Shown here one piece after another: positions 1 to 64,000 of a DNA stretch of 64,000 bases (its first letter is position 1; every line of letters starts with the position of its first letter). Below the pieces are notes generated by a model that had not been told where the DNA came from, made no database searches, and saw nothing but the letters and a program-made list of their open reading frames with translations. The stretch is from an uncultured Chiayiivirga sp. (GTDB taxonomy: Bacteria; Pseudomonadota; Gammaproteobacteria; Xanthomonadales; Xanthomonadaceae). Position numbers and translations under genes: made by a program. The DNA lies in contig CAKSZJ010000011.1 of NCBI GenBank assembly GCA_934525595.1, positions 1 to 64,000 of the forward strand. Direction: 5' to 3'.

Positions 1-76
1 GTCTTCTTCTTGCGTGGCATACATGCTCCTTGGCAGCATCATGGTATGCCTCTCACACAAAATTTCTGACACCCTC
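1..76. mobile_element. Probable terminal end of an insertion sequence (IS256/mutator-like)
   Basis: The stretch ending at 76 carries AAATTTCTGACACCCTC (60-76), which resembles the terminal inverted repeats of IS256-family (mutator-type) elements as I remember them. Immediately after it the sequence becomes clean methyltransferase coding sequence. Reading the methyltransferase frame backwards hits a TGA at 67-69, so the methyltransferase homology stops exactly at this boundary. The body of the element would lie to the left of the window. Only one end is visible, so family and transposase cannot be confirmed. An ancient rearrangement or an assembly junction would look the same. Confidence 0.45.
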
Positions 77-1536
77 ATCCGGGTGACTTGGTGCTCGACC
101 CCACCTGCGGCTCCGGCACCACCGCCTTCGTCGCCGAAAAGTGGGGCCGCCGCTGGATCACCTGCGACACTTCGCGCGTGGCCGTCACCCTGGCCAAGCA
201 GCGGTTGATGACCGCCAGCTACGACTACTACGAACTCAAGTACCCGCACGAAGGCCTGCGCGGCGGCTTCATCTACAGGACCGTGCCGCACGTCACCCTG
301 AAGTCGATCGCCAACAACCCGGACATCGACGACATCTTCGAGCGCATGCATCCGGCCATCGACCAGGCACTGGCCGCGCTCAATGCCGCGCTGAAATCCG
401 CAGGCGCGCCATTCAAGGTGTCCGAGGGCGGGCGCAAGGGCAAGACGCTCGACTTCGCCAAGGGCGGCGCGCTGCAGGAATGGGAGGTCCCTTTCGACTA
501 CCCGGCCGACTGGAAGACCGGCGCGCGCGACGCCTTTGACGCCTTTCACGCCGCCCGCCAGGCCATGCAGCGGAAGATGGACGAGTCCATCGCCGCCCAT
601 GCCGATCAGGAAACCCTGTTCGACCAGCCGGCCGTGTCGAAAGACAAGCTGCGCATCACCGGCCCGTTCACGGTGGAAGCGGTGCCTTTCCCCAGCGTGC
701 TGTCGCTGGAGGAAGGCGAACAGTCGCAGGAGGCCGACGCCAGCGTGGCCCGCTCGGGTGAATCCCTGCGGCAGCACAGCTGGCGCGACGAGCTGCTCAA
801 GACCGGTATCCGCGGAAAGGGTGGGCAGATGCTCAGGTTTGCCGAGCTGGAGACCCTGCCGGACACCCGGCATCTCCACTGCACCGGCCACCTCGACAGC
901 GGCGAGCGCGTGGTGGTCAGCTTCGGCCCCGAGCACGGCGCGCTGGAGCAGAAGCAGGTGGAGCTGGCCATGCGCGAGGCCGGCGACCTGTTCCCGCGCC
1001 CGAAGATGATCGTGTTCTGCGCCTTCACCTTCGATCCGGAAGCGGCCAAGGACATCGACGCCACCCGCGGCATCACCGCGCTCAAGGCACAGATGAATAC
1101 CGATCTGTTGACAGAAGACCTGAAGAAGGCGCGCAGCCACAACCAGAGCTTCTGGCTGATGGGCCAGCCGGACGTGGAACTGCGCCAGCGCAAGGACGGC
1201 ACCTACGAGGTGGAGGTCAACGGCTTCGACTACTTCGACACCGGCACCGGCGAGCTCAAGTCCGGCGGCAAGAAGAACATCGCCGCCTGGGCGCTGGACA
1301 CCGACTACGACGAGCGCAGCCTGTTCCCGCGCCAGGTGTTCTTTCCGATGGCCGGCGCCAAGGACGGCTGGAACAAGCTCAAGCGCGACATCAAAGCCGA
1401 GCTGGACGAGTCGCGGCTGGATAAGTTGCACGGCACTGTCTCACTTCCTTTTGAGATTGGAGAGGGCCGGAAGGTGGCTGTGAAGATCGTGGATGACCGG
1501 GGCATCGAGTCCCTGAAGGTCATCCAGGCAGATTGA
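70..1536 (+). pseudogene. Truncated type III-style DNA methyltransferase (mod), C-terminal part only
   Basis: The frame opens with HPGDLVLDPTCGSGTT, the S-adenosylmethionine-binding motif I of beta-class amino-methyltransferases, followed by about 465 residues typical of the C-terminal part of Mod subunits paired with large Res helicase-nucleases. In beta-class enzymes the catalytic DPPY-type motif IV lies before motif I. Here everything before motif I is missing: an in-frame TGA sits at 67-69 and unrelated DNA lies further left. The first usable start is TTG at 88. The fragment should therefore be unable to methylate DNA. It heads a tightly packed operon with the toxin, antitoxin, chaperone and res genes. 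The truncation is seen directly; its cause (IS insertion) is inferred. Confidence 0.75.
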
Positions 1537-1559
1537 CGGGGCGAGGACGACTAACCATA

Positions 1560-1898
1560 ATGGTCAGCCGAAAGGAGACGAAGACCAGTGCCGACTACTC
1601 CTTGCAGCGGGTCGCTGCCTTGGCATCGCGTTTGGCGGTGTCGTACGCATCCACTCGCATCGCGCTCGACATCGACAACCTGGGCTACGGGCGTGAAGAG
1701 GTCTGCGCGTGCCTGTGCGTGCTTCGGAACACGCATTTCAGCCACTCTGAGCGGTATCGGCCCAATGGCCCGTGGCACGACGTTTACAAGATCGACTGGG
1801 CACCGCAGGGCTCGGAGCCAGACGCCCTGTACGTGAAGTTCCGCATGGACGGTGACCTGCTGGTCATCGAACTCTGCTCATTCCATCGACATAGATGA
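1560..1898 (+). CDS. MqsR-family toxin (predicted mRNA interferase)
   Basis: Predicted 112-residue toxin of the MqsR family, whose characterised members are ribosome-independent RNases. The middle and C-terminal parts match the family pattern: LDIDNLGYGREEVCACL, then LRNTHFSHS, then WHDVY, and a final strand with Y-V-K-F and D-L-L-V-I-E. An upstream in-frame TTG at 1533 overlaps the mod stop. ATG 1560 gives the normal family length and is preferred. The stop overlaps the next gene's ATG in an ATGA junction, so toxin and antitoxin are translationally coupled, toxin first as in E. coli mqsRA. No catalytic assignment is made beyond family resemblance. Confidence 0.8.
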   Translation: MVSRKETKTSADYSLQRVAALASRLAVSYASTRIALDIDNLGYGREEVCACLCVLRNTHFSHSERYRPNGPWHDVYKIDWAPQGSEPDALYVKFRMDGDLLVIELCSFHRHR

Positions 1899-2449
1899 CC
1901 ATGACCAACCTGAAAACCTGCAATGAGTGCGGCGAGGGTCGCCTTCACCCGTCGACATGGGAAGCCGACTTCCGCCATTACGATGGAACGATCCACGTCA
2001 CCGGCCTGCAGTGCCATCGGTGTGATGCTTGCGACGCCGATCCGGTCTTCCCTGACCAGGTCGCGTTCAACGAGAAGCGGGTCGCTGATGCAAAGCGCAA
2101 GGAGACCGGCAGGCTAATGGGCCGGGAGGTGCGCGTGCTGCGCGAGCAGCTTGGGCTGACCCAGCAGCAGGCCGCCACGCTGTTTGGCGGGGGCGCCAAC
2201 GCGTTCTCGAAGTACGAGCGGGGTGACACCTTGCAGAGCGTGGCCATGGATCGCCTGATGAAGGCGGCGGCCTTCGTGCCTGGCGTGCTTGAGTTCCTGC
2301 AGATGGAAGTTGACTTCCATGCGGGCGGATCGCCTGGGGCCGTTGAAACCTACTGCGTGCGAACCAGTGTCGCGTTCCCGGCGAAGACGGCACATTCGCA
2401 TCTGCGGGTGGTGAGTGAAGCCCAGTGGACTGCGGCGGAGGCGGCATGA
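1895..2449 (+). CDS. MqsA-family antitoxin with long C-terminal extension
   Basis: A 184-residue antitoxin with the MqsA layout. An N-terminal zinc-binding region has CxxC at Cys9/Cys12 and a second cluster at Cys40/Cys43/Cys46. A Cro/CI-type helix-turn-helix follows at about residues 76-115 (REQLGLTQQQAATLFGGG, then NAFSKYERG), matching the E. coli MqsA core closely. The core ends near residue 136. E. coli MqsA ends near 131, so about 48 further residues are present here. In toxin-antitoxin-chaperone systems such a tail is the chaperone-addiction segment recognised by a SecB-like protein, and the next gene encodes exactly that. Likely autorepressor of the operon. ATGA overlaps occur at both ends. 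Confidence 0.85.
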   Translation: MTMTNLKTCNECGEGRLHPSTWEADFRHYDGTIHVTGLQCHRCDACDADPVFPDQVAFNEKRVADAKRKETGRLMGREVRVLREQLGLTQQQAATLFGGGANAFSKYERGDTLQSVAMDRLMKAAAFVPGVLEFLQMEVDFHAGGSPGAVETYCVRTSVAFPAKTAHSHLRVVSEAQWTAAEAA

Positions 2450-2904
2450 CTCCCGAAGAGAAGGACAGCCTGAAGGCCGTCGCCCCCAAGCTCAAGATTC
2501 TCGATGTGATCCTGGTCCGGAGCCAGTTCAACGCTCCAAGGGAGCCTGCGCCGGAGTCCACTCAAGCCTGGCAGCAGCACAAGCGGGGGGTTCAGTACGG
2601 AATCACGGAGCCTACGGAGGATGGCCACCAGGAGCTGCAGGTCAAGGTTGAGCTTGGCACTCGTGTGTTGATCTCCAACGACGCTGACGGACAGGACGGA
2701 GCCATCCAGTTCGAGATCGAGGCGGACTTTGTTGTCCGCTACCAGATGTCCGAACCGCTTGAGGAGGCAGCACTTGATGCCTTCTCCAACTTCAATTCAG
2801 TACACAACGTATGGCCCTTCTGGCGGCAGCACGTGTTCGACATCGTGCAGCGTGGGCGACTGCCGCACGTTGATGTCCCCCTGTTTGCCGGCACCAAGGC
2901 ATGA
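2446..2904 (+). CDS. SecB-like chaperone of a toxin-antitoxin-chaperone (TAC) module
   Basis: A 152-residue protein of SecB size (E. coli SecB is 155). The C-terminal half carries a SecB-like signature: FEIEADFVVRYQM, then ALDAFSNFNSVHNVWPFWR, then a hydrophobic segment ending RLPHVDVPLF, comparable to the SecB stretch leading to its GFPPL-type motif. It starts in an ATGA overlap with the antitoxin stop (an in-frame GTG at 2425 is less likely) and ends in an ATGA overlap with res. General SecB sits elsewhere in proteobacterial genomes, next to grxC/gpsA. A SecB-like gene directly after an MqsRA pair is the arrangement of TAC systems, where the chaperone folds and protects the antitoxin. Function is inferred from family and context. 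Confidence 0.78.
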   Translation: MTPEEKDSLKAVAPKLKILDVILVRSQFNAPREPAPESTQAWQQHKRGVQYGITEPTEDGHQELQVKVELGTRVLISNDADGQDGAIQFEIEADFVVRYQMSEPLEEAALDAFSNFNSVHNVWPFWRQHVFDIVQRGRLPHVDVPLFAGTKA

Positions 2905-5693
2905 CAGCGCCCAAGTCCCTGATCATCAACTCACCGTATGAGTCGCCGGGCAGATACTGGCAGCAGGGAGCCGGAACCGCGCTGAACCTGGTCGAAGGTC
3001 GCCGCCCTGCGGCCTATGAGGTCTTCGACACCCGCAACAACACCAAGCGGACGGAGGAGCTCAAGCTCGTCAACCGGATTCGTGAACGCGTGCAGGCGTG
3101 GCGGGACGCGGACTATCGCGGGGTCACCCAGGTCACCCGCAGCCTGCTGGAGCACTGGCGGGAGCGCGAGGCGCGCACCTTGCCGTTCTACTTCTGCCAG
3201 ATCGAGGCCATCGAAACGCTGGTCTGGTGGGTCGAGGCGACCGCTGAGTTCAAGCAAGGCATCTTCCTTGAAGGCGACGGCGGACCCTGGGAACGCGTCT
3301 GCAACAAGATGGCGACCGGCAGTGGCAAGACCATGGTGATGGCGATGCTCATCACCTGGCAGGTGCTGAACGCGCTGGCGTATCCCAAGCGCAACAAGGA
3401 TTTCTCGCAGGCGGTGTTCATTGTGGCGCCGGGTCTGACGGTGCGCGAGCGCCTGCAGGTACTGCTGCCGGGGAATCCCGGCAACGTCTACGACGAGTTC
3501 CATCTGTGCCCTTCCGAAGCGCTTCGGCAGAAGCTCAACCAGGCGCAGGTGCTGATCGAGAATTGGCACACGCTGATGCCGTTGAAGCAGGCGACGCGCT
3601 CGGTGGTGAAGAAGGGCGCGGAAAGCGACGAGGCGTTCACACGCCGCGTACTCGGCAAGCTGTCGGCGTACAAGGATATCGTCGTCATCAACGACGAGGC
3701 GCACCACGCCTACCGCAAGCCGGCCGATATCAAGATCAGCAAGAAGGACGCCGAAGAGCGCGGGATCGACCTGGACGAGGCGACACGCTGGATCGAAGGC
3801 CTGGACCGCCTGCACAAGACCCGGCGGATCATCCGCTGCTTCGACCTGTCGGCCACGCCCTTCGCACCGACCGGCAAGACCAACACCGATGAAGGACTGT
3901 TTGGCTGGATCGTCTCCGACTTCGGGCTCAACGACGCCATTGAAGGCGGGCTGGTCAAGACGCCGCGCGTAGTGGTGCGTGACAGCGCGCTGCCGAACGC
4001 CAGGCTGCGATCCAAGCTGTACCACCTCTACCGCGAGCCGGAGGTGTCGGAAGATCTCAACCGCAAGGCTGCCAAGCCGGAAGATCCGCTGCCCAAGCTG
4101 GTCCAGGACGCCTACACCCTGCTGGGCGCGGACTGGCGTGAAGCCGCCAACCAGTGGGCCGAGAACGGGCATACCTCCCCGCCGGTCATGCTGACGGTCT
4201 GCAATCGCACCGAGACCGCTGCGCGCATTGAGCGTTACTTCACCAGCGGTGATGCCTTCTGGCCGGAACTGCACGCGCCCGAGAAGACCCTGCGGGTCGA
4301 CTCCAAGGTGCTGGAGAAGGCGGAGATCGGCGAGGCGACAGGGGCCGACAAGGACTACGAGGCGCGCTTGAAGCAGATCGTGGAGGCGGCCGGACTGCCT
4401 TCAGACCGTGAAGAGGCGCTGCTTTCGCTGAAGAAGGAAGAGATCCTGCGGTCCATCGTGGACAACGTGGGCAAGCGCGGCACGGCCGGGCAGAAGCTGC
4501 AGAATGTCATCTCGGTGGCGATGCTGTCCGAAGGCTGGGACGCCAAGAACGTCACCCACATCATGGGCCTGCGCGCGTTCACCAGCCAGTTGCTGTGCGA
4601 ACAGGTAATCGGCCGCGGCCTGCGTCGCGTGAGCTACGAGACCGACGAGAATGGCCTGTTCCTTCCGGAGTACGTGAACGTCTTCGGTGTTCCCCTGTCG
4701 ATCTTCCAGGACGACGGTGAAGGCCCGCCGCCGCCGCCGCCGAAGCCGAGCACCCAGATCGAGTCCCTGCCCGAACGCAACAGCCTGGAGATCCGCTGGC
4801 CGAACGTGCTGCGCGTGGACCCGGTGGTGAGGCCGGTCTTGGCCGTCCGCTGGGACGAGGTCGAGGCACTGGTGCTCGAGCCGGAAGACACGCCGATTTC
4901 AGCGGAGATCGCACCGGCCCTGGGCGGTGCGACCGACTGGAGCAAGATCCATGTCATTGACCTGGAACTTCTTCCCGAGCAGTTCCGCCTGCAGCGCCTG
5001 ATCTTCGTCGCGGCGCGCAAGGCCTACGAACAGATGCAGGAGAAGTTCAGTGGTGGACGGGAGTACCTGGCCTACCAACTGATCCGCCTGGTCGAGGAGT
5101 TCATCGATTCGGACAAGCTCGTGATCCCGAGCCTGTTCCACCAGGAGCCCCTTCGCAGGCGGATCCTGATCACGCTCAACGTGAACCGGATCGTCGAGTA
5201 CCTCCTGCGCTACGTGTACGAGCAGAACACCGAGAGGGTGGAGCTGATCTTCGATGAAGACGCCCCGATCGGCTCAACCCGCTACATGCGAACCTGGTAC
5301 ACGACCAAACCCAACCTGCCGACCGTGCGATCGCAGATCAGTCACGTCGTGGGCGACAGCGCCTGGGAAGGCCATGCCGCCAACGTCTTCGAGACCTCGA
5401 ACAACGTGGTGAGCTACGTCAAGAACGACCACCTCGGCTTCCAGATCTACTACATGTGGAACGGATCGAGGCGGCGGTTCCTGCCGGACTTCCTGGTTCG
5501 ACTGAAGAACGGGAAGACGCTGGTGCTGGAGATCAAGGGCGTGGACGACGACCAGAACCGCGCCAAGCGGGCGGCACTGGCGACGTGGGTCCAGGGCGTG
5601 AACCAGAAGCGCGGGTTCGGCGTCTGGACGCATGCGGTTGCCTTCGAGCCGAGCGAAATCCACGATCTGCTGGCGCAGCACGCGAAGGCGTGA
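2901..5693 (+). CDS. Type III restriction enzyme Res subunit (helicase-nuclease)
   Basis: A 930-residue DEAD/DEAH-type ATP-dependent translocase-endonuclease. Walker A is ATGSGKT at about residues 138-144. The DEAH motif sits in INDEAHHAYR and motif III-like LSATPF follows. Motif VI is in EQVIGRGLRR. Near the C-terminus, PDFLVRLKNGKTLVLEIKG (about 862-880) fits a PD-(D/E)xK nuclease core. The reading frame is intact and all motifs are present. The start overlaps the chaperone stop. Type III Res needs its Mod partner to find sites and to protect host DNA. With mod truncated upstream, this Res is probably idle unless a Mod is supplied elsewhere. Confidence 0.88.
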   Translation: MTAPKSLIINSPYESPGRYWQQGAGTALNLVEGRRPAAYEVFDTRNNTKRTEELKLVNRIRERVQAWRDADYRGVTQVTRSLLEHWREREARTLPFYFCQIEAIETLVWWVEATAEFKQGIFLEGDGGPWERVCNKMATGSGKTMVMAMLITWQVLNALAYPKRNKDFSQAVFIVAPGLTVRERLQVLLPGNPGNVYDEFHLCPSEALRQKLNQAQVLIENWHTLMPLKQATRSVVKKGAESDEAFTRRVLGKLSAYKDIVVINDEAHHAYRKPADIKISKKDAEERGIDLDEATRWIEGLDRLHKTRRIIRCFDLSATPFAPTGKTNTDEGLFGWIVSDFGLNDAIEGGLVKTPRVVVRDSALPNARLRSKLYHLYREPEVSEDLNRKAAKPEDPLPKLVQDAYTLLGADWREAANQWAENGHTSPPVMLTVCNRTETAARIERYFTSGDAFWPELHAPEKTLRVDSKVLEKAEIGEATGADKDYEARLKQIVEAAGLPSDREEALLSLKKEEILRSIVDNVGKRGTAGQKLQNVISVAMLSEGWDAKNVTHIMGLRAFTSQLLCEQVIGRGLRRVSYETDENGLFLPEYVNVFGVPLSIFQDDGEGPPPPPPKPSTQIESLPERNSLEIRWPNVLRVDPVVRPVLAVRWDEVEALVLEPEDTPISAEIAPALGGATDWSKIHVIDLELLPEQFRLQRLIFVAARKAYEQMQEKFSGGREYLAYQLIRLVEEFIDSDKLVIPSLFHQEPLRRRILITLNVNRIVEYLLRYVYEQNTERVELIFDEDAPIGSTRYMRTWYTTKPNLPTVRSQISHVVGDSAWEGHAANVFETSNNVVSYVKNDHLGFQIYYMWNGSRRRFLPDFLVRLKNGKTLVLEIKGVDDDQNRAKRAALATWVQGVNQKRGFGVWTHAVAFEPSEIHDLLAQHAKA

Positions 5694-5723
5694 TCGCATC
5701 CGGAAAGTTCGCCCCTGAGATCG

Positions 5724-8700
5724 TTACGGCGCCACCGGCACCTCCTCCTTCACCCGGAACCATGCGGCGTAGAGCGCCGGCACCACCAGCAGGGTGAGGC
5801 CGGTGGCGGCGATGAGGCCGCCCATGATGGCCACGGCCATGGGGCCGAAGAAGGCGCTGCGCGAGAGCGGGATCATGGCGAGCACCGCCGCCAGCGCGGT
5901 CAGAACGATGGGGCGGAAGCGTCGCACGGTGGCGTCGACGACGGCCTGCCAGCGCGGGTGGCCGGCGGCGATGTCCTGCTCGATCTGGTCCACCAGGATC
6001 ACGGTGTTGCGCATGATCATGCCGGCCAGCGCGATGGTGCCGAGCATCGCCACGAAGCCGAACGGCACGCGGAACACCAGCAGGAAGGCGGTCACGCCGA
6101 TCAGGCCCAGCGGCGCGGTGAGGAACACCAGGAACGAGCGCGACAGGCTGCGCAGCTGGAGCATCAGCACGGTGAACACCACGGCGATGAACAGCGGGAT
6201 GCCGGCTTTCACCGAGTTGGCGCCGCGCGTCGAATCCTCCACGCTGCCGCCGGTTTCCAGGAGATATCCGGACGGCAGGCGCGCACGGATGTCTTCCAGC
6301 GTGGGCAGGATCTGTGCCACCACCGAGGCCGGCTGCTCGGCGCCGTAGATGTCGGCGCGCACCGTCACCGTGGGCAGGCGGTTGCGATGCCAGACGATGC
6401 CCTCCTCGAAGCCGTATTCCAGCGCGGCCACCTGCGACACCGGCACCGCGCGCCCGTTGGCGGTGGGCACGGCGAGCGAACCGAGCAGGGAGAGCTGCGC
6501 GCGCTCCTCTTCGGGGCCGCGCAGGAGGATCTGGATCAGCTCGTCGTCTTCGCGGTAGGTGCTGACCTCCAGCCCGGAGAGTGAACTTTGCAGGAAGCGC
6601 GCCAGATGCGCGGAGCTGACCCCGAGGGCGCGCGCGCGTTCCTGATCGATGACCAGGCGCACCACCTTGCTGGGTTCTTCCCAGTCGAGGTTGACGTTGC
6701 TGACGTGCGGGTTGCGGCGCACCCGTTCGGCCACGTCGCGCGCCAGCGTGCGGGCCGTGTCGATGTGCTCGCCAGAGATCCGGAACTGCACCGGATAGCC
6801 CACCGGCGGGCCGTTTTCCAGCCGCGTCACGCGTCCGCGCAGGGGGGTGAATTCGGTCGCGAGCGTGTCGATCAGGGCGCTTCGCACGATCTCGCGCTCT
6901 TTCACGCCCCGGGTCAGCACCACGAACTGCGCGAAGCTGGTCTGCGGCAGCTGCTGGTCCAGCGGCAGGTAGAAGCGCGGCGAGCCGGTGCCGACGTAGG
7001 CAACGTAGTTTTCCACCCCGTCCATCGCCTCCAGCCTGCGCTCCAGCCGTTCCACCTGCGCCTGGGTGGCCGGCAGCGAGGCGCCTTCGGCGAGCTTGAG
7101 ATCCACCAGCAGCTCGGGCCGCGTGGAGGACGGGAAGAACTGCTGCGGCACGTAGCGGAACAGTGCCATCGAGGCCAGGAGCAGGGCCAGCGTTCCGCCG
7201 AGCACCAGCCAGCGCCTGCGCATCGCGCCCTGCACCAGCGCGCGGAAGCGGCGGTAGAACGCGGTGTCGTAGGGATCGTGCGGTGTGCCCCGGGCGTGCC
7301 CGCCGGCGCGTGGTTCGGGCAGCAGCTTGTCGCCCAGATAGGGCACGAACACCACCGCCGCGACCCAGCTCAGCAGGAGCGCGATCGTCACCACCTGGAA
7401 GATCGAGCGGGTGTATTCGCCGGTGGCCGAGGCGGCCGTGGCGATGGGCAGGAAGCCGGCCGCGGTGATGAGCGTGCCGGTGAGCATCGGGAAGGCGGTG
7501 CTGCTCCAGGCGAAGCTCGCTGCGCGCAGGCGGTCGTAACCCTGCTCCATCTTCACCGCCATCATCTCGATGGCGATGATGGCGTCGTCCACCAGGAGGC
7601 CCAGCGCCAGCACCAGCGCGCCCAGCGAGGTCTTGTGCAGACCGATGCCGAAGAAGTGCATGGCGCCGAAGGTCATCGCCAGTACCAGCGGGATGGACAG
7701 TGCCACGACCAGCCCGGTGCGCAGCCCCAGCGAGAAGAAGCACACCAGCAGCACGATCGCCACCGCTTCGGCCAGCACCCGCACGAATTCGCCGACCGAG
7801 TCGCGCACCGCGGCCGGCTGGTCGGACACCTTGCGCAGCTGCATGCCGACCGGCAGGGTCTGCTGCAGGCGCGCCAGTTCGGCGTCGAGCGATGTGCCCA
7901 GCCTGAGGATGTCGCCGCCTTCGCGCATCGAAACCGCCAGCCCGATGGCGTCTTCGCCCATGAAGCGCATCTTCGGCGCCGGCGGATCGGAAAACCCGCG
8001 CCACACCCGCGCCACGTCGTCGAGCCGGAAGCTGCGGTCCGCCACGCGGATCGGGAAGGCGGCGATGTCCTCGACCCGCTCGAAGCGCCCGGAGACGCGC
8101 AGCTGCACGCGCTCGTCGGGGGTTTCGAAGAAGCCTGCCGGAAGGATGGCGTTCTGTTCGTCGAGCGCGCGCTGGATGGCGTCGAGCGGAATGCCCAGGG
8201 TGGCGAGCTTGGTGTTCGACAGCTCGATCCAGATCTTTTCCGCCTGCAGCCCGATCAGCTCGACCTTGGCCACGTCGGGCACGCGCTGCAGCTCGATCTC
8301 GAGGCGGTCGGCGTAGTCCTTGAGCACGGCGTAGTCGAAGCCGTCGCCGGTGAGGGCGTAGATGTTGCCGAAGGTGTCGCCGAACTCGTCGTTGAAGAAC
8401 GGCCCGATCACGCCGGCGGGCAGGGTGGCGCGGATGTCGCCGGCTTTCTTGCGCACCTGGTACCAGAGCTCGGGCAGCTCGCGCGAGGTCATGGAATCCT
8501 TCGCCATGAAGATCACCTGCGATTCGCCCGGCCGCGAATAGGCGCGGATGGATTCGTAGCGCCCGGTTTCCATCAGCTTGCGCTCGATCCGGTCGGTGAC
8601 CTGGCGGCTGACCTCCTCGGCGGTGGCGCCGGGCCACATCGTGCGCACCACCATGGCGCGGAAGCTGAAGGGCGGATCCTCGCTCTGTCCGAGCTTGCCG

Positions 8701-8801
8701 TAGGAGATCGCGCCGATCACGCCGAACAGGAGGATGGCGTAGAGCACCAGCGAGCGGTGCCGCAGTGCCCAGGCGGAAAGGTTGAAGCCGCCGGTGTCCA
8801 T
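5724..8801 (-). CDS. RND efflux transporter, inner-membrane pump (HAE1/AcrB-like)
   Basis: A 1025-residue resistance-nodulation-division pump, the inner-membrane, proton-driven component of a tripartite efflux system. It starts with a first transmembrane helix (SLVLYAILLFGVIGAISYG), then the porter segment beginning GQSEDPPFSFRAMVVRTMWPG. Two large periplasmic loops and the twelve-helix pattern can be followed. The central helix GALVLALGLLVDDAIIAIEM carries the paired aspartates used for proton transfer. The start shares one base with the stop of the upstream adaptor gene (TGATG). Sequence style is closest to MexK/TriC-type pumps. The substrate is unknown. No outer-membrane factor gene is present in the operon, so it probably borrows a TolC-like channel. 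Confidence 0.93.
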   Translation of the reverse strand: MDTGGFNLSAWALRHRSLVLYAILLFGVIGAISYGKLGQSEDPPFSFRAMVVRTMWPGATAEEVSRQVTDRIERKLMETGRYESIRAYSRPGESQVIFMAKDSMTSRELPELWYQVRKKAGDIRATLPAGVIGPFFNDEFGDTFGNIYALTGDGFDYAVLKDYADRLEIELQRVPDVAKVELIGLQAEKIWIELSNTKLATLGIPLDAIQRALDEQNAILPAGFFETPDERVQLRVSGRFERVEDIAAFPIRVADRSFRLDDVARVWRGFSDPPAPKMRFMGEDAIGLAVSMREGGDILRLGTSLDAELARLQQTLPVGMQLRKVSDQPAAVRDSVGEFVRVLAEAVAIVLLVCFFSLGLRTGLVVALSIPLVLAMTFGAMHFFGIGLHKTSLGALVLALGLLVDDAIIAIEMMAVKMEQGYDRLRAASFAWSSTAFPMLTGTLITAAGFLPIATAASATGEYTRSIFQVVTIALLLSWVAAVVFVPYLGDKLLPEPRAGGHARGTPHDPYDTAFYRRFRALVQGAMRRRWLVLGGTLALLLASMALFRYVPQQFFPSSTRPELLVDLKLAEGASLPATQAQVERLERRLEAMDGVENYVAYVGTGSPRFYLPLDQQLPQTSFAQFVVLTRGVKEREIVRSALIDTLATEFTPLRGRVTRLENGPPVGYPVQFRISGEHIDTARTLARDVAERVRRNPHVSNVNLDWEEPSKVVRLVIDQERARALGVSSAHLARFLQSSLSGLEVSTYREDDELIQILLRGPEEERAQLSLLGSLAVPTANGRAVPVSQVAALEYGFEEGIVWHRNRLPTVTVRADIYGAEQPASVVAQILPTLEDIRARLPSGYLLETGGSVEDSTRGANSVKAGIPLFIAVVFTVLMLQLRSLSRSFLVFLTAPLGLIGVTAFLLVFRVPFGFVAMLGTIALAGMIMRNTVILVDQIEQDIAAGHPRWQAVVDATVRRFRPIVLTALAAVLAMIPLSRSAFFGPMAVAIMGGLIAATGLTLLVVPALYAAWFRVKEEVPVAP

Positions 8802-9907
8802 CAGCGCGCTGCCGCGAGGTCGATCGGGCGGTTGTCGCGGTCGATCGGCTTCAGCGCCTCGCCCTCGCGGATCAGGTGCGTGCCGCCGCTCACCACCCAG
8901 TCGCTCGCGGAAAGGCCGTCCGCGATGATCGCCTCGCGCTCGCTCCAGGCGGCGACGGTGACGGCGCGGCGCGCGGCGCGCGCGCTGGCCGGATCGAGCA
9001 CCCAGACGAACGCGTTGCCCGTCTCGCCGCCAACCGCGGACAACGGAACCGACAGGCGTGCCGCATCGCCTTCGGCGAGATAGACGCGCGCGCTCTGGCC
9101 CAGGTCCACGGTCACCGCGTCCGGCACCCGGAAGGCAATCCTGGCGGCGAAGGTGCGCGCCTGCGGATCGGCCGTTGGCGCCAGTTCGCGCACCGTGCCC
9201 GGCCAGCGTTCGCCGCTGCGCGACCACAGCTCCACCAGCACCGCCGTGCCCACCGCAAGCTGCCTCACCCGGGCCTCGGGCACGCCGATGACCACATCGC
9301 GCACGCCGTCCACCGCCAGAGTGAATACCGCCTGCCCGGCCGAGACGACCTGGCCGGCCTCGGCCTGACGCGCGGCGATCACCCCGTCCGCAGGAGCACG
9401 CAGGCGCGCGTAGTCGCGCTGGTTGCGCGTCACCGCCAGCTGCGCGCGGGCGCGTTCGGCCTGCGCCTGTGCGGCTGCGAAGGAGGCCTGCCTGGCATCG
9501 AACACCGACGGGCTGACCAGGCGCCTTGCGAGCATTTCGGCGTAGCGCTCGCGCTCGGCCCGGGCCAGCGCCAGCTCGGCCTCCGCGGCAGCGAGCTGGG
9601 CGTGCGCAGCCTCGGCCTGGAGGTCGAGATCCTGCGGGTCCAGTTCGGCCAGCACGTCGCCCTTGCGCACCCGGACGCCGGTTCCCGCCAGGCGCCGGGC
9701 GATCTTGCCGCCGACGCGGAACGACAGCGCCGGCTCTTCGCGCGCGCGTACCTCGCCGGAAAAGACCTGCAGCGCGGTCGCGGCCGGCTGCGGCTGCACC
9801 ACGATTGCAGGCCGCGGCGGCGCCTCGACCGGCCCGTCCGCGCCGCAGCCGGACAGGACCAGTGCCACCAGCGCCAGGCCGGAGAGGAAACGCGCGTGCG
9901 CCGCCAT
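8801..9907 (-). CDS. RND efflux periplasmic adaptor lipoprotein (membrane fusion protein)
   Basis: A 368-residue adaptor linking the RND pump to an outer-membrane channel. The chosen ATG gives a lipoprotein signal peptide ending in the lipobox LSGC at about residue 20. A longer reading frame exists upstream but would bury this signal. The order is typical: beta-barrel/lipoyl strands (VFSGEVRAREEPALSFRVGG, then VRVRKGDVLAELDPQDLD), an alpha-helical hairpin rich in Ala, Glu and Arg, the second lipoyl half (YARLRAPADGVIAARQ), then the beta-barrel and membrane-proximal domains. It is co-transcribed with the pump and divergent from a TetR gene, which probably controls both. Confidence 0.92.
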   Translation of the reverse strand: MAAHARFLSGLALVALVLSGCGADGPVEAPPRPAIVVQPQPAATALQVFSGEVRAREEPALSFRVGGKIARRLAGTGVRVRKGDVLAELDPQDLDLQAEAAHAQLAAAEAELALARAERERYAEMLARRLVSPSVFDARQASFAAAQAQAERARAQLAVTRNQRDYARLRAPADGVIAARQAEAGQVVSAGQAVFTLAVDGVRDVVIGVPEARVRQLAVGTAVLVELWSRSGERWPGTVRELAPTADPQARTFAARIAFRVPDAVTVDLGQSARVYLAEGDAARLSVPLSAVGGETGNAFVWVLDPASARAARRAVTVAAWSEREAIIADGLSASDWVVSGGTHLIREGEALKPIDRDNRPIDLAAAR

Positions 9908-9986
9908 GCGGGCCACCCTTGGGTAAAATGAACCAGCCGGTACAATATAATTTCCAAACCGAACAGTCCAGTTATTCGGAAAGCCC
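9908..9986. promoter_or_regulatory. Divergent promoter/operator between efflux operon and tetR
   Basis: This 79-bp gap separates the two divergent start codons. On the + strand, TTGGGT (9919-9924) and TACAAT (9941-9946) lie 16 bp apart as a possible promoter for the TetR gene, and the stretch to 9951 is unusually AT-rich. Just downstream, CCGAA (9959-9963) and TTCGG (9975-9979) form an inverted repeat with an 11-base spacer, a plausible operator for the TetR protein. A reverse-strand TATATT could serve the efflux genes. These are eye-read matches; strength and binding are untested. Confidence 0.45.
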
Positions 9987-10631
9987 ATGCCCAGCGCCCT
10001 TTCTCCCCGCCGTCGCGCCGGACCCGGACGACCCAAGAGCGTCCAGAAGCGTCAGGCGATCCTGCAGGCCGCGCAGCGGCTTTTCCTCGCCTGCGGCTTC
10101 GAGGGCACCAGCGTGGAGCAGATTGCCGCCGAGGCCGGGGTATCCAAGCTCACCGTCTACAGCCACTTCACCGACAAGGAAGCGCTGTTCTTCGCGGCGG
10201 TGGAAGAGCGCTGCCGCGAGCAGCTGCCCGACGCGCTGTTCGCCACCGCGCTGGCCGGCCCGATCCGCGATCGGCTGCTGGACATCGGGCTGCGCTTCCA
10301 CACGCTGCTGGCGAGCGAGGACGCGGTGGCGCTGCACCGCATGCTGATGCGCGATCCGCGCACCGTGGAGCGTCTCGGCGAGCTGCTCTGGAACGCCGGG
10401 CCGGCGCGCATCCTGGCCAGTCTGGAAGCCTTCCTGAAGACCGCCGTGGCGCGCGGCGAGCTGGAGATCGACGACGTGGGCGAAGCCGCGCGGCAGTTTC
10501 TCTGGATGCTCAAGGGCGACATCAACCTGCGCATGCTCTGCGGCCCGGCCGGCTGCAGCCACGGCGGCGACGGGCGTGCGCACGTCGCCTCGGTGGTCAC
10601 GATGTTCCTGCGCGCCTACGGCGTGCGCTGA
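9987..10631 (+). CDS. TetR/AcrR-family transcriptional regulator
   Basis: A 214-residue repressor. The N-terminal DNA-binding domain is standard: KRQAILQAAQRLFLACGFEGTSVEQIAAEAGVS then KLTVYSHFTDKEALFFA, at about residues 20-68, with the helix-turn-helix in EQIAAEAGVSKLTVYSHF. The C-terminal ligand domain is TetR_C-like (HRMLMRDPRTVERLGELLW). It is transcribed away from an RND adaptor-pump operon with only 79 bp between starts, the usual layout for a local repressor of efflux that is released by a pump substrate. The ligand is unknown. Confidence 0.92.
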   Translation: MPSALSPRRRAGPGRPKSVQKRQAILQAAQRLFLACGFEGTSVEQIAAEAGVSKLTVYSHFTDKEALFFAAVEERCREQLPDALFATALAGPIRDRLLDIGLRFHTLLASEDAVALHRMLMRDPRTVERLGELLWNAGPARILASLEAFLKTAVARGELEIDDVGEAARQFLWMLKGDINLRMLCGPAGCSHGGDGRAHVASVVTMFLRAYGVR

Positions 10632-10762
10632 GCCTTCTCCGCCACGAAGCCCCGGGCCGCACGGCCGCCGCACGCCGCGCGACCATGCGATAATGCACGA
10701 CCTTTTGCCCGCGCCGCGACACGGTGGCGTGGCGTTCTAAATTCACGACACGGGGTTCTGCG

Positions 10763-12805
<2,043 letters not shown>

Positions 12806-12833
12806 TCGCACCGCCATCGCGATGCGTACCTGC

Positions 12834-12860
12834 GACGCCCCGGCCCTGTGCCGGGGCGTC
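12834..12860 (+). terminator. Rho-independent terminator after hppA
   Basis: A perfect 11-bp stem (GACGCCCCGGC at 12834-12844, complement at 12850-12860) with a five-base CCTGT loop lies 28 bp after the hppA stop. A moderately T-containing stretch (GTTCGTT) follows. The stem is seen directly; termination is inferred. Confidence 0.75.
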
Positions 12861-13265
12861 GTTCGTTACGCCTCCGGAATGTGATGGCGCCGGGCCGGAA
12901 AGAGGGCGGGCAAGCGCCGCCAGATGCCGACGAAAACGCGGAGCCGGACGCGAGGCGAACCCCGCCGATGGAATGCCCACCGCGCCGGCCCCGGCTCGGC
13001 TCCTGCGCGGGGAGGGACGAGCGCAGCGCGCCGAACACGTGCGCCGGGTCGGGTTTCGTGGCGCTGCCGTGGAACGGCGAGACGGTACGGGTGCTTCCCC
13101 GGTGCCGTCCAGCGAGTGATGCAGGACAGTACGGCATCGCTGGCGGCACGGAACGCGCAGCTCGAAGAGCAGATCGCACCGTGCGACCCGCCGAGCGGTC
13201 CCCGGAAGCTTGCGCCGTTCCGGCTTCTGCGCGAGGCTGCGGCACCGCCTTCCCGGATCTCGACG
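12861..13265. other. 405-bp intergenic stretch before the M1 peptidase gene
   Basis: No convincing gene was found here. The reading frame of the downstream peptidase stays open for 114 codons upstream, but the translated segment is arginine/alanine-rich and not protein-like. The true start with signal peptide lies at 13266. Several other open frames on both strands are typical high-GC shadows. The promoter of the peptidase gene must lie here, but I could not pick a clear -35/-10 pair. Confidence 0.5.
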
Positions 13266-15446
13266 ATGCACGCTTTCCTTCCCGCGCTGCTGCTGTGCTG
13301 CGCCTGGTTGGCTTCCGGCGCCGTGCCGGCGCAGACGCCGGCCGAATCCCACGACGACATCCCGTTTGCCGCCGCCGCGGCCGGCGCGGTGCGCACGCCG
13401 AGCGCGCCCGAAGCCTGGGGCGGACCGCGTACCGGTACGGAAGCCACGCTGTCCGATCAGGTGGTTGGCTACACGATCGAGGCGCGCCTTGATCCGGAGA
13501 CGCACACCATCGAAGGCCGCCAGCGCATGACCTGGCGCAATCGCAGCGACCGCAGCGTCGCCAGCGTCTATCTGCATCTTTACCTCAACGCGTTTTCCGG
13601 CGAAGGCAGCACCTTCTTCACCGAGGCGCGCGAACACGGTTTCAGCTTCCGCAGCGAGGTGCCGATCAGCGACGGCGAATGGGGCTACATCCGGCTCGAC
13701 CGCGTACGGCAAGGCGAAGCGGACGTGCCGTGGCGGTTCGTGCAGCCCGATGGCGGCCCGGAAACCGATCGCACCGTGGTGCGCCTGGACCTGCCCGAGC
13801 CGGTGCCGGCGGGCGGTGAGCTGGCGCTCGACATCGACTTTTTCGACCAGCTCCCGCGCGTCGTCGCACGCACCGGCTGGTTCGGCAGTTTCCACCTCGT
13901 GGCGCAGTGGTATCCGAAGATCGCCGTGCTGGAACTGCCGGGCGAGCGCGGCGCGGAAGCCTTGCGCTGGAATGCGCACGAGTTCCACCTGCACAGCGAG
14001 TTCTACGCCGACTTCGGGCGCTTCGACGTGACCCTGGACGTGCCCGAGGGCGTGCGCGTGGGCGCCACGGGCGTGGTGGACGGCGCGCCGGTCACCGCCG
14101 GGGGACGCACCCGGCACCGCTACGTGCAGGAGGACGTACACGACTTCGCGTGGATGGCCGACGCCAGCTTCGCCGAACCGCTGAGCGCCACCTGGCGCTC
14201 GCCCGCCGGACACGATGTTGCCGTGCAGGTGCTGTATCCGCCCGAATACGAAAAGAGCGCCGCGCCGGCGCTGCAGGCCACGCTGGACTCGCTCGACTAT
14301 TTCTCGCGCACGCTCGGCCCCTATCCATACCGCAGCGTTACCGCGGTGATTCCGCCGTTCAACGCCGAGGAGGCCGGCGGCATGGAATACCCGACCTTCT
14401 TCACCGCGTCGGGCTACCTCGATCCGGCGCCGGACACCATCGCGCGCCTGGCGCTGGATTTCGTCACGGTGCACGAATTCGGTCACGGCTACTTCTACGG
14501 CATCCTGGCCAGCAACGAATTCGAGGAACCCTGGCTGGACGAGGGCCTCAACGAATTCTGGGACCAGCGCATGCTGACCGGGCGGCATCCACAGGGTGTC
14601 CGCATCGCGCCGCCCTGGCTCAAGAAGCTCGGCATCGATCCGGCGCTCGATCTATTCGAGATGGAGCGCCTCGCCGCCGGGCTGGACGATCCGGCCGATG
14701 CGCTCGGCAACAGCGCCTGGGACCGGCTGTCGTCGGGCAGCTACGGCACGGTCTACAGCCGCAGCGCGACGATGCTGCACGAGCTGGAGGCGCGCGTCGG
14801 CAGCGCGGCCCTGGAACGCGCCTTCCGGCTTTATTACGAGCGCTGGAAATTCCGCCACCCGAGCAGCGCCGACCTGCGCGAGGCGCTGGCCGAAGGCACC
14901 GGCCAGCGCGCGCTGGTCGAGGATCTGTTCGAACGCCACGTCTATGACGCGCGCAAGACCGGCGCGCGCATCGTGCGCTTCGAGAGCACGCCGCGACTGC
15001 CGCCGCTGGGCTATGCGCCGGACGCAGAGGGCGCGCTCGTGGAAACTTCGGAGGACGCCCGCGACGACCTCGTCGAGCAGGCACACGCGGCATGGGAAGA
15101 GCAACACCCCGACGCTGCCGACGAGTCCGCGGGTCCGTATCCCTACGTCACCACCATCGTGCTGCGGCGCGAGGACACCACGCCCGAGCATTTCCGCGTG
15201 GATTTCGCCGACGGCAGCCACAGGACATGGGAATGGAACGACGCGCGGCTGTGGCGGCGCGAGGTGCTGCTCGCGCCTGCGCGCGCCACGCGCCTGACGC
15301 TGGATCCCGACGGCGTGCGCCACCTCGACGTCAATCGCCTGGACAACGTTCGCACCCTCGAACCCGACCGCCGCGCCGCGGCGCGCTGGAGCGCCGATGC
15401 GATGGCGCTGTGGAAGACCGTCCTCACCCTTCTGACCTCACTGTGA
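13266..15446 (+). CDS. Exported M1-family metallopeptidase
   Basis: A 726-residue zinc aminopeptidase-like protein. ATG 13266 gives a signal peptide (MHAFLPALLLCCAWLASG, then AVPAQT), so it is periplasmic or secreted. An N-terminal beta domain (YTIEARLDPETHTIEGRQ) leads to the catalytic domain. GGMEYPTFF is the GAMEN-like exopeptidase loop, and the zinc site is HEFGH (403-407) followed after 18 residues by Glu426 in LDEGLNEF, exactly the M1 pattern. The ending carries an acidic insertion and beta-strands of unknown role. A membrane-protein gene follows after 10 bp and is probably co-transcribed. The substrate is unknown. Confidence 0.9.
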   Translation: MHAFLPALLLCCAWLASGAVPAQTPAESHDDIPFAAAAAGAVRTPSAPEAWGGPRTGTEATLSDQVVGYTIEARLDPETHTIEGRQRMTWRNRSDRSVASVYLHLYLNAFSGEGSTFFTEAREHGFSFRSEVPISDGEWGYIRLDRVRQGEADVPWRFVQPDGGPETDRTVVRLDLPEPVPAGGELALDIDFFDQLPRVVARTGWFGSFHLVAQWYPKIAVLELPGERGAEALRWNAHEFHLHSEFYADFGRFDVTLDVPEGVRVGATGVVDGAPVTAGGRTRHRYVQEDVHDFAWMADASFAEPLSATWRSPAGHDVAVQVLYPPEYEKSAAPALQATLDSLDYFSRTLGPYPYRSVTAVIPPFNAEEAGGMEYPTFFTASGYLDPAPDTIARLALDFVTVHEFGHGYFYGILASNEFEEPWLDEGLNEFWDQRMLTGRHPQGVRIAPPWLKKLGIDPALDLFEMERLAAGLDDPADALGNSAWDRLSSGSYGTVYSRSATMLHELEARVGSAALERAFRLYYERWKFRHPSSADLREALAEGTGQRALVEDLFERHVYDARKTGARIVRFESTPRLPPLGYAPDAEGALVETSEDARDDLVEQAHAAWEEQHPDAADESAGPYPYVTTIVLRREDTTPEHFRVDFADGSHRTWEWNDARLWRREVLLAPARATRLTLDPDGVRHLDVNRLDNVRTLEPDRRAAARWSADAMALWKTVLTLLTSL

Positions 15447-15456
15447 GACCCTCCAG

Positions 15457-16350
15457 ATGACCGCGTTCACGACATTCCGGTTCGGCCGCGCGCTTCGCGA
15501 TGGTCTGGTGTTTTCGCTGCAGTGGCGGCCGATCGCGCTGTGGATCCTGCTGCTGGGCCTGCCGGCGATCCTGGGCGTGGCGCCGCTCTATGCCGCGCTG
15601 GCCGAGGTGCTCGATCACCTGCCCGACGGCGAGGCGCTGGCGCGCGGACTGGGCCTGTCGCAGTTCGGCGACCTCGTCGCCGCGCTGGGCGACAGCGGTG
15701 GTGCCATCCGCACCGCGCTGCTGGCCTCCGCGCTGGTCACGCTGCTGTTTTCCCCGTGGCTGACGGGGCTTGCCATCGGCGCCGCCCGCGCGCAGCGCCC
15801 GCCCGCGCTGCGCGAGCTGGTGGCGGGTGCGTTCAGCGAATATCCGCGCCAGCTTCGCCTGCTGCTCTGGGCAGGGCTGGTGTACGCAGTGGCTTTCGGG
15901 CTGTCTGGCCTGGTGTCGAACTGGGCCGACGCGCGTGCCCAGTCGTTGACGCTGGAAACCTCGGCGCAGCGTGGCTTCCAGCTTGCGATGCTGGTCGGCG
16001 CGCTGGCCTTCGTCGCCGCACACGCCAGCCTGGAAACTGCGCGCGCCTTCATCGTCGTGCGTCCGTCGGACGGCGGTGCGCTGCGCGCCTGGTGGCGTGC
16101 GGTCAAGCTGATGCTGCGACGTCCGCTGCAGCTGTCGGGTCTTTATCTTCTCGTGATGCTGGTCGTTCTCGCGCTGGCCGCGCTGATTGCGATGCTGCGC
16201 GTCCGCATCGAGGCGGTCGGGGTGCCGATGTTCGCGCTGGCCCTGCTGCTGGCCAACCTTGGCGTCGCGGTGCTGGCCTGGGGACGGATAGCGCGGCTGC
16301 GCGCGCTGGCGCACCTGGCCCAGGACGAGGCGTCGCGACGCTATCGCTAG
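15457..16350 (+). CDS. Polytopic inner-membrane protein of unknown function
   Basis: A 297-residue hydrophobic protein with roughly six membrane helices, for example around residues 25-45, 85-108, 128-150, 175-195, 225-245 and 255-275. It contains no recognisable catalytic motif. It starts 10 bp after the M1 peptidase stop and probably shares its transcript, suggesting a role linked to that exported peptidase, though nothing in the sequence proves it. I do not recognise a named family. Confidence 0.8.
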   Translation: MTAFTTFRFGRALRDGLVFSLQWRPIALWILLLGLPAILGVAPLYAALAEVLDHLPDGEALARGLGLSQFGDLVAALGDSGGAIRTALLASALVTLLFSPWLTGLAIGAARAQRPPALRELVAGAFSEYPRQLRLLLWAGLVYAVAFGLSGLVSNWADARAQSLTLETSAQRGFQLAMLVGALAFVAAHASLETARAFIVVRPSDGGALRAWWRAVKLMLRRPLQLSGLYLLVMLVVLALAALIAMLRVRIEAVGVPMFALALLLANLGVAVLAWGRIARLRALAHLAQDEASRRYR

Positions 16351-16547
16351 GGCGTGCTCAACGACCGGCCGCGTCGACCACGCGGGCCGACCTGCGGAGG
16401 CGGCGCGCCCGCGGTTCGCAGGTCGCGGCTGCGGCCCAGGCGGGGTGTGCCGGTGATGCGGTGCAACAAACAATCCCGTATCCTTTGCCCGGCTACCACG
16501 CCGCGCGGCTCTGCGCGGCTGTTTCCCCACTAGCCAAGGAGCCTGTC

Positions 16548-17105
16548 ATGGGACTGGGACTGGTCGATGCCGGCCGCGACGTGCCGAGCGAAATCAACGT
16601 CATCATCGAAATCCCCAAGGACGCCGAGCCGGTCAAGTACGAGGTCGACAAGGCGTCGGGCGCGATGTTCGTGGACCGCATCCTGTCCACGCCGATGCGC
16701 TATCCGTGCAATTACGGCTACGTGCCGCGCACCCTGAGCGGCGACGGCGACCCGGTGGATGTGATGGTGATCCTGCCCCTGCCGCTGGTGACCGGCTGCG
16801 TGGTGCGCTGCCGTCCGGTGGGCGTGCTGCAGATGACCGACGAGGCCGGGAGCGACGAGAAGATCCTCGCCGTGCCGGTGGGCAAGATTTTCGCCGGCTA
16901 CGCCCACATCGAGGACATCGGACAGGTTTCTCCGCACTGGCTCGAGCGCATCGGCCACTTCTTCGAGCACTACAAGGATCTGGAAAAGGGCAAGTGGGTG
17001 CGCGTGGACGGCTGGGGCGACGCCGCCGCGGCGCGGCGCGAGATCCTCGAATCGCAGCGTCGCTACGAAGCGGCCCCGGCGCACCAGAAGCCGCCGGCGC
17101 GCTGA
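16548..17105 (+). CDS. ppa: Soluble inorganic pyrophosphatase
   Basis: A 185-residue family I cytoplasmic pyrophosphatase that hydrolyses PPi to drive biosynthetic reactions. The signature DGDPVDVM at residues 66-73 supplies metal-ligand aspartates. Other conserved blocks are YEVDKASGAMFVDR, MRYPCNYGYVPRT and HYKDLEKGKWV. Start ATG 16548 has a good Shine-Dalgarno sequence, AAGGAG at 16536-16541. The frame is open far upstream, but only as a shadow of the preceding gene. A membrane-bound proton-pumping pyrophosphatase lies 4 kb upstream, so the cell has both routes for PPi. Confidence 0.96.
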   Translation: MGLGLVDAGRDVPSEINVIIEIPKDAEPVKYEVDKASGAMFVDRILSTPMRYPCNYGYVPRTLSGDGDPVDVMVILPLPLVTGCVVRCRPVGVLQMTDEAGSDEKILAVPVGKIFAGYAHIEDIGQVSPHWLERIGHFFEHYKDLEKGKWVRVDGWGDAAAARREILESQRRYEAAPAHQKPPAR

Positions 17106-17135
17106 TCCGAAGGCGCGGGACGCGCGCTGCGCGCC

Positions 17136-18143
17136 TCAGCCGCGCTCCAGCAGGCGGCGCAGATCGATGATGGCGGCGTTGGCGCGCGAGATGTAGTTGG
17201 CCATCACCAGCGAGTGGTTGGCGAAGAAGCCGAACGGCGTGCCGTTGAGCACGATCGGACTGCCCAGCGGCGCCTGGGTGTCCTCCAGCTCGCGGATGAT
17301 CTGGCGCAGGCTCACCAGCGCGTTCTTGTCGCGCAGCACGCGGTCGAAGTCCACCTCCACCGCCTTGAGGAAGTGCAGCAGCGCCCAGGTCGACCCGCGC
17401 GCCTCGTAGAACACGTCGTCGATCTTCGTCCAGGGCGTGCGGACCACGGTCAGCCCGTCCGGGCCAACCTCGCCGCTGCTGTCCGGATCGGTGTCCAGCA
17501 CCGCCTGTCCGGCGCTGGCGGACAGGCGCTGGGAGAGCGAGCCCAGGCGCTTTTCCACGATCGCCAGCCAGTCGGCCAGGTTGTCGGCGCGGGCGTAGAA
17601 GTGGGCGTTGCCGCCGGGGGCTTCGATGCGTGCCAGATACGCTTCCACGCGCGCGATGCCCTTGCGGTACTGGCTCTCGCTCGAGGGCAGCAGCCAGCGA
17701 TCATTGGGCGAGGAAAACAGCGGGTCGGCCTCGGCCAGGTCGACATCTTCCACGCTCTGGGTCTGCGAGCGGGAGAAGTCGTTGCGCATCGCCTTGGCCA
17801 GGTCGCGCACCTGCACCAGCGCACCGAACTCCCAGTTGGGCATGTTGTCCATCAGCACGCCGGGCGGCAGCTTGTCGTTGGAAAGGTAGCCGCCGCGCTT
17901 GTCCAGGAGCGTGCCGGCCACGCGCGCGAGCGAGCGCACCATCGCGCCGCCGGTTACCGGCGGGCCGCTGCGCGCCGGCGTGGTTTCGACGGACGTGCCG
18001 GGGGCATCGAACAGCGAGGGCTCGTGGTCCCACCACCACATCAGCGCCAGGGTGGCCAGAATGTACGCGCCGCCCAGCACCGTGCCGAGGCGGATGAAAA
18101 GGTGGCTGCGTCTGCCGCGGCGCGGGCTGATCGCATCGCTCAT
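17136..18143 (-). CDS. DUF2333 family membrane-anchored protein
   Basis: A 335-residue protein with a basic N-terminus (MSDAISPRRGRRSHLF), one membrane helix (LGTVLGGAYILATLALMWWW) and a long periplasmic part. The core contains the DUF2333-type segments GGYLSNDKLPPGVLMDNMP, NWEFGALVQVRDLAKAMRND and FEVDFDRVL-like sequence ahead of PFGFFANHSLVMANYISRAN. Function is unknown. The ATG at 18143 is chosen because upstream in-frame sequence is not protein-like. It is convergent with ppa, with 30 bp between stops. Confidence 0.85.
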   Translation of the reverse strand: MSDAISPRRGRRSHLFIRLGTVLGGAYILATLALMWWWDHEPSLFDAPGTSVETTPARSGPPVTGGAMVRSLARVAGTLLDKRGGYLSNDKLPPGVLMDNMPNWEFGALVQVRDLAKAMRNDFSRSQTQSVEDVDLAEADPLFSSPNDRWLLPSSESQYRKGIARVEAYLARIEAPGGNAHFYARADNLADWLAIVEKRLGSLSQRLSASAGQAVLDTDPDSSGEVGPDGLTVVRTPWTKIDDVFYEARGSTWALLHFLKAVEVDFDRVLRDKNALVSLRQIIRELEDTQAPLGSPIVLNGTPFGFFANHSLVMANYISRANAAIIDLRRLLERG

Positions 18144-18274
18144 GGAAAATCTCCGGTGACCGGTAGCCATAGCGTAACCCCATCCGGCATCCGGCGAGCG
18201 CGGGTTCGTGTTACAAGGCCTTCCCTCGCCGCCGCGTGCGGCCGGCCCGTTCCGCTGATCGAGATCCTTCCGAC

Positions 18275-20962
18275 GTGAATCCGTTTTCACTGCTGCGCAA
18301 ACCCGCCTGGGAGCACAAGGATGCCGCCCGCCGCGCCGCCGCGGTCGCAGGCGAGGAACACCCCGACCTCATCGCGCGCCTGCCCGACCTGGCGCGCACC
18401 GATCCCGACCCGGCCGTGCGCCTGGCGGCGGTGCGCCGCATCGACGACCTCAGCCTGCTGGGCGACCGCTCGCGCAACGATGATGCCGCGACGGTGCGCG
18501 AGGCCGCGCGGCAACGCTACATCCAGCGCCTGCTCGACGCGCGCGTGCCCGAGCCCGAGCGCGAGCGCGTGCTGGCGGTGGAGGAGGACGGCGAAATCCT
18601 CGCCACGCTGGCACAGCAGGCACCCGAGGCCACGCTGCGCCGGCTGGCTCTGGAGCGCGTGCAGCGGCCGGGTCTTCTGGCCGAACGCTGCGTCACCGAT
18701 CCCGACCCGATGCTGCGTCGCTGGCTGCTGGATCGGATCGAGGACATTCCCACGCTGGAGCGCATCGCCGAACGCGCCCGCAAGAGCGACAAGCTGCTTT
18801 CGCGCACCGCGCGCGAACGGGTGCAGGTCGCGCGCCTGGCGGCGGGCGATCCGGCCGCCACCGCCGAACGCGCCCTGGCGATCTGCGAGGAACTGGACAC
18901 GCTTCGCCGCAGCGTCGCCGCCGACGCCGCCGAACGTCGCGAAGTGCTTGCGGCCGAATGGGACACGCTGCGCCCGCGCCTGGACGAGGCCATGGAGCGT
19001 CGCGTCATGGGCTACTTCAGCGCACTCGATGCCGCGCTTGCGCCGCCCGCGCCGGAGCTGCCCTTGCCCGAACCCGCGCCGGAAGCCGCTGCGGAACCCC
19101 CGCCTGCGCCGCGCGAACCCGACACCGCGCTCGCCGCGCTGCTCGCGGAGCTGGAGGCGCGCGCCGCGCGCCTCGGGCCGCGCGATCTGGAGGCGCTGGA
19201 ACGGCGCTGGCTGGCGCGGCTGCGCCAGGTCGAACCGCTGCTGCCCGAAGAACACGCCCAGGCGGCCCGCTTCCGCGCCCAGGCCACGGTGCTGCACCAC
19301 CAGTTCGAGGAGAAGGCGCGCCGCCGCCAGGCCGCGCTCGACACCCTGCCCGAGCGTGTCGCGCAGCTCGAAGCCGCCGTCTCCGCCGGCCATCTGGCGG
19401 CGGCGCGCGAGCTGGAGCACGGCCTGCAGGCCGACACGCGCCTGCTGGGCGAGCAGGTCCCGCGCGCCTTGCGCCGACGCATTGGCGAGGCCGGGCGGGA
19501 ACTGGCCTCGCTGGGGCGCTGGCAGCACTGGTCCGACAACAAGGCGCGCCTGCGCCTGATCGAAGAGGCCGAGGCGGTGCCGGGTGCCGGACTGCATCCG
19601 GATGCGGTCGCGGCAAAGGTCAAGGAACTGCAGGCCGAATGGCAGCAGCTCGACGACGCCGGCGGGCGCGAGGCCGGCGCGCATCCGCTCACCGGGCGCT
19701 TTCGCGGTGCCTGCCATCGCGCCATTGCGCCGGCGCGGCCCTATTTCGAAAAACGCCGCGAGCTGCGCGGCGCGCGGCGCGAGGAGATCGAGGCCTTCCT
19801 GGCGGAGCTGGAGCCGCGCCTTGCCGACGAGCTTCCGATCCGCGACCTGCTGACCCTGCGTCGCCAGATCATCGACCAGCTGCGCCTGACCGACGAGCTG
19901 GAGTCGGGCGCGCGGCGCGAAGTCGGTCGCCGCCTGCGCGCGGCGATGGAGCGCGCCAGCGCCGGCATCGCCCGCTGCGAGGGCGAGGCCGAGGCGGCCA
20001 AGCGCAAGCTGCTGGCCAACCTGCGCCGCGACCTGATGCATGCCGAACTGGATGCGGCCCTGCCGCTCGCGCGCCAGGCCCAGGCGACGTGGAAAACCCT
20101 GCCGCGCGCCGCGCGCAAGGTGGACGATGCGCTCTGGAAGGAGCTGCGCGAGCTGGTCGACCCCTGGTTCACCCAGGCCGACACGCGCCAGCGGGACCAG
20201 CAGGCCGCGGAAGCCGCCAGCGCGGACGAGGCGCGCGCCATACTCGCCGAGCTGTCCGGCCTGGCGGATGCCGATGCGGCCACGCTCGCGCACGCCGATT
20301 CCCGGCTCGCGGCCCTGCAGGCGCGCTGGCGTGTGCTTGCCGATGCGCACGTCGAACCCCGGGAGCGCCCGCCGGCGAACGAGCGCCGGCCGGAGCGCGC
20401 GCCGCGCCGGCCGCCGTCGCGTCCGGCCCTGGATGAGCGCGCCTTCGATCGCGCCGTGGCGCGGGTTCGCGAGGCCACGGAGCGCGTGGCCCGGCAGCGC
20501 CGTGACGATGAGCTGCGCCTGCTGCTTCAGGCCGGAGAGCTGATCGATGCCGCCGAGGCGCTTGAGCATGGCGGGGTCGAATCGCAGCGCCAGGCGCTGC
20601 TGGCGCAGTTCGAGGCATTCGCGCTGCCGGGTGATGCGAAGGGGCTGCTGCACGCCCGGCTGCAGGCCGCGCTCGATCCCGCCGCTGCGGCGGGCGCGGA
20701 TGAGGCCGCCCGGGCACAGGCCGAAGAGCTCACCGTGCTGGCCGAGCTGGCGCTGGAGCGCGACTCGCCCGAGGGCGCACGCGAACTGCGCCGGCGCATC
20801 CAGATCGAGCGCCTTTCGCGCCACCTGGCCGGGCAGGAGACGGATGACGAACTGCGCAGCCTGCTGCTGCGCTACGTCGGTCTGGGGCGGGTGCCGCCCG
20901 ATTGCCGCGCCGGGCTGTCGGCGCGCTGGCGGGCCTTGCTCGGAGGCGATGCCCGCGGCTGA
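18275..20962 (+). CDS. DUF349 domain-containing helical repeat protein
   Basis: An 895-residue, almost entirely alpha-helical, Arg/Ala/Glu-rich cytoplasmic protein. GTG 18275 gives MNPFSLLRKPAWEHKD, the usual opening of this family in Lysobacterales; an in-frame GTG at 18236 is less likely. HEAT-like helices occupy about residues 10-220. DUF349 repeats follow, recognisable by W-Q-H-W-D/N patterns such as LGRWQHWSDNKARLRLI and the segment FRGACHRAIAPARPYFEKRR. Two Pro/Arg-rich linkers occur (around 250-285 and 700-720). Function is not established. It stands alone between divergent DUF2333 and argS. Confidence 0.82.
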   Translation: MNPFSLLRKPAWEHKDAARRAAAVAGEEHPDLIARLPDLARTDPDPAVRLAAVRRIDDLSLLGDRSRNDDAATVREAARQRYIQRLLDARVPEPERERVLAVEEDGEILATLAQQAPEATLRRLALERVQRPGLLAERCVTDPDPMLRRWLLDRIEDIPTLERIAERARKSDKLLSRTARERVQVARLAAGDPAATAERALAICEELDTLRRSVAADAAERREVLAAEWDTLRPRLDEAMERRVMGYFSALDAALAPPAPELPLPEPAPEAAAEPPPAPREPDTALAALLAELEARAARLGPRDLEALERRWLARLRQVEPLLPEEHAQAARFRAQATVLHHQFEEKARRRQAALDTLPERVAQLEAAVSAGHLAAARELEHGLQADTRLLGEQVPRALRRRIGEAGRELASLGRWQHWSDNKARLRLIEEAEAVPGAGLHPDAVAAKVKELQAEWQQLDDAGGREAGAHPLTGRFRGACHRAIAPARPYFEKRRELRGARREEIEAFLAELEPRLADELPIRDLLTLRRQIIDQLRLTDELESGARREVGRRLRAAMERASAGIARCEGEAEAAKRKLLANLRRDLMHAELDAALPLARQAQATWKTLPRAARKVDDALWKELRELVDPWFTQADTRQRDQQAAEAASADEARAILAELSGLADADAATLAHADSRLAALQARWRVLADAHVEPRERPPANERRPERAPRRPPSRPALDERAFDRAVARVREATERVARQRRDDELRLLLQAGELIDAAEALEHGGVESQRQALLAQFEAFALPGDAKGLLHARLQAALDPAAAAGADEAARAQAEELTVLAELALERDSPEGARELRRRIQIERLSRHLAGQETDDELRSLLLRYVGLGRVPPDCRAGLSARWRALLGGDARG

Positions 20963-21029
20963 CGGCGCGGCGCTCAGGAATCGGCCGGGCAATCGCAGTA
21001 AACTAACCGGCTTGCCAAGGAAAGCCCCG

Positions 21030-22810
<1,781 letters not shown>

Positions 22811-22811
<1 letters not shown>

Positions 22812-23431
22812 TGGCTGCCCGACGCAAATCCCAGGCCCGACGCGGCCGCGAGCGCCGTGTGCCGATCTGGGTCTGGCTCCTTGGCGGCATGCTGATCGGG
22901 CTGGGCCTGTCGGCGGCGCTGCTGATCTACGACCGCGACGGGCGCCTGCCCGGTCCGCAGCCCAACCCGGCGGCGCAGGCTCCGCGCGAGTCGGAGGCGC
23001 CGATCGCGCCGGCGCCCCGGGCCGAACCGGCTCCCCGGGTCGAGCCGGAAAAGCAGAAGCCGCGCTACGACTTCTACACCCTGCTGCGCGAGCGCGAGAC
23101 CCAGGTCTCGGACAAGGAACTGGCCGAAAAGGTGCGCGCCGAGACCACCCGGCCCGCCGCGCCCGAACCGGCCCAGCCGGCGTCCACGCGGGAGCGCTAC
23201 CTGCTGCAGGCCGGCGCCTTCCGCGACGTGCGCGACGCCGATGCGGTGAAGGCGCGCATCGCCCTTGCCGGGCTGCAGGCGAGGGTGGAAACGGCCAACG
23301 TCAACGGCGCGCCGGTGCACCGCGTGCGCCTGGGGCCTTACGCCACAGCGAGCGAGCTGGAAGCGGCCAAGCGCCAGCTCGCCGAAAACGGTGTGCCCGA
23401 CACCCTGGCAGTGCGCGAGTCGCTGGACTGA
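22811..23431 (+). CDS. SPOR-domain membrane protein (FtsN-like)
   Basis: A 206-residue protein with a basic cytoplasmic start (MAARRKSQARRGRERR), one membrane helix at about 18-41, a Pro/Ala/Glu-rich periplasmic linker and a C-terminal SPOR domain (about 127-202) beginning RYLLQAGAFRDVRDADAVKARI. SPOR domains bind glycan strands lacking stem peptides at division sites. The architecture matches FtsN, although sequence alone does not prove that role. It begins in a TGATG overlap with argS, a common pairing in gammaproteobacteria. Confidence 0.88.
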
Positions 23432-23439
23432 TTCCTTCG

Positions 23440-23462
23440 TCCCGGCGCACCGCGCGCCGGGA
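23440..23462 (+). terminator. Terminator-like hairpin after SPOR gene
   Basis: A 9-bp perfect stem (TCCCGGCGC at 23440-23448, complement at 23454-23462) with a five-base loop lies 8 bp after the stop of the SPOR gene. The downstream TGTCTTG is only moderately T-rich. Confidence 0.55.
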
Positions 23463-23608
23463 TGTCTTGCGCCGGGACAGCGCCATCCGGCCCTCATGGG
23501 CCATCTGAAGCCCTCCGTGAAAGACGGCCGCCAGGTCGCATCGGCGGCGCTCCGCGCCGCATTCCGGCGCGGGTGGCGACGGCTGGATACGCATTGCCCG
23601 GCGAGGCC

Positions 23609-23626
23609 CTGTCACGAGACTGTCAC
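23609..23626 (+). promoter_or_regulatory. PhoB box upstream of TonB-dependent receptor
   Basis: Two perfect TGTCAC hexamers start at 23610 and 23621, an 11-bp period, which is the hallmark of a Pho box (two TGTCA-type direct repeats read by PhoB). CATATC follows about 9 bp later at 23635 and could act as a -10 element, as in Pho promoters where the second repeat replaces the -35. The receptor ATG lies 103 bp downstream of the box. Confidence 0.7.
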
Positions 23627-23728
23627 GCCGGTTTCATATCGTGCGCGCCGCCAGCCCCGCCGGGCGGCGCGCAGCCCCTTGCTGTCGCACCGGCGCCGCC
23701 GGCACCCCCCTCCCCGTGCCGCAGCCCG

Positions 23729-26287
23729 ATGAAATCCTCCACACTCAGCCTTGCCGTCCTCGTTGCCCTTTCGTCCCTCACCGCGCGCGGGCAAGAGCCC
23801 GATCCCGCCGTCCCCGCGCCCGATCCCGCGGTCACCGAGCTGTCCGAAGTGGTGGTGGAACAGACCCACGTCGTGGAAGAAGGCGGGCAGTTCGACGCCG
23901 TGCAGCTGCGGCGCGAATCGGCGCAGCTGCTGGACGTGCTGTCCTCCGAGCAGATGTCGCGCAGCGGCGACTCGGATGCCGCCGTGGCGCTGCGCCGGGT
24001 CACCGGCCTGAGCCTGGTGGACGATCGCTTCATCTACGTGCGCGGCCTGGGCGAGCGCTATTCGGCCACCCTTCTCAACGGCGCGCAGATTCCCAGCCCC
24101 GACCCGACCCGGCGCGTGGTGCCGATGGACCTGTTTCCCACCGGCCTGCTGTCGGGTATCGAGGTCAACAAGAGCTACAACCCGGCGCTCCCGGGTGAAT
24201 TCGGCGGCGGTACGGTGGATCTGCGCACGCGCGGCATTCCGGCGGCGCGCCTGTTCAAGATCGATCTGGGCCTGGGCTTCGCCGATGGCACCACCGGCCA
24301 GGACGGCTGGCGATCGGCCAGCGGCGGGCGCGACTGGCTTGGTCGCGACGACGGCCTGCGTGCGCCGCCTGCCGGCGTGCTGCAGCGTCCGCTGCCGGCG
24401 CGCGGCTCGGAGGCATTGGCGGCGCTGGGTAGCGAGGTGATGGCCAAGCCGTTCGAGGTGTCGCGCAGGAGCATCGGCCCGGACGGCAACGCCGCGCTGA
24501 GCTTCGGCGACGTGTACGGCGACGACGACCTGCGCATGGGCTTCATCGGCGCCGCGCGCTGGTCGCAGAGCTGGGACCTGCGCGAGGAGAAGCGCGCCGA
24601 ATACGCCCGCCTTCGCGATGGCAGCCTGGTCGCCAGCGAAGACTATCGGCGCGAGCGTACCGAGCAGGGCGTGGAAAGCAGCCTGTTCCTCTCCGGTGGC
24701 GTCGGCATTGGCGAGAACCACCGCTTCGATGCCACCGTGATGCGTCTGGCCCAGAGCCTCCAGCAGGACCGGATCGACACCGGCCTGCGTGCGCTTGGCA
24801 CCGAGGAGCGTTCCACCCGCAGCGAGTGGGTGGAGAACGTGCTCACCAGCCGTCAGCTCGGAGGAGAGCACCGATTCGAGCGCGCCGGCGACGCGCAGGT
24901 GCGCTGGCAGGTGACCGACTCGGACGCCACCCGCGACCTGCCTTTCGCGCGCAGCTACCTCTACACCCGCAGTGCCGCCGGCGACTACCTCTACACCTCC
25001 AGCTTCCCGGCCCAGATGCGCTGGGAAATGATGCGCGACGACGCACGCGAAGCGCGCCTGGACGTTTCCCTTCCGCTCACCTTCGGCAGCTCGGGCGAGC
25101 TGGCCCTGTCGGCCGGCGGCAGCCGCTTGCGCCGCAACCGGGATTCGGAAATCTGGCGCATCAGCGTGCGCCACCTGGCAGCCCTGCCGACCGGCAGCAC
25201 CGGCATCGACGAAATCCTCTCGCCGGGCAGCATCGACGCCGGCCGGCTCGAGCTTCTTTCCGCCAGTCAGCCTACCGATTTCTATCAGGCGAACCAGTCG
25301 CTCGATGCCGCCTACGTGCGCGCCGACCTGCGCCTTGGCGCGTTCCGTGCCGACCTCGGCGTACGGCGCGAGAACAACGATCAGCGCGTGGTGACCCAGG
25401 ATCCGTTCCTGCCCGGCGCGGTGCCGACGACCGCACACCTGGAAGGCAGCGACACGCTGCCCTCGGCCACGTTCACCTGGGCGTACTCGGAGAACGCCCA
25501 GCTGCGTGCATCCTGGAACCGCAGCCTTTCGCGCCCGGAGTTCCGCGAGCTGTCGCGCGCGCCCTACACCGATCCGCTGCTGGACGTGACCGTGGTCGGC
25601 AATCCCGGCCTGGAGCAAACCGTCATCACCAGCCAGGACCTGCGCTGGGAGTACTACTTCACCGGCACCGACAGCCTCTCGGTGGCGCTGTTCCGCAAGG
25701 CGTTCGAGGCGCCCATCGAACTGGTCAGGACGCCTGCGTCGAGCGAGCTGCTGGAACTGCGCAACGCCGACACCGCCTATGTGCGCGGCATCGAGCTGGA
25801 GATCGGCAGCAACCTCGGCTACTTCGCCGATGCCGGCTGGGTGCCCGAAGCGGTGCGCAACGGCCTTCCCTGGTACGACCTGGCGGTGAGCCTCAACCAC
25901 GCGCGCATCGAGTCGGAAGTGGACCTGGGCGCCAGCGTCGGCATCCAGACCTCGGCCACCCGTCCGCTGCAGGGCCAGTCGCCCTACCTCACCAATCTCG
26001 CCCTCACCTGGTTCGATCCCGATGCCGTGCACGAGGCGACGCTGCTCTACAACGTGGGCGGCAAGCGCATCAGCAAGGTCGGCCTGCAGGGCCTGCCGGA
26101 CGAATACGAGCAGCCGTTCGGCCAGCTCGACTTCAGCTATTCGCGGCATATCTCCGAACGCTGGAAGCTGCGCCTGCGGCTGCGCAACCTGCTCGACCCG
26201 GCGGTGGAATACACCCAGGGCGACGCGCTGTCGCGGTACTACCGCAAGGGGCGCGAGGTGGCGGTGAATCTGGAGTGGAGCTACTGA
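23729..26287 (+). CDS. TonB-dependent outer-membrane receptor, predicted Pho-regulated
   Basis: An 852-residue outer-membrane transporter. A signal peptide (MKSSTLSLAVLVALSSLTARG) precedes the plug domain at about residues 60-165, with DAAVALRRVTGLSLVDDRFI and VRGLGERYSATLLNGAQIPS, the NTP-like DPTRRVVPMDLFP and the segment FGGGTVDLRTR. The rest is a beta-barrel rich in alternating strands that ends in a C-terminal tyrosine (VNLEWSY), as needed for barrel assembly. A PhoB-box-like repeat sits upstream and a secreted beta-helix protein gene follows, so it probably imports a phosphorus-containing nutrient under Pi limitation. The substrate is inference only. Confidence 0.93.
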   Translation: MKSSTLSLAVLVALSSLTARGQEPDPAVPAPDPAVTELSEVVVEQTHVVEEGGQFDAVQLRRESAQLLDVLSSEQMSRSGDSDAAVALRRVTGLSLVDDRFIYVRGLGERYSATLLNGAQIPSPDPTRRVVPMDLFPTGLLSGIEVNKSYNPALPGEFGGGTVDLRTRGIPAARLFKIDLGLGFADGTTGQDGWRSASGGRDWLGRDDGLRAPPAGVLQRPLPARGSEALAALGSEVMAKPFEVSRRSIGPDGNAALSFGDVYGDDDLRMGFIGAARWSQSWDLREEKRAEYARLRDGSLVASEDYRRERTEQGVESSLFLSGGVGIGENHRFDATVMRLAQSLQQDRIDTGLRALGTEERSTRSEWVENVLTSRQLGGEHRFERAGDAQVRWQVTDSDATRDLPFARSYLYTRSAAGDYLYTSSFPAQMRWEMMRDDAREARLDVSLPLTFGSSGELALSAGGSRLRRNRDSEIWRISVRHLAALPTGSTGIDEILSPGSIDAGRLELLSASQPTDFYQANQSLDAAYVRADLRLGAFRADLGVRRENNDQRVVTQDPFLPGAVPTTAHLEGSDTLPSATFTWAYSENAQLRASWNRSLSRPEFRELSRAPYTDPLLDVTVVGNPGLEQTVITSQDLRWEYYFTGTDSLSVALFRKAFEAPIELVRTPASSELLELRNADTAYVRGIELEIGSNLGYFADAGWVPEAVRNGLPWYDLAVSLNHARIESEVDLGASVGIQTSATRPLQGQSPYLTNLALTWFDPDAVHEATLLYNVGGKRISKVGLQGLPDEYEQPFGQLDFSYSRHISERWKLRLRLRNLLDPAVEYTQGDALSRYYRKGREVAVNLEWSY

Positions 26288-26315
26288 GTCCGAGCCTGGG
26301 CGGGCGTGGCCGCAG

Positions 26316-26670
26316 GGCTTCGTCCGCCTCGGCCGTCGTCGGGTTGCTTCTCTTGGCTTCGCCAAAGCGTTTCCATCGCGACCAGGGTCGTTCCTGAAAA
26401 ATGCGGCACCCCGCAACGTGCCGCGTTTCGCCCGTGCTCTTCCGGGTGCCCATGAACCGCGCCGAGTAGCGCAGGCGGCTGGCGGGAAAGGCGCGATTGT
26501 CCGAGGCCGCGGATGGCCGTGTTCGCACCGGCCGCCGGGTACCGGGCAACGCAGGGCACGACGCCTGCGCAGCAGGCGGCGCGCGGTGCCGGGGTGTCGT
26601 TCTCTTTGCCTGCCTTTTCCTGGACACGCAAGAGACATCAGGTCGGCCGCCGCCGAGGCGGACGAAAGCC
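26316..26670. repeat. 355-bp segment bounded by an 18/19-bp inverted repeat
   Basis: The left end GGCTTCGTCCGCCTCGGC (26316-26333) and the right end at 26652-26670, whose reverse complement is GGCTTTCGTCCGCCTCGGC, match at 18 of 19 positions with one extra T. The segment between has no coding capacity that I can support. Near the right arm the motif TCTCTTTGCCTGCC...CAAGAGACATCAGGTCGG resembles hairpin-forming intergenic repeats that I associate with xanthomonad genomes. Size and termini would suit a non-autonomous mobile or REP-like repeat. Copy number is unknown from this window. Confidence 0.45.
26403..26424 (+). terminator. Possible terminator after TonB receptor
   Basis: GCGGCAC (26403-26409) pairs with GTGCCGC (26418-26424) across an eight-base loop and is followed by GTTTCG. 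It lies 115 bp beyond the receptor stop. The stem is short and the U-tract weak. Confidence 0.35.
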
Positions 26671-26767
26671 TTCGAAAGCCGAACAATCAAAAGCGGAGGA
26701 CGCCGCCCCCGCCCGTGAAAACGCGACCACGCGCGCGTCCGGCGCCGTAGCAAAACCGACACATGTC

Positions 26768-26784
26768 TGTCGCATGGTCGTCAC
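26768..26784 (+). promoter_or_regulatory. Degenerate PhoB box upstream of the beta-helix protein gene
   Basis: TGTCGC at 26768-26773 and CGTCAC at 26779-26784 keep the 11-bp period and each match TGTCAC at five of six positions. TAACGT about 10 bp further could act as a -10 element. The start codon is at 26832. Alone this would be weak; its position between two clearer boxes in the same locus makes it credible. Confidence 0.45.
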
Positions 26785-26831
26785 GCCGGCCACCTAACGT
26801 GCCAGCTCCCTCCCAAACAGGATCGGCACCC

Positions 26832-28550
26832 ATGTCCTTCCCGCTTCGCAAGACCGCCCTCGCGCTGGCGCTGACCAGCGCATCATTCGCCTGTGCCGCG
26901 CAGGTGGCCATCAACGATGGCCTCGACGGCAACTGGTTCGCCCCCGGCGCGGGCGGGCGCGGGGTGTCGATCGATGCGATTGCCAATGACGACGGCAGCG
27001 CCCGCGTCTACGGCGTGATCTTCACCTACGATACGGCCGGCAAGCCGCTGTGGCTGACCCTGCTGGGCGACGTGCCCGCGGGCCAGAGCGTGGTCGATGG
27101 CGTGCCGGTGCACCGCTTCGACGGCGGCCGCTTCGACAGCGCCACCCCCGAGCCCACCAGCACCGTCGTCGGCGTCGCCTCGATCGACGTCGCCAGCTGC
27201 AGCTCGATCGGCCTGACCCTCGACATGAACGCCAATTCGGGCCTGCCCGATGCCACCCTCGACGTGGCTCCGGCGCAGGTCAACGTGGGTTATGCCGCCA
27301 ACCCGCTGTGCGCGGCGGCGCCGGTGCTCTCCGCATGCCCGGCCGGCACCACGGCGGACGGTGCGGACTGCCTCCTGCCCAACAGCATCACCGGCAACCT
27401 CTACCTTCCGGCCGGCAAGAAGTACCTGGTCCGCGGTGCGGTCATCGTCGAAGGCGGCGGCACGCTGACCATCGAACCGGGCGTCACCGTGCAGGGTCAC
27501 GCCGACGTTTCGATCGCCAACTTCATCGGCGTCAAGCAGGGCGGGCGCATCTATGCCGACGGCACGCCCACCCGTCCGATCGTGTTCACCGGTCCGACGC
27601 CGGAGATCGGCTCCTGGGGCGGCCTGCACATCGCCGGGCGTTCCACCTGCAACGACTATGTCTCCGCGGCCGAACCCTGCCGCTTCGAGGCCTATCCCGA
27701 CATGGCCTTCGGCGGCACCCAGCTCGATGACAGCTCGGGCGTGCTGCGCCATGTGCGCATCCAGTGGGCCGGCATCCCGATTCGCCCGAACGAGGAGCTG
27801 AACTCGCTGACCCTGCTGGGCGTGGGTTCGGGCACCGTGCTCGAATACGTGCAGGTGGACGGCGGCAAGGACGATGGTTTCGAGTTCTTCGGCGGCAGCG
27901 TCAACGGCAGCCACCTGGTGTGCTCGAACATGGGTGACGATTGCTTCGACTTCGATGACGGCTACCACGGCAAGCTGCAGTTCCTGCTCGCCTGGCAGGG
28001 CAACAACACCGACATCGGTTCCGACTCCAACGGCATCGAGTCGGACAACAGCAAGGATGCCCCGGATCTCCTGCCGCGCACCCAGCCGCAGATTTCCAAC
28101 ATCACCCTGATCGGCTCGTCGACCTTCCCCAACAAGCACGGGCTGCGCATCCGTCGCGGCAGCGGCGGGAACTACGCCAACCTGGTGGTGACCGGCTTCA
28201 CCGACCGCTGCCTGGCGCTGGATGATTCGGCGACCTTCGCGCTCGGCACCGCGGGTGCGCAGGGCACGGGGCTCTCGATGACGCACTCCTTCGTCGGCCA
28301 GTGCGACGGCGGCGCGTTTGACGACAACGCCTCCGATGCCTATCTGGTGAGCAGCTGGTTCAACGCCGGCGCCGGCAACCAGAGCGGCGACCCGAAGCTC
28401 GACGGCTTCCTGCCGGCCGCGGACTCTCCGCTGCTGCAGGGTGGCAAGTCTCCGGCCGATCCGTTCTTCCGCCCGGTGAACTATCGCGGCGCCTTCGCCG
28501 GCGCGCACGATGACTGGACCGCCGGCTGGACGGTGAACCTGCCGCGCTGA
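26832..28550 (+). CDS. Secreted right-handed beta-helix protein, partner of the TonB receptor
   Basis: A 572-residue exported protein (signal peptide MSFPLRKTALALALTSAS, then FACAAQ). Residues about 28-100 (GNWFAPGAGGRGVSIDAI, then TYDTAGKPLWLTLLGDV) match a small extracytoplasmic domain common in Lysobacterales proteins. The remainder looks like a parallel beta-helix: repeated G-hydrophobic rungs such as GGTLTIEPGVTVQGHADV and GSWGGLHIAGRS, and the motifs DDGFEFFGGSVNGSHLV and DDCFDFDDGYHGKLQF. Several aspartate clusters could bind calcium. It lies between a Pho-box TonB receptor and phoB with its own weak Pho box. Proteins of this type often accompany TonB receptors. Catalytic role unknown. 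ATG 26832 is chosen for the signal peptide. Confidence 0.8.
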   Translation: MSFPLRKTALALALTSASFACAAQVAINDGLDGNWFAPGAGGRGVSIDAIANDDGSARVYGVIFTYDTAGKPLWLTLLGDVPAGQSVVDGVPVHRFDGGRFDSATPEPTSTVVGVASIDVASCSSIGLTLDMNANSGLPDATLDVAPAQVNVGYAANPLCAAAPVLSACPAGTTADGADCLLPNSITGNLYLPAGKKYLVRGAVIVEGGGTLTIEPGVTVQGHADVSIANFIGVKQGGRIYADGTPTRPIVFTGPTPEIGSWGGLHIAGRSTCNDYVSAAEPCRFEAYPDMAFGGTQLDDSSGVLRHVRIQWAGIPIRPNEELNSLTLLGVGSGTVLEYVQVDGGKDDGFEFFGGSVNGSHLVCSNMGDDCFDFDDGYHGKLQFLLAWQGNNTDIGSDSNGIESDNSKDAPDLLPRTQPQISNITLIGSSTFPNKHGLRIRRGSGGNYANLVVTGFTDRCLALDDSATFALGTAGAQGTGLSMTHSFVGQCDGGAFDDNASDAYLVSSWFNAGAGNQSGDPKLDGFLPAADSPLLQGGKSPADPFFRPVNYRGAFAGAHDDWTAGWTVNLPR

Positions 28551-28566
28551 TCCGCAGCAGCGTCTC

Positions 28567-28596
28567 CCCGGGAGCGGCCGGCGTGCCGCTCCCGGG
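28567..28596 (+). terminator. Strong hairpin terminator after the beta-helix protein gene
   Basis: A perfect 12-bp stem (CCCGGGAGCGGC at 28567-28578, complement at 28585-28596) with a six-base loop lies 16 bp after the stop. The T-tract is short (ATGGTTGT). It insulates the following phoB promoter. Confidence 0.65.
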
Positions 28597-28601
28597 ATGG
28601 T

Positions 28602-28618
28602 TGTCACACGACTGTCAT
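28602..28618 (+). promoter_or_regulatory. PhoB box upstream of phoB (autoregulation)
   Basis: TGTCAC (28602-28607) and TGTCAT (28613-28618) form an 11-bp-period direct repeat. AATAAT at 28632-28637 is a fitting -10 about 13 bp downstream. phoB starts at 28665. The match to the E. coli-type Pho box is close, so positive autoregulation of phoBR is expected. Confidence 0.72.
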
Positions 28619-28664
28619 GGTGTTGCGGTGCAATAATCCTCCCGCCGACACGCCACCACCGGGC

Positions 28665-29354
28665 ATGCACAAGCGAATCCTCATCGTCGAAGACGAAGCC
28701 TCCATCCGCGACATGGTCGCGTTCGCCCTGCGTCGGGTGGACATGGAGGTGCTGCAGGCGGCCGATGCGCGCAGCGCGCTGATTGCCCTGGCCGACGGCG
28801 CCCCGGACCTGATCCTGCTGGACTGGATGCTGCCTGGAACCTCGGGCCTGGAACTGGCGCGCCGGCTGCGCGCCGATCCGCGCAGCGCCGACGTTCCGAT
28901 CATCATGCTGACCGCCCGCGGCGAGGAAACCGACCGCGTCGCCGGGCTTGAGGCGGGCGTGGACGACTACGTCGTCAAACCCTTTTCCACGCGCGAGCTG
29001 ATCGCACGAATCCGCGCCGTGCTGCGCCGCGCGCAGGGCGATGACGGCACCGGCTCCATCGAAGTGGGCAGAGTGCGCATCGACGGCCCCGCGCACCGGG
29101 TCTACGTGGGCGAGGACCGCGTGGAAATGGGGCCAACCGAATACCGCCTGCTGCATTTTTTCCTCACCCATGCCGAGCGCGTGCATTCGCGCGCGCAGCT
29201 GCTCGACCAGGTCTGGGGCGGCAGCGTGTACGTCGAGGAGCGCACCGTGGACGTGCACATCCTGCGCCTGCGCAAGGCGCTGGAGCCGTTCGGCTGCGAT
29301 CACCTGGTACAGACCGTTCGCGGTGCCGGCTACCGCTTCTCCGTCAGGCCGTGA
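28665..29354 (+). CDS. phoB: Phosphate regulon response regulator PhoB
   Basis: A 229-residue OmpR/PhoB-family regulator. The receiver domain (RILIVEDEASIRDMVAFAL) has the phospho-acceptor Asp53 in DLILLDWMLPG, the conserved T in IIMLTARGEE and K in VVKPFSTREL. The winged-helix DNA-binding domain (about 135-227) contains MGPTEYRLLHFFLTH, VYVEERTVDVHILRLRKAL and VRGAGYRFSV, the PhoB-type recognition region. The gene is preceded by a Pho box and overlaps phoR by four bases. Gene identity rests on sequence style plus this context. Confidence 0.93.
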   Translation: MHKRILIVEDEASIRDMVAFALRRVDMEVLQAADARSALIALADGAPDLILLDWMLPGTSGLELARRLRADPRSADVPIIMLTARGEETDRVAGLEAGVDDYVVKPFSTRELIARIRAVLRRAQGDDGTGSIEVGRVRIDGPAHRVYVGEDRVEMGPTEYRLLHFFLTHAERVHSRAQLLDQVWGGSVYVEERTVDVHILRLRKALEPFGCDHLVQTVRGAGYRFSVRP

Positions 29355-30385
29355 GCCGTCTCCGCACGCTGCTTGACGGCTGCCACGACATTCGCGGCGC
29401 GGCGGCCGCCTTTCCCGACGCCCTGCTGCTGATCGATGCGAACGACCGGCTGCGCTGGTGCAATCCAGCCGCCCACCGCCTGCTCGGCCTGTCCTGGCCG
29501 CGGCATCGCGGCGTGTGCGTGGCGCAGCATTTCTCCGATACCGCGCTGGGCGCCTGGCTGCGCGAGGGCGCGAGCGATCCGGACGACATCGCCGCACCGA
29601 CCGATGCCGGCGTGCGGCTGCAGCTCACCGCACTTCCCTACGGCGAGCGGGGCCGGCTCCTCCTGGCGCGCGACGTCAGCCACGTCAGTCGCCTGGAGCA
29701 GATGAGGCGCGATTTCGTTGCCAACGTCTCGCACGAGCTGCGCACCCCTCTGACGGTGATCCACGGCTATCTGGAGCTGCTCAATCCACATGAGGTGCCG
29801 GCGCTGGAGCCGGTGCTGGCCGAGATGCGGCTGCAATCCCAGCGGATGCGCGAGATCGTGGAGGATCTGCTGACCCTGTCGCGCCTGGAGATGGAGCGGC
29901 AGCTGCCCGAAGAATGGGTGGACATGTCGGGGATGCTGCGGGTGCTGCGCCGCGAGGCGCAGGCGCTGAGCCTGGGCCGCCATCGCGTGGTTCTGAAGGA
30001 CGACGCGCGCCTGGATCTCCTGGGCTCGCACCGCGACCTGCACAGCGCCTTCTCCAACCTGGTGAGCAACGCGGTGCGCTATACGCCCGAAGATGGCGTC
30101 ATCACGATTTCCTGGCGGCGCACGCCCAATGGTGCGGAGTACTCGGTGGCGGACACCGGCTACGGCATTCCCGCCGAGCACCTCTCGCGCCTGACCGAAC
30201 GCTTCTACCGCGTGTCCTCCAGCCGCTCGCGCGCCACGGGAGGCACCGGGCTGGGGCTTTCGATCGTCAAGCACGTGCTCAACCTGCATGCGGCCAGGCT
30301 CGACATCACCAGCGAATCGGGCAAGGGCTCGTGCTTCAGCTGCACCTTCGACGCCGCGCGCCTGCGCAAGGCCGCGCGCGAATGA
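29351..30385 (+). CDS. phoR: PhoR-type sensor histidine kinase lacking membrane segments
   Basis: A 344-residue kinase that phosphorylates PhoB. A PAS-like domain (DALLLIDANDRLRWCNPAAH, about 23-105) is followed by HisKA with phospho-accepting His128 in FVANVSHELRTPLTVIHGYL. The ATPase domain has N-box NLVSNAVRYTPEDG, G1 DTGYGIP and G2 GGTGLGLSIVK. GTG 29351 overlaps the phoB stop (GTGA). E. coli PhoR is about 430 residues with membrane helices before the PAS domain. Here only about 20 non-hydrophobic residues precede PAS, and no alternative upstream start exists outside phoB, so this version is predicted to be soluble. Confidence 0.9.
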   Translation: MSRLRTLLDGCHDIRGAAAAFPDALLLIDANDRLRWCNPAAHRLLGLSWPRHRGVCVAQHFSDTALGAWLREGASDPDDIAAPTDAGVRLQLTALPYGERGRLLLARDVSHVSRLEQMRRDFVANVSHELRTPLTVIHGYLELLNPHEVPALEPVLAEMRLQSQRMREIVEDLLTLSRLEMERQLPEEWVDMSGMLRVLRREAQALSLGRHRVVLKDDARLDLLGSHRDLHSAFSNLVSNAVRYTPEDGVITISWRRTPNGAEYSVADTGYGIPAEHLSRLTERFYRVSSSRSRATGGTGLGLSIVKHVLNLHAARLDITSESGKGSCFSCTFDAARLRKAARE

Positions 30386-30391
30386 AACGGG

Positions 30392-31264
30392 TTACGAAGC
30401 GTCGGCGAGCTTGAGCGCGATCAGCGCCGAGGTGTCGGCCTCGCCGTGGCCTTCGCGCACCAGCACGCCGTAGTCGGATTCGGCCTGGGCCAGCACCGGA
30501 TGCGCGATACCCGCGCCCTCGGCCGTGGCGCGTGCGATGCGCAGGTCCTTGAGCATGTGCTCGCACTTGAAGCCGGGCGCGAACTCGCCGCGCAGCATGG
30601 TGGCGCCGCGCTTGTCGAGGAACCAGTTGGCCGCCGCGCCCGAGCCTAGCGTGGGCAGCAGCGCGTCGGGATCCAGACCCAGCCTGGCGCCCAGCGCCAG
30701 CGCCTCGCAGACCGCCTCGTTGATTCCGGCGACCATCACCTGGTTGACCGCCTTGGTGGCCTGGCCGGCGCCGGTGGGGCCCATCAGCGCCACGCGCGCG
30801 CCGTAGCAGTCCAGCGCCACGCGTACCTTCCCGAGGGTGGCCGCGTCGCCGCCGCACATGATCGAGAGCCGGCCGTTGCGAGCGCCTTCCACGCCGCCGG
30901 AGACCGGCGCATCGAGGAAACCGATATCGCGCGCGGCGAGGATTTCAGCCGCTTCCAGCGCGGTGTCGCGCGCTACCGTGGAATGGTCCACCACGATCGC
31001 GCCGGGACGTAGCGCCGCGGCCAGCGCACGCACGTTGGCCAGCACGTCGGCGTCGGCCGAGACGCACAGCAGCACCGCATCGCAGCCGGCGAAGCCCGCG
31101 GCGTCGGGACATGCCTGCACGCCCAGCTCGGCGGCCAGCGCCTGCGCCTTGCCGTGGCTGCGATTGCCCACCGCGGCCAGCAGGTTCCTTCCCGCCAGGT
31201 GCCGCGCCATCGGTGCGCCCATCGCGCCCAGTCCGATGAAGCCGCAAGTCAGGGGTGTGGTCAT
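30392..31264 (-). CDS. NAD(P)-dependent 3-hydroxyisobutyrate dehydrogenase-family reductase
   Basis: A 290-residue beta-hydroxyacid dehydrogenase. The Rossmann motif GFIGLGAMGAPMA opens the protein. The substrate-binding signature DAPVSGGVEGARNG and the catalytic lysine block GAGQATKAVNQVMVAGINEA are both present, with a GGD segment between. Candidate substrates are 3-hydroxyisobutyrate, tartronate semialdehyde or gamma-hydroxybutyrate-type compounds; sequence does not decide. The ATG at 31264 is preferred to the one at 31273 because GGAG sits 9 bases before it but directly abuts the other. It lies downstream of speA in the same direction. Confidence 0.9.
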   Translation of the reverse strand: MTTPLTCGFIGLGAMGAPMARHLAGRNLLAAVGNRSHGKAQALAAELGVQACPDAAGFAGCDAVLLCVSADADVLANVRALAAALRPGAIVVDHSTVARDTALEAAEILAARDIGFLDAPVSGGVEGARNGRLSIMCGGDAATLGKVRVALDCYGARVALMGPTGAGQATKAVNQVMVAGINEAVCEALALGARLGLDPDALLPTLGSGAAANWFLDKRGATMLRGEFAPGFKCEHMLKDLRIARATAEGAGIAHPVLAQAESDYGVLVREGHGEADTSALIALKLADAS

Positions 31265-31286
31265 GTCGGGCATCTCCGTTTTGCGT

Positions 31287-31314
31287 CCTCTCCCCCGCAG
31301 GCGGCGGGAAGAGG
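31287..31314 (-). terminator. Imperfect hairpin between speA and the dehydrogenase gene
   Basis: On the reverse strand CCTCTTCCCGC pairs with GCGGGGGAGAGG (one bulge/wobble) across a CGCCT loop in the short gap after speA. It could be a terminator or processing hairpin; no T-run follows. Confidence 0.35.
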
Positions 31315-31320
31315 GAGTCA

Positions 31321-33210
31321 TCAATCCTGCGGCTCTTCGGCCAGGTAGGTGTAGCCGGTCAGGCCGGCCTCCAGCGCCGCACCCAGCCGTGCAGCCTCGT
31401 CACCCGTCAGCGCGGCCGCGTCGATCATCGCGGCGTAGCGCTGGCGCAGGGCGGCGAGGTCGTAGCCGACGTAGTCGAGCATCACGTCGGAGGTGTCGCC
31501 GCGCCGCGAGCGCTCCAGGCGGTAGCCGTCGCCGCTCAGGCGCACGTTCACCGCGTCGGTGTCGCCGAACAGGTTGTGGATGTCGCCCAGCGTGTCCTGA
31601 TACGCGCCGACCAGGAAAATGCCCAGCCGGTAGCTTTCGTTCTCGCGCAGCGGATGCAGCGCCATCGAGGTGTCGAGGTCGCCGTCGTCCACGTAGGTGT
31701 CGATGCGCCCGTCGGAGTCGCAGGTGAGGTCCGCGATCACGCCGCGACGCGTGGGTTCCTCGCACAGGCGAGCGATCGGTGCGATCGGGAAGACCTGGTC
31801 GATCGCCCAGATGTCCGGCGCGGATTCGAACACCGAGAAGTTGAGGAAGTACTTGTCCACCAGCCGCTCGGCCAGTTCGTCGAGCACCGCGCGATGGCTT
31901 TTCTCGTCGCAGGAAAGCCGTGACCGCACGCCGTGCGCGATGGCGTGGGAGAGGTCGTCCAGGCGCGCGCGCTGGCGCAGATCGAGCTGGCCCAGGGCGT
32001 AGAGGTCCTGGCCTTCGCTCTGGTAGTGGCGCGCCTCCTGATACAGCTCCAGCGCCGGGCGCTCGTCGAGTGCGGCATGGATGTCGCGCAGGTGGCGGAT
32101 CGTGGCCGGCTCGTTGGCGTCGGGCGGCGGCACTGCGCCCTGCGGTGCGGCTTCCACCTCGGTCACGTTGGCGACCAGCACCGCGTGGTGCGCGGTGAGC
32201 GCACGGCCCGACTCGGTCAGGACGCGCGGCGCCGCCAGCCCGTGCGCGGCGCAGGCTTCGGCCAGTGGCTGCACGATGGTGGCGGCGTACTGGCTGAGGC
32301 CGTAGTTGATCGAACAGAAGCTGCGCGAGCGGGTGCCCTCGTAGTCCACGCCCAGACCACCGCCTACATCCATGAAGCGGATCGGGCAGCCCATGTGCGA
32401 GACCTCCACGAAGTAGCGCACTGCCTCGCGCACCCCGCGCGCGAGGTCGCGCACGTTGGAAATCTGCGAGCCCATGTGGAAGTGCAGCAGCTCCAGGCAG
32501 TCGAGCAGGCCGGCGTCGCGCAGGCGCTCGATCAGGTCGAGCAGCTGGCGCGGGGAAAGCCCGAACTTGGCTTTGTCGCCGCCGGAGTTCTGCCACTTGC
32601 CGGCACCCAGCGAAGCCAGCCGCATCCGCACCCCGAGACGCGGCCGCACGCCGAGCGCGTGCGCTTCCTCGATCACCAGATCAAGCTCGGACGCCTTCTC
32701 GATCACGATGAAGGTCTCCAGCCCCAGGCGCTGGCCGATCAGGGCGAGGCGGATGTACTCGCGGTCCTTGTAGCCGTTGCAGATGATCGTGCCGCCCGGG
32801 CGCGACAGCGCCAGCACCGCCATCAGCTCGGGCTTCGAGCCCGCCTCCAGGCCGAAACCATCACCTGCGTGCGCCGCCAGTTCGCCGGCGACGCCGCGGT
32901 GCTGGTTGACCTTGATCGGATAGACCGCGGTGTAGCCGCCGGCGTAGTCGAGCTCGTCCATCGCCTGGGCGAAGGCCGCCTGCAGGCGCGCCAGGCGGTC
33001 GCCGAGGATGTCGGAAAATCGCAGCAGCAGCGGCAGCTTCAGCCCGTCGGCGAGCGCGGCATCGACGGCATCGGGCAGGGTGATGCGTGGCCCGCCCGCG
33101 CCGCGCGGCTGCACCGTCACCTGCCCGCGGGCGTCGATGTCGAAATAGCCCTCGCCCCAGTGGGCGATGGAGTAGGTGCGACGGGCATCATCGAGGGTCC
33201 ACGCGCTCAT
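31321..33210 (-). CDS. speA: Biosynthetic arginine decarboxylase
   Basis: A 629-residue PLP-dependent fold III decarboxylase (SpeA family) converting arginine to agmatine, the first step of putrescine/spermidine synthesis. The PLP lysine lies in AVYPIKVNQHRGV. Other conserved features are GLEAGSKPELMAVL, LHFHMGSQISNVRD, the glycine-rich phosphate loop MDVGGGLGVDYEGT, and the C-terminal SCDEKSHRAVLDELAE. The ATG at 33210 gives the family's usual opening (MSAWTLDDARRTYSIAHWG). A longer frame upstream is not supported. speD, another polyamine gene, is in this window 20 kb away. Confidence 0.96.
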   Translation of the reverse strand: MSAWTLDDARRTYSIAHWGEGYFDIDARGQVTVQPRGAGGPRITLPDAVDAALADGLKLPLLLRFSDILGDRLARLQAAFAQAMDELDYAGGYTAVYPIKVNQHRGVAGELAAHAGDGFGLEAGSKPELMAVLALSRPGGTIICNGYKDREYIRLALIGQRLGLETFIVIEKASELDLVIEEAHALGVRPRLGVRMRLASLGAGKWQNSGGDKAKFGLSPRQLLDLIERLRDAGLLDCLELLHFHMGSQISNVRDLARGVREAVRYFVEVSHMGCPIRFMDVGGGLGVDYEGTRSRSFCSINYGLSQYAATIVQPLAEACAAHGLAAPRVLTESGRALTAHHAVLVANVTEVEAAPQGAVPPPDANEPATIRHLRDIHAALDERPALELYQEARHYQSEGQDLYALGQLDLRQRARLDDLSHAIAHGVRSRLSCDEKSHRAVLDELAERLVDKYFLNFSVFESAPDIWAIDQVFPIAPIARLCEEPTRRGVIADLTCDSDGRIDTYVDDGDLDTSMALHPLRENESYRLGIFLVGAYQDTLGDIHNLFGDTDAVNVRLSGDGYRLERSRRGDTSDVMLDYVGYDLAALRQRYAAMIDAAALTGDEAARLGAALEAGLTGYTYLAEEPQD

Positions 33211-33600
33211 CGTGCGGCAGGTCTCCGGGTGGGAATGCCGGCGGCTGCCGGACGGACTGCGCATGGTATCAGGCGGATTCCCGCCGGCCATTCTGATCAG
33301 CTTGGAGAAACTGGCGAAGTCGAAGCGCAGCCAAGGCGCTTCGACCCTGTTGGTGCGTGTCAAGGTAGTTGTCGCCTGTGATCATGCGGCTATCTTCGCC
33401 GCGATGCATTGGCGCTCGGGATTGAGGGCGACGCGCTGGACGGGTGTCCAGTTGCGAGAGAACTGGCCTTGCGGCCGCCGCCTTCACGGCACAATGGGCG
33501 TGGTGAAACCCGCTGACCGCCGGTGTACCCCTTCTTGCAGAGGGTGCATGAGGGGGTATAGAAAATATTAATCCAATTGAATCAATGGTGTAATTCGTCC
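33211..33600. other. Divergent intergenic region between speA and trpG
   Basis: A 390-bp gap with no supported gene. The 60 bp before trpG are strikingly AT-rich for this genome (AGAAAATATTAATCCAATTG near 33561-33580) and probably contain the trpG promoter. An imperfect inverted repeat TACCCCT...AGGGGGTA flanks 33524-33558. A short Trp-containing reading frame crosses the gap but has no leader-peptide/attenuator structure that I can defend. Confidence 0.5.
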
Positions 33601-34179
33601 ATGGTCCTGATGATCGACAACTACGACAGCTTCACCTTCAACCTGGTGCAGTACCTGCAGATGCTGGGTGCGCAGGTGCGGGTGGAGCGCAACGATGCGC
33701 TGACGGTGGACGGGATCCGCGCGCTGGCGCCCAGCCACATCGTGATTTCTCCGGGGCCGTGCACGCCCAATGAGGCGGGGGTTTCGCTGGAGATGATCGA
33801 GCGGCTGGGGCCGACCACGCCGATCCTGGGCGTGTGCCTCGGGCACCAGAGCATCGGGCAGGTGTACGGCGGCAAGGTGGTGCGCGCTGGCACGATCATG
33901 CACGGCAAGACCTCGCGCATCCGACATCGCGGCGCGGGCGTGTTCGCCGGCTTGCCGGATGGTTACGAGGCCACGCGCTACCACTCGCTGGTGGTGGACA
34001 AGGACTCCCTGCCCGAGGCGCTGGAGGTCACTGCGTGGACGGAGAATCCGGACGGCTCGATGGAGGAGATCATGGGCCTCCGGCACCGCGAGTACCCGGT
34101 GGAAGGCGTGCAGTTCCATCCCGAGTCGATCCTCACCGAGCACGGCCACGCGCTGCTGCAAAATTTCCTGAACCGCTGA
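33601..34179 (+). CDS. trpG: Anthranilate synthase component II (glutamine amidotransferase)
   Basis: A 192-residue class I glutamine amidotransferase that supplies ammonia to TrpE for anthranilate formation. Catalytic Cys79 is in [11 protein letters not shown], and the His-Glu pair is in [13 protein letters not shown]. The opening [19 protein letters not shown] and the oxyanion block [12 protein letters not shown] are typical of TrpG/PabA. ATG 33601 is chosen. An in-frame TTG at 33577 is possible but gives non-conserved residues. It could also serve PabB. It is separated from trpD-trpC by 13.4 kb, and no trpE is in the window. Confidence 0.92.
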
Positions 34180-34185
34180 TCGACG

Positions 34186-34206
34186 CGCGGGTGCCGTTCA
34201 CCCGCG
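34186..34206. terminator. Convergent terminator-like hairpin between trpG and the ParA gene
   Basis: CGCGGGTG (34186-34193) pairs with CACCCGCG (34199-34206) across CCGTT. It sits just after the trpG stop and overlaps the end of the convergent ParA-family gene. Usable in either direction, but no T-run. Confidence 0.45.
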
Positions 34207-34836
34207 GCGGCGCACGCGCTCCAGCCAGCGCAGCAGCGGGGCCCAGTCCTGCTGGTGATCGCGCACGTTCTGCGAGTGGTAGTCGAACAGGCATTTGCCC
34301 AGCCCGATCATCAGGGCATAGGCCTGGGTGTCGCGCAGCTGCGCCACCAGTTCGCAGGGCCACTGCGAAAGCTGCGCCACGGCCTGCTGCGAGGCGTGGG
34401 TCCAGGGCCGCAGGCGGTTGGCCACCAGCCCGACAGGCAGCGCGCCGCGCGCCGCGCGCGGATGCTCGGCGAGCGCGTTGAGGAAGCGTACCGTGGCTTC
34501 CATGTCCATCACGGTGGGAAGCACCGGTACCAGCACCGCATCGGCCACGTCGAGAAAGCCGGCGAGGTCGTTGGGCATGGCCCCGGCGGCGGCGTCTATC
34601 ACGACGCGCGCGGTGCCCTGCGGCGTGCGCTTCGCCCAGTCGCGTCGCGTGCCATCCACGCCGGTTACGCCGCCCTCCGGTCCGCGTCGCCCGCACCAGT
34701 TGCGCGACGATGCCTGCGGGTCGGCGTCCACCAGGGCGGTGGCCTTGCCCTGGGTGGCGAAGGCGCCGGCGAGCGTGGTGGACAGGGTGGTCTTGCCGAC
34801 GCCGCCCTTGGCGCTGGCCACGAGAATGCGGAACAT
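34198..34836 (-). CDS. Orphan ParA-family ATPase
   Basis: A 212-residue P-loop ATPase of the ParA/MinD class with the deviant Walker A KGGVGKTT at residues 10-17, then ALVDADPQASSRNW (Walker A-prime) and VVIDAAAGAMPNDL (Walker B region). No ParB partner or parS-like site is adjacent, and the protein is shorter than chromosomal ParA, so a role in positioning some other cargo is more likely than chromosome segregation. It is divergent from oleC, with 69 bp between starts. Confidence 0.85.
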   Translation of the reverse strand: MFRILVASAKGGVGKTTLSTTLAGAFATQGKATALVDADPQASSRNWCGRRGPEGGVTGVDGTRRDWAKRTPQGTARVVIDAAAGAMPNDLAGFLDVADAVLVPVLPTVMDMEATVRFLNALAEHPRAARGALPVGLVANRLRPWTHASQQAVAQLSQWPCELVAQLRDTQAYALMIGLGKCLFDYHSQNVRDHQQDWAPLLRWLERVRRRG

Positions 34837-34905
34837 GGGGCGCTCCGGTCAGGGTTCTTCGCCACTTTAGCGCGTGTCGCCTCGTGCCGCCGGTAGACTG
34901 GCACG

Positions 34906-36573
34906 ATGAATCGCTCCTGCAACATCGCCGCCGCCCTGCCCGGCATGGCCGCGCGCCAGCCCGAGGCCGTCGCCATCCGCTGCCCTACCGGAACCGGGCC
35001 GGACGGGCGGGTGACCTACGGTATCGAGCTGCGCTGGCGCGAGCTGGAGGAGCGCAGCAGCGCCGTTGCCGCCGCGCTCGCCCGCGCGGGCATCGTGCGC
35101 GGCACCCGCGCGGCGCTGATGGTGCGGCCTTCGCCCGAACTGTTCCTGCTGATGTTTGCCATGTTCAAGGCCGGCGTGGTGCCGGTGCTGATCGACCCGG
35201 GCATCAGCAGGCGCGCGCTGAAGCAGTGCCTGGACGAAGCGGCGCCCGAAGCCTTCGTCGGCATTCCGCTGGCGCATGCAGCGCGCGTGCTGCTGGGATG
35301 GGCGCGCCGCAGCTGCCGCGTCACGGTCACGGTCGGACGGCGCTGGTTCTGGCGCGGGCACACGCTCGACGGGCTGCTGGCGCAGAGTGCTGGTGACCGG
35401 TTCACCCAGGCGGACACCGCGCCCGACGAGATCGCGGCGATCCTGTTCACCTCCGGCTCCACGGGCATACCCAAGGGCGTGGTGTATCGCCACCGGCACT
35501 TCGTCGCGCAGGTCGAAATGCTCGGGCAGATGCTCGGCATCGAGCCCGGCACCGTGGACCTTCCGACCTTTCCGCCCTTCGCGCTGTTCAATCCCGCGCT
35601 TGGCGTCACCAGCGTCATTCCCGACATGGATCCGACTCGCCCGGCGCAGGCCGACCCGCGCCGGCTGATCGACGCGATCGGGCGCTTCGGCGTGACCCAG
35701 ATGTTTGGCTCGCCGGCCCTGATCGACACGCTTGGCCGCTACGGGGAAGCGCACGGCGCGACGCTCCCCACCCTGCGCCGGGTGATGTCCGCCGGTGCGC
35801 CGGTGCCGCCGGCGGTGGTGGCGCGCATGGCCGCGATGCTGCCGGACGATGCCTCCATCTGGACGCCGTATGGCGCCACCGAATGCCTGCCCGTGGCGCT
35901 GATCGAAGGCCGCGAGCTGCGCGCCACGCGCGCCGCCACCGAAGCCGGTGCCGGCACTTGCGTCGGTCGCGCGGTGGCTCCCAATGAGGTGCGCATCATC
36001 CGCATCGTGGATGCGCCCATCGCGCAGTGGAGCGACGATCTCCAGATGGCGCCCGGCGACGTCGGGGAAATCGTCGTCGCCGGACCCACCGCCACCGACG
36101 AATACTTCAACCGCCCCGAGGCGACGGCGCAGGCGAAAATTCGCGAGGCCTTGCCCGACGGCAGCTCCCGCATCCTGCACCGCATGGGCGATCTCGGCTG
36201 GATCGACGAGGACGGGCGGCTGTGGTTCTGCGGACGCAAGACCCAGCGCGTGGAGGCCGCCGATGGTCCGCTCTATACCGAACAGGTGGAGCCGGTATTC
36301 AACGCGCACCGCGAAGTGCGACGCACCGCCCTGGTGGGCGTGGGCGAAAAAGGCGCGCAGACGCCGGTGCTGTGCGTGGAACTGGAGGCCGGCGTCGCCG
36401 CGGATCAGCGCGAGCGCATCGAGGCCGAGCTTCTGAACATCGGCCAGCGTTTCGCCCACACCGCGCGCGTGCAGCGCCTCCTGTTCCACCCGAAGTTTCC
36501 CGTGGACATCCGCCACAACGCCAAGATCGGGCGCGAGGCGCTGGCGCGCTGGGCGAGCGCGAGACTGCGCTGA
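34906..36573 (+). CDS. oleC: OleC-type beta-lactone synthetase (AMP-dependent ligase superfamily)
   Basis: A 555-residue ANL-superfamily adenylating enzyme. The A3 loop is ILFTSGSTGIPKGVVYRH, A5 is PYGATECLPV, and the A7-like aspartate lies in HRMGDLGWIDEDGRLWFCGR. The near C-terminal lysine is in VDIRHNAKIGREAL. The opening SCNIAAALPGMAARQPEAVA and the segment VPVLIDPGISRRALKQCL are characteristic of OleC, which cyclises 2-alkyl-3-hydroxyalkanoates to beta-lactones in long-chain olefin synthesis. An oleD-like gene lies 25 kb away. oleA and oleB are not in the window. Other acyl-CoA ligases are less likely. Confidence 0.82.
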   Translation: MNRSCNIAAALPGMAARQPEAVAIRCPTGTGPDGRVTYGIELRWRELEERSSAVAAALARAGIVRGTRAALMVRPSPELFLLMFAMFKAGVVPVLIDPGISRRALKQCLDEAAPEAFVGIPLAHAARVLLGWARRSCRVTVTVGRRWFWRGHTLDGLLAQSAGDRFTQADTAPDEIAAILFTSGSTGIPKGVVYRHRHFVAQVEMLGQMLGIEPGTVDLPTFPPFALFNPALGVTSVIPDMDPTRPAQADPRRLIDAIGRFGVTQMFGSPALIDTLGRYGEAHGATLPTLRRVMSAGAPVPPAVVARMAAMLPDDASIWTPYGATECLPVALIEGRELRATRAATEAGAGTCVGRAVAPNEVRIIRIVDAPIAQWSDDLQMAPGDVGEIVVAGPTATDEYFNRPEATAQAKIREALPDGSSRILHRMGDLGWIDEDGRLWFCGRKTQRVEAADGPLYTEQVEPVFNAHREVRRTALVGVGEKGAQTPVLCVELEAGVAADQRERIEAELLNIGQRFAHTARVQRLLFHPKFPVDIRHNAKIGREALARWASARLR

Positions 36574-36586
36574 CCGGCGCAGGCGC

Positions 36587-38068
36587 CTACTCGTCGCGCG
36601 TCACCCGCAGCACCTCATCGGCGCTGGTGACGCCGGCGACGACCTTGTTCCAGCCGTCCTCCAGCATCGCGGGCGTGCTCTTGCGGGCATGGCGCAGCAG
36701 CTCGGATTCGGAGGCGCCTTCGTGGATCAGGCGGCGCATCGTTTCGTCGATGAGGATCAGTTCGTAGAGACCGGTGCGGCCTTTGTAGCCGGCATTGCGG
36801 CCCTGTGCTTCCGGACCGGGGCGATGGAAGCGCAGGGTCGGATCGAAGGGTTTGCCGAAGGCGGCGCACTCGGCTTCGGAAGGCACGTAGCTTTCGCGCG
36901 TGGTCGGGTCCAGTACGCGGACCAGGCGCTGCGCCAGCACGCCGAGCAGCGATGAAGAAAGCAGGAACGGCTCGATGCCCATGTCGTGCAGGCGGGTGAC
37001 CGCGCCGACGGCGCTGTTGGTGTGCAGCGTGGACAGCACCAGATGCCCGGTGAGGCTGGCCTGCACCGCGATTTCGGCAGTTTCCAGATCGCGGATTTCG
37101 CCCACCATCACCACGTCAGGATCCTGGCGCAGGATGGCGCGCAGGCCGCGCGCGAAGGTCATGTCCACGCGCGCATTCACTTGCGTCTGGCCGACGCCGT
37201 CGAGGTAGTACTCGATCGGGTCTTCGACGGTGAGGATGTTGCGGGTGGCGTCGTTCAAGCGTGTCAGCGCGGCGTACAGCGTGGTGGTCTTGCCCGAGCC
37301 GGTGGGGCCGGTGACCAGCAGGATGCCGTGCGGGCGATGGATGAGCTGATCGATGCGCTGTGTCGTGGTCGCATCCATGCCGAGCTGCGACAGATCAAGC
37401 CTTCCGGCCTGTTTGTCGAGCAGGCGCAGCACGACGCGTTCGCCGTGTCCGGCGGGAATGGTGGAAACACGCACGTCGACCGGGCGCCCGGCGATGCGCA
37501 GGCCGATGCGGCCGTCCTGCGGCAGGCGCTTTTCCGCGATGTCGAGCTTGGCCATGACCTTGATGCGGCTGACCACCGGCGCGGCCACGGCCTTTTTCGG
37601 CGCGAGCACTTCGCGCAGCACGCCGTCGACGCGGAAGCGCACCACCAGGCGGTTCTCGAAGGGTTCGATGTGGATGTCCGAGGCGTTCTCGCGCACCGCT
37701 TCGGTCAAGAGCGCGTTGATCAGCCGGATGATCGGCGCGTCGTCGTCGCTTTCGAGAAGGTCGGTGGGTTCGGGCAGGGCATCGGCGATCTGGTTGAGGT
37801 CGAGCGCGCCGTCCACGTCGGCGGCGGCGCTCAGGGCGTCGTCGGAGCCGCCCTCGTAAAGCGAGCGCAGGAGGCGTTCGTAGGCGTCGGTGTCGAGCCG
37901 TTCGAGCCGCAGCGGTCGGCGCGCGAGCCGGCGCAGTTCCGCCAGCACTTCGGGCCTGACGCCTGGGCGACAGGCCACGCGCGCGACGTCGGGCTCGAAC
38001 GCGACGACGGTGGCACCGTGGCGTCGGGCGAAACCGAAGCCGGGCCGCACGGGCGCGATGTCAGTCAC
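36587..38068 (-). CDS. gspE: Type II secretion ATPase GspE
   Basis: A 493-residue secretion ATPase powering pseudopilus assembly. An N1E-type domain is followed by the RecA-like core: Walker A GPTGSGKTTTLYAAL, Asp box ILTVEDPIEYYLDGV, Walker B region ILRQDPDVVMVGEIRD and His box TGHLVLSTLHTNSA. The family's usual two CxxC zinc pairs between the His box and GYKGRTGLYEL are absent: the region reads VLDPTTRESYVPSEAECAAFG with a single Cys. Start GTG 38068 overlaps the gspD stop by 8 bases. gspF and the pseudopilin genes are not adjacent. Confidence 0.94.
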   Translation of the reverse strand: MTDIAPVRPGFGFARRHGATVVAFEPDVARVACRPGVRPEVLAELRRLARRPLRLERLDTDAYERLLRSLYEGGSDDALSAAADVDGALDLNQIADALPEPTDLLESDDDAPIIRLINALLTEAVRENASDIHIEPFENRLVVRFRVDGVLREVLAPKKAVAAPVVSRIKVMAKLDIAEKRLPQDGRIGLRIAGRPVDVRVSTIPAGHGERVVLRLLDKQAGRLDLSQLGMDATTTQRIDQLIHRPHGILLVTGPTGSGKTTTLYAALTRLNDATRNILTVEDPIEYYLDGVGQTQVNARVDMTFARGLRAILRQDPDVVMVGEIRDLETAEIAVQASLTGHLVLSTLHTNSAVGAVTRLHDMGIEPFLLSSSLLGVLAQRLVRVLDPTTRESYVPSEAECAAFGKPFDPTLRFHRPGPEAQGRNAGYKGRTGLYELILIDETMRRLIHEGASESELLRHARKSTPAMLEDGWNKVVAGVTSADEVLRVTRDE

Positions 38069-40166
38069 GCGGCTGCGCCTCGTCCGGCAGCGCCGGGTCG
38101 AGCGGCGGCGGATGGCGGAACAGGTCGCCGGGGCGCGCGTCTTCCAGCGCCGGCAGGAGCGGCTGATTGTCGCCGCGGTAGCGCAGCTCCTTGTTCTCAC
38201 GCATGCGCAGCTGCTCGGCGCGCAGGAAGTTGTACTTCTCGCTGGAAACCGCGGCCTCGGTGATCGCATCGCGCAGGATGATCGGGCGCAGGAAGATCAT
38301 CAGGTTGCGCTTGCTGCGGGTGGCGGCGCGGCTCTTGAACAGGTGCCCGAGCACGGGAATGCGGCTGATGCCGGGCACGCCCTGCTTGCTCTCGCTGGTT
38401 TCCTCCTGCTTGAGGCCGCCGAGCACCAGCAGGCCGCCGTCGGGCACCAGCACGCTGGTGGAAAGCTCGCGCTTGTTGGTGACGAGGTCGACCGCGCCGG
38501 CCACGGTGCTGGCCAGGGCCGAGACTTCCTGCTTGATCTCCAGCCGCACCGCGTCGCCCTCGTTGATGTGCGGGGTGACGGTGAGGATCAGGCCCACGTC
38601 CTTGCGCTCCACCGTCTGGAAGGGGTTGGTCGGCTGGTTGCCGGCGGTGCCGGTATTGGTGTACTGGCCGGTGAGGAAGGGGACTTCCTGCACCACCTTG
38701 AACTGCGCCTCGGTGTTGTCGAGGGTGACCACGGACGGGTTGGACAAAACATTGGCGCGGCCGTCGCCGCGCAGCGCCTTCACCAGCGCGCCGACCTGGA
38801 ACAGCGTCATGGTGCCGCCCTTGCCGTCGGGGATCTCCACCCGGCCGCCGACCCAGCCCATGTTGAGGCCACCACTACCGCTCAATGCACTGATCGGATT
38901 GGCCATCGCACCGAGAATGCCGACAGCTCCGCCGGCACCGGGGAAGTTGGTGCCGCCGATGTAACCACGCTCGCCGTCGAAATTGGTGCTCTGCCACTGC
39001 ACGCCGAGCTCGTCGGCGAGCTCGTCGGTGACTTCCGCGATCACCGCTTCCACCATCACCTGGGCGCGGCGCACGTCGAGCTGGCGGATCACCGCGGCCA
39101 GGTCGCGGAACACGGCCGGCGCGGCGGTGATGATGAGGGCGTTGGTTTCGCCGTGGGCCTGGATGGTGGCGGCCTTGCCCTTGTCGCCCTCGCCGGTCTG
39201 GCGGGTCAGGGTGCCGGCCACGCTCTCGAGGATCACCGCGATGTCCTCGGCGCGGGCGTAGTTGAGGTACACGACCTGGGTGTTCTCGCCGCCGTCCAGC
39301 GGCGTGTCCAGGTGCGCGATCAGGCTGCGCAGGCGCAGCCGGCCGGCGCGGTCGCCGGAAAGCAGGAGGGAGTTGGTGCGCTCGTCGGCAATGAGCCTGG
39401 CTCCCGTCGCCGCGCCCGGCGCGGCGGCACCGCCTTCCAGTGCGGTCAGGGTGCGCCCGACCTCGGCGGCGCTGGCGTGGCGCAGCGGGATCACTTCGAC
39501 CTCGGCATCCGAGGCGGTGTCCATGCGCGCGATCAGCTCCATCAGCCGCGCCACGTTGCCGGCGCGGTCGCTGATCAGGATCGAGTTGCTGGACGGGTTG
39601 GCGGTGAAGGTGGCCTGCTGCGGCGCGAGCGGGCGCAGCAGCTTGACCACGTCATCGGCTGCGACGTGCTTGAGCGCGATCAGGCGGGTGACCAGCGCGT
39701 CCGGCCCGCCGCCGCCGTTGCCCACGCTGCCGTCCTGCGCGGCCACCGCGTCGGGCACGATCTTGATCATGCTGCCGGCCGACACCGCGGCGAAGCCGTG
39801 CACGCGCAGCACCGAGAGGAAGGTCTCGTAGATTTCCGCCGGCGTCTGCGGCTTGGACGAAATCACCGTGACCCGGCCTTCCACGCGCGGATCGACGATG
39901 AAGCTCTTGCCGGTGATCTCGCTCACCGTCTGCACCAGCACCGCGATGTCGGCGGCCTTGAGGTTGAGGGTGTGGCGGCCGTCGGCCGATGCGGCAACCG
40001 GGGTGCTGGCGCTGCTGCCATCGGCGGGAACCACGCCCGGCGGGGTCTGGGCACCCAGCGGCAGCGCCGCGAGCAGCAGGGCGTGGAAGGCGAGCGCGCG
40101 GACGGGGCGGGATCGGAGCATGAGAAGGCGTTTCCGTGGCATGGATTCGGCGGAGAGGGGTTTCAT
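38061..40166 (-). CDS. gspD: Type II secretion outer-membrane secretin GspD
   Basis: A 701-residue secretin forming the outer-membrane exit pore. An N-terminal signal region (LAFHALLLAALPLGAQ) precedes N0 (HTLNLKAADIAVLVQTVSEI), then N1-N3 modules (LKHVAADDVVKLLRPLAP, IPLRHASAAEVGRTLTALEG, YLNYARAEDIAVILESVAG). The secretin C domain carries VEAVIAEVTDELADELGVQW and the diagnostic VPDGGLLVLGGLKQEE and GHLFKSRAATRSKRNLMIFL. A C-terminal S-domain-like tail follows. The gene starts exactly where gspC stops. An internal ATG (residue 9) could be the true start. Confidence 0.95.
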   Translation of the reverse strand: MKPLSAESMPRKRLLMLRSRPVRALAFHALLLAALPLGAQTPPGVVPADGSSASTPVAASADGRHTLNLKAADIAVLVQTVSEITGKSFIVDPRVEGRVTVISSKPQTPAEIYETFLSVLRVHGFAAVSAGSMIKIVPDAVAAQDGSVGNGGGGPDALVTRLIALKHVAADDVVKLLRPLAPQQATFTANPSSNSILISDRAGNVARLMELIARMDTASDAEVEVIPLRHASAAEVGRTLTALEGGAAAPGAATGARLIADERTNSLLLSGDRAGRLRLRSLIAHLDTPLDGGENTQVVYLNYARAEDIAVILESVAGTLTRQTGEGDKGKAATIQAHGETNALIITAAPAVFRDLAAVIRQLDVRRAQVMVEAVIAEVTDELADELGVQWQSTNFDGERGYIGGTNFPGAGGAVGILGAMANPISALSGSGGLNMGWVGGRVEIPDGKGGTMTLFQVGALVKALRGDGRANVLSNPSVVTLDNTEAQFKVVQEVPFLTGQYTNTGTAGNQPTNPFQTVERKDVGLILTVTPHINEGDAVRLEIKQEVSALASTVAGAVDLVTNKRELSTSVLVPDGGLLVLGGLKQEETSESKQGVPGISRIPVLGHLFKSRAATRSKRNLMIFLRPIILRDAITEAAVSSEKYNFLRAEQLRMRENKELRYRGDNQPLLPALEDARPGDLFRHPPPLDPALPDEAQPRD

Positions 40167-41108
40167 TCAAAGCCCGAGCTGGAGTCGGACGGGTTTGCCG
40201 TCGCGTTCGACTTCGATCTGCACCGAGCGCGCGTCGCGCAGCGCCGAGAGCAGCTCCATCTGGCGCGCCGGTCCGTCGAGCGGGATGCCGTTGACCGCGG
40301 TGACCACGTCGGTGGGGCGCAGGCCGGCGCGCGAAAGCAGGTCCGAGTCGCGCCCGACGCCCAGGCGCACGCCCTGCATGCGGCCGTTGGCGAAGACCGG
40401 AAACACCTGCACCTGCTTGGCCAGCTCCTGCACGTTGGGCAGGTTGGCGGCGCGGTAGGTTTCCATGTCCGGCATGCCCGGCGCGATGACGGGAGCAAAG
40501 GCACCGGGCGCGAGCGGCGGGTTCGCGGTGCCGGGCAGGCGCGTGCGCGCGGCGGTGCCACCGGAGGAGACCGCCGGGCTGAGCGAGTCGTCGGTGATGC
40601 GCAGGCTGAGGGTCTCGCTGACGCCGCCGCGCGACAGCACGATCTGTCCGGCGAGGATCTGCTCAAGACGCGCATCGCCCGGCAGCGCGTCGCCCACCCG
40701 GTAGGCGCGATCGACGCCCTGTTCGTCGGCGATGATGGCGATGCCGCCGTCCGGACGGTTCTCGTTGAAGGTGCCGCGCAGCACCAGCTTGAGCGCGGTT
40801 TCCTGCAGCTGGGCTTGGGCGGCGATGGCGCGGTTCATGTCGGCCTGGGCATCACCGAACAGGTGCCACTTCGCCACCTCGCCCCGGGCCGCCGTGGTTG
40901 CGGCGGCGGCCGGGACGTCGACCGGGGACGCCGGCGGCGGCTCGACGCCGGCCAGCAGCAGCCACAGCAGCGCCACCGCCTGCCAGACGCACAGCGCCAG
41001 CGCCGCCGCGAGCGCCAGCCGCGCCGGCCAGGGCGAGCTGTGCAGGGAACGGGGCAGGGTCAGCGCGTCAAGCACGGCAAGGGATCGCGTCGGGGGAAGC
41101 CGACGCAC
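40167..41108 (-). CDS. gspC: Type II secretion inner-membrane protein GspC
   Basis: A 313-residue bitopic protein. One membrane helix (about 33-53) is followed by a proline-rich linker and the homology region (WHLFGDAQADMN, then LKLVLRGTFNENRPDGGIAII and YRVGDAL) that contacts GspD. A C-terminal PDZ domain follows (GVRLGVGRDSDLLSRAGLRPTD, VVTAVNGIPLD). It recruits substrates and links the inner-membrane platform to the secretin. The start is uncertain: GTG 41108 is the longest choice, and GTG 41075 would also work. First gene of a gspC-D-E operon. Confidence 0.88.
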   Translation of the reverse strand: MRRLPPTRSLAVLDALTLPRSLHSSPWPARLALAAALALCVWQAVALLWLLLAGVEPPPASPVDVPAAAATTAARGEVAKWHLFGDAQADMNRAIAAQAQLQETALKLVLRGTFNENRPDGGIAIIADEQGVDRAYRVGDALPGDARLEQILAGQIVLSRGGVSETLSLRITDDSLSPAVSSGGTAARTRLPGTANPPLAPGAFAPVIAPGMPDMETYRAANLPNVQELAKQVQVFPVFANGRMQGVRLGVGRDSDLLSRAGLRPTDVVTAVNGIPLDGPARQMELLSALRDARSVQIEVERDGKPVRLQLGL

Positions 41109-41172
41109 TGTAGCAAACCGTCGCGCCGGAAGCGCGCGGCGCGCGCGCTCCGGGCAGGGCGTCGCGCGCGTT

Positions 41173-42939
41173 TCAGTGGCGTGCGGGCGGGCGGTTGAAG
41201 AAGCGCGTCACGCGCTTCTTGAGGCGCGCCAGCAGGGATTCTGGCGAGCCGTCCGCCGGCGTGGCCGGAGCCGGCTGCTTGTCCGCAGGGGCGACGCGGT
41301 CGCCGTGCAGCAGCCGCGCCTCGACCCGCTCGCGCGCCTCGCGCTGGCGGCGGCCGCCGCGGCGACGGCGCTTTTTCGCCTCGGTGGCCTCGGTCGGTGC
41401 GGCCTGCTCGCCGGCACGGATCGATCCGGGTTCCGGTGCCGCGGCACCGTTGCCCTGCGCCTGTGCCTGTGCCTGTGCTGGAGCCGACGCCTCGTCCTCA
41501 CGCGGGCGCGGAGGGCGCGAGCGCGAGCGGCTGCCCTCCGCGCGCGGCGGACGTTCGCCGCGTTCGCCACCCGGTCGCGGGCCGGATCCGGCGCCGCGTT
41601 CGCGGCGCTGGCGCGAGCCGGAGCCCGATCCGCCCGGACGCGCGCCGGCCTTTTCCGCGGCCTTCTGCTCGCGCACCTCGCGGAAGATTTCGCCGATGCT
41701 GTCTTCATCGCCTTCATCCGCGTCTTCCGACGCGACAGACGGTGCGCGCGCGGGGCGCGGCAGGGCGGTCATCAGCTCCGGGGTCACCTGGCCTACCGGG
41801 ATCTTCTGCTCGATGAAGGCCTCGATGTCCGGCAGGCCCATCGCGTACATCTCGCAGGCGAAGCTGATCGCATCGCCTTCCTCGCCCAGGCGCGCGGTGC
41901 GGCCGATGCGGTGCACGTAGTCCTCGGCGTCGAACGGCAGGTCGTAGTTGTAGACGTACTTGACCCCGTCGATATGCAGGCCGCGCGCGGCCACGTCGGT
42001 GGCCACCAGGATTTCGAGCTGGCCGGCCTGGAAGCGGCGCAGCAGGCTCTCGCGCTTCTTCTGCGGCACGTCGCCCGAGAGCACGCCGACCCGGTAGCCG
42101 GCCTTTTCCAGCGCCCGCGCCACGCGCTCGACGAACACCTTGGTGTTGACGAAGACCATGGTGCGCGCACCTTCGCTGCGCGAGAGCAGGCCCAGCAGCA
42201 GCGGCAGCTTTTCCTCGTTGGCCGGGAAGTAGACGGTCTGGCGCACCCGCGCGGCGGTGATCGATTCGGTTTCCACCACCAGCTTTTCCGGCTCGTTCAT
42301 GTGCTCGTAGGCCAGCTCCAGCACGCGATGGCTCAAGGTGGCCGAGAACAGCAGGGTCTGGCGCGTGGTGCGCGCCGGCATGCGCCGCAGCAGGAAGCGG
42401 ATGTCCTTGATGAAGCCGAGGTCGAACATGCGGTCGGCCTCGTCCAGCACGCAGATTTCGCAGGCGTGCAGCGACACGACCTTGTGCTGGCGCACGTAGT
42501 CGATCAGGCGGCCGGGCGTGGCGATGATGACGTCGGCACCTTCCTGCAGGGTGGCGCGCTGCTTGTCGTAATCCACGCCGCCGTAGATCAGCGCAAAGCG
42601 CAGCCCCAGGTCGGAGCCGAACTTGAGCGCGTCCTTGTGGATCTGGATGGCCAGCTCGCGCGTGGGCGCCAGGATCAGGGCGCGCGGATCCTCGGGCTTG
42701 CGCTCGGCCAGTGCGGGACGGGTCAGCAGGCGATTCACCACGGCGACCAGGAAGGCCAGGGTCTTGCCGGTGCCGGTCTGGGCCTGCCCGGCCACGTCGC
42801 GCCCGGCCAGCGCCACGGGCAGGGTCATGGCCTGGATCGGCGTGCAGCGGGTGAAGCCGGCGTTGTCCAGGCCGGCCAGCACGTCGGGTGCCAGCGGCAG
42901 GCTGGAGAAGGGGATGTCGGTCAGCGGGTTGTCGCTCAT
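41173..42939 (-). CDS. rhlB: DEAD-box ATP-dependent RNA helicase RhlB-like
   Basis: A 588-residue helicase. The Q motif precedes Walker A AQTGTGKT (53-60). Ia PTRELA, DEAD motif [16 protein letters not shown] motif LLFSATLS and [15 protein letters not shown] are all intact. The C-terminal 170 residues are an Arg/Gly/Pro/Ala-rich disordered tail probably binding RNA or partners, ending [12 protein letters not shown]. Start ATG 42939 is chosen; upstream frame residues are not conserved. Location next to trxA and rho, as in E. coli and xanthomonads, supports RhlB, the degradosome helicase. Confidence 0.92.
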
Positions 42940-43241
42940 GGGATTCCGGAAGTGGGGCGGCACGGCCGCCGGGTGGAATGACGCCGCCGCGGTCGAACGA
43001 CGCGGCCTGCGCGAGGGGATCGGGTTGCGGGACGAGGAGGCCGCCGCGCGCAACGGAAGGCGTCGGCACGGCTCGTCACGCGCCTGTCGCCGGTGGTGTT
43101 GCGCGCTCCGCGGGCTTGCCGCCAAACTGCGTTGGCCGCAGCGGTCCGGCTTCGCCTGAAGCCTTGAAACGGCGGCAAAGACCCCCCAAGTGTAGCGGAT
43201 CAGGCGGCCTCCGGCGCGCCGAGGTCCCGCAGGAGCGATAG
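42940..43241. other. Divergent promoter region between rhlB and trxA
   Basis: A 302-bp gap holding the divergent promoters. No gene is supported. AGGAG at 43231-43235 is the trxA ribosome binding site. The rhlB frame stays open upstream but only as GC-rich shadow sequence. No clear operator was identified. Confidence 0.5.
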
Positions 43242-43568
43242 ATGAGCGACAACGTGATCCACGTCGGCGATGCCGATTTCGAAGCGCAGGTGCTTCAGTC
43301 CGAGCAGCCGGTGCTGGTCGATTTCTGGGCCGAATGGTGCGGCCCGTGCCGGATGATCGGCCCGCTCGTTGACGAAATGGCCAAGACCTACGCCGGCCGC
43401 CTCAAGGTGGTGAAGGTCAACGTCGACCACAGCCACAAGACCGCCGCCAACTATCAGGTGCGCGGCATTCCGATGCTGCTGATGTTCAAGAACGGCAAGG
43501 TGGAGGCCACGCAGGTCGGCGCCGTGGGCAAGGCCCAGCTCACCCAGTTCGTCGACAGCGTTGTTTGA
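43242..43568 (+). CDS. trxA: Thioredoxin 1
   Basis: A 108-residue thioredoxin, the cytoplasmic disulfide reductant recycled by thioredoxin reductase. The active site WCGPC has Cys33 and Cys36, with the buried Asp in [10 protein letters not shown] and cis-Pro in [12 protein letters not shown]. Length matches E. coli TrxA. AGGAG lies 6 bases before the ATG. It lies between rhlB and rho, the conserved gammaproteobacterial order. Confidence 0.97.
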
Positions 43569-43576
43569 GACTCCCG

Positions 43577-43604
43577 CCGTGGCCGGCGGCCCGGCCGGCC
43601 ACGG
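43577..43604 (+). terminator. Hairpin between trxA and rho
   Basis: An 11-bp perfect stem (CCGTGGCCGGC at 43577-43587, complement at 43594-43604) lies 8 bp after the trxA stop. No T-run follows, so it may attenuate rather than fully stop transcription into rho. Confidence 0.5.
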
Positions 43605-43752
43605 CCGATGAACGTTCCCGCGCGCCACGGCTTTACCTTGTGGCCCGCGCGGTGTAACGTGCGTTCCATCTGCTGGTGCGATTCCGCGCCGCTCGCGTTC
43701 TGATTCCGTCCCCATCCCTGGACCCACTCGCACCTTCAGCGAGACACTTCCC

Positions 43753-45351
43753 GTGCAAGAAAACGACAACGACACCCCGGTCGCCGTGGCGACCGCTCCG
43801 GTGCACGCCGAGCGTGCCCAACCCCATCCCGCGCCCACCGATGCGAGCGCTGCGGCGCCTGCTGCCGAAGGCGGCGATGCCGCCGCGGCCGAAGGCGGTG
43901 CGCAGGGCGACGCCGGCAACCGGTCCGGCAACCGCAATCGCCACCGCGACCGTCGCGACCGCCGCCGCGGACGCAACGAGCGTGGCGAGCGCGACACCCG
44001 CGCCGCGCGCGACCTGCCAGATGACGAAGGCGAGGATGCGCTCCCCGAACCGCAGCGCGCGCCGCTCGCGCTGCCGCCGGACTTTCCGACCTACAGCCTG
44101 GCCGACCTCAAGCGCATGCCGGCGCACAAGCTGCTCGACATTGCCGACCAGCTCGGCATCGGCGAGAGCGTGGCGCGCCTGCGCAAGCAGGACGTCACCT
44201 TCGCCCTGCTCAAGATGCTTACCCGGCACGGCGACGGCGTGGCCGCCGACGGCGTCCTGGAGATCCTGCCCGACGGCTTCGGCTTCCTGCGTTCGGCCGA
44301 TGCCAGCTATCTGGCCGGTCCGGACGACACCTACATCTCGCCCAGCCAGATCCGCCGCTTCAACCTGCGCACCGGCGACTTCCTCACCGGCCGCATCCGC
44401 TATCCGAAGGATGGCGAGCGCTACTTCGCGCTGGCCAAGGTGGACACCATCAACGGCGAGCCGCCGGAGGCCTCGAAGAACAAGGTGCTGTTCGAGAACC
44501 TCACGCCGCTGTTCCCGCGCGAGCGCTTCCACCTGGAGCGCGGCAACGGCTCGTCCGAGGACATCACCGGACGCATCCTGGATCTCGTCGCCCCGGTCGG
44601 GCGCGGCCAGCGCGGCCTCATCGTCTCCCAGCCCAAGGCCGGCAAGACGATGCTGATGCAGAACGTGGCGCAGGCCATCATGCACAACCACCCGGACGTG
44701 CACCTGATCGTGCTCCTGATCGACGAGCGCCCGGAAGAAGTCACCGAAATGCAGCGCAGCGTGCGCGGCGAAGTGGTCAGCTCCACCTTCGACGAGCCCG
44801 CCGCGCGCCACGTGCAGGTGGCCGAAATGGTGATCGAGCGGGCCAAGCGCCTGGTCGAGCACAAGAAGGACGTGGTCATCCTGCTAGACTCCATCACCCG
44901 CCTGGCGCGCGCCTACAACACCGTGGTGCCGTCCAGCGGCAAGGTGCTGACCGGCGGCGTCGACGCCAACGCGCTGCAGCGCCCCAAGCGCTTCTTCGGC
45001 GCGGCGCGCAAGGCCGAGGAAGGCGGCTCGCTGACCATCCTGGCCACCGCGCTGATCGAGACCGGCTCGAAGATGGACGAGGTGATCTACGAGGAGTTCA
45101 AGGGCACCGGCAACATGGAAGTGCACCTGTCCCGCCGGATTGCCGAGAAGCGCGTCTACCCGGCCATCCACATCAATGCGTCCGGCACCCGTCGCGAAGA
45201 GCTGCTGATCGAGCCGGATTACCTGCAAAAGATCTGGATCCTGCGCAAGCTGCTGCACCCGATGGATGAACTGGCCGCGATGGAATTCCTGCTCGACAAA
45301 ATGAAGAACACCAAGACCAACGAGGAATTCTTCAACTTCATGAAGCGCTGA
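43753..45351 (+). CDS. rho: Transcription termination factor Rho
   Basis: A 532-residue hexameric RNA helicase ending transcription. The N-terminal RNA-binding domain starts near residue 113 ([20 protein letters not shown]) and includes the RNP-like GFGFLRS. ATPase motifs are Walker [13 protein letters not shown] and Walker [18 protein letters not shown], with the Q-loop/R-loop region [20 protein letters not shown]. coli Rho has 419 residues. The extra roughly 110 residues at the N-terminus are low-complexity Ala/Glu/Gly followed by an Arg/Asn-rich stretch, probably disordered. GTG 43753 is the longest sensible start, and the extension's exact beginning is uncertain. Confidence 0.95.
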
Positions 45352-45363
45352 TGCGCGTCCGGG

Positions 45364-45387
45364 AACGGCTGCCGCTGCAGCCGTTTT
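45364..45387 (+). terminator. Rho-independent terminator after rho
   Basis: AACGGCTGC (45364-45372) pairs perfectly with GCAGCCGTT (45377-45385) across CGCT, and the stem runs into TTTT (45384-45387). It lies 12 bp after the rho stop. Confidence 0.78.
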
Positions 45388-45480
45388 CCGCGCCTGGGCA
45401 AGGTGTCGCGACGCGAGCCGCGTCCAGGCGAAAATCGCCCGCTCCGGCGCTCGCCGGCTTACCGTTCCAGAGAGATTCCG

Positions 45481-45996
45481 ATGCCCCAGCCTTCCTCGCT
45501 TGATCGCGACCAGCTCCTCGCCTGCGGCCGCGGCGAAATGTTCGGCCCCGGCAACGCGCGCCTGCCGCTGCCGCCGATGCTGATGTTCGACCGCATCACC
45601 CACATCTCCACCGAGGGCGGGCAATACGGCAAGGGCGTGATCGAAGCTGAGCTGGACATCCATCCGGACCTCTGGTTCTTCGGTTGCCACTTCGAGGGCG
45701 ATCCGGTGATGCCCGGCTGCCTCGGGGTCGACGCCATGTGGCAGCTCGCCGGGTTCTTCCTGCCCTGGCTGGGCGAGCCGGGCCTGGGCCGTGCGCTGGG
45801 CGTGGGCGAGGTCAAGTTCACCGGCCAGGTGCTTCCCACCGCGAAGAAGGTCCGCTATGTCATCGACATCAGCCGGGTGATCCGCAGCCGCCTCAAGCTG
45901 GTGGTTGCCGAAGGGCGCACCTTCGTGGACGATCGCCTGATCTATACCGCCAAGGACCTGCGGGTCGGCCTGTTCCAGTCAACGGAGAGCTTCTGA
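45481..45996 (+). CDS. fabA: 3-hydroxydecanoyl-ACP dehydratase/isomerase
   Basis: A 171-residue hotdog-fold enzyme that dehydrates 3-hydroxydecanoyl-ACP and isomerises trans-2 to cis-3-decenoyl-ACP, the branch point to unsaturated fatty acids. Catalytic His70 ([15 protein letters not shown]) and Asp84 (LGVDAMWQL) fall at the same positions as in E. coli FabA. ATG 45481 is chosen; a longer frame to 45403 is not conserved. The stop shares one base with the fabB start (TGATG), so the pair is coupled. Confidence 0.97.
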
Positions 45997-47207
45997 TGCG
46001 TCGCGTCGTGGTTACCGGCATGGGCCTGGTGTCCTGCCTCGGCAATGCTGCCAACAACGTTTCGCGCGCCCTGCGCGAGGGCATCAGTGGCATCCGCCAT
46101 GTTCCCGAATATGCCGAGCTGGGCCTGCGCAGCCAGGTGGCCGGGCAGCCGGTGATCGATCTGGTGGCCGAGATCGACCGCAAGCTCAAGCGCTTCATGG
46201 GCGATGCGGCGTCCTATGCCTACGTCTCCATGCGCGATGCCATCGCCGACGCCGGTCTCACCCTCGATCGCATCCGCCATCCGCGCATCGGCCTGATCGC
46301 AGGCTCCGGCGGCGGTTCTCCGCAGTGGCAGATCGAGACCGCCGACATCCTGCGCGACAAGGGCGTGCGGCGCATCGGCCCCTACATGGTGCCGCGCACG
46401 ATGTGCTCCACCGTTTCGGCCTCGCTTGCCACCGCCTTCGGCATCCTGGGCCTGAGCTACTCCATCGCCGCCGCCTGCGCCACCTCGGCGCACTGCATCG
46501 GCGCCGGCGCCGACCTCATCCGCCATGGCGTGCAGGACATCGTGTTCGCCGGCGGTGCCGAAGAGCTGCACTGGGGCATGACCTCGCAGTTCGACGCCAT
46601 GGGCGCGCTGTCTGCGGCGCGCAACGATGCGCCGGAAACCGCTTCGCGCCCCTACGACGCGGCGCGTGACGGCTTCGTCATCGCCGGCGGCGGCGGCATG
46701 CTGGTGCTGGAAGACTTCGAACATGCAAAGGCGCGCGGCGCGCGCATCCACGCCGAGCTGGTGGGCTACGGCGTCACTTCCGACGGCGCCGACATGGTGG
46801 CGCCCTCCGGTGAAGGTGCGGTGCGCTGCATGCAGGCGGCGCTGGCCCAGGCGCAGCTGCCGATCGACTACCTCAACACCCACGGCACCTCCACGCCGCT
46901 GGGCGATCTGGTGGAACTGGCTGCCGTGCGCAGCGCCTTCGGCAGCGCTGGCGTGCCGCCGCTTTCCTCCACCAAGGCCCTCAGCGGCCACTCGCTGGGT
47001 GCCGCCAGCGTGCACGAGGCGATCTACAGCCTGATCATGCTCAACGAGGGCTTCATGGCCGGCTCGGCCAACATCGACGAGCTCGACGAAGGCGCGCGCG
47101 ACGTGCCGATCCTGCGCGAAACCCGCGATGCCCGCCTCAACGCCGTCATGTCCAACAGCTTCGGCTTCGGCGGCACCAACGCCAGCCTGGTGTTCGCCCG
47201 GGTGTAA
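45996..47207 (+). CDS. fabB: 3-oxoacyl-ACP synthase I
   Basis: A 403-residue condensing enzyme elongating unsaturated acyl-ACPs made by FabA. The Cys-His-His triad is complete: Cys161 in [14 protein letters not shown], His296 in [13 protein letters not shown] and His332 in [12 protein letters not shown]. The C-terminal [15 protein letters not shown] block is intact. The start overlaps the fabA stop. A strong hairpin follows the stop. Confidence 0.97.
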
Positions 47208-47262
47208 GAGCCCGCCTGCGCGCGGACGCTTGCGCGCACTGGCCCGGCGCGTGGTTCCACGG

Positions 47263-47289
47263 GGCGCGTCTCATCGCATGAGACGCGCC
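47263..47289 (+). terminator. Terminator hairpin after fabB
   Basis: GGCGCGTCTCAT (47263-47274) pairs perfectly with ATGAGACGCGCC (47278-47289) across a three-base loop, 55 bp after the fabB stop. TCTGCC follows, a poor T-tract. Confidence 0.62.
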
Positions 47290-47326
47290 TCTGCCAGCCT
47301 GAGGCTCCCGTCACGAGGAGCCCGCC

Positions 47327-47809
47327 ATGTCCCGTCCACACCCGTCTCCCGGCATTCCCCTCGCCGATGCGCTGCTGCTGCACTGGCTGGCGATCGGCGC
47401 GCTGGCGCTGTTCCTGATTCCGCCGGCGCAGTGGCACAGCACGTCGATCGGCTGGCTGCCGTTCTGGGCGGCGATCGCCCCGGCGATGGCCTTGGCGCAG
47501 CGCTGCCTGCCGCGACTGGGGACGCGGGCGCGCAAGCGCCTACAATGCACGGCTCCCGTTCCTGCATTCATCCTCCCGCATCGCCATGACCATCACGCCC
47601 CAGGAAGCGCTTCAGCGCACCATCGAGCATCGCGAAATCTTCCACGACGAAATGGTCGCGCTGATGCGCCAGATCATGCGCGGGGACGTCTCGTCGGTGA
47701 TGACCGCCGCGATCCTCTCGGGGCTGCGCGTGAAGAAGGAAACCGTCGGCGAGATCGCCGGTGCCGCGCAGGTGATGCGCGAGTTCGCCGCCCGGGTCGA
47801 AGCGCCTGA
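47327..47809 (+). CDS. Small predicted membrane protein; 3' end overlaps trpD
   Basis: ATG 47327 has a clear Shine-Dalgarno sequence (AGGAG at 47316-47320) and opens into two hydrophobic segments ([19 protein letters not shown], then [15 protein letters not shown]), so the first 75 residues look real. After that the frame continues for another 85 residues inside trpD as arginine/histidine-rich text that resembles a shadow translation. Either a short membrane protein has lost its stop codon through a small indel, or the overlap is genuine. No family is recognised. It lies directly upstream of trpD. Confidence 0.45.
47541..47546 (+). promoter_or_regulatory. Possible -10 element for trpDC
   Basis: TACAAT at 47541-47546 lies 39 bp before the trpD ATG in otherwise GC-rich sequence. 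No convincing -35 box is visible 16-18 bp upstream. It would make trpDC independent of fabAB. Confidence 0.3.
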
Positions 47810-48626
47810 CGCCGAACACTTCATCGACGTCGTGGGTACCGGCGGCGACGGTGCCCATACCTTCAACATTTCCACCGCCAGCATCTTCGTGGTGGCCGCT
47901 GCCGGCGGGCGGGTGGCCAAGCACGGCAACCGCAGCGTGTCGTCGAAGTCCGGCAGTGCCGACGTGCTCGAATCGCTCGGTGCGGCGATCGACCTGCAGC
48001 CGGCGCAGGTCGCGCAGTGCATCGCCGAGACCGGCATCGGCTTCATGTTCGCGCCGATCCACCATCCGGCGATGAAGAATGTCGCGGCGGTGCGGCGCGA
48101 GATGGGCGTGCGCACCTTGTTCAACATCCTCGGGCCGCTGACCAACCCGGCCGGCGCGCCGAACATCCTGATGGGCGTTTTCCACCCCGACCTGGTCGGC
48201 ATCCAGGTGCGCGTGCTGGAGCGGCTGGGCGCGCGTCGCGCGCTGGTGGTGTGGGGGCGCGACGGCATGGATGAGATTTCGCTCGGCGCGGCAAGCCTGG
48301 TGGGCGAGCTGCGCGACGGCGTGGTGCGCGAGTACGAGGTCCACCCGGAAGACTTCGGCATCGCGATGGCCGCCAGCCGCAACCTGCGGGTGGAGAATGC
48401 CGAGGAGTCGCGCGCCATGCTGCTCGACGCGCTGGAGAACCGCCCCGGCCTGCCGCGCGAGATCGTCGCGCTCAATGCCGGCGCGGCGCTGTATGCGGCC
48501 GACCGCGCGGCGTCGATCGCCGAGGGCATCGCACTGGCGCGCGAGACGATGGCCAGCGGCGCGGCGCGTGCGCGCCTGGAGCAGTTCGTGACGACGACCA
48601 GGCGACTCAAGGAGCGCGGTGCATGA
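47586..48626 (+). CDS. trpD: Anthranilate phosphoribosyltransferase
   Basis: A 346-residue enzyme joining anthranilate and PRPP, the second step of tryptophan synthesis. The PRPP-binding signature [16 protein letters not shown] is followed by the conserved [21 protein letters not shown]. The anthranilate-site block is [20 protein letters not shown] then [18 protein letters not shown] 47586 gives the usual opening. The stop overlaps trpC by four bases (ATGA). Confidence 0.97.
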
Positions 48627-49423
48627 GCGACATCCTCGAAAAGATCCTGGCCCGCAAGCGCGAGGAAGTCGATGCGCGCCGCGCGCGCGTGTCGCAGGCG
48701 GAACTGGCCGCGTGCTGCGCCGGGGCCGATCCGGTGCGCGGGTTCGCCGCCGCGCTGCAGCGCAGGATCGTCGCCGGCGAGGCCGCGGTGATCGCCGAGG
48801 TGAAGAAGGCCAGCCCGTCGAAGGGCCTGATTCGCGCCGACTTCGATCCGGCGCAGATCGCGCGGAGCTACGAGGCTGGCGGCGCGGCCTGCCTGTCGGT
48901 GCTGACCGACGTCGATTTCTTCCAGGGGGCCGATGCCTACCTGCAGGCTGCACGCGCGGCCTGCGCGCTGCCGGTGCTGCGCAAGGATTTCACCCTCGAT
49001 GCCTACCAGGTATACGAGGCGCGCGCGCTGGGTGCCGACTGCATCCTGCTGATCGTCGCCGCACTCGACGATGCGCAGCTGCACGACCTCTCCGCGCTGG
49101 CCCGTTCGATCGGCCTGGACGTGCTGGTGGAAGTGCACGATGCCGGAGAGCTGGCGCGCGCGCTGGCGCTGCCGGCCGACGCGGGCCTGCTGCTGGGCGT
49201 CAACAACCGCAACCTGCGCAGCTTCGAGGTCTCGCTCGACACCACCCTGGCACTCCGGGAGAGCCTGCCACCGGGCCGCGGCCTGGTGACCGAAAGCGGC
49301 ATCCACACCCGTGAAGACGTCGCGCGGATGCGTCAGGCCGGTGTCCACGCCTTCCTGATCGGTGAAGCCTTCATGCGCGCCGCCGAGCCGGGTGCCGAGC
49401 TGGCGCGTCTCTTCGCGCCCTGA
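48623..49423 (+). CDS. trpC: Indole-3-glycerol phosphate synthase
   Basis: A 266-residue TIM-barrel enzyme of tryptophan synthesis. Conserved segments include the opening [89 protein letters not shown] and [13 protein letters not shown]. It is monofunctional (no TrpF fusion). It is coupled to trpD by an ATGA overlap. Together with the following sensor, clp and speD it reproduces an order known from Xanthomonas. Confidence 0.97.
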
Positions 49424-49485
49424 GGCGCGTCCGCCGCGCCGCGTTTGGCGGCATACTCCAGATTCGCTGTCAGGGGGATGGAACG

Positions 49486-52440
49486 CTGGGCAGATTCTCG
49501 CGCGCACTTGGCAGCCTCATCCTGACGTGCCTGCTGCTCGCGGCCGGCGCGACCGATGCGCTGGACCCGTCGCATCGCGTGAGCGAGTACACGGTCACCG
49601 CCTGGAGCATGGAGGACGGCCTGTCGCACAACCTCGTCCATGCGCTGGCGCAGGACGCCGAGGGATACCTGTGGATCGGTTCGTGGGAAGGAGCCGCGCG
49701 TTTCAACGGGCGCAGCTTCACGCTATTCGACAAGCACACCGCGCCGGGAATCTCGCTCGCGGGTGCCCGCACGATCCTGCGCGATCACGATGACGCGCTG
49801 CTGTTCGGAACGGCGCAGAGCGGCGTGGTGCGCCTGGCTGCGGGACGCTGGGAAACGCTGGAGCCGACCGCGGCGCAGCGGCTGCGTGCCCTGGTGCTGC
49901 TGCGAGGCGGCGATGGCGCCCTGTGGATCGGCACCGATTCGGGGCTGTGGCGGCTGTCCGGCGAGAGCGCCCTGGATGACGTCGGCAGCGCCGTCGGCCT
50001 GCCGGTGGGGTCGGTGTTCGCGCTGCTTGAGCTGGGCGCCGACGGCCTTCTGATCGGTGCCGAACGCGGCGCATTCCTGCTGCGCGACGGCCAGCTTTCG
50101 GCCTGGGGGCAGCGACACGGGATTCCGGAAGGGCCGGTGCGCAGCCTGCTCCGGCGCGATGACGGCGACATCGTGGTGGCCGGCGGTGAGGGCGTCTTTC
50201 TCGCTTCGCCGGATGGCCAGGTCGCGCAGATCGTCACGCGTGAAATCGAGGCAGTGACGGAAGACCGCGACGGCGCGCTCTGGCTCAATGCGACCTCCGG
50301 CGGCCTGATCCGCTACCAGCACGGCGAACAGGAGACCATCGACGAACGCCTCGGCCTGCATGGCCGCGCCAGCCAGGCGCTGATGGAAGACCGCGAGGGC
50401 GTGATCTGGGTGGGCACGACCAACGGCCTGTTCCGCATCGCCGATGCGCCCGCATACGGCCTGGGCACCGCGCGCGGGCTGGGCGACAACTACCCGCGCA
50501 CCATCCTCCGACATCCGGGCGGGGCGCTCTACGTCGGTCATGCGCGCGGGCTGGATCGCTGGGAGAACGGGCAGTTCAGCCAGGTTTCGCTCGGAGCGTA
50601 CGAGACGTCCGTCCTGTCGCTGGCCGTCGCGCGCGACGGCGGACTGTGGATCGGGACGTATGACCGCGGCGCGCTGCACCTGCCGCCGGACGGCGGCACG
50701 GAGGCGATCCGCTTCATCGACGACCGCGACGGACTGCCGACCCGTCACGTTCGCGCCCTGTACGAAGCCGCCGATGGCAGCCTCTGGATCGGCACCACCG
50801 GCGGCCTGGTGCGGCGCTGGCCCGACGGGCGCGTGGAGCCGATCGAGGATGCGCCGGGGCACTTCGGCGCCTTCGTCCGAAGCCTGTCTCCCGCGCGCGA
50901 GGGCGGCCTGTGGATCGGAATGGCCGATGGCCTGATGCGTTGGCATCCCGATGGGCGCACCGAGCGCTGGCTGGCCAGCGCCGGATTCCCCGGCATCGGC
51001 GTCTTCGAGGTGCTCGAAACCGCGCGGGGCAGCGCCTTCATCGGCACCGATCGCGGCCTGCTGCGCCTGTACGACGGGCGCTTCACCGTGTTCGATCGCG
51101 CCGCGGGCCTCCCCAACGAGACGATTTTCCGGGTGCTGCGCGATGAGCTCGGCGCGCTGTGGCTGTGCAGCAACCGCGGTGCGTTCCGGATCGACCCGGT
51201 GCAGTTCGAGGAAATGGATGCCGGAGCACGCGATCGGGTCTCGGTCGACACCGTGGACCGTTCGAGCGGGATGCCGAGCAGCCAGTGCAACGGTGGCAGC
51301 GGGCCGGCCGGCGATCTGGACGGTGAAGGCGCGCTGTGGTTTCCCACCGCGCTGGGCGTGGCTGTGATCGACCCGGGCGCGGTGGCCGCGCGCAGCCTGG
51401 TCCGGGTGCCGGTGCGCATCGAAGGCATACAGGTGGACGGCGAGGCGCGCTCACCCGGGAATCTGCAGGTGCTGTCGTCCAAGACGCGGCGCGTGGTCAT
51501 CCAGTACATCGGCCTGCATCTGCGCGCGCCCCAGGGCGTGCGCTACCGCTACCGCATGATCGGCTTCGATCCGGGCTGGATCGAGGCCGGCACCGGTACC
51601 GAGGCGGTCTACACCAACCTCCCGGTCGGGCCATTGCGCTTCGAAGTGCAGGCCACCATGGCGCCGGCGGATTGGCAGGCGCTCGAAGAGCCGTCCACCG
51701 CCACGCTCGATCTGGAGCAGCTGCCTCCGCTGTGGCTGCAACCGTGGTTCATCGGGCTGGCGCTGCTCGGACTGGTGGCGCTGCTGCTGGGCCTGGTCGC
51801 ATGGCGTTTGGCCTCGTTCCGCGTCCAGCAGGCGCGCCTGCGACGCATCATCGATGCGCGCACCCACGAGCTGAGCACGAAGAACCAGGCCCTTCTGGCC
51901 GCGGACCGCGAACGCGAATCGCTGCTGCGTCAGCTTGCCTACCAAGCCAGCCACGACGCCCTGACCGGACTAGCCAACCGGCGCGCCGGCGAGGAGCGCC
52001 TGGCCTCGGCCATCGAGGCCGCCGAACGGACCGGAATGCCGCTGTGTGCGGCGCTGCTGGACGTGGATCACTTCAAGCAGGTCAACGACAGCCACGGACA
52101 CGCGGCGGGCGATGCCGTGCTGCGCCATCTGGGCATCCTTCTCTCCGGCGCCGGCTTCGTGCGACCGGAGGACGTGGCCCGCCACGGCGGCGAGGAGTTC
52201 CTCCTGATCCTTCCGCGCCTGGGCCTTGATGCCGCCATCGAGCGCCTGAGCGCGCTCGGCAACGCCGTGGCGAGCAGTACCGTCGACCTGGGCGACGGCA
52301 GCCGCCTGTCCTGTTCGGTCAGCGCCGGCGTCGCGCAGTGGCAGCCGGGCATGACGCCCAGCCGGCTGATTGCCAAGGCCGACCGGCGGCTCTATCTGGC
52401 CAAGCAGCAGGGCCGCGACCGGGTGGTCGCAGAAGGCTGA
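49486..52440 (+). CDS. Two-component-type beta-propeller sensor fused to a diguanylate cyclase
   Basis: A periplasmic sensor with a cytoplasmic GGDEF output making cyclic di-GMP. About fourteen propeller blades (Reg_prop-type G-x-L-W-I-G-T repeats, for example GALWIGTDSGLWRL and GSLWIGTTGGLVRR) are followed by a Y_Y_Y domain (RYRYRMIGFDPGWIE). One membrane helix (WFIGLALLGLVALLLGLVA), a short coiled coil and a GGDEF domain with active-type RHGGEEFLLI come next. The standard start is GTG 49579, but the frame is open upstream and encodes a fine signal peptide (FSRALGSLILTCLLLAAG) with no ATG/GTG/TTG. CTG 49486, eight bases after AGGGGGA, would give 984 residues, so it is used here. Confidence 0.85.
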   Translation: MGRFSRALGSLILTCLLLAAGATDALDPSHRVSEYTVTAWSMEDGLSHNLVHALAQDAEGYLWIGSWEGAARFNGRSFTLFDKHTAPGISLAGARTILRDHDDALLFGTAQSGVVRLAAGRWETLEPTAAQRLRALVLLRGGDGALWIGTDSGLWRLSGESALDDVGSAVGLPVGSVFALLELGADGLLIGAERGAFLLRDGQLSAWGQRHGIPEGPVRSLLRRDDGDIVVAGGEGVFLASPDGQVAQIVTREIEAVTEDRDGALWLNATSGGLIRYQHGEQETIDERLGLHGRASQALMEDREGVIWVGTTNGLFRIADAPAYGLGTARGLGDNYPRTILRHPGGALYVGHARGLDRWENGQFSQVSLGAYETSVLSLAVARDGGLWIGTYDRGALHLPPDGGTEAIRFIDDRDGLPTRHVRALYEAADGSLWIGTTGGLVRRWPDGRVEPIEDAPGHFGAFVRSLSPAREGGLWIGMADGLMRWHPDGRTERWLASAGFPGIGVFEVLETARGSAFIGTDRGLLRLYDGRFTVFDRAAGLPNETIFRVLRDELGALWLCSNRGAFRIDPVQFEEMDAGARDRVSVDTVDRSSGMPSSQCNGGSGPAGDLDGEGALWFPTALGVAVIDPGAVAARSLVRVPVRIEGIQVDGEARSPGNLQVLSSKTRRVVIQYIGLHLRAPQGVRYRYRMIGFDPGWIEAGTGTEAVYTNLPVGPLRFEVQATMAPADWQALEEPSTATLDLEQLPPLWLQPWFIGLALLGLVALLLGLVAWRLASFRVQQARLRRIIDARTHELSTKNQALLAADRERESLLRQLAYQASHDALTGLANRRAGEERLASAIEAAERTGMPLCAALLDVDHFKQVNDSHGHAAGDAVLRHLGILLSGAGFVRPEDVARHGGEEFLLILPRLGLDAAIERLSALGNAVASSTVDLGDGSRLSCSVSAGVAQWQPGMTPSRLIAKADRRLYLAKQQGRDRVVAEG

Positions 52441-52459
52441 GGCGCCGTACCGCGGCCGG

Positions 52460-53167
52460 TCAGGCGGCCGGCGGGCGGTCCATCAGCACCACGATGGTCT
52501 TGCCGCGCGCGCGCAACATGCCGCGCTCCTCCAGCTGCTTGAGCACCCGCCCGGCCATCTCGCGCGAGCAGCCGACGATGCGCGCCAGCTCCTGGCGGGA
52601 GACGCGGATCTGGGTGCCTTCCGGATGACTCATCGCATCGGGTTCGTGGCACAGGTCCAGAATGGTGTTGGCGATGCGGTTGGAGACGTCCATGAAGGCC
52701 AGGCGGCTGGCCTTGCGCCCGGTGTGCAGCAGGCGCCGGGTGAGCTGGCTGCCGATGGCGAACAGCAGGCGCGGGCACTCCTCCCGCAGCAGTCCGCCGA
52801 ACAGCGTGGCGAGGCGCTCGTGGCTGATTTCGGCCAGTTCGCAGGCGGTGCGGGTGCGCAGCACCACGTCGCGCTGCGGCGCGCTGATGAACACCCCGGT
52901 CTCGCCGACGAACTCGCCCGGGTTGATGTAGGTGAGCACCAGCTCGCGGCCGTCCTCCTCCTCGCTGATGACGCTGAGCGAGCCGCTGATGACGTAGTAC
53001 ATGCTCGTCGCCGGGTCGCCCGGCCGGAACACATCGGTACGCGAGGGGTAGCGACGGCGGTGGCAGTGCGCCAGGAATCGCTGGATGGTCTGCTCGCTGG
53101 GCGCCAGGGACTCGGGCCGCTGCGGACGACGGAGCGTGTCCTGGAGGGGAAAGTGACCGTTTGCCAT
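52460..53167 (-). CDS. clp: CRP-like global regulator Clp
   Basis: A 235-residue CRP/FNR-family regulator. The cyclic-nucleotide-binding fold (DVFRPGDPATSMYYVISGSLSVI, GEFVGETGVF) leads through a long helix to the winged HTH (RVSRQELARIVGCSREMAGRVLKQLEE). Overall it is very close to Xanthomonas Clp, which responds to c-di-GMP rather than cAMP. ATG 53167 is preferred over GTG 53191 because the latter lies inside a CRP-type operator. It is convergent with a GGDEF gene (19 bp apart) and divergent from speD, as in Xanthomonas. Confidence 0.93.
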   Translation of the reverse strand: MANGHFPLQDTLRRPQRPESLAPSEQTIQRFLAHCHRRRYPSRTDVFRPGDPATSMYYVISGSLSVISEEEDGRELVLTYINPGEFVGETGVFISAPQRDVVLRTRTACELAEISHERLATLFGGLLREECPRLLFAIGSQLTRRLLHTGRKASRLAFMDVSNRIANTILDLCHEPDAMSHPEGTQIRVSRQELARIVGCSREMAGRVLKQLEERGMLRARGKTIVVLMDRPPAA

Positions 53168-53177
53168 GAAATGCACC

Positions 53178-53191
53178 GTGACGTGATTCAC
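53178..53191. promoter_or_regulatory. CRP/Clp-type operator adjacent to the clp start
   Basis: GTGACGTGATTCAC is a perfect GTGA-N6-TCAC core of the CRP/Clp consensus. It ends 11 bases from the clp start codon, a position suited to autorepression. Confidence 0.6.
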
Positions 53192-53231
53192 CCTCTAGCT
53201 TAACGTGCGCAGAAGCAGGATGGGCGATTGC

Positions 53232-53245
53232 GTGAATTCCGTCAC
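53232..53245. promoter_or_regulatory. Second CRP/Clp-type operator in the clp-speD gap
   Basis: GTGAATTCCGTCAC is another perfect GTGA-N6-TCAC core, 54 bp from the first and 104 bp before the speD start. It could regulate clp, speD or both. Confidence 0.6.
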
Positions 53246-53348
53246 CAGACGCGATAGGCGCGCCGCGAATGGGGCGGTCAGGATTTCATTCCGCGCCCGA
53301 TTTGTTCGATAATCGCTTCCTTCCGCCGCCCTCCATAGGACACCTGCG

Positions 53349-54179
53349 TTGGTCAAGCCGCTGCCGCGTCTGAAGCTCCAGGGCTTCAACAATCTCACCA
53401 AGGCCCTGAGCTTCAACATCTACGACGTCTGCTATGCGATCACCGAAGAGCAACGCCGGCGCTACATCGAATACATCGACGAAGCCTACAACGCCGAGCG
53501 CCTGACGCAGATCCTGACGGATGTCGCCGAGATCATCGGTGCCAACATTCTCAACGTCGCGCGCCAGGACTACGATCCTCAAGGCGCCTCGGTGACCATC
53601 CTCATTTCCGAGGAGCCGATCATCGACAAGAAGCAGGCCGGCAAGGAAGTGCTGGCCGGCGCGATGCGCGAGCACGTCGATGCCGAACACCTCGACGCCA
53701 GCGTGGTGGCGCATCTGGACAAGAGTCACATCACCGTCCACACCTATCCGGAAACACATCCGCAGAACGGCATTGCCACCTTCCGCGCCGATATCGACGT
53801 GGCCACCTGCGGGGTGATTTCGCCGCTCAAGGCGCTCAACTACCTGATCGAGAGCTTCGAGTCGGACATCGTGGTGATGGACTACCGGGTGCGCGGCTTC
53901 ACCCGCGACGTGAAGGGCAAGAAGCACTTCATCGACCACAAGATCAACTCGATCCAGGACTTCCTCGCCAAGGGCATCAAGAGCCGTTACGAGATGTTCG
54001 ACGTGAACGTCTACCAGGAAAACATCTTCCACACCAAGATGCACGTGAAGGATTTCGACCTGGACACCTACCTGTTCGAGGAAAAGGCCAAGAACCTCTC
54101 GTTCAAGGAGCGCCAGCGCATCGAGATGCAGCTGCGCCAGGAGGTCGAGGAGCTGTTCCACGGGCGCAATCTGGACTGA
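53349..54179 (+). CDS. speD: S-adenosylmethionine decarboxylase proenzyme
   Basis: A 276-residue pyruvoyl-dependent decarboxylase of the E. coli SpeD type, making decarboxylated SAM for spermidine. Self-cleavage should occur before the Ser in [14 protein letters not shown]. Further conserved blocks are [41 protein letters not shown] and [19 protein letters not shown]. The start is TTG 53349 ([19 protein letters not shown] follows, as in Xanthomonas). speA is in the same window, which suggests an arginine-agmatine route feeding this step. Confidence 0.95.
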
Positions 54180-54217
54180 CGCGCCCAGCCCCGCGTTCGG
54201 GGTTGCCAGAAAACGCA

Positions 54218-54243
54218 GACGGCCCGGGACATCCCGGGCCGTC
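54218..54243. terminator. Strong convergent terminator between speD and the TSP3 protein gene
   Basis: GACGGCCCGGG (54218-54228) pairs perfectly with CCCGGGCCGTC (54233-54243) across ACAT, followed by GTCGTTT. It lies between convergent genes and could act both ways. Confidence 0.72.
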
Positions 54244-54260
54244 GTCGTTTCGGCGTGTCG

Positions 54261-55901
54261 TCAGATGTTCCGCAACACGCCGCAGCGCAGGGACGCGCGC
54301 GGTCCCGGCGGCGGCAGGGCGTGCCGGGGCGGAAGCTGCGCGATCCTGGCGTGCAGCACGGGCACGGCCTCAAAGCCATCCATGAAGATGATCTCGCAGG
54401 CGTCGCCGATGCCGTTGCCGTTCTCGTCCTCCTGCCCGGGGTTGGGCACCAGCGGGCAGTTGTCCAGCGCATTGGGCACGCCGTCGCCATCGGCATCGGG
54501 GTCGCAGGCATCGCCCAGGCCATCCCCGTCGATGTCGCCCTGTCCGGGGTTGGGCACCAGCGGGCAGTTGTCCGCACCATCGTCCACGTCATCCCCGTCG
54601 GCATCGCCCTGGCAGGCGTCGCCGATGCCGTTGCCATCGGTATCGGTCTGATCCGGGTTGATCACCAGCGGGCAGTTGTCGGACCAGTCGTCGATGCCGT
54701 CGCCGTCGTCGTCAGGGTCGCAGGCGTTTCCGAGGCCGTCGCCATCGCCGTCGGCCTGGTCGGGATTGACGGTCAGCGGGCAGTTGTCGAGGTCGTCGGG
54801 AACGCCATCTCCATCGTCGTCGTCTTCGCAGGCATCGCCGATGCCATCGCCGTCCGCGTCCGACTGGCCCGGATTCACGTCGATCGGGCAGTTGTCGGCA
54901 TCATCGGGTACGCCGTCATCGTCCCCGTCGCAGGCATCGCCCACGCCGTCGCCGTTGCTGTCGGCCTGGTCGGGATTGGCAACGAGCGGGCAGTTGTCCT
55001 GGCCGTTGCCGACGCCATCGCCGTCCATGTCCTCGTCGCAGGCGTCGCCGATGCCGTCACCGTCCGTGTCCTGCTGCCCGGGATTGGGGATCGCGGGACA
55101 GTTGTCGTGGGCGTCGTCTGCGCCGTCTCCGTCGCCGTCGAGCCAGGCCCCGCAACCGGTCAGTTTCACGCTCGCACTGCCCAGCACGATGCTGCCGCGA
55201 AGCGTTCCGATCGCCGCAAGCACGCTGTTGCTGGCATCAAGATGGAGGGCGCGGACCGTGAACACGCCGTTCTCCAGAACCTGCTGGTTCAGCACCACCT
55301 TGATGCCCAGGAGGTCGAGCAGCACGGTATTGGGTGCGGGATTGAGCGGCACGGTCACCGGGAGGCCCGAGACCGTGACCTGTGCGTTGCTCAGGCTGGC
55401 GCTGCCCTGGTAGTGCGGCACGGTGCCGCTGCAGGTGCCGCTGGCGGTGGCGACGAGCGCGTCGGCCGAGAGCGACAGCAGATCAAGCACTCCCGCCAGC
55501 TGGAGTTTCAGGGCGGCCTGGTCGGCTTGGCCGGTGGCCGATACGGTTTCCGGTATCAGGGCGCCCTGCGTCTGGGCGGACAACGTCCCGGTCGAGAGCA
55601 CGTTGCCCAGCAGGCCGAGATTCACCGAAACGCCCGTCGTGGTGTCGCTCAGGGAAAAATCCGGGGGCGCGTGGCCCGAGATGTCCTCAGGCAGCGGATC
55701 CAGCCGCACCGGAATCGCCGAACCGAGCAGCGGCACCAGCTCGATATCCACCGTGGCGCCGTGTCCTTGCCCCTGCGCCGCTGTCGTCGCCAGGGCCGGC
55801 AATGAAGCTGCAGCGGCGAGCAGCAGCACCGCCAGTCGCGCCAGGGAACCGGGCCGGATGCGGGTTGGCATGCCGGCAAAAGAATCCATCGCGAAAAACA
55901 T
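54261..55901 (-). CDS. Secreted thrombospondin type 3 repeat protein
   Basis: A 546-residue exported protein. The start at 55901 has AGGAGG six bases upstream. The signal peptide runs to ALATTAAQ (about 40). Residues 45-250 form a beta-rich domain without a recognised family, containing one Cys pair. Residues about 252-504 are seven calcium-binding TSP3 repeats with the pattern DNCPxxxNPxQxDxDGDGxGDACD. The end has IFMDGFE followed by a 33-residue proline/arginine tail. I recall IF-x-DGFE-type endings in many Lysobacterales secreted proteins, possibly a sorting or anchoring signal. Function unknown; adhesion or matrix roles are guesses. Confidence 0.85.
54392..55140. repeat. Seven tandem TSP3-encoding repeats (about 105-108 bp each)
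   Basis: The DNA encodes seven successive units each containing an NCP...NPxQ block and Asp-rich calcium loops, in units of about 35-36 codons. On the + strand the recurring landmark is CGGGCAGTTGTC, seen near 54444, 54551, 54670, 54778, 54886 and 54989, with a GGGACAGTTGTC variant near 55092. Repeat number may vary between strains by recombination. Confidence 0.8.
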
Positions 55902-55990
55902 GATCGTCCTCCTGTGTTTTCCGAACGTTGAACATCCGATGCCGAGGCCGAAGCTAATCCACGCGGCCGCAATCTGGCCAACGAGAAAAA

Positions 55991-56016
55991 TTCACGGGGA
56001 GGTGAATAAAAGTGAA
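55991..56016. promoter_or_regulatory. Candidate operator between the TSP3 gene and the LysR gene
   Basis: TTCAC (55991-55995), GTGAA (56002-56006) and GTGAA (56012-56016) form an inverted repeat plus a direct repeat with a 10-bp period in an AT-rich window. It lies between divergent genes, so the LysR protein itself is an obvious candidate binder. TATAGT at 56019-56024 could be a -10. Confidence 0.4.
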
Positions 56017-56136
56017 CTTATAGTGAGGTAGGAAAAGTCCTATGGCGGGAGCGTCGCGGAAGGGCTAATGGATGACAGGCGGGTCATTTACTGGCGACGC
56101 GCGACGCCATGCCGTCCGACAAGGGGGTCCAGGATC

Positions 56137-57087
56137 ATGTACGGGAAGGTTCGTCTCTCGCGAAGAATTTCGCTGCGAATACAGCAGTTGGACATGTTCC
56201 TCGCCCTGATGGAGACCTCGTCGGTGCGTGCCACCGCGGACATCATGGGGCTCACCCAGTCGGCCGTTTCCAAGTCGCAGAAGGAGCTGGAAAGCACGAT
56301 GCGGACGGCGCTTTTCGAGCGCACGTGCAGCGGCCTTCGGCCAACCGCGCAGAGCGTGCTGCTGGAGCGCTATGCGCACGAAGTCATTCGCGGATTCAAT
56401 CTGCCCTCGCGGGAACTGCACGCGCAGGCCGGGGAAGAATCGTTGAGCGTCGGCGCGAGCACGGGTGGCGCCCATGTGCTGCTGATGCACGTCATCGGAC
56501 AGCTTCTCGGGGAGTGGCCCTTGCGCGTCGCGGTGCAGATCGAGGACAGCCGGCTGCTGGCCGAGAATCTGATCGATGGCGCGCTGGGCATCAGCGTCGC
56601 CTATGCCACGCCGGCAGTCCTGTGCGCCGAGGTGTGCCGCGTACCGGCCGGCTACGACAGCATCGTGGCCGTCGCGCATCCCAATCATCCGGTGTTCCGC
56701 GACAGCCGCTCCTACCTGCATTACCCCTGGATGGTGCCGGCATCCGACGAGCCGCTCCGGGAAGCGGTCGAGCAGCGCATGGCCGAAGCCGGGCAGCGTC
56801 TGCCACGAGCACTGGTGGAATGCTCGCTGGGTCTGAGCAAGCCAGAGGTGGCGACGCGCGACGACGTGGTGGTCTGGACGACCCGCACGCTGGCTGATCC
56901 CGGGGTGGCGCGGGGCGAGCTGCGCTGCGTCAACCTGCCGTTCCCGCCACCCATGCTGAATTACTACGCCATGCGCATGCGCAAGCGGTACCTCCCGCCG
57001 GGCGGCGTGGCGATGTGGAACGCGCTTCTGCGCGCGTTGCGCAGGCGCCGCCACCGGGCGCGGCGGGATCTGACGATGCCCGCCTGA
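56137..57087 (+). CDS. LysR-family transcriptional regulator
   Basis: A 316-residue regulator. The N-terminal winged HTH (LRIQQLDMFLALMETSSVRA, TADIMGLTQSAVSKSQKELE, ALFERTCSGLRPTAQ) is standard. The C-terminal co-inducer domain starts near residue 95 (LSVGASTGGAHVLLMHVIGQLL). It ends in an arginine-rich tail. ATG 56137 places the HTH at the usual distance from the start. ATG 56068 would add 23 unconserved residues. The closest style is GbpR/PcaQ-type LysR proteins controlling catabolic genes; target unknown. Divergent from the TSP3 gene. Confidence 0.87.
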   Translation: MYGKVRLSRRISLRIQQLDMFLALMETSSVRATADIMGLTQSAVSKSQKELESTMRTALFERTCSGLRPTAQSVLLERYAHEVIRGFNLPSRELHAQAGEESLSVGASTGGAHVLLMHVIGQLLGEWPLRVAVQIEDSRLLAENLIDGALGISVAYATPAVLCAEVCRVPAGYDSIVAVAHPNHPVFRDSRSYLHYPWMVPASDEPLREAVEQRMAEAGQRLPRALVECSLGLSKPEVATRDDVVVWTTRTLADPGVARGELRCVNLPFPPPMLNYYAMRMRKRYLPPGGVAMWNALLRALRRRRHRARRDLTMPA

Positions 57088-57123
57088 CCGCACGCGACGC
57101 GGCGTTCCCGCAGTGGAGAATGC

Positions 57124-57882
57124 TCAGAGGTCGATGCTGCGCACCGGCAGCTTGATCCGCTCGCCTGGTTCTTCGGCCACGCGGGCGCTGTGGGTCTGGC
57201 CGCTGTAGCTGTAGACGACGTCGTAGGCGACGATTTTCGTCTGCGGGTCGTTGACCGTTTCGCACTGGCGTTCGATGCGGGTTTCGGTCTTTTTCGCCTG
57301 CTGGTTTTCCTGGATCTTGCGTCCCGCGATGGCGCCACCGACCGCGCCGGCGATGCGCGCCGCGTCGCGGCCCTTGCCGTCACCGACCTGGTTGCCGATC
57401 GCACCGCCGACGATCGCGCCGATGGCGGTGCCGGCAATCCGCTTGTCGTCCTTGGGCGCGGTCTGGTAGACCACTTCGACGTCGCGGCAGACTTCCTGCG
57501 GGTTGTCGATGGACTGGCGTACCGGCGTCACGCTGATCACCTGGGCGTACTGCGGGCCGGAAGCCACGGGTGGCTTGGGCGTCGCTGGCCGTGTCGCGGC
57601 GGCGGGTGGCGGCGCCGGAGCCGCTGCCGGTGGTGCAGGCGGTGCCGGAGGCGCCGGAGGTGCGGGCGGAGCCACAGGCTGCGCGGGCTCGGCGCTCTGG
57701 ATCGCGTCGGATGCGGCGTTTGCCTGTGCATCGGGATCGGCGGCACGCGGCGCTTCCAACGGTGCGCTGGGCGCCTGTGAAGACTGGGCGGACGTATCGG
57801 CCGGGGCCGACGGGTTCTGGCAGGCCGCCGCCAGCAGGCAGGCGGCGGCGAGGGAAGGCCACTTCATACCTTGGGTCGTCAT
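57124..57882 (-). CDS. Glycine-zipper (17-kDa antigen-like) lipoprotein
   Basis: A 252-residue lipoprotein with lipobox LLAAAC (Cys about 21). A long Ala/Pro-rich linker (about 25-105) with tandem APPAPP units follows. Then comes a 2TM glycine-zipper domain (GTAIGAIVGGAIGNQVGDG then AARIAGAVGGAIAGRKI) and a C-terminal beta segment (ETRIERQCETVNDPQTKIV, YDVVYSYSGQTHSARV). Family members sit in the outer-membrane/periplasm and protect envelope integrity. AAGGAG lies 9 bases before the ATG at 57882. Confidence 0.88.
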   Translation of the reverse strand: MTTQGMKWPSLAAACLLAAACQNPSAPADTSAQSSQAPSAPLEAPRAADPDAQANAASDAIQSAEPAQPVAPPAPPAPPAPPAPPAAAPAPPPAAATRPATPKPPVASGPQYAQVISVTPVRQSIDNPQEVCRDVEVVYQTAPKDDKRIAGTAIGAIVGGAIGNQVGDGKGRDAARIAGAVGGAIAGRKIQENQQAKKTETRIERQCETVNDPQTKIVAYDVVYSYSGQTHSARVAEEPGERIKLPVRSIDL

Positions 57883-57980
57883 GGCGCGGTGCTCCTTCTG
57901 CAGTGGATGCCGAGGGTCTGGATCGGTCGTGGGTCGCGCGCGATCCGGCGTGCCGAACCTTACGCCGGCGCGGCTGAACC

Positions 57981-59123
57981 TCAGGTGCCGGCGGCGCGCG
58001 GCGCGACCGTCAGCGGCGTGCGGCTGCCATCGACGCCGGCACGCTGCCAGCGCCCCTGCGCGCGCCGCACCGCGCCCATTGCCGCGCGTCCGGTTTCAGG
58101 GTCGCGCGCCGGGTAGACCTGCACGCCGATCACCCGCCCATCGAACAGGGTGCTGACCTCGTCGAGCGCGGTATGGCCGACGAAAATGGCGCGCACGCCG
58201 AAATGGCGGCGCAGCGCCTCGATGTCGTCCGGGTGGGCTTGGGGCGGTGCCGCATCGCGTGCGAAATAGCCGCGATACCAGAGCGGGCCGGATGAGCGGG
58301 TCGCAAAATCATGCAGTGGCGAGTCTTCCGGATCGATGCGTCCGGCCAGCACCTCGCGCACCGCGCGGCTGAGCGTGGCGAGAGTCAGGTTCCGGTCGAT
58401 CACTTCCGGCGAGATCCCGCCGTGCGTCAGCAGTACGTCACCTGCGCGCAGGATCGAGGCGCGGGTGCGCAGCCACTGGCCCAACACGCTGTCGGCATCG
58501 AACAGATCCGCGTACGTCGCCGCGCCCAGCGCATCGGCGTCGCCCAGGTAGCGCGGGTGCAGATAGCGCGCGTCGCCGCGCAGGGTCATCACCTCGTGGT
58601 TTCCCAGCAGGAACTGGACGCTGCCGCCCGCCGCCTCGGCTTCGCCCTGCAGCTGGTAGATGAGCCAGAGCACCGCCACCTGATGGGCGCCGCGGTCGAA
58701 CACGTCGCCCAGAAAAAGCAGGTGGCCAGCGCCGAAGCGCCAGCGCAGCGCCTCATCGATGATGCCCTGGCGGCGCAGCAGCTCGACCAGGATGCCGTAT
58801 TCGCCGTGGATGTCTGCCACGACGAAAAGCGGCGCATCCGATTCCACGTTCAGCGCATCGGGTGCTGTCTGCGCTGGCTCGCGCAGCTGCACGCGGAAGG
58901 CGGGAACGCCGTCTGCGCCTTCGACTTCCATTGCCTCACCCGAAGCCAGCCGTTCGGTGCGCGCGGTCAGCGCTCCCTCGGCCTCGGTTACCCGTCGCAC
59001 GATCCAGCCACCGTCCGGCCCGGGCCACGCGTACGGGCCGTCGGCCGCCGCCAGGAGCGGAAGCGCCGCGAGCAGCAGCGCCGCGAGGCGACGCATCAGT
59101 ATCGGGAGAGGTGTCGGGTTCAT
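57981..59123 (-). CDS. Exported PPP-type metallophosphatase (Shewanella-like phosphatase family)
   Basis: A 380-residue phosphatase with a signal peptide (LPILMRRLAALLLAALPLLA, then AADG). Metal-ligand motifs occur in order: FVVADIHGEYGILVELL, LFLGDVFDRGAHQVAVLW, QFLLGNHEVMTLRGD, LLTHGGISPEV and IFVGHTALDEV. This matches the phosphoprotein-phosphatase core of Shewanella-like phosphatases. The periplasmic location suggests action on extracytoplasmic phosphoesters or phosphotyrosine-like substrates. The start at 59123 is favoured; 59096 is possible. About 25 residues specific to this protein precede the core. Confidence 0.85.
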   Translation of the reverse strand: MNPTPLPILMRRLAALLLAALPLLAAADGPYAWPGPDGGWIVRRVTEAEGALTARTERLASGEAMEVEGADGVPAFRVQLREPAQTAPDALNVESDAPLFVVADIHGEYGILVELLRRQGIIDEALRWRFGAGHLLFLGDVFDRGAHQVAVLWLIYQLQGEAEAAGGSVQFLLGNHEVMTLRGDARYLHPRYLGDADALGAATYADLFDADSVLGQWLRTRASILRAGDVLLTHGGISPEVIDRNLTLATLSRAVREVLAGRIDPEDSPLHDFATRSSGPLWYRGYFARDAAPPQAHPDDIEALRRHFGVRAIFVGHTALDEVSTLFDGRVIGVQVYPARDPETGRAAMGAVRRAQGRWQRAGVDGSRTPLTVAPRAAGT

Positions 59124-59284
59124 GCTGCGATTGTGGCGGCTCGTTTGCGTATCCGTCCAACCCGATCCAGCGCGCGCCTGCGCCGAATCCAGCGCGCCGG
59201 CCATGCGCTTGGGCGCGCGTGCCCCTTGCCGTTGCCGGCACCGGGCGCGGATGATGGTCATCTGGTCAAACCGGGTCGCTTCCG

Positions 59285-60712
59285 ATGCTCGAGACGTTCT
59301 GGCAGTGGTTGACCGAGATCCCCGGTGTCGGGGTGCCGCTCGCAGCGGTCTGGTCGGTCTACATACTCGTGATCGGCCTGTGGATCGTCTGGGAGAAGCG
59401 CGAGCCGGAGGCGACGCTGGGCTGGCTGCTGGCGCTGGCGGCCCTGCCGCTGCTGGGGTTCTTCATCTATCACGTGTTCGGTCCGCGTCGGATCAAGCGC
59501 CAACGGCTGCGGCGCGGACGGGCGCGCGCGGCACTGACCCAGCGCAAACCCGACGACGAGGGCGATCCCTTCCACCTGCAGATCGCCAGTCTGGCGCAGC
59601 GCACCACCGGCCTGCCGCCGGTGCACATGCTCGATCCGACGCTGCTGCACAACGGCGAGGGCACCTACGAGGCCATGCTGGAAGCGATCGCCGGTGCGCG
59701 GCACCACATCCACATGGCCAGCTACATCTTCGATGCCGACCACAGCGGGCGGACGTTCCGAGACGCGCTGCTGGCCAAGGCGCGTGAGGGGATAACGGTG
59801 CGGCTGCTGCTCGACAGCGTGGGCTGCGCACGGCTGCGGATGCACTTTTTCTCCGAGCTCCTGGAGGCGGGCGGCGAGGTCGCGTGGTTCCATCCGGTGC
59901 GCTTCCGGCCGCTGCGGCGGCCCACGCTCAATCAGCGCAGCCACCGCAAGATCCTGATCGTGGACGGTGAAACCGGCTTCACCGGCGGAGTGAACATCTC
60001 GGATACCCAGGACCGGCGTCGACGCGAGGACGCGCACTGCGACCTGCACCTGCGCTTTCTCGGCTCAGCGGTGCAGGCCCTGCAGCTGGCCTTCGTCGAG
60101 GACTGGGTCTACGCCACTGGCACCGCGCTGCGCGATGCGGCGCTGTGGCCGCGTCCGCCCTGTGGCGGCGCGCCGGCGCTGGTGATTCCGTCCGGGCCGG
60201 ACAGCCACTGGGAAGCCTTCCACCGGGTCAGCGTGGAGGCGATCCACGACGCCACCGAGCGGGTCTGGCTGGTGACGCCGTACTTCGTGCCGAGCGAAGC
60301 GGCGCGCATGGCGCTGACCAACGCTGCGCTGTGCGGCGTGGATGTCCGGGTGATGCTGCCGCGGCGCTCGGATTCGGCCCTGGTCAGCGCCGCGGCGCGC
60401 TCCTACTACGACGAGCTTCTGGCAGCCGGGGTGCGAATCTTCGAGTATCAGCACAACATGCTGCATGCCAAGGCGATGCTGGTGGATCGGCGCCACGTGC
60501 TGATCGGCAGTGCCAACTTCGACTACCGCAGTTTCCGGGTCAACTTCGAGCTGTCGGTGCTGGTGGACGACCCGGCGCTGGCGAACGCGCTGGAAGCGGC
60601 CTGGCAGGACTACACCACGCGCGCCGTGGAGATTTGCGCCGACGACCCGCCTGCCCCTCGCCTGCGCCGCCTCGGCGACGCCATTGCCCGGCTGGTGTCG
60701 CCGCTGCTGTAA
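59285..60712 (+). CDS. cls: Cardiolipin synthase (phospholipase D superfamily)
   Basis: A 475-residue membrane-anchored enzyme condensing phosphatidylglycerol to cardiolipin. Two N-terminal helices (VYILVIGLWIVWE and TLGWLLALAALPLLGFFIYHV) precede the two HKD catalytic motifs. The first is H220-x-K222-x4-D227 (HRKILIVD, with GFTGGVN), the second H394-x-K396-x4-D401 (HAKAMLVD, with IGSANFDYRS). Length and layout match ClsA-type enzymes. Confidence 0.94.
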   Translation: MLETFWQWLTEIPGVGVPLAAVWSVYILVIGLWIVWEKREPEATLGWLLALAALPLLGFFIYHVFGPRRIKRQRLRRGRARAALTQRKPDDEGDPFHLQIASLAQRTTGLPPVHMLDPTLLHNGEGTYEAMLEAIAGARHHIHMASYIFDADHSGRTFRDALLAKAREGITVRLLLDSVGCARLRMHFFSELLEAGGEVAWFHPVRFRPLRRPTLNQRSHRKILIVDGETGFTGGVNISDTQDRRRREDAHCDLHLRFLGSAVQALQLAFVEDWVYATGTALRDAALWPRPPCGGAPALVIPSGPDSHWEAFHRVSVEAIHDATERVWLVTPYFVPSEAARMALTNAALCGVDVRVMLPRRSDSALVSAAARSYYDELLAAGVRIFEYQHNMLHAKAMLVDRRHVLIGSANFDYRSFRVNFELSVLVDDPALANALEAAWQDYTTRAVEICADDPPAPRLRRLGDAIARLVSPLL

Positions 60713-60823
60713 GGCGCGGACCGCTCCGCGGCGGCGCGGTGGCGACGGGCGGACGCGGGCATTGCGGCACGCGGCAGGTTGGCGGATACACTAGCCACCG
60801 GTCCAATGTGCGCGGAGATCGGC

Positions 60824-61240
60824 ATGCGCTGGTTGTGGTTCGTAGGCTCGCTGCTGTGCTTTTCGGTGGTTTTCAAGACCACGTCGATCGCCCTGGCGGC
60901 GCTGTGCCTGATCGGCGCCCTGGTCTTCATGGTCGTGGGTACGCTCGCGGTGGCGGCGCAGCGCATCGACAGCAGCCGCGGCGACGCCGGCCGGCTGATC
61001 GGTCCCGAGGAAATCCGCCGGATGCGCGAGGCCGAAGCGCGCCGCACGGCACAGCAGCAGGACGAGGCCCCGGCCGCCGGATCCGATGCGGGCGCCGGGG
61101 GCGAACTGATCGGCATGGCGACGGCGACGGCGCTGATTGCGGCAGAATCGGCTGACCGGGGTACCGCCTCCCTGGTCGACCCGACATCGGGCGATGCGCC
61201 CGGCGTCGACACTCCGGGCGGTGAGCAAGGAGGGAAGTGA
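60824..61240 (+). CDS. Small membrane protein of unknown function
   Basis: A 138-residue protein with two membrane helices (about 3-20 and 24-46) and a hydrophilic Ala/Glu/Asp-rich tail. GGAG sits 6 bases before ATG 60824, which is preferred to the in-frame ATG 60806 and TTG 60779. One base separates it from the next gene, so the two are co-transcribed. No family recognised. Confidence 0.7.
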   Translation: MRWLWFVGSLLCFSVVFKTTSIALAALCLIGALVFMVVGTLAVAAQRIDSSRGDAGRLIGPEEIRRMREAEARRTAQQQDEAPAAGSDAGAGGELIGMATATALIAAESADRGTASLVDPTSGDAPGVDTPGGEQGGK

Positions 61241-61241
61241 C

Positions 61242-61496
61242 ATGACGCTTGAAAGTCTCATCATCCTGCTTCTGGTGGGCGGCATTGCCGGCTGGCTGGC
61301 GGGCCTCCTGATGAAGGGTCGGGGGTTCGGCATCCTGGGCAACATCGTGGTTGGCATCGTCGGTGCCTTCGTCGGCAGCTTCGTGCTCGGGTTGCTCGGG
61401 GTCGCGATCGGCGGCAGCATCGTGGCGTCGATCATCAACGCCTTCATCGGTGCGGTGATCCTGCTGTTCCTGATCGGTCTGATCAAACGCGTCTGA
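61242..61496 (+). CDS. GlsB/YeaQ/YmgE-family small membrane protein
   Basis: An 84-residue protein (transglycosylase-associated family) with three membrane helices and conserved GIAGWLAGLLMKGRGFGILGNIVVG-type glycine pattern (split here as GGIAGWLAGLLMKG and RGFGILGNIVVGIVG). The family is linked to envelope stress responses, with no enzymatic role shown. A strong AAGGAGG lies 7-8 bases before the ATG. Confidence 0.92.
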   Translation: MTLESLIILLLVGGIAGWLAGLLMKGRGFGILGNIVVGIVGAFVGSFVLGLLGVAIGGSIVASIINAFIGAVILLFLIGLIKRV

Positions 61497-61575
61497 GCCG
61501 CGCGGGAGCTTGACGCTGCGCAGGCTCCGGTGCCGTGCGCCGCCCCATGTTCCTGCGCCCGGTCCCGCGCCGGCT

Positions 61576-62592
61576 TCAGGGTGCGTTCGCGCCCTGTTTT
61601 CGCCACCAGTTGCCGAGCTGGCGCAGGCCTTCGAGGGTGCTGATCCTGGGCTGGTAGCCGAAGTCGCGGCGCGCGGCGCCGATGTCGTAGTAGTGCGCAG
61701 TGGAGAGCTGTTCGGCCAGGAAACGGGTCAGCAGCGGCTCGCCCTTGAGCGGCAGGATCGAATAGCCCAGTTCGAGCACGGCGCCGAGGGCGTAGGCCGC
61801 GCGAAACGGCATCAGCTGGGTCACCGAGGGTGCGCCGACCGCGCGCAGCAGGCTGTTGAGGATGTCGCCGATCGGCTTGGGCTCGCCGTTCGAGATGAAG
61901 TAGGCCTTGCCGGCGCAGGGCGCACCGGGGGTGTCGTGCAGGGCGTCGAAGGCGTCCAGGTGCGCCTGAGCGGCGTTGTCGATGTAGGTGGTATCGACCA
62001 GGTTGAGGCCATCGCCGACGAACTTGAGCTTGCCGGCGCGCGCGCGCGCGGCCAGACGCGGCAGGAGGTGGTTGTCGCCCGGCCCCCAGATGAGCCGCGG
62101 GCGCAGCGCCACGGTGCTCAGCGCGTTGCCGTTGGCGCCCAGCACGTGCTCTTCCGCCACGCGCTTGGTGGCCGGATACCAGGCCTTGTAGCGCTCGGCC
62201 AGCGGTGCCTCCGCCTCGCTGGCACCGGTCACCGGGCGCGTGCCGCGATGCGCGACGCTGGGCGTCGAGGTGTAAACGAGGGTGCGCACGCGGTTCATGC
62301 GGCAGGCGGCGATCACGTTCCAGGTGCCGCGCACGTTGGCGTCGAAATAGTCGTGGAAGCTGCCCCAGGCGCCGGCCTTGGCCGCCACGTGGAAAGCCGC
62401 ATCGACGTCGGCAAACGCTGCGGTGACGTCGCTGAAGCTGGCGATATCGCCGCGCACCTGGCGCACGCCCATGGCCGTGAGCTCGGGATGCTCGCCGCGC
62501 GAGTAGGAGAGCACCTCCCAACCGCGTTTCACCAGCCGGGCGCAGATCGCCCGACCGAGAAATCCGCCGCCCCCGGTCACCATCACCCGCAT
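61576..62592 (-). CDS. oleD: OleD-like NAD(P)-dependent reductase (extended SDR)
   Basis: A 338-residue extended short-chain dehydrogenase. The nucleotide-binding motif [11 protein letters not shown] opens the protein, the catalytic [12 protein letters not shown] has Tyr-x3-Lys, and STPSVAHRG supplies the Ser. The motifs [19 protein letters not shown] and [18 protein letters not shown] resemble OleD, which reduces 2-alkyl-3-ketoalkanoates in olefin synthesis. They also resemble 3-beta-hydroxysteroid dehydrogenase/isomerase-like proteins. The presence of oleC in the same window favours OleD, but they are 25 kb apart. Confidence 0.78.
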
Positions 62593-62798
62593 CGTGTCGC
62601 ACCCCGTCGCGTAACCCTTGGCACTGTAGGTTTCGATGCGCTGCGACGCAAGCCGGAGGGGGCGCGGAGCGTGAGCCTGATCGCGCTCGGGACGCCGTGA
62701 ATGGCTGCTGCGGGCTGCGTCGCCGCCGTGCGGAATGGTCGGGCCTCCGGCCGCTGCGCCGTGGCAGAATGCCGTCCCGATCCCGAGGACATCCGCCC

Positions 62799-63386
62799 GT
62801 GCGCGTCTGCATCTACGCCTCTTCCAGCGACTACGCTCCTGCCGCCTACACCGACGACGCCCGCCGCCTCGGCATCCTGCTGGCGCAGGCCGGTTGCGAA
62901 ATCGTCTATGGCGGCGGCTCGCGTGGATCGATGGGCGCGATCGCCGACGGCGCGCTGTCGGCTGGCGGCAAGGTCATCGGCATCTTGCCGCGCTTCATGG
63001 CCGACCTGGAGTGGGGCCATCCCGGCCTGACCCGTCTGGAGCTGGTGGGCGACATGCGCGAGCGCAAGCATCTCCTGCTCACCGGCTCGGACGCGGTCGT
63101 GGCGCTGCCGGGAGGCAGCGGCACGCTGGAAGAGCTTTTCGAGGCCGTCACGCTCAAGCGCCTGGGCCTGTATGCCAACCCCATCCTGCTGCTCGACACG
63201 CTCGGCTACTGGCAGCCGCTGCTGAAGTTCATGGGCGAACAGGTGATTGCCCAGCGCTTCCTCAATCCCGAACACCGCGACCTGTGGTCGCGTGTCGCGA
63301 GGCCCGAAGACGTACTGCCGGGCATTGCCGCGGCGCCGCGCTGGGGCGAGGATGCACGCGCCATGGCGGCGGTGCGTCCGGGGTGA
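62799..63386 (+). CDS. LOG-family protein (cytokinin riboside 5'-monophosphate phosphoribohydrolase-like)
   Basis: A 195-residue Rossmann-fold protein with the LOG signature [12 protein letters not shown] (104-115) and the upstream MRERKHLL region, plus [16 protein letters not shown] near the start. Family enzymes remove ribose 5-phosphate from nucleotide monophosphates; the physiological substrate in most bacteria is uncertain. GTG 62799 is chosen because [14 protein letters not shown] is the usual family start and GAGGAC lies 8 bases upstream. Confidence 0.9.
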
Positions 63387-63398
63387 TGGGTCCGCCTC

Positions 63399-63788
63399 TC
63401 AGTGGTCCTCGCCCGAAGAGCCGCCTCGCTCGTCGAAGCCGAAGCTGAATTCCATCGACGGCGTATCGGCGGCTTCCCCGGGGATCTCGCGTACGGCAGA
63501 GACCGCCAGCGCCGCAGCGCGTCCGCGCGAGGGCGGAATCAGCGCCACCTGCGCTTCCGCCTGGGCGGAAAGTTCGGCGCGACGCTCCTCCGGCACCTTC
63601 TGCCAGTGGCAGCCCAGCAGCGTGCCTTCCAGCGCGTAGAGCATGTTGAGGCTGGGGCGGAAGCCGGCGCGCTTGCATTTGACATAAGCCGCCACGGCAC
63701 CGACGGCGGCCAGATCCTCCTGGCTGCGGATGCCTACCTGGCGCAGCCAGGCGACGGACTTGGGGCCAATCTTCAGGGGTGTGCTCAT
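63399..63788 (-). CDS. TfoX/Sxy C-terminal domain protein
   Basis: A 129-residue protein. Its first 80 residues match the helical C-terminal domain of TfoX/Sxy (LKIGPKSVAWLRQVGIRSQ, EDLAAVGAVAAYVKCKRAG, SLNMLYALEGTLLGCHW), a helix-hairpin-helix-like fold. The TfoX N-terminal domain is absent, so a competence-activator role cannot be assumed. The tail is disordered and ends in Gly/Ser/Glu/Asp/His residues. It begins in an ATGA overlap with the next upstream gene. Confidence 0.85.
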   Translation of the reverse strand: MSTPLKIGPKSVAWLRQVGIRSQEDLAAVGAVAAYVKCKRAGFRPSLNMLYALEGTLLGCHWQKVPEERRAELSAQAEAQVALIPPSRGRAAALAVSAVREIPGEAADTPSMEFSFGFDERGGSSGEDH

Positions 63789-64000
63789 CGAATCGACTCC
63801 AGATAGGCGGCGGCGATCGCCGACAGGCCGGCCACATCCTGCGCATCGAAGCGCGCCGGTTCGGGGCTGTCGAGGTCGAATACCCCGATCAGCGTTTCGC
63901 CTTCGCCCAGCGGGATCACCAGCTCCGAACGCGAGGCCGCATCGCAGGCGATATGGCCGGGAAAGGCATTGACGTCATCCACGCGCTGGATCTCGCCGGT
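63785..64000 (-). CDS. Free methionine-(R)-sulfoxide reductase-like GAF protein (partial, 5' end beyond window)
   Basis: Only the C-terminal 71 residues are in the window; the frame is open to the edge. VDDVNAFPGHIACDAASRSELVIPL contains the conserved Cys of the fRMsr (MsrC) GAF active site (shown split: HIACDAASRSE), followed by GVFDLDSPEPARFDAQD, the standard ending. The enzyme reduces free methionine-(R)-sulfoxide with thioredoxin. It is coupled to the downstream TfoX-domain gene by an ATGA overlap. Confidence 0.82.
   Translation of the reverse strand, partial: TGEIQRVDDVNAFPGHIACDAASRSELVIPLGEGETLIGVFDLDSPEPARFDAQDVAGLSAIAAAYLESIR

Follow-up and report, generated by a model that had tools for sequence, protein, structure and literature searches.

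An MqsRAC-type toxin-antitoxin-chaperone cassette in a variable mod-res slot of a type III-like restriction-modification family

The window, the whole 64,000-nucleotide stretch of DNA analysed, carries a toxin-antitoxin-chaperone (TAC) module between the 3' part of a DNA methyltransferase gene (mod) and a full-length restriction gene (res) (Table 1). The gene facing res is an ordinary AcrB-type efflux pump gene (5724-9227, - strand), and a tRNA scan of the whole window found none.

Table 1. Features at the mod-res junction of the window
Feature	Position	Strand	Basis or remark
ISEc58-like IS256-family sequence, inferred element end, probably breaking mod	1..76	.	100% identity over 76 bp to records annotated ISEc58 family transposase
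mod 3' part, type III-like DNA methyltransferase, C-terminal ~485 residues, DPPY motif absent	79..1536	+	PDLC03632 MTase_III
Promoter-like TTGACG-17-CATAAT	1533..1561	+	-35 overlaps mod stop; -10 inside palindrome
Palindrome TAACCATAATGGTCA, candidate MqsA operator, overlaps mqsR start	1552..1566	+	Kept in 13/13 loci with detected mqsR
mqsR-like toxin gene, 112 aa	1560..1898	+	PF15723
mqsA-like antitoxin gene, 184 aa, CxxC/CxxC zinc finger and HTH	1895..2449	+	PF15731, TIGR03830, AF2 model vs 3gn5
Antitoxin C-terminal tail, residues 134-184, ChAD-like	2294..2446	+	Beyond TIGR03830 match; relatives also tailed
SecB-like chaperone gene, 152 aa	2446..2904	+	SecB fold
res, BPTD_3080 family restriction subunit, 930 aa, full length	2901..5693	+	NF046055, 1154 bits

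The Res protein has GSGKT, DEAH, QVIGRGLRR and PDF..LEIKG motifs, which we take to mark a helicase and a nuclease-like part. Since type III Res models score weakly (51 bits or less for REase_III models and only 16 bits for the type III model PRK15483), we use the safe wording 'type III-like'. The Mod part matches positions 490-981 of the 983 positions of PDLC03632 MTase_III with 250 bits in a profile search. The sequence-only reading had the TAC preceded by mod; a mod 3' part does lie upstream, but the gene is not whole and appears to be broken by IS256 sequence. Homology to mod begins at 79-91, and the window Mod corresponds to residues 593-1077 of the 1077-residue Mod of locus L003 (95% identity); the missing part was sought elsewhere in the window and was not found there. 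The first 76 bases are identical to ISEc58-like IS256 copies on enterobacterial plasmids and abut mod at its DPTCGSG region, and the contig seems to end inside an IS256-family element. Since only the 3' part of mod stands behind ISEc58-like IS256 sequence, the methylase is probably broken in the window. The TAC genes and res stay full length though mod is broken.

All three overlapping genes of the TAC proved real. The toxin was correctly recognized as MqsR-like, as it passes the curated cut-off of PF15723 in a profile search (35.9 bits; cut-off 26.2), and this family is matched by all 11 members of our MqsR alignment (set A3). Lys56, Tyr81 and Lys96 are described as residues linked to E. coli MqsR activity (PMC2791442). 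In the alignment, Tyr81 corresponds to window Tyr91 and is kept in 11 of 11 sequences, Lys56 corresponds to window His62 (His in 10 of 11 TAC-linked toxins), and Lys96 falls outside the aligned part. Because Lys56 aligns with His62, toxin activity is not assured. TAC-linked MqsR proteins also have an invariant SFH near the C-terminus (11/11; residues 107-109 in the window), and this motif, with the His at the Lys56 position, suggests that they perhaps have a different active site.

The antitoxin is MqsA-like with extra C-terminal residues, as had been claimed: zinc finger and HTH are present and the tail has about 50 residues. We found C9, C12, C43 and C46 invariant over 31 aligned sequences, together with an HTH match; the zinc role of these MqsA cysteines is described in PMC2791442. 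The AF2 model matches MqsA (3gn5, E 8.3e-8), the TIGR03830 match ends at residue 133 of the 184, and the tail has a pLDDT of 49-63 from about residue 151. For the 152-residue protein, structure and profile part ways: its fold agrees with SecB, with the M. tuberculosis TAC chaperone 5mtw as best structural match, but PF02556 gives 16.8 bits, below the Pfam gathering score of 26. Hence, we call the chaperone SecB-like.

A SecB-like gene adjoining a toxin-antitoxin pair and an antitoxin extended beyond its classical family are features of the TAC class, and the window has both. The layout had been compared to HigBA-SecB; it is that of a TAC, but its closest precedent is MqsRA-SecB itself, not only HigBA-SecB. 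Hence, the three genes are a further member of the known MqsRAC-type TAC kind. Chance or mis-annotation is ruled out by recurrence in five other loci and by the SecB fold. Phage records gave a single match, from one Klebsiella phage, at 26% identity. A 301-aa protein (P0232) is annotated with both the MqsR and the MqsA Pfam domains and is apparently a toxin-antitoxin fusion.

We surveyed the start of mqsR in 17 loci (the window, 15 loci found through SecB, and L076), in 13 of which mqsR was detected. All 13 have the palindrome TAACCATAATGGTTA there with at most 2 differences, the window copy differing by one change; it lies 8 bases before the mqsR ATG in 11 of 13 and further upstream in L012 and L014. 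With at most 1 mismatch, the palindrome occurs at one place per genome in 9 of 9 whole genomes, always at the mqsR start, and a reversed control pattern matches in 3 of these 9. Within the window alone, a looser operator pattern gives 2 matches versus 0.43 expected, which is weak evidence (8 of 100 shuffles reach 2). The palindrome resembles the E. coli MqsA site given in PMC4894380, AACCT(N)3AGGTT, both being of the AACC..GGTT type, and is a candidate MqsA operator.

The middle of the palindrome holds CATAAT, and a -35-like hexamer 16-18 bases from it has a mean match of 4.31/6 over the 13 loci, which are related and not independent; 33 other spacings taken as control have a mean of 2.32 and a largest value of 2.85. 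In a sigma-70 scan, limited to that promoter type, the promoter-like TTGACG of the window was found once against a shuffle mean of 0.2. Another spacing gives a better -35 fit in L004, L005, L012 and L014. Judged by hexamer spacing, transcription would start just after the mqsR ATG, which is unexplained; no conserved downstream mqsR start codon fitting the predicted promoter was found. Antitoxin control at the mqsR start is thus plausible, with the exact promoter left ambiguous. The sequence-only reading placed restriction, toxin and chaperone on one transcript, which stays a conjecture: the conserved operator and the promoter-like sequence suggest that mqsR has its own promoter, separate from mod, and mod is broken.

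The setting had been considered unusual, and it is, but it is not singular: the mod-TAC-res order recurs in five other loci, and this junction takes many cargoes besides the TAC. The proposed coupling of secB to res is supported by a 4-bp overlap in five slot loci, among them the window; at the remaining one, L007, the overlap is with a 5' fragment of res. Genome searches sampled 397, 369, 195 and 398 genomes, in partly overlapping samples. The SecB-based scan, run with one exact peptide pattern (WPFWRQH), is no census; of its 15 loci, four have the TAC between mod and res (L001, a Lysobacteraceae MAG; L003, Lysobacter spongiae; L006 and L007, Thiocystis). A Res-based search added the sixth TAC slot locus, L076.

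We examined 38 loci with a Res 46-100% identical to that of the window, after excluding Res fragments of G544 and G932 and more distant Res matches, and 34 had a readable junction (in L130 and L132 no mod was found on the stretch available, L143 misses the res N-terminus and L146 is broken). Six of the 34 junctions hold a TAC (window included), 14 hold other cargo, 13 are empty (10 bp or less) and one, a 383 bp gap without an ORF of 60 aa (L134), is unclear; the related plasmids L097, L098, L099 and L145 are not independent in this count, and mod is damaged at some of the empty junctions (L098, L100, L140). The 29 Res-found loci, a subset that leaves out the window and the SecB-found L001, L003, L006 and L007, give 1 TAC, 14 other cargo, 1 unclear and 13 empty. 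Since only 1 of these 29 junctions has a TAC, the pairing of TAC and R-M is recurrent, not obligatory. Hence, the mod-res junction of the BPTD_3080-type R-M family is a cargo slot with alternative cargoes.

The other cargoes are BrnT/BrnA with PIN_3 (L125), VapB with a partial PIN (L133), a nucleotidyltransferase with HepT, then DUF4258/DUF2283 (L139), a nucleotidyltransferase with a DUF3782-like protein that scores below cut-off (L141), AAA_15/AAA_21 ATPases with a further gene (L077, L101, L127, L129, L131, L136, L137) or with a DUF4276-like gene below cut-off (L128, L138), and SLFN_AlbA_2 (L078, also in L131). The three ATPases submitted to PADLOC match HEC-01A (L128), PD-T4-4_A (L136) and PDC-M56A (L077). 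By their domains, non-TAC cargoes with a Pfam match appear to be mostly of toxin-antitoxin or defence type, a claim that is incomplete because 5 of the 33 slot cargo proteins scanned, mostly ATPase partners, have no match and some matches are below cut-off; the scan left out, for example, L131 9017-9670, L141 6724-6981 and the second ORF of L137. A more distant R-M locus that is not among the 34 (L094, 33% Res) carries a GmrSD_N protein at its junction. In L130, res is immediately preceded by Multiubiquitin, Prok-E2 and ThiF/JAB genes (2754-5704, - strand), and L088 has a frame-shifted SecB-like remnant (10552-10643) upstream of a distant (31%) BPTD_3080 res.

Mod and Res of the window share 95.2% and 95.9% identity with those of L003, whereas MqsR, MqsA and SecB share only 65%, 52% and 45%. 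Of the four-fold degenerate sites, 135 of 695 differ in mod and res taken together, and 75 of 116 differ within the TAC (p 8e-22 by Fisher test); between L003 and L076 these sites show no such contrast (p 0.50). Window-L003 DNA identity drops at about 1470-1590 and is back up at about 2970-3030. The R-M tree joins the window with L003 (100/99), whereas the TAC tree joins the window with L001 (100/100) and L003 with L076 (100/99); the AU test rejects window plus L003 for the TAC (p 2.7e-5) and window plus L001 for R-M (p 0.0086). Hence, strict vertical co-inheritance of TAC and R-M is ruled out by the identity contrast and the conflicting trees. A single clade of all slot TACs was likewise rejected (AU p 4e-61), with groups named after seeing the data and with L012 and L014 on long branches. 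The L006 and L007 TACs group with that of L005, a locus that has no Mod or Res of the BPTD_3080-type family by tblastn.

Two junctions carry fusion scars. The one in L007 joins roughly the 90 N-terminal residues of Res to the final 12 of Mod, and it separates the TAC from a second cargo (ParE, HTH, DUF2281). In L131, a res start runs into a second copy of the mod 3' part between two cargoes, and the mod 3' copies are 99.6% identical over 1234 bp; the stretch 2470-7720, two cargo sets parted by this res5'-mod3' fusion ORF, looks like the product of recent tandem stacking. L139 has only a remnant of the res 5' end, with no piece of mod. From the res-mod fusion scars, we infer that recombination within the conserved 3' end of mod and 5' end of res swaps cassettes or stacks them.

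Taken together, we think it probable that the TAC is an exchangeable MqsRAC-type abortive-infection cassette in a variable mod-res slot, and that res may come under antitoxin control. The SecB-like protein would fold the antitoxin via its tail, and MqsA and SecB together would neutralise MqsR and repress at the palindrome. Upon infection, a phage protein would capture SecB, MqsA would be lost, and MqsR would cut mRNA; the freed toxin would abort infection by phages that escape restriction. New cassettes would arrive by recombination in the conserved gene ends. Given its overlap with secB, res may be expressed from the promoter under antitoxin control as well. The defence function of the window TAC is drawn by analogy: MqsRAC of E. 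coli C496_10 is reported to protect against phage T2, with extra chaperone inhibiting protection (PMC9519451), and in CmdTAC, a phage capsid protein is reported to take the chaperone and so free the toxin (PMC11618068).

A bolder version, which we regard as doubtful, is that the mod-res junction is a general docking slot swapping abortive-infection cassettes, with the MqsRAC promoter governing res, so that chaperone capture would both free the toxin and derepress Res. If true, a two-stage defence (toxin and Res) would be wired through one chaperone.

It is unlikely, in our view, that the TAC mainly stabilises the R-M locus with phage sensing secondary, the toxin being freed because operon loss removes the labile antitoxin and chaperone. 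Such addiction would account for a TAC placed inside the operon, where secB runs into res, or into a fragment of it, at all 6 slot loci, and for TAC and res still being full length in the window despite the broken mod; yet 13 of the 34 junctions, including some on conjugative plasmids, are empty. We also know of no addictive role for much of the other slot cargo (AAA ATPases, AlbA_2), which we count against addiction. We give an equally low chance to the junction being a recombination hotspot that gathers any small gene with no joint function. The mosaic history, the tandem scars and the diversity of the cargo, some of it without any Pfam match, speak for such passengers, but the matched cargo is mostly of toxin-antitoxin or defence type, incomplete as that count is with 5 of 33 unmatched. 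Least of all do we expect the R-M complex to restrain toxin or antitoxin until phage anti-restriction releases it, for which the PrrC-PrrI precedent and logic provide a model (PMC3506569, PMC3710099, as excerpted): the TAC brings its own antitoxin and chaperone, its relatives occur at loci without Mod or Res of the BPTD_3080-type family by tblastn (L005, L008, L010 and others), and TAC and R-M trees disagree, which argues against tight co-evolution.

The slot is a naturally varied set, empty or filled with TAC, BrnTA, VapB-PIN, nucleotidyltransferase-HepT or AAA ATPases on a similar R-M scaffold, so back-up, stabilisation and passenger roles are directly testable. What is new is a TAC in an exchangeable slot of a type III-like R-M system with its own candidate operator ahead of res. 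Among the literature matches listed, no title or abstract opening described a TAC or cargo slot between mod and res; a preprint on embedded defences may anticipate it. Already known, judging from excerpts of the papers cited here, are MqsRA-SecB TACs and defence genes, toxin-antitoxin included, embedded in type I R-M operons.

Our own survey also places TACs near type I systems. In L009 (113-9003), the TAC lies inside a type I R-M locus (hsdM part, hsdS, TAC, mrr), directly behind the specificity gene and before mrr, with a HamB-like helicase further on; in L004 it has a JetC gene on one side and type I hsdR/hsdS on the other, with further genes intervening, and in L002 it is near a JetC gene. 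Complete toxin-antitoxin and TAC modules, antitoxin included, thus recur inside R-M operons.

Among known systems, MqsRAC of E. coli C496_10 and MqsRA-SecB of V. cholerae RC385 are described with MqsR, a tailed MqsA and a SecB-like chaperone, as in the window; the likeness is by description, not by sequence, and the window TAC differs in lying between mod and res. MqsRA-SecB TACs, including that of RC385, are reported to be chaperone-controlled (PMC5105189). HigBA1-SecB (Rv1955-1957) has a SecB fold in common with the window chaperone, 5mtw being the best match, but its toxin and antitoxin are of the HigB/HigA family, unlike MqsR/MqsA. PrrC within PrrI (hsd) is an RNase toxin tied to an R-M operon, as the window toxin would be; in the excerpted sources it has no dedicated antitoxin or chaperone and is restrained by the R-M proteins (PMC3506569, PMC3710099). 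TgvAB, in the type I R-M locus of V. cholerae VPI-2, likewise places defence genes within an R-M operon but is described as type IV restriction, not toxin-antitoxin (PMC11411939). In the RptR island of EPEC, DarTG2 lies between hsdS and hsdR, a toxin-antitoxin pair that, like the window TAC, is embedded in an R-M operon where a hotspot of recombination has been proposed; unlike the window, the R-M system is type I, the excerpted account has no chaperone, and the regulator RptR stands at the operon head (PMC12255303).
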